Translations under genes and position numbers: made by a program | Part shown: positions 1 through 6,309 of the stretch, piece by piece | How the letters are laid out: each line of letters starts with the position of its first letter | How positions within the stretch are numbered: the stretch's first letter is position 1 | Assembly: GCA_014381035.1 (NCBI GenBank) | Contig: JACMIS010000226.1 | Coordinates: 1-6,309, forward strand | Length of the DNA: 6,309 nt | DNA from: Armatimonadota bacterium | GTDB lineage: Bacteria; Armatimonadota; Armatimonadia; Armatimonadales; Armatimonadaceae | Direction: 5' to 3' | The notes under the pieces: generated by a model | Databases searched by the model: none | What the model was told of the DNA's origin: nothing | What the model saw: the letters and a program-made list of their open reading frames with translations, nothing else

Positions 1-1
1 C

Positions 2-1312
2 GAATCCGACGCGTTGTTTAACCGTGCCAATCGCTTCATACCGGGTGGCACCGTGTCGCTCAACCGCAAAGTCGAACCTGCCATCGCGTTCGTGCGCGGT
101 CAGGGGGCGTACCTGTTCGACGTAGATGGGAATCAGTATACCGACTATCACGCCGCGTTCGCGCCGTATCTGCTCGGGCATAACGACCCGGACGTGGAAG
201 GGACGGTCTGTCGTGCGATGACGGATGGGTGGACACTGACCGGGACCGGGACTACGCCGTGGGAAGCGACCGCGGCGGAACTACTCACACGATGCGTGTC
301 GTCGCTCGCGCGGGTGCAGTTCACGACCACCGGTTCCGAGGCGACGTATCACGCGCTCCGGCTCTCGCGGGCGTTCACCGGGCGTGACCACATTGTCGTC
401 ATGCAGGGCGGGTATAACGGCTGGCATGACGAAGTCGCGTGCAACATCATGACGCCGCTTTCCGCCATCGGAGCACGGGTTTCGCGGGGCGAGTATCCGT
501 TCGTGCCGATGTCGGCGGGCATGCCGGAAGGCGTCGCCGACCGCGTTCACGTGTTGAATTTCAACGATCTGGACGCGGTCGAGTGGGCGTTCCAGACATA
601 CCCGGTCGCTTGTATTATTACCGAACCGATCTTGCAGAACATCGGGATCGTCAAGCCGGTGCCCGGTTATCTGGCGGGCTTGCGCGAACTGTGCGACCGC
701 TACGGAGTCGTCTTCGTGCTCGACGAAGTCAAGACCGGCTTCCGGCACGCGCTCGGCGGGTATCAGAGCATCGCCGGGATCACGCCGGACCTGTCCGTGT
801 TCGGGAAGGCGATTGCGAACGGCTATCCGCTCGGCGCAATCGGTGGGCGAGCGGATATTATGAATTTGTTCGACCACCCGGACCCGATGAAGCGCGTGTT
901 GATCGCGGGAACCTATAACGGGCACCCGCTTCCGATGGCGGCGGCAATCGGCACGATGGAAAAGCTGCTCCGCGAAAAAAGCACTCTGTACGCGAGGTTG
1001 GACAGGTTGGGGGAGCGCATGGCGCGTGGACTGACGGAACTGTTCATCCGGCACGGCATCACGGCGACTGTCGCACGGCAGGGATCGGCATTCTGCGTCT
1101 ATTTCATGGATCATGCCCCGCGGGACTGGCACGACATCGCCGAGTATCACGACATGGAGCGTGATCTGTGCTACCGCCGCGCCCTGATCGCACGCGGCGT
1201 GTATCACTTCCCGCTCCCGACGAAGCAGGGGAGCATCAGTGTGGCGCACACCGAGACCGACATTGACGAAACGCTTGCCATCACAGACGCCGTGCTGACA
1301 GACAGGATTTAG
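2..1312 (+). CDS. Class III PLP-dependent aminotransferase, glutamate-1-semialdehyde aminomutase-like (5' partial)
   Basis: The reading frame is open to the left edge, and the codons before the first possible start (TTG at 14) still fit the family (ESDALFNRANRFIPGG), so the true start is upstream. Numbering from that TTG, the fold-type I marks are all present. They are a TTGSEA phosphate-binding loop near 105, DEVKTGFR with the pyridine-nitrogen Asp at D237, and FGKAIANGYPLGAIGG with the Schiff-base lysine at K265. The 28-residue Asp-to-Lys distance matches glutamate-1-semialdehyde aminomutase. The middle segment (GGYNGWHDE) is unlike the HYD..LVKAGSG gating region of true HemL. I therefore call it a GSAM-like catabolic or biosynthetic aminotransferase, not the tetrapyrrole enzyme. 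It lies 41 bp upstream of the FAH-family gene, probably in one operon. The amino donor and acceptor cannot be told from sequence. Confidence 0.9.
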   Translation, partial: ESDALFNRANRFIPGGTVSLNRKVEPAIAFVRGQGAYLFDVDGNQYTDYHAAFAPYLLGHNDPDVEGTVCRAMTDGWTLTGTGTTPWEATAAELLTRCVSSLARVQFTTTGSEATYHALRLSRAFTGRDHIVVMQGGYNGWHDEVACNIMTPLSAIGARVSRGEYPFVPMSAGMPEGVADRVHVLNFNDLDAVEWAFQTYPVACIITEPILQNIGIVKPVPGYLAGLRELCDRYGVVFVLDEVKTGFRHALGGYQSIAGITPDLSVFGKAIANGYPLGAIGGRADIMNLFDHPDPMKRVLIAGTYNGHPLPMAAAIGTMEKLLREKSTLYARLDRLGERMARGLTELFIRHGITATVARQGSAFCVYFMDHAPRDWHDIAEYHDMERDLCYRRALIARGVYHFPLPTKQGSISVAHTETDIDETLAITDAVLTDRI

Positions 1313-1353
1313 CACGGACATTTTAATGACCGCAAAAGAAACCGACAAAGCCC

Positions 1354-2148
1354 ATGAAAATCATACGATACCGGGATAACAATGGAACGACGGGCTACGC
1401 GGCACAGAAGAGCGACGCGGCGTATCGCATTATCGGGGATCTGTTCGGCGAGTATGAGGTTTCCGGGACGACTGTCGAGGTTACCAAAATCCTCTCGCCG
1501 ATAGCTACGCCTCCGGCGATTCTGGGCATCGGTCTGAACTACCGGGAGCACGCGGCGGAAAGCGGGGCGAACGTGCCGGAGTATCCGATCCTGTTCTTCA
1601 AATCACCTGGCACCGTGCAAAACCCCGGCGACCCGATCCGGTTGCCGACCCATTTGGTCAGCGATTCCGTGGACTATGAGTGCGAGTTAGCGGTAGTCAT
1701 CGGCAAGCCGTGCCGCGACGTAACGCCGGAAAACGCGCTCGATTATGTATTCGGCTATACGTGCGCGAACGACGTTTCGGCGCGGGACTGGCAAATGAAG
1801 TACGGGGGCAGTCAGTGGAGCCGTGGCAAAACATTCGACACGTTCTGTCCGCTGGGACCGGTGATAGTCACCACCGACGAGATCCCCGACCCGAATGCCC
1901 TCGCCATCCGCACGATCCTGAACGGCGAAACGGTGCAGAGCCACACCACGGTGGACATGATCTTTCCTGTGCGGGAGTTGATCGCGTTTTTATCGGCAGA
2001 CACGACACTTCTTCCCGGCAGCATCATTCTGACAGGAACTCCGCAAGGCGTCGGGATGGCGCGCACCCCGCCGCGCTACCTGCGCCGTGGCGACACGGTA
2101 GTCATCGAGATCGAAGGGATAGGACGGCTGGAGAACCCGGTGGAGTGA
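1354..2148 (+). CDS. Fumarylacetoacetate hydrolase (FAH) family protein
   Basis: This is a 264-residue cytoplasmic enzyme of the FAH superfamily, which cleaves or decarboxylates beta-diketo acids or hydrates 2-keto acids using a divalent metal. Visible motifs are GIGLNYREHAAE (58-69), with a His66/Glu69 pair spaced like the lid dyad of FAHD1; DYECELAVVIGK (107-118), with metal ligands E109 and E111; CANDVSARDWQ (137-147), with the third ligand D140; K159 in RGKTFDTFCPLGP; and ILTGTPQGVG (225-234). The C-terminus ends in the usual GRLENPV form, so the protein is complete. ATG 1354 is the only usable start because an in-frame TGA lies at 1327, yet no Shine-Dalgarno sequence precedes it. With a lactonase 34 bp downstream, a role like the 2,4-diketo-3-deoxy-sugar-acid hydrolases of L-fucose or L-rhamnose oxidation is an attractive inference. 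Ureidoglycolate lyase-like or acylpyruvase activity is also possible. Confidence 0.92.
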   Translation: MKIIRYRDNNGTTGYAAQKSDAAYRIIGDLFGEYEVSGTTVEVTKILSPIATPPAILGIGLNYREHAAESGANVPEYPILFFKSPGTVQNPGDPIRLPTHLVSDSVDYECELAVVIGKPCRDVTPENALDYVFGYTCANDVSARDWQMKYGGSQWSRGKTFDTFCPLGPVIVTTDEIPDPNALAIRTILNGETVQSHTTVDMIFPVRELIAFLSADTTLLPGSIILTGTPQGVGMARTPPRYLRRGDTVVIEIEGIGRLENPVE

Positions 2149-2171
2149 TCCGGACGGGGAGACGATTCGGG

Positions 2172-2177
2172 TAAAAT
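2172..2177 (+). promoter_or_regulatory. Possible -10 hexamer for near-leaderless transcription of the lactonase gene
   Basis: TAAAAT ends five bases before ATG 2183 and matches the sigma-70-type -10 consensus at five of six positions. The start codon is fixed by a stop just upstream, and the nearest purine-rich Shine-Dalgarno-like run (GGGGAG, 2156-2161) is 21 bases away. A transcript beginning at or near the ATG would explain this layout. No good -35 box is seen 17 bases upstream, so this remains a guess. Confidence 0.25.
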
Positions 2178-2182
2178 AAGCC

Positions 2183-3073
2183 ATGAGTGAAACAACCATC
2201 GAATTACTGGCAGACTATGCCTGCGACACCGGCGAAAACCCCCACTATCACCCCGCGGAAAATTGCGTCTACTGGACCGATATCCCCGCCGGAAAACTGT
2301 TCCGGTATGATCTGGCGACCGGGCAACATAACATCTGCTACGAAGGCGAACCCGTCGGCGGTTTTACAATGCAGGAAGACGGTTCCCTGCTACTTTTCAT
2401 GGCACGCGGCGCGATCAAGGCGTGGCGCGACGGAAAATTCGTCGGCACGGTGCATGAGGAGATCGCGGACGAGCGGGAAACTCGCTTCAACGATGTTTTT
2501 GCGGACCCCGAAGGGCGTGTCTTTTGCGGCACGATGCCTGCGCCCGACCGACCGGGACGCTTGTATCGCCTCGATACCGACGGCACATTGACCATAGTAC
2601 TTGAAGGCATCGGCTGTTCCAACGGGATGGGCTTCACACCGGACGGCAAGCACATGTACTACACGGATTCGGCGGCAAAGACGATCACTCGTTTCGCCTA
2701 CGACCGGAAAACCGGTGCCGTTTCCGACGGAAGCGTATTTATCACCGTGCCCAGAGAACCGGGCGAAGGTGGTCCCGATGGCATGACGGTGGACGCCGAC
2801 GGCAACCTCTGGTCGGCACGATGGGGCGGCGGATGCCTCGTCCGCTACTCCGGCGAGACCGGTCAGGAGATAGACCGTGTTCGGATTCCCCGCGTGACCG
2901 AGGTCTCGTCTGTGAGTTTCGGCGGTCCCGGCTACACTCAGATGTATGTCACAACCGCGAGTGGACACAAGAAGGGCGAGGGCAAGGAAGATGCCGGGGC
3001 ATTATTCTGCGTCACGGTGCCGGGAGTGCACGGCGTGCCCGAATTCGTTTCCCGTATCCGGCTCAACTCGTGA
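2183..3073 (+). CDS. SMP-30/gluconolactonase/LRE family protein (probable sugar lactonase)
   Basis: This is a 296-residue six-bladed beta-propeller of the SMP-30/regucalcin family, which hydrolyses aldonolactones with a single bound metal. The metal ligands of human SMP-30 (Glu18, Asn154, Asp204) have clear counterparts: E18 in TGENPHYH, N147 in CSNGMGF and D199 in GGPDGMTVD. The substrate-side Arg101/Asn103 pair is matched at the same numbers in RFNDVFADPEGRVFCGTM. Blade repeats such as FTPDGKHMYYTDS and VDADGNLWSARWGGG are plain. No signal peptide is visible, so the enzyme should be cytoplasmic. The start is forced because an in-frame TAA sits two codons before ATG 2183. It is probably the last gene of the operon with the FAH and aminotransferase genes and may open a lactone to the acid that feeds them. 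The substrate is not known. Confidence 0.93.
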   Translation: MSETTIELLADYACDTGENPHYHPAENCVYWTDIPAGKLFRYDLATGQHNICYEGEPVGGFTMQEDGSLLLFMARGAIKAWRDGKFVGTVHEEIADERETRFNDVFADPEGRVFCGTMPAPDRPGRLYRLDTDGTLTIVLEGIGCSNGMGFTPDGKHMYYTDSAAKTITRFAYDRKTGAVSDGSVFITVPREPGEGGPDGMTVDADGNLWSARWGGGCLVRYSGETGQEIDRVRIPRVTEVSSVSFGGPGYTQMYVTTASGHKKGEGKEDAGALFCVTVPGVHGVPEFVSRIRLNS

Positions 3074-3124
3074 ATTAATGCGTTTATGTCCACCGATGGG
3101 TGAAAACCCCCGAAGTCACGCAAT
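3074..3124. other. Short convergent intergenic spacer without a strong terminator
   Basis: These 51 bases separate the stop codons of the lactonase (+) and LacI (-) genes. Only weak hairpins are visible: GGGT-GAAA-ACCC at 3098-3109 and CACC-GATG-GGTG at 3091-3102. They overlap, have 4-bp stems and have no T-tract on either strand. I see no convincing intrinsic terminator, so transcripts may end by Rho or run into each other. Confidence 0.5.
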
Positions 3125-4168
3125 TTATCGCGTCGGACCGCAGGAGGCGCGGATGGTCAGTTGCGTCGGGAGAAGGACGTGCCGCGCCGGACCGTCCGCG
3201 CCCTCGATGCGGTCGAGCAGGATTCGCGCCGCGTGTTCCCCGAGGGCACGCATCGGGAGAGTGACCGTGGAAAGGGGCGGGTGCATGTATTCCGCCGTGG
3301 ACGCGCCGCCGAAGCCCATCAACGCCATCTCTTCCGGGACCTTTTTCTCGGCGTCGTGCAGGGCGCGGAGCACGCCCATCGCGGTGCTGTCGGTCGCGGC
3401 GAGTATCGCCGTGACGCCCTTCCCCGCCTTGTCGGCTAACAGTTCGCGACCGGCTTCCAGACCTTCGAGCGAGCGTTCGTTGCGCGGGCGTAACGCCTCC
3501 CATGGGATCGGCTCCAGCCGCGCTTCCTTCATCACGGATTGGTAGCCCTGTAGCCGTTCCCGCTGGGCGGTATTCATGCGGTGCGGGGCGTAGACATAGG
3601 CGACGCGCTTGTGTCCGAGGCGGAGCAGATGGCGGGTCGCGGTACGGGCGGCGGAAAAGTTGTCGGCGGCGACATAGTCGGCGTCGAGTCCGGGCACGAA
3701 GCGGTCCACGAACACGAACGGTATCTTTTCTGCCTCAAGGGCGCGATAATGCTCTGTCGCGGGCTTGGTGTCGGGCGATTCCGGGTCGTCGTCGCTCGGC
3801 GCGATCAGGAAGCCATCCACGCGTTTCTGTTTCAACGCCTCGATCTGGGTTTCTTCCTGCCGTAGTTCGGACGGGGCATAATCCAGAAGCAGGTGATAAT
3901 CGCGCTCCGCCAGGACCGACTGCGCCCCGGCTAATACTTCGCTCCAGAACGCCGACGAGGTGTAGCCGACGACCGCCCCGATGGTGAACGATTTCCCGGA
4001 ACGTAAGCCCCGAGCGAGGTGATTTTTCCGGTAGCCTAAATCCGACGCGATAGAAAGGATCCGCTCACGGGTCTCACGCCGGATGCGGGGATCGTTATTG
4101 ATGGCGAGGCTGACCGTGGAAACATCCACGCCCGCTTCCCGCGCCACATCTTTCATCGTTGTCGCCAT
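3125..4168 (-). CDS. LacI-family transcriptional regulator
   Basis: This is a 347-residue repressor-type protein. Residues 4-50 form the LacI helix-turn-helix (MKDVAREAGVDVSTVSLAIN), followed by the hinge helix HLARGLRSGKS with a leucine at 55 where family members insert into the minor groove. From about 62 onward comes the periplasmic-binding-protein-like effector and dimerisation domain: IGAVVGYTSSAFWSEVLAGA, KRVDGFLIAP, FVFVDRF, ILAATDSTAMGVLRAL and the closing HPPLSTV segment. The usual GF-D-D motif reads GFGG (285-288), so the effector-site Asp of LacI (D274) and PurR (D275) is Gly here. The ATG at 4168 gives the standard MATTMKDVA start; ATG 4156 is the only near alternative, and neither has a good ribosome site. 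The gene converges on the lactonase gene 51 bp away. Regulation of that operon is plausible but unproven; autoregulation is also usual in the family. Confidence 0.95.
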   Translation of the reverse strand: MATTMKDVAREAGVDVSTVSLAINNDPRIRRETRERILSIASDLGYRKNHLARGLRSGKSFTIGAVVGYTSSAFWSEVLAGAQSVLAERDYHLLLDYAPSELRQEETQIEALKQKRVDGFLIAPSDDDPESPDTKPATEHYRALEAEKIPFVFVDRFVPGLDADYVAADNFSAARTATRHLLRLGHKRVAYVYAPHRMNTAQRERLQGYQSVMKEARLEPIPWEALRPRNERSLEGLEAGRELLADKAGKGVTAILAATDSTAMGVLRALHDAEKKVPEEMALMGFGGASTAEYMHPPLSTVTLPMRALGEHAARILLDRIEGADGPARHVLLPTQLTIRASCGPTR

Positions 4169-4312
4169 CGTCGGTTGGTCGGAATCCTATTTCAAAGGTT
4201 TGGAAAGACGAAAAGTGCCTGTATCCTTGCTTGTATCGTACCCATCTCCTCAATTTTCACCACGGAGTTGCCTGTTTCCTCCTGTGGTTTGATAGACGTA
4301 TCGAATTCTGTA
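4169..4312 (-). other. Leader/promoter region of the LacI-family gene
   Basis: This stretch between the rhodopsin terminator and the LacI start must hold the LacI promoter, but no clean -35/-10 pair stands out. It contains a perfect AGGAGG on the - strand (4278-4283) without a start codon at normal spacing, a 12-base-spaced direct repeat of TGTATC (4220-4225 and 4232-4237), and a GATA-N4-TATC inverted repeat (4291-4302). None looks like a classic LacI-family operator with a central CG and long arms. Confidence 0.35.
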
Positions 4313-4329
4313 GATAGGGGCACGAAAGA

Positions 4330-4361
4330 ACGCCCCCTATCCATGTCTGGATGAGGGGCGT
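4330..4361 (-). terminator. Intrinsic terminator of the rhodopsin gene
   Basis: The hairpin has outer arms ACGCCCC (4330-4336) and GGGGCGT (4355-4361) and inner arms ATCCA (4339-4343) and TGGAT (4348-4352). A C/A mismatch and a T-G wobble join the two parts, and the loop is TGTC. On the - strand it starts 15 bases after the rhodopsin stop codon and is followed by a short T-rich run (TTCTTTC). This is the right order for a factor-independent terminator that separates the rhodopsin from the downstream LacI gene. Confidence 0.8.
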
Positions 4362-4376
4362 CCATATGGTACTGCC

Positions 4377-5177
4377 TTAGTGGGCTGGCGCGAGTGTCGA
4401 CTCGTGAGCAGAATCCGCGCTCTCCGGAGCATTCGCCCGCTCCCGCTGGGTCTTGATGTGTGCGATGGCATAGATCATCAACCCGTACATGGGTTTGGCG
4501 ACGACGTCGGCGATGGAATACCCTACCTGCTTACCGACCAGCGCGACCGCCGGGTCGAGGTTGAGGAGCGGCAGGAGGTACGCAATCGGATAGACCCCCC
4601 AACTCGCCAGCAGCAGCAGGCGCAGACCGAACAGTAAACCCTTCACATCGTCGGTTTCGCGAGTCATCGCCGCCCCGACCTCGGTCCAGAGGACGTAGAG
4701 AATATAGACGAACGGTATGGTGCTCAGTGTCCCCCAGAATAGTCGTGTGGTCGTGTCCGTCGCTACTTCTCCGGGATAACCCAGTACGATCATCAGGACG
4801 GCAGCGATCACCAGGTTGTTGATCAACGAACCGCGCTTCTGCCCAGTCACGTAAAGCACCGCGATAAGTTCCACGAGCAGCAGCGGAACGGTCAGTAACC
4901 AGTCGGCATAACGGTACGCCTCGTTGAAGAGTTCGTTCGTCGGGGCGTAACCTGTTTCGGTATGGCTGAACGCCGCGTTCCAACTGGAAAACATCCGCAC
5001 ATAGTGGTAGCAAGCAATACCAACGATAAGCGCACCGACTTCCAACACGCGCTGATACTTGTAGGCGACGGTATTACGCGCCAGCAGAAAGAACACGAAC
5101 GCGGCACCCATCGCCGCGATGGTGAACGACAGGGAATTGTATACGAGGTCATATTGACCTAACGACAGATTCGGCAT
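4377..5177 (-). CDS. Xanthorhodopsin-type light-driven proton pump
   Basis: This is a 266-residue, seven-helix microbial rhodopsin of the inner membrane, probably pumping protons outward. Helices lie at about 10-33, 42-62, 87-110, 117-136, 144-166, 182-204 and 212-241. Helix C (YRYADWLLTVPLLLVE) gives the DTE set: acceptor D92, T96 and donor E103. H58 (YHYVR) is the His partner of the acceptor, D224 the second counterion and K228 (DVVAKPMYG) the retinal Schiff-base lysine. Spacing from D92 to H58, E103, G149, D224 and K228 equals that in Gloeobacter rhodopsin. G149 in FWGTLSTIPF corresponds to Gly178 there (Gly156 in xanthorhodopsin), which opens the wall for a carotenoid antenna. L100, at the proteorhodopsin 105 tuning site, favours green absorption. 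There is no signal peptide, and the tail after 245 is hydrophilic. The gene has its own terminator and a divergent crtY neighbour. Confidence 0.97.
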   Translation of the reverse strand: MPNLSLGQYDLVYNSLSFTIAAMGAAFVFFLLARNTVAYKYQRVLEVGALIVGIACYHYVRMFSSWNAAFSHTETGYAPTNELFNEAYRYADWLLTVPLLLVELIAVLYVTGQKRGSLINNLVIAAVLMIVLGYPGEVATDTTTRLFWGTLSTIPFVYILYVLWTEVGAAMTRETDDVKGLLFGLRLLLLASWGVYPIAYLLPLLNLDPAVALVGKQVGYSIADVVAKPMYGLMIYAIAHIKTQRERANAPESADSAHESTLAPAH

Positions 5178-5186
5178 GTTTCTAAA

Positions 5187-5192
5187 GCTCCT
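5187..5192 (-). promoter_or_regulatory. Ribosome binding site of the rhodopsin gene
   Basis: On the - strand AGGAGC lies 9-10 bases before ATG 5177. It supports this start, which also gives an N-terminus (LSLGQYDLVYNSLSF) that aligns with the first helix of Gloeobacter rhodopsin. Confidence 0.75.
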
Positions 5193-5218
5193 ACGCTAAC
5201 AAAAAGTAGAGTGTCTTT

Positions 5219-5233
5219 TCACAGTCGTTGTGA
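5219..5233. repeat. Inverted repeat TCACA-N5-TGTGA in the rhodopsin leader
   Basis: A perfect 5-bp inverted repeat (arms 5219-5223 and 5229-5233) lies 41 bases upstream of the rhodopsin start. It could be an operator half-site pair or a small RNA hairpin in the leader. The arms are those of a CRP/FNR-type site but in the opposite order (TCACA first), so I do not assign it to that family. Confidence 0.35.
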
Positions 5234-5512
5234 TACACGTATGGCTTCGTTCCATGGCACCCCCAAAAAACCGCGTTTGGCATTATCCTTTCTAATTTGC
5301 GATAGGTGCCACGCTCGATACCCCAAGGTGTGTCCTATACAACTACCATCGAAAAAATAAGTTCTCATTTTTTTTAACTATGTTTGAAACTGCGAGACGT
5401 GTGGTAGTGCCCAACGAGAATCGGGAACCGCCGCCCCGAGCATGACGTTGCGTGGGGTAGCGGATTATTCGCGAAGCAGTTTTACATCTCACAAACAGAA
5501 GGTTTGACGCCC

Positions 5513-6309
5513 ATGTACAAAGACAGTACGCCACCGGTATTCAGCCACGCGAAAGATGAGAAGACGCCTGCAGGGCAGGGGCAAAACATGGACACCGACA
5601 CGCCCTACAAATACATCATCCTCGGCGCGGGGTGCGCGGGGCTTTCGCTCTGCTGGTATCTGCTGGAAGCGGGTGTGCGCGACCCGATCCTGATTCTGGA
5701 TCGCAAGACCGATTTCGGGAACGACCGGACATGGTGCTTCTGGGATACGGAGCCGACCCCGTTCACGCACCTTGCGACGCACCGATGGGATACATGGGCG
5801 GTGCGTTGGAGCGACGGCGGGTCGGACATCCGCGCTTCGTCTCCCGCGACGCCTTACGTGCGATTGCGTGGTGCCGACTTTTATGCCGCGGTACTCGCCC
5901 GGATAGGGGCGCACACGAATGTGACGGTGCGACTCGGGGTGTCGATCACGGGCGGGTACCGTGATGAACCGGGGGGCGTTCGTGTCCCGACCGGTGTCGG
6001 TGATTTTCACGGCGAGATACTGTTCGATGCCCTCGCCCTCGGCAGTCCCCGATTCCCCGTCGCGCATCCCGGCGACGTGACTTTTCTTCAACAGTTTTTC
6101 GGGCAGACAATCCAAACGGAGTCGGACGTGTTCGACCCACAAACCGTGACCCTGATGGACTTCGCGAGACCAAGGGCAATGGCAAAGACGGATACGGCGA
6201 TACGATTTATGTACCTGTTGCCGATCTCTTCCCGCGAGGCACTGGTCGAAAACACTCTCTTACTGCCGACACGGGGAGGCGCGAAAGACGCCCTCGCGCC
6301 GGAGGAGAA
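5513..6309 (+). CDS. crtY: Lycopene beta-cyclase, CrtY type (3' partial)
   Basis: The frame stays open to the right edge (265 whole codons). The protein is a flavin-dependent lycopene cyclase that forms beta-ionone rings at lycopene ends, giving beta-carotene. Numbered from ATG 5513, it shows an FAD Rossmann motif, YIILGAGCAGLSLCWYL (34-50), with the strand-ending acidic residue in ILILD (59-63), and the family motif NDRTWCFWD (70-78). Further on come FLQQFFGQTIQTE, FDPQTVTLMDF and YLLPISSREALVENTLL, the conserved core of CrtY/CrtL cyclases. About a third of the usual length is missing. Two starts are possible: ATG 5513 (AGAAGG, 10-base spacing) or in-frame ATG 5588 (AGGGG, 6-base spacing). 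The latter puts the FAD motif at the usual distance from the N-terminus and may be the true start. The enzyme supplies precursor for retinal and ring-bearing carotenoids, which fits the divergent rhodopsin neighbour. Confidence 0.93.
   Translation, partial: MYKDSTPPVFSHAKDEKTPAGQGQNMDTDTPYKYIILGAGCAGLSLCWYLLEAGVRDPILILDRKTDFGNDRTWCFWDTEPTPFTHLATHRWDTWAVRWSDGGSDIRASSPATPYVRLRGADFYAAVLARIGAHTNVTVRLGVSITGGYRDEPGGVRVPTGVGDFHGEILFDALALGSPRFPVAHPGDVTFLQQFFGQTIQTESDVFDPQTVTLMDFARPRAMAKTDTAIRFMYLLPISSREALVENTLLLPTRGGAKDALAPEE

Follow-up and report, generated by a model that had tools for sequence, protein, structure and literature searches.

A xanthorhodopsin-type rhodopsin from an Armatimonadota bacterium retains the mapped carotenoid pocket and may use a 4-keto carotenoid antenna

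By its sequence, the rhodopsin described here is a bacteriorhodopsin-like protein that is closest to xanthorhodopsin (XR) and Gloeobacter rhodopsin (GR) and belongs to xanthorhodopsin subgroup I. We consider it probable that, in vivo, this protein is a light-driven outward proton pump of subgroup I with a 4-keto carotenoid as its antenna, and we hold the presence of an antenna of any sort to be somewhat likelier still. This proposal draws on the residues lining the mapped carotenoid pocket, on the hydrophobic floor of this pocket and on the genes for retinal and carotenoid supply in related genomes.

Results

The window, i.e. the whole stretch of DNA analysed (6,309 nucleotides), contains six annotated genes. 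On the plus strand, a class III aminotransferase gene that is cut by the window edge (positions 2–1312), a fumarylacetoacetate hydrolase family gene (1354–2148) and an SMP-30/gluconolactonase family gene (2183–3073) are followed by a LacI-family regulator gene on the minus strand (3125–4168); all four were assigned from an open reading frame together with a family match. The rhodopsin gene (4377–5177) is also on the minus strand, and its ATG at 5177–5175 opens a reading frame of 266 amino acids. The initial annotation named no strand; the plus strand translation of the same interval is interrupted by stops. The product matches Pfam Bac_rhodopsin (PF01036) with 146.1 bits against a cut-off of 24.6 and, based on the reading frame, this match, the closest solved structures and a structure model, is a xanthorhodopsin-type rhodopsin and presumed proton pump. 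A divergent intergenic region (5178–5512) separates it from a lycopene cyclase gene of the CrtY type on the plus strand (5513–6309), which is cut by the window end and matches PF05834 with 91.1 bits over the part present.

The nearest listed protein is 96% identical to the window rhodopsin and has the source labels Armatimonadota bacterium and Fibrella MAG (best 120 of 5487 proteins). Among the best 80 of 415 loci, the nearest ones, L001, L002, L003 and L015 from Armatimonadota MAGs, encode rhodopsins with 75–78% identity; among the loci listed, L004, labelled Roseiflexaceae, also encodes a 75% identical rhodopsin. The labels look doubtful for L005, from a Gracilibacteria-labelled MAG (coverage about 2) with a rhodopsin 68% identical to that of the window, and for L068 and L077, from MAGs labelled Bifidobacterium breve yet carrying rhodopsins. 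One genome of the same class as G003 carries, besides the intact L160, another and more remote rhodopsin-like stretch, L162 (G019:C150; 33% identity, one internal stop).

In a 60-row tree, sampled for spread from the 210 aligned rows, the window rhodopsin falls into a 57-row group with XR, GR, Kin4B8 and thermophilic rhodopsin (TR), as opposed to three cryorhodopsin rows (100/100); the branching order within this group has no firm support. The window and P0001 group together (100/99), a 12-row set around them includes L001–L003 (100/97), and a 16-row set takes in L015 too (97/94). The window's clade joins neither XR nor GR in particular. The initial annotation had proposed placing the protein by a tree with XR, GR and proteorhodopsin; the placement with the XR/GR group and apart from the cryorhodopsins bears this out in part, but the tree includes no proteorhodopsin row. 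Against solved structures, the window rhodopsin scores 101 bits with green proteorhodopsin and 278 bits with GR. The closest solved structures are psXR, GR and XR by sequence, and GR comes first by fold. A structure model built from a 118-row alignment (mean pLDDT 91.2, pTM 0.87) has GR, psXR, XR, Kin4B8 and TR as its best PDB fold matches; for a predicted model, such likeness is expected at this identity and says nothing on the size of the gap between helices E and F.

The residues H58, D92, T96, E103, G149, D224 and K228 are all found in the 266-residue protein at the numbers that the initial annotation gave them, and they align with GR H87, D121, T125, E132, G178, D253 and K257. The DTE motif, the histidine near the acceptor, the Schiff-base lysine and the counterion aspartate are all present, and from this motif we infer that the protein pumps. 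The codon of Lys228 (4494–4496, minus strand) aligns with the Schiff-base lysine of GR (K257) and XR (K240), and that of Gly149 (4731–4733, minus strand) with XR Gly156, GR Gly178 and Kin4B8 Gly153. As claimed before, 57 residues separate D92 and G149, which is the spacing of GR and also of psXR and TR. The earlier match of Gly149 to XR Gly156 holds for the homologous column. The spacing itself varies, with 59 residues in Kin4B8 and RlActR and 60 in XR; the argument is, therefore, the alignment column and not the number of residues. A spacing of 57 as a mark of kinship with XR was considered and rejected because XR has 60.

The Gly149 column contains glycine in every row of the 118-row alignment (the window and 117 of the 120 listed homologs) and in 207 of the 210 rows of a wider alignment; by source, glycine is present in all 120 listed homologs and in 78 of the 80 loci. 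Alanine takes its place in L035, L042 and the reference CryoR2, while CryoR1 has glycine. Because the rows were picked by likeness to the window (best 120 of 5487 proteins and best 80 of 415 loci), these counts speak for its relatives and not for all rhodopsins. The conservation in this column is not due to chance, and Gly149 is the norm among the sampled relatives and no special trait of the window. Being nearly universal in the sampled rows and present in CryoR1, the glycine alone discriminates poorly. Moreover, Octadecabacter rhodopsins with the equivalent glycine failed to bind salinixanthin, and the glycine is thus insufficient (PMC3646047), making it by itself a weak sign.

The remainder of the pocket is more informative. 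XR Thr160, Leu194, Leu197, Ala198, Gly201 and Ile205 are named as differing in subgroup II (PMC3646047), and at these six positions, which are those named in the text of that paper out of a full list of 16, the window is identical to XR in all six, while GR and Kin4B8 are each identical in four. In GR, canthaxanthin binding is abolished by G178W and lowered by glycine replacements at T179, F185, P226 and I227, as well as at T182 in combination, with a smaller effect at S221 (PMC9151804). The window agrees with GR at all five binding-weakening positions (T179, T182, F185, P226 and I227), and Ser192 corresponds to S221. The conserved pocket tyrosine (XR 207, Kin4B8 204; PMC12308411) is kept as Y200. 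By contrast, XR Asn191 is replaced by Gly184 in the window, at a position that varies in its clade (Asn in 29 and Gly in 7 of 48 rows). Because the equivalent Asn188 of Kin4B8 can contact the far ring of the carotenoid (PMC12308411), contact with the carotenoid tail may be weaker in the window rhodopsin.

GR (6nwd), which matches with an rmsd of 1.4 over 245 residues at 54% identity, resembles the window in the spacing of 57 residues from aspartate to glycine, the lock (T/T/F) and align (P/I) residues of the pocket and the hydrophobic floor, but its helix F slot has W and L instead of the L and A found in both the window and XR, and its place in the tree differs. XR of Salinibacter ruber (3ddl; 55% identity) has the six mapped slot positions, the glycine, the tyrosine and the hydrophobic floor in common with the window; it differs by three more residues between the acceptor and the glycine, and its Phe157 and Asn191 are Thr150 and Gly184 in the window. 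psXR (9wfa) sits with cyanobacteria in the tree and not with the Armatimonadota clade of the window. Kin4B8 (7ytb, 8i2z; 49% identity) has the pocket glycine, threonine and tyrosine in common with the window, and TR (5azd; 54% identity) has the glycine and YRYADWLLTV in helix C but, unlike the window, serine for Thr153 and a Thr-Trp floor.

Because the mapped pocket is kept and not the glycine alone, the structural argument is better founded than the initial annotation, made from a single stretch of DNA, could know. Its proposal of an antenna-capable proton pump is supported by the DTE-type motif, the place in the xanthorhodopsin group and the mapped pocket residues, but not by the glycine on its own. 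By homology, the site between helices E and F is predicted to be open, and carotenoid binding with energy transfer to retinal is likewise proposed from homology only.

Rhodopsins that use 3-hydroxy xanthophylls have a polar pocket floor (Kin4B8 208/209), whereas that of XR and GR is hydrophobic (PMC12308411); Table 2 of that paper has Ser-Tyr for Kin4B8, Thr-Asp for KR1 and Thr-Glu for EinA29G6. In contrast to the polar Ser-Tyr floor of Kin4B8, which has been linked to 3-hydroxy xanthophylls (PMC12308411), the floor of the window rhodopsin is L204-L205, which is hydrophobic and lacks the polar character seen in Kin4B8 and KR1. A polar floor is found in none of the 48 rows of the window's clade versus 18 of the 80 loci overall (best 80 of 415); these 48 rows are the window, P0001–P0041 and six loci whose products duplicate listed proteins (99.6–100% identity) and, thus, represent 42 proteins. 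By the criterion of PMC12308411, the Leu-Leu floor would indicate a 4-keto rather than a 3-hydroxy carotenoid.

Genes for retinal and carotenoid supply were read from the four Armatimonadota genomes G001, G002, G003 and G006, which contain L001, L002, L003 and L015, respectively. All four have phytoene synthase family genes and CrtI family genes over the cut-off, and three have Blh, the exception being G001. The lycopene cyclase family is over its cut-off in all four, but only G002 and G003 exceed 150 bits and cover nearly the whole model; the other matches (24–36 bits) cover only the first 151–165 model positions. In L002 and L003, the rhodopsin gene is divergent from a lycopene cyclase gene, which is followed by a gene for a Blh-type 15,15'-dioxygenase, and the window cyclase shares 75% identity with the L003 cyclase (268 residues compared) and 60% with the L002 cyclase (227 residues). 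In L015, blh follows the rhodopsin gene on the same strand; since G006 has rhodopsin and blh together with only a partial PF05834 match (24.4 bits), another type of cyclase may serve there. G001 has a rhodopsin with neither a Blh match nor a full-length lycopene cyclase match, which may reflect missing contigs. This genome, ES-bin-147, of which L001 is a contig, is 92.2% complete with 2.04% contamination, is among the MAGs with phototrophy genes, and was obtained, like the other ES MAGs, from exposed soil in the vicinity of a glacier in the High Arctic (PMC7701988). A fasciclin-domain gene follows the rhodopsin gene in L001.

None of the four Armatimonadota relatives has a match to PF00487, which we take to be the family of CrtW, and none has a match over the cut-off to PF04116, presumably the family of CrtZ, with one sub-threshold match in G002. 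P450 genes are present in three of the four; some P450s elsewhere hydroxylate beta-rings. A CruF-type hydratase (PF04240) would be expected for a pathway like that of salinixanthin; it is found in none of the four and in one of six genomes overall (G004), and a one-ringed pigment is, therefore, confined to a speculative reading.

A CrtO-like gene is present in three of the four relatives and absent from G006, which has both rhodopsin and blh. The Armatimonadota CrtO-like proteins score 338–362 bits against a curated cut-off of 1000 and are 33–38% identical to cyanobacterial CrtO and 27–35% identical to actinobacterial homologs. Among seven other rhodopsin-bearing genomes, two cyanobacterial ones exceed the cut-off with 1088 and 1111 bits, the best matches in four others reach 254–343 bits and one has none; the model also scores below the cut-off in three control genomes, e.g. 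Caulobacter. The source names among 120 listed CrtO-like homologs are NAD(P)/FAD-dependent oxidoreductase, phytoene dehydrogenase-like protein and phytoene desaturase. The comparison covered 17 of 20 proteins (L176, L178 and L179, among them Trueperaceae and Meiothermus homologs, were left out), and the CrtO tree gave no firm order of the CrtO-like groups and carried a long-branch warning. A firm CrtO identity was, thus, tried in three ways and not upheld, given the sub-cut-off scores, the non-CrtO names of homologs and the indecisive tree, and the Armatimonadota proteins are best described as homologs with a putative, unproven ketolase function. In the class of G003 (19 genomes), six members have a rhodopsin homolog and 11 a CrtO-like protein, i.e. 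five of the six with rhodopsin and six of the 13 without; because these members are too few and too related, we claim no link between the two genes. Taken with the hydrophobic floor, the CrtO-like genes in relatives weakly add to a suggested preference for a 4-keto carotenoid.

The intergenic region holds a stretch, AGAAAGGATnnTGCCnAAnGC (5273–5293), that is shared with relatives. It precedes the start of the rhodopsin gene by 95 bases in the window, by 109 in L003 and by 88 in L001; L004 carries a weaker version. Between this stretch and the rhodopsin start, on the minus strand, lies a CAC/GTG inverted repeat, TCACA-ACGAC-TGTGA (5219–5233), with look-alikes in relatives. In this comparison of three to four leader sequences, the shared stretch could represent an operator or a leader, or else encode a short upstream peptide. 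A scan of positions 4200–5700 gave one promoter-like site versus 1.0 expected and four terminator-like sites versus 1.3 expected, neither of which was taken further as evidence, and an Rfam match of 21.4 bits (E 0.59; gathering score 65) was dismissed.

Discussion

Based on these data, we suggest a model in which the divergent lycopene cyclase would make beta-carotene and Blh would cleave it to retinal, which would be bound to Lys228. In XR and GR, the proton route involves an acceptor aspartate, the histidine paired with it and a donor glutamate. By the same mechanism, light would cause transfer of the proton to Asp92, paired with His58, and this proton would be replaced from Glu103. Next to the retinal ring, Gly149 would leave room between helices E and F, and the end ring of a 4-keto carotenoid most likely fits this gap. 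The carotenoid would then lie along the helix F slot, which is that of XR at the mapped positions, and pass the light it absorbs to retinal.

The strongest competitor to this model, which we nevertheless regard as unlikely, is a proton pump of the same family in which the glycine is inherited, the gap is empty and the host has no suitable pigment and, hence, no antenna. The glycine is indeed kept whether or not binding is known, it is not sufficient in the Octadecabacter proteins (PMC3646047), the families assigned to CrtW and CrtZ are not over their cut-offs in the Armatimonadota relatives, and the ketolase function of the CrtO-like proteins is putative; but the slot and lock residues are kept beyond the glycine, and tryptophan at the Gly178 site improved both the stability and the pumping of GR (PMC9151804), so that a gap without use would perhaps have been filled. 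An antenna pump that, like Kin4B8, uses a 3-hydroxylated xanthophyll of the zeaxanthin or lutein type would fit the glycine, threonine and tyrosine common to both pockets, and the P450 genes of three relatives might provide the hydroxylation. We consider it quite improbable, given a Leu-Leu floor in place of Ser-Tyr, Thr-Asp or Thr-Glu (PMC12308411) and, at best, one sub-threshold match to the CrtZ-type family in the relatives.

A light sensor or a pump for another ion is the least probable of all and would come as a considerable surprise: although the assignment as a pump is made from sequence, the DTE motif and the histidine are intact, its closest solved relatives include GR, XR and Kin4B8, which the literature describes as proton pumps, the adjoining gene encodes a cyclase of the retinal route, and no transducer is found among the six annotated genes of the window. 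Beyond the proposed 4-keto antenna pump, we offer as a speculation, more doubtful than not, an antenna clade centred on Armatimonadota in which a divergent CrtO-like enzyme would make the 4-keto carotenoid and the tail contact would be altered by Gly184. In such a clade, Gly184 would favour neither salinixanthin nor echinenone but a different pigment, perhaps a one-ringed keto carotenoid.

Xanthorhodopsin-type genes affiliated with Armatimonadetes have been reported from Mushroom Spring, where a retinal-making oxygenase was not found for most rhodopsin owners (PMC5459899); unlike in most of those, two relatives analysed here have the oxygenase beside the cyclase. Armatimonadota rhodopsins are also expressed in hot-spring mats (PMC11788075). 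Because such genes are in print (PMC5459899), as is the phototrophy-gene MAG ES-bin-147 (PMC7701988), the finding is a modest one; and because members of xanthorhodopsin subgroup I usually keep this pocket, the window rhodopsin is one more member of this subgroup. In the mostly open-access literature on rhodopsins of the phylum covered by our search, we found no carotenoid-binding experiment on an Armatimonadota rhodopsin. If the reading centred on Armatimonadota were true, experimental proof would, as far as the literature was searched, give the phylum its first demonstrated antenna rhodopsin. More generally, if the pocket is used, carotenoid-aided light capture by rhodopsin would reach the poorly cultured Armatimonadota, and the uniformly hydrophobic floors of the clade would provide a natural test set for the published rule that distinguishes keto from hydroxy carotenoid users.
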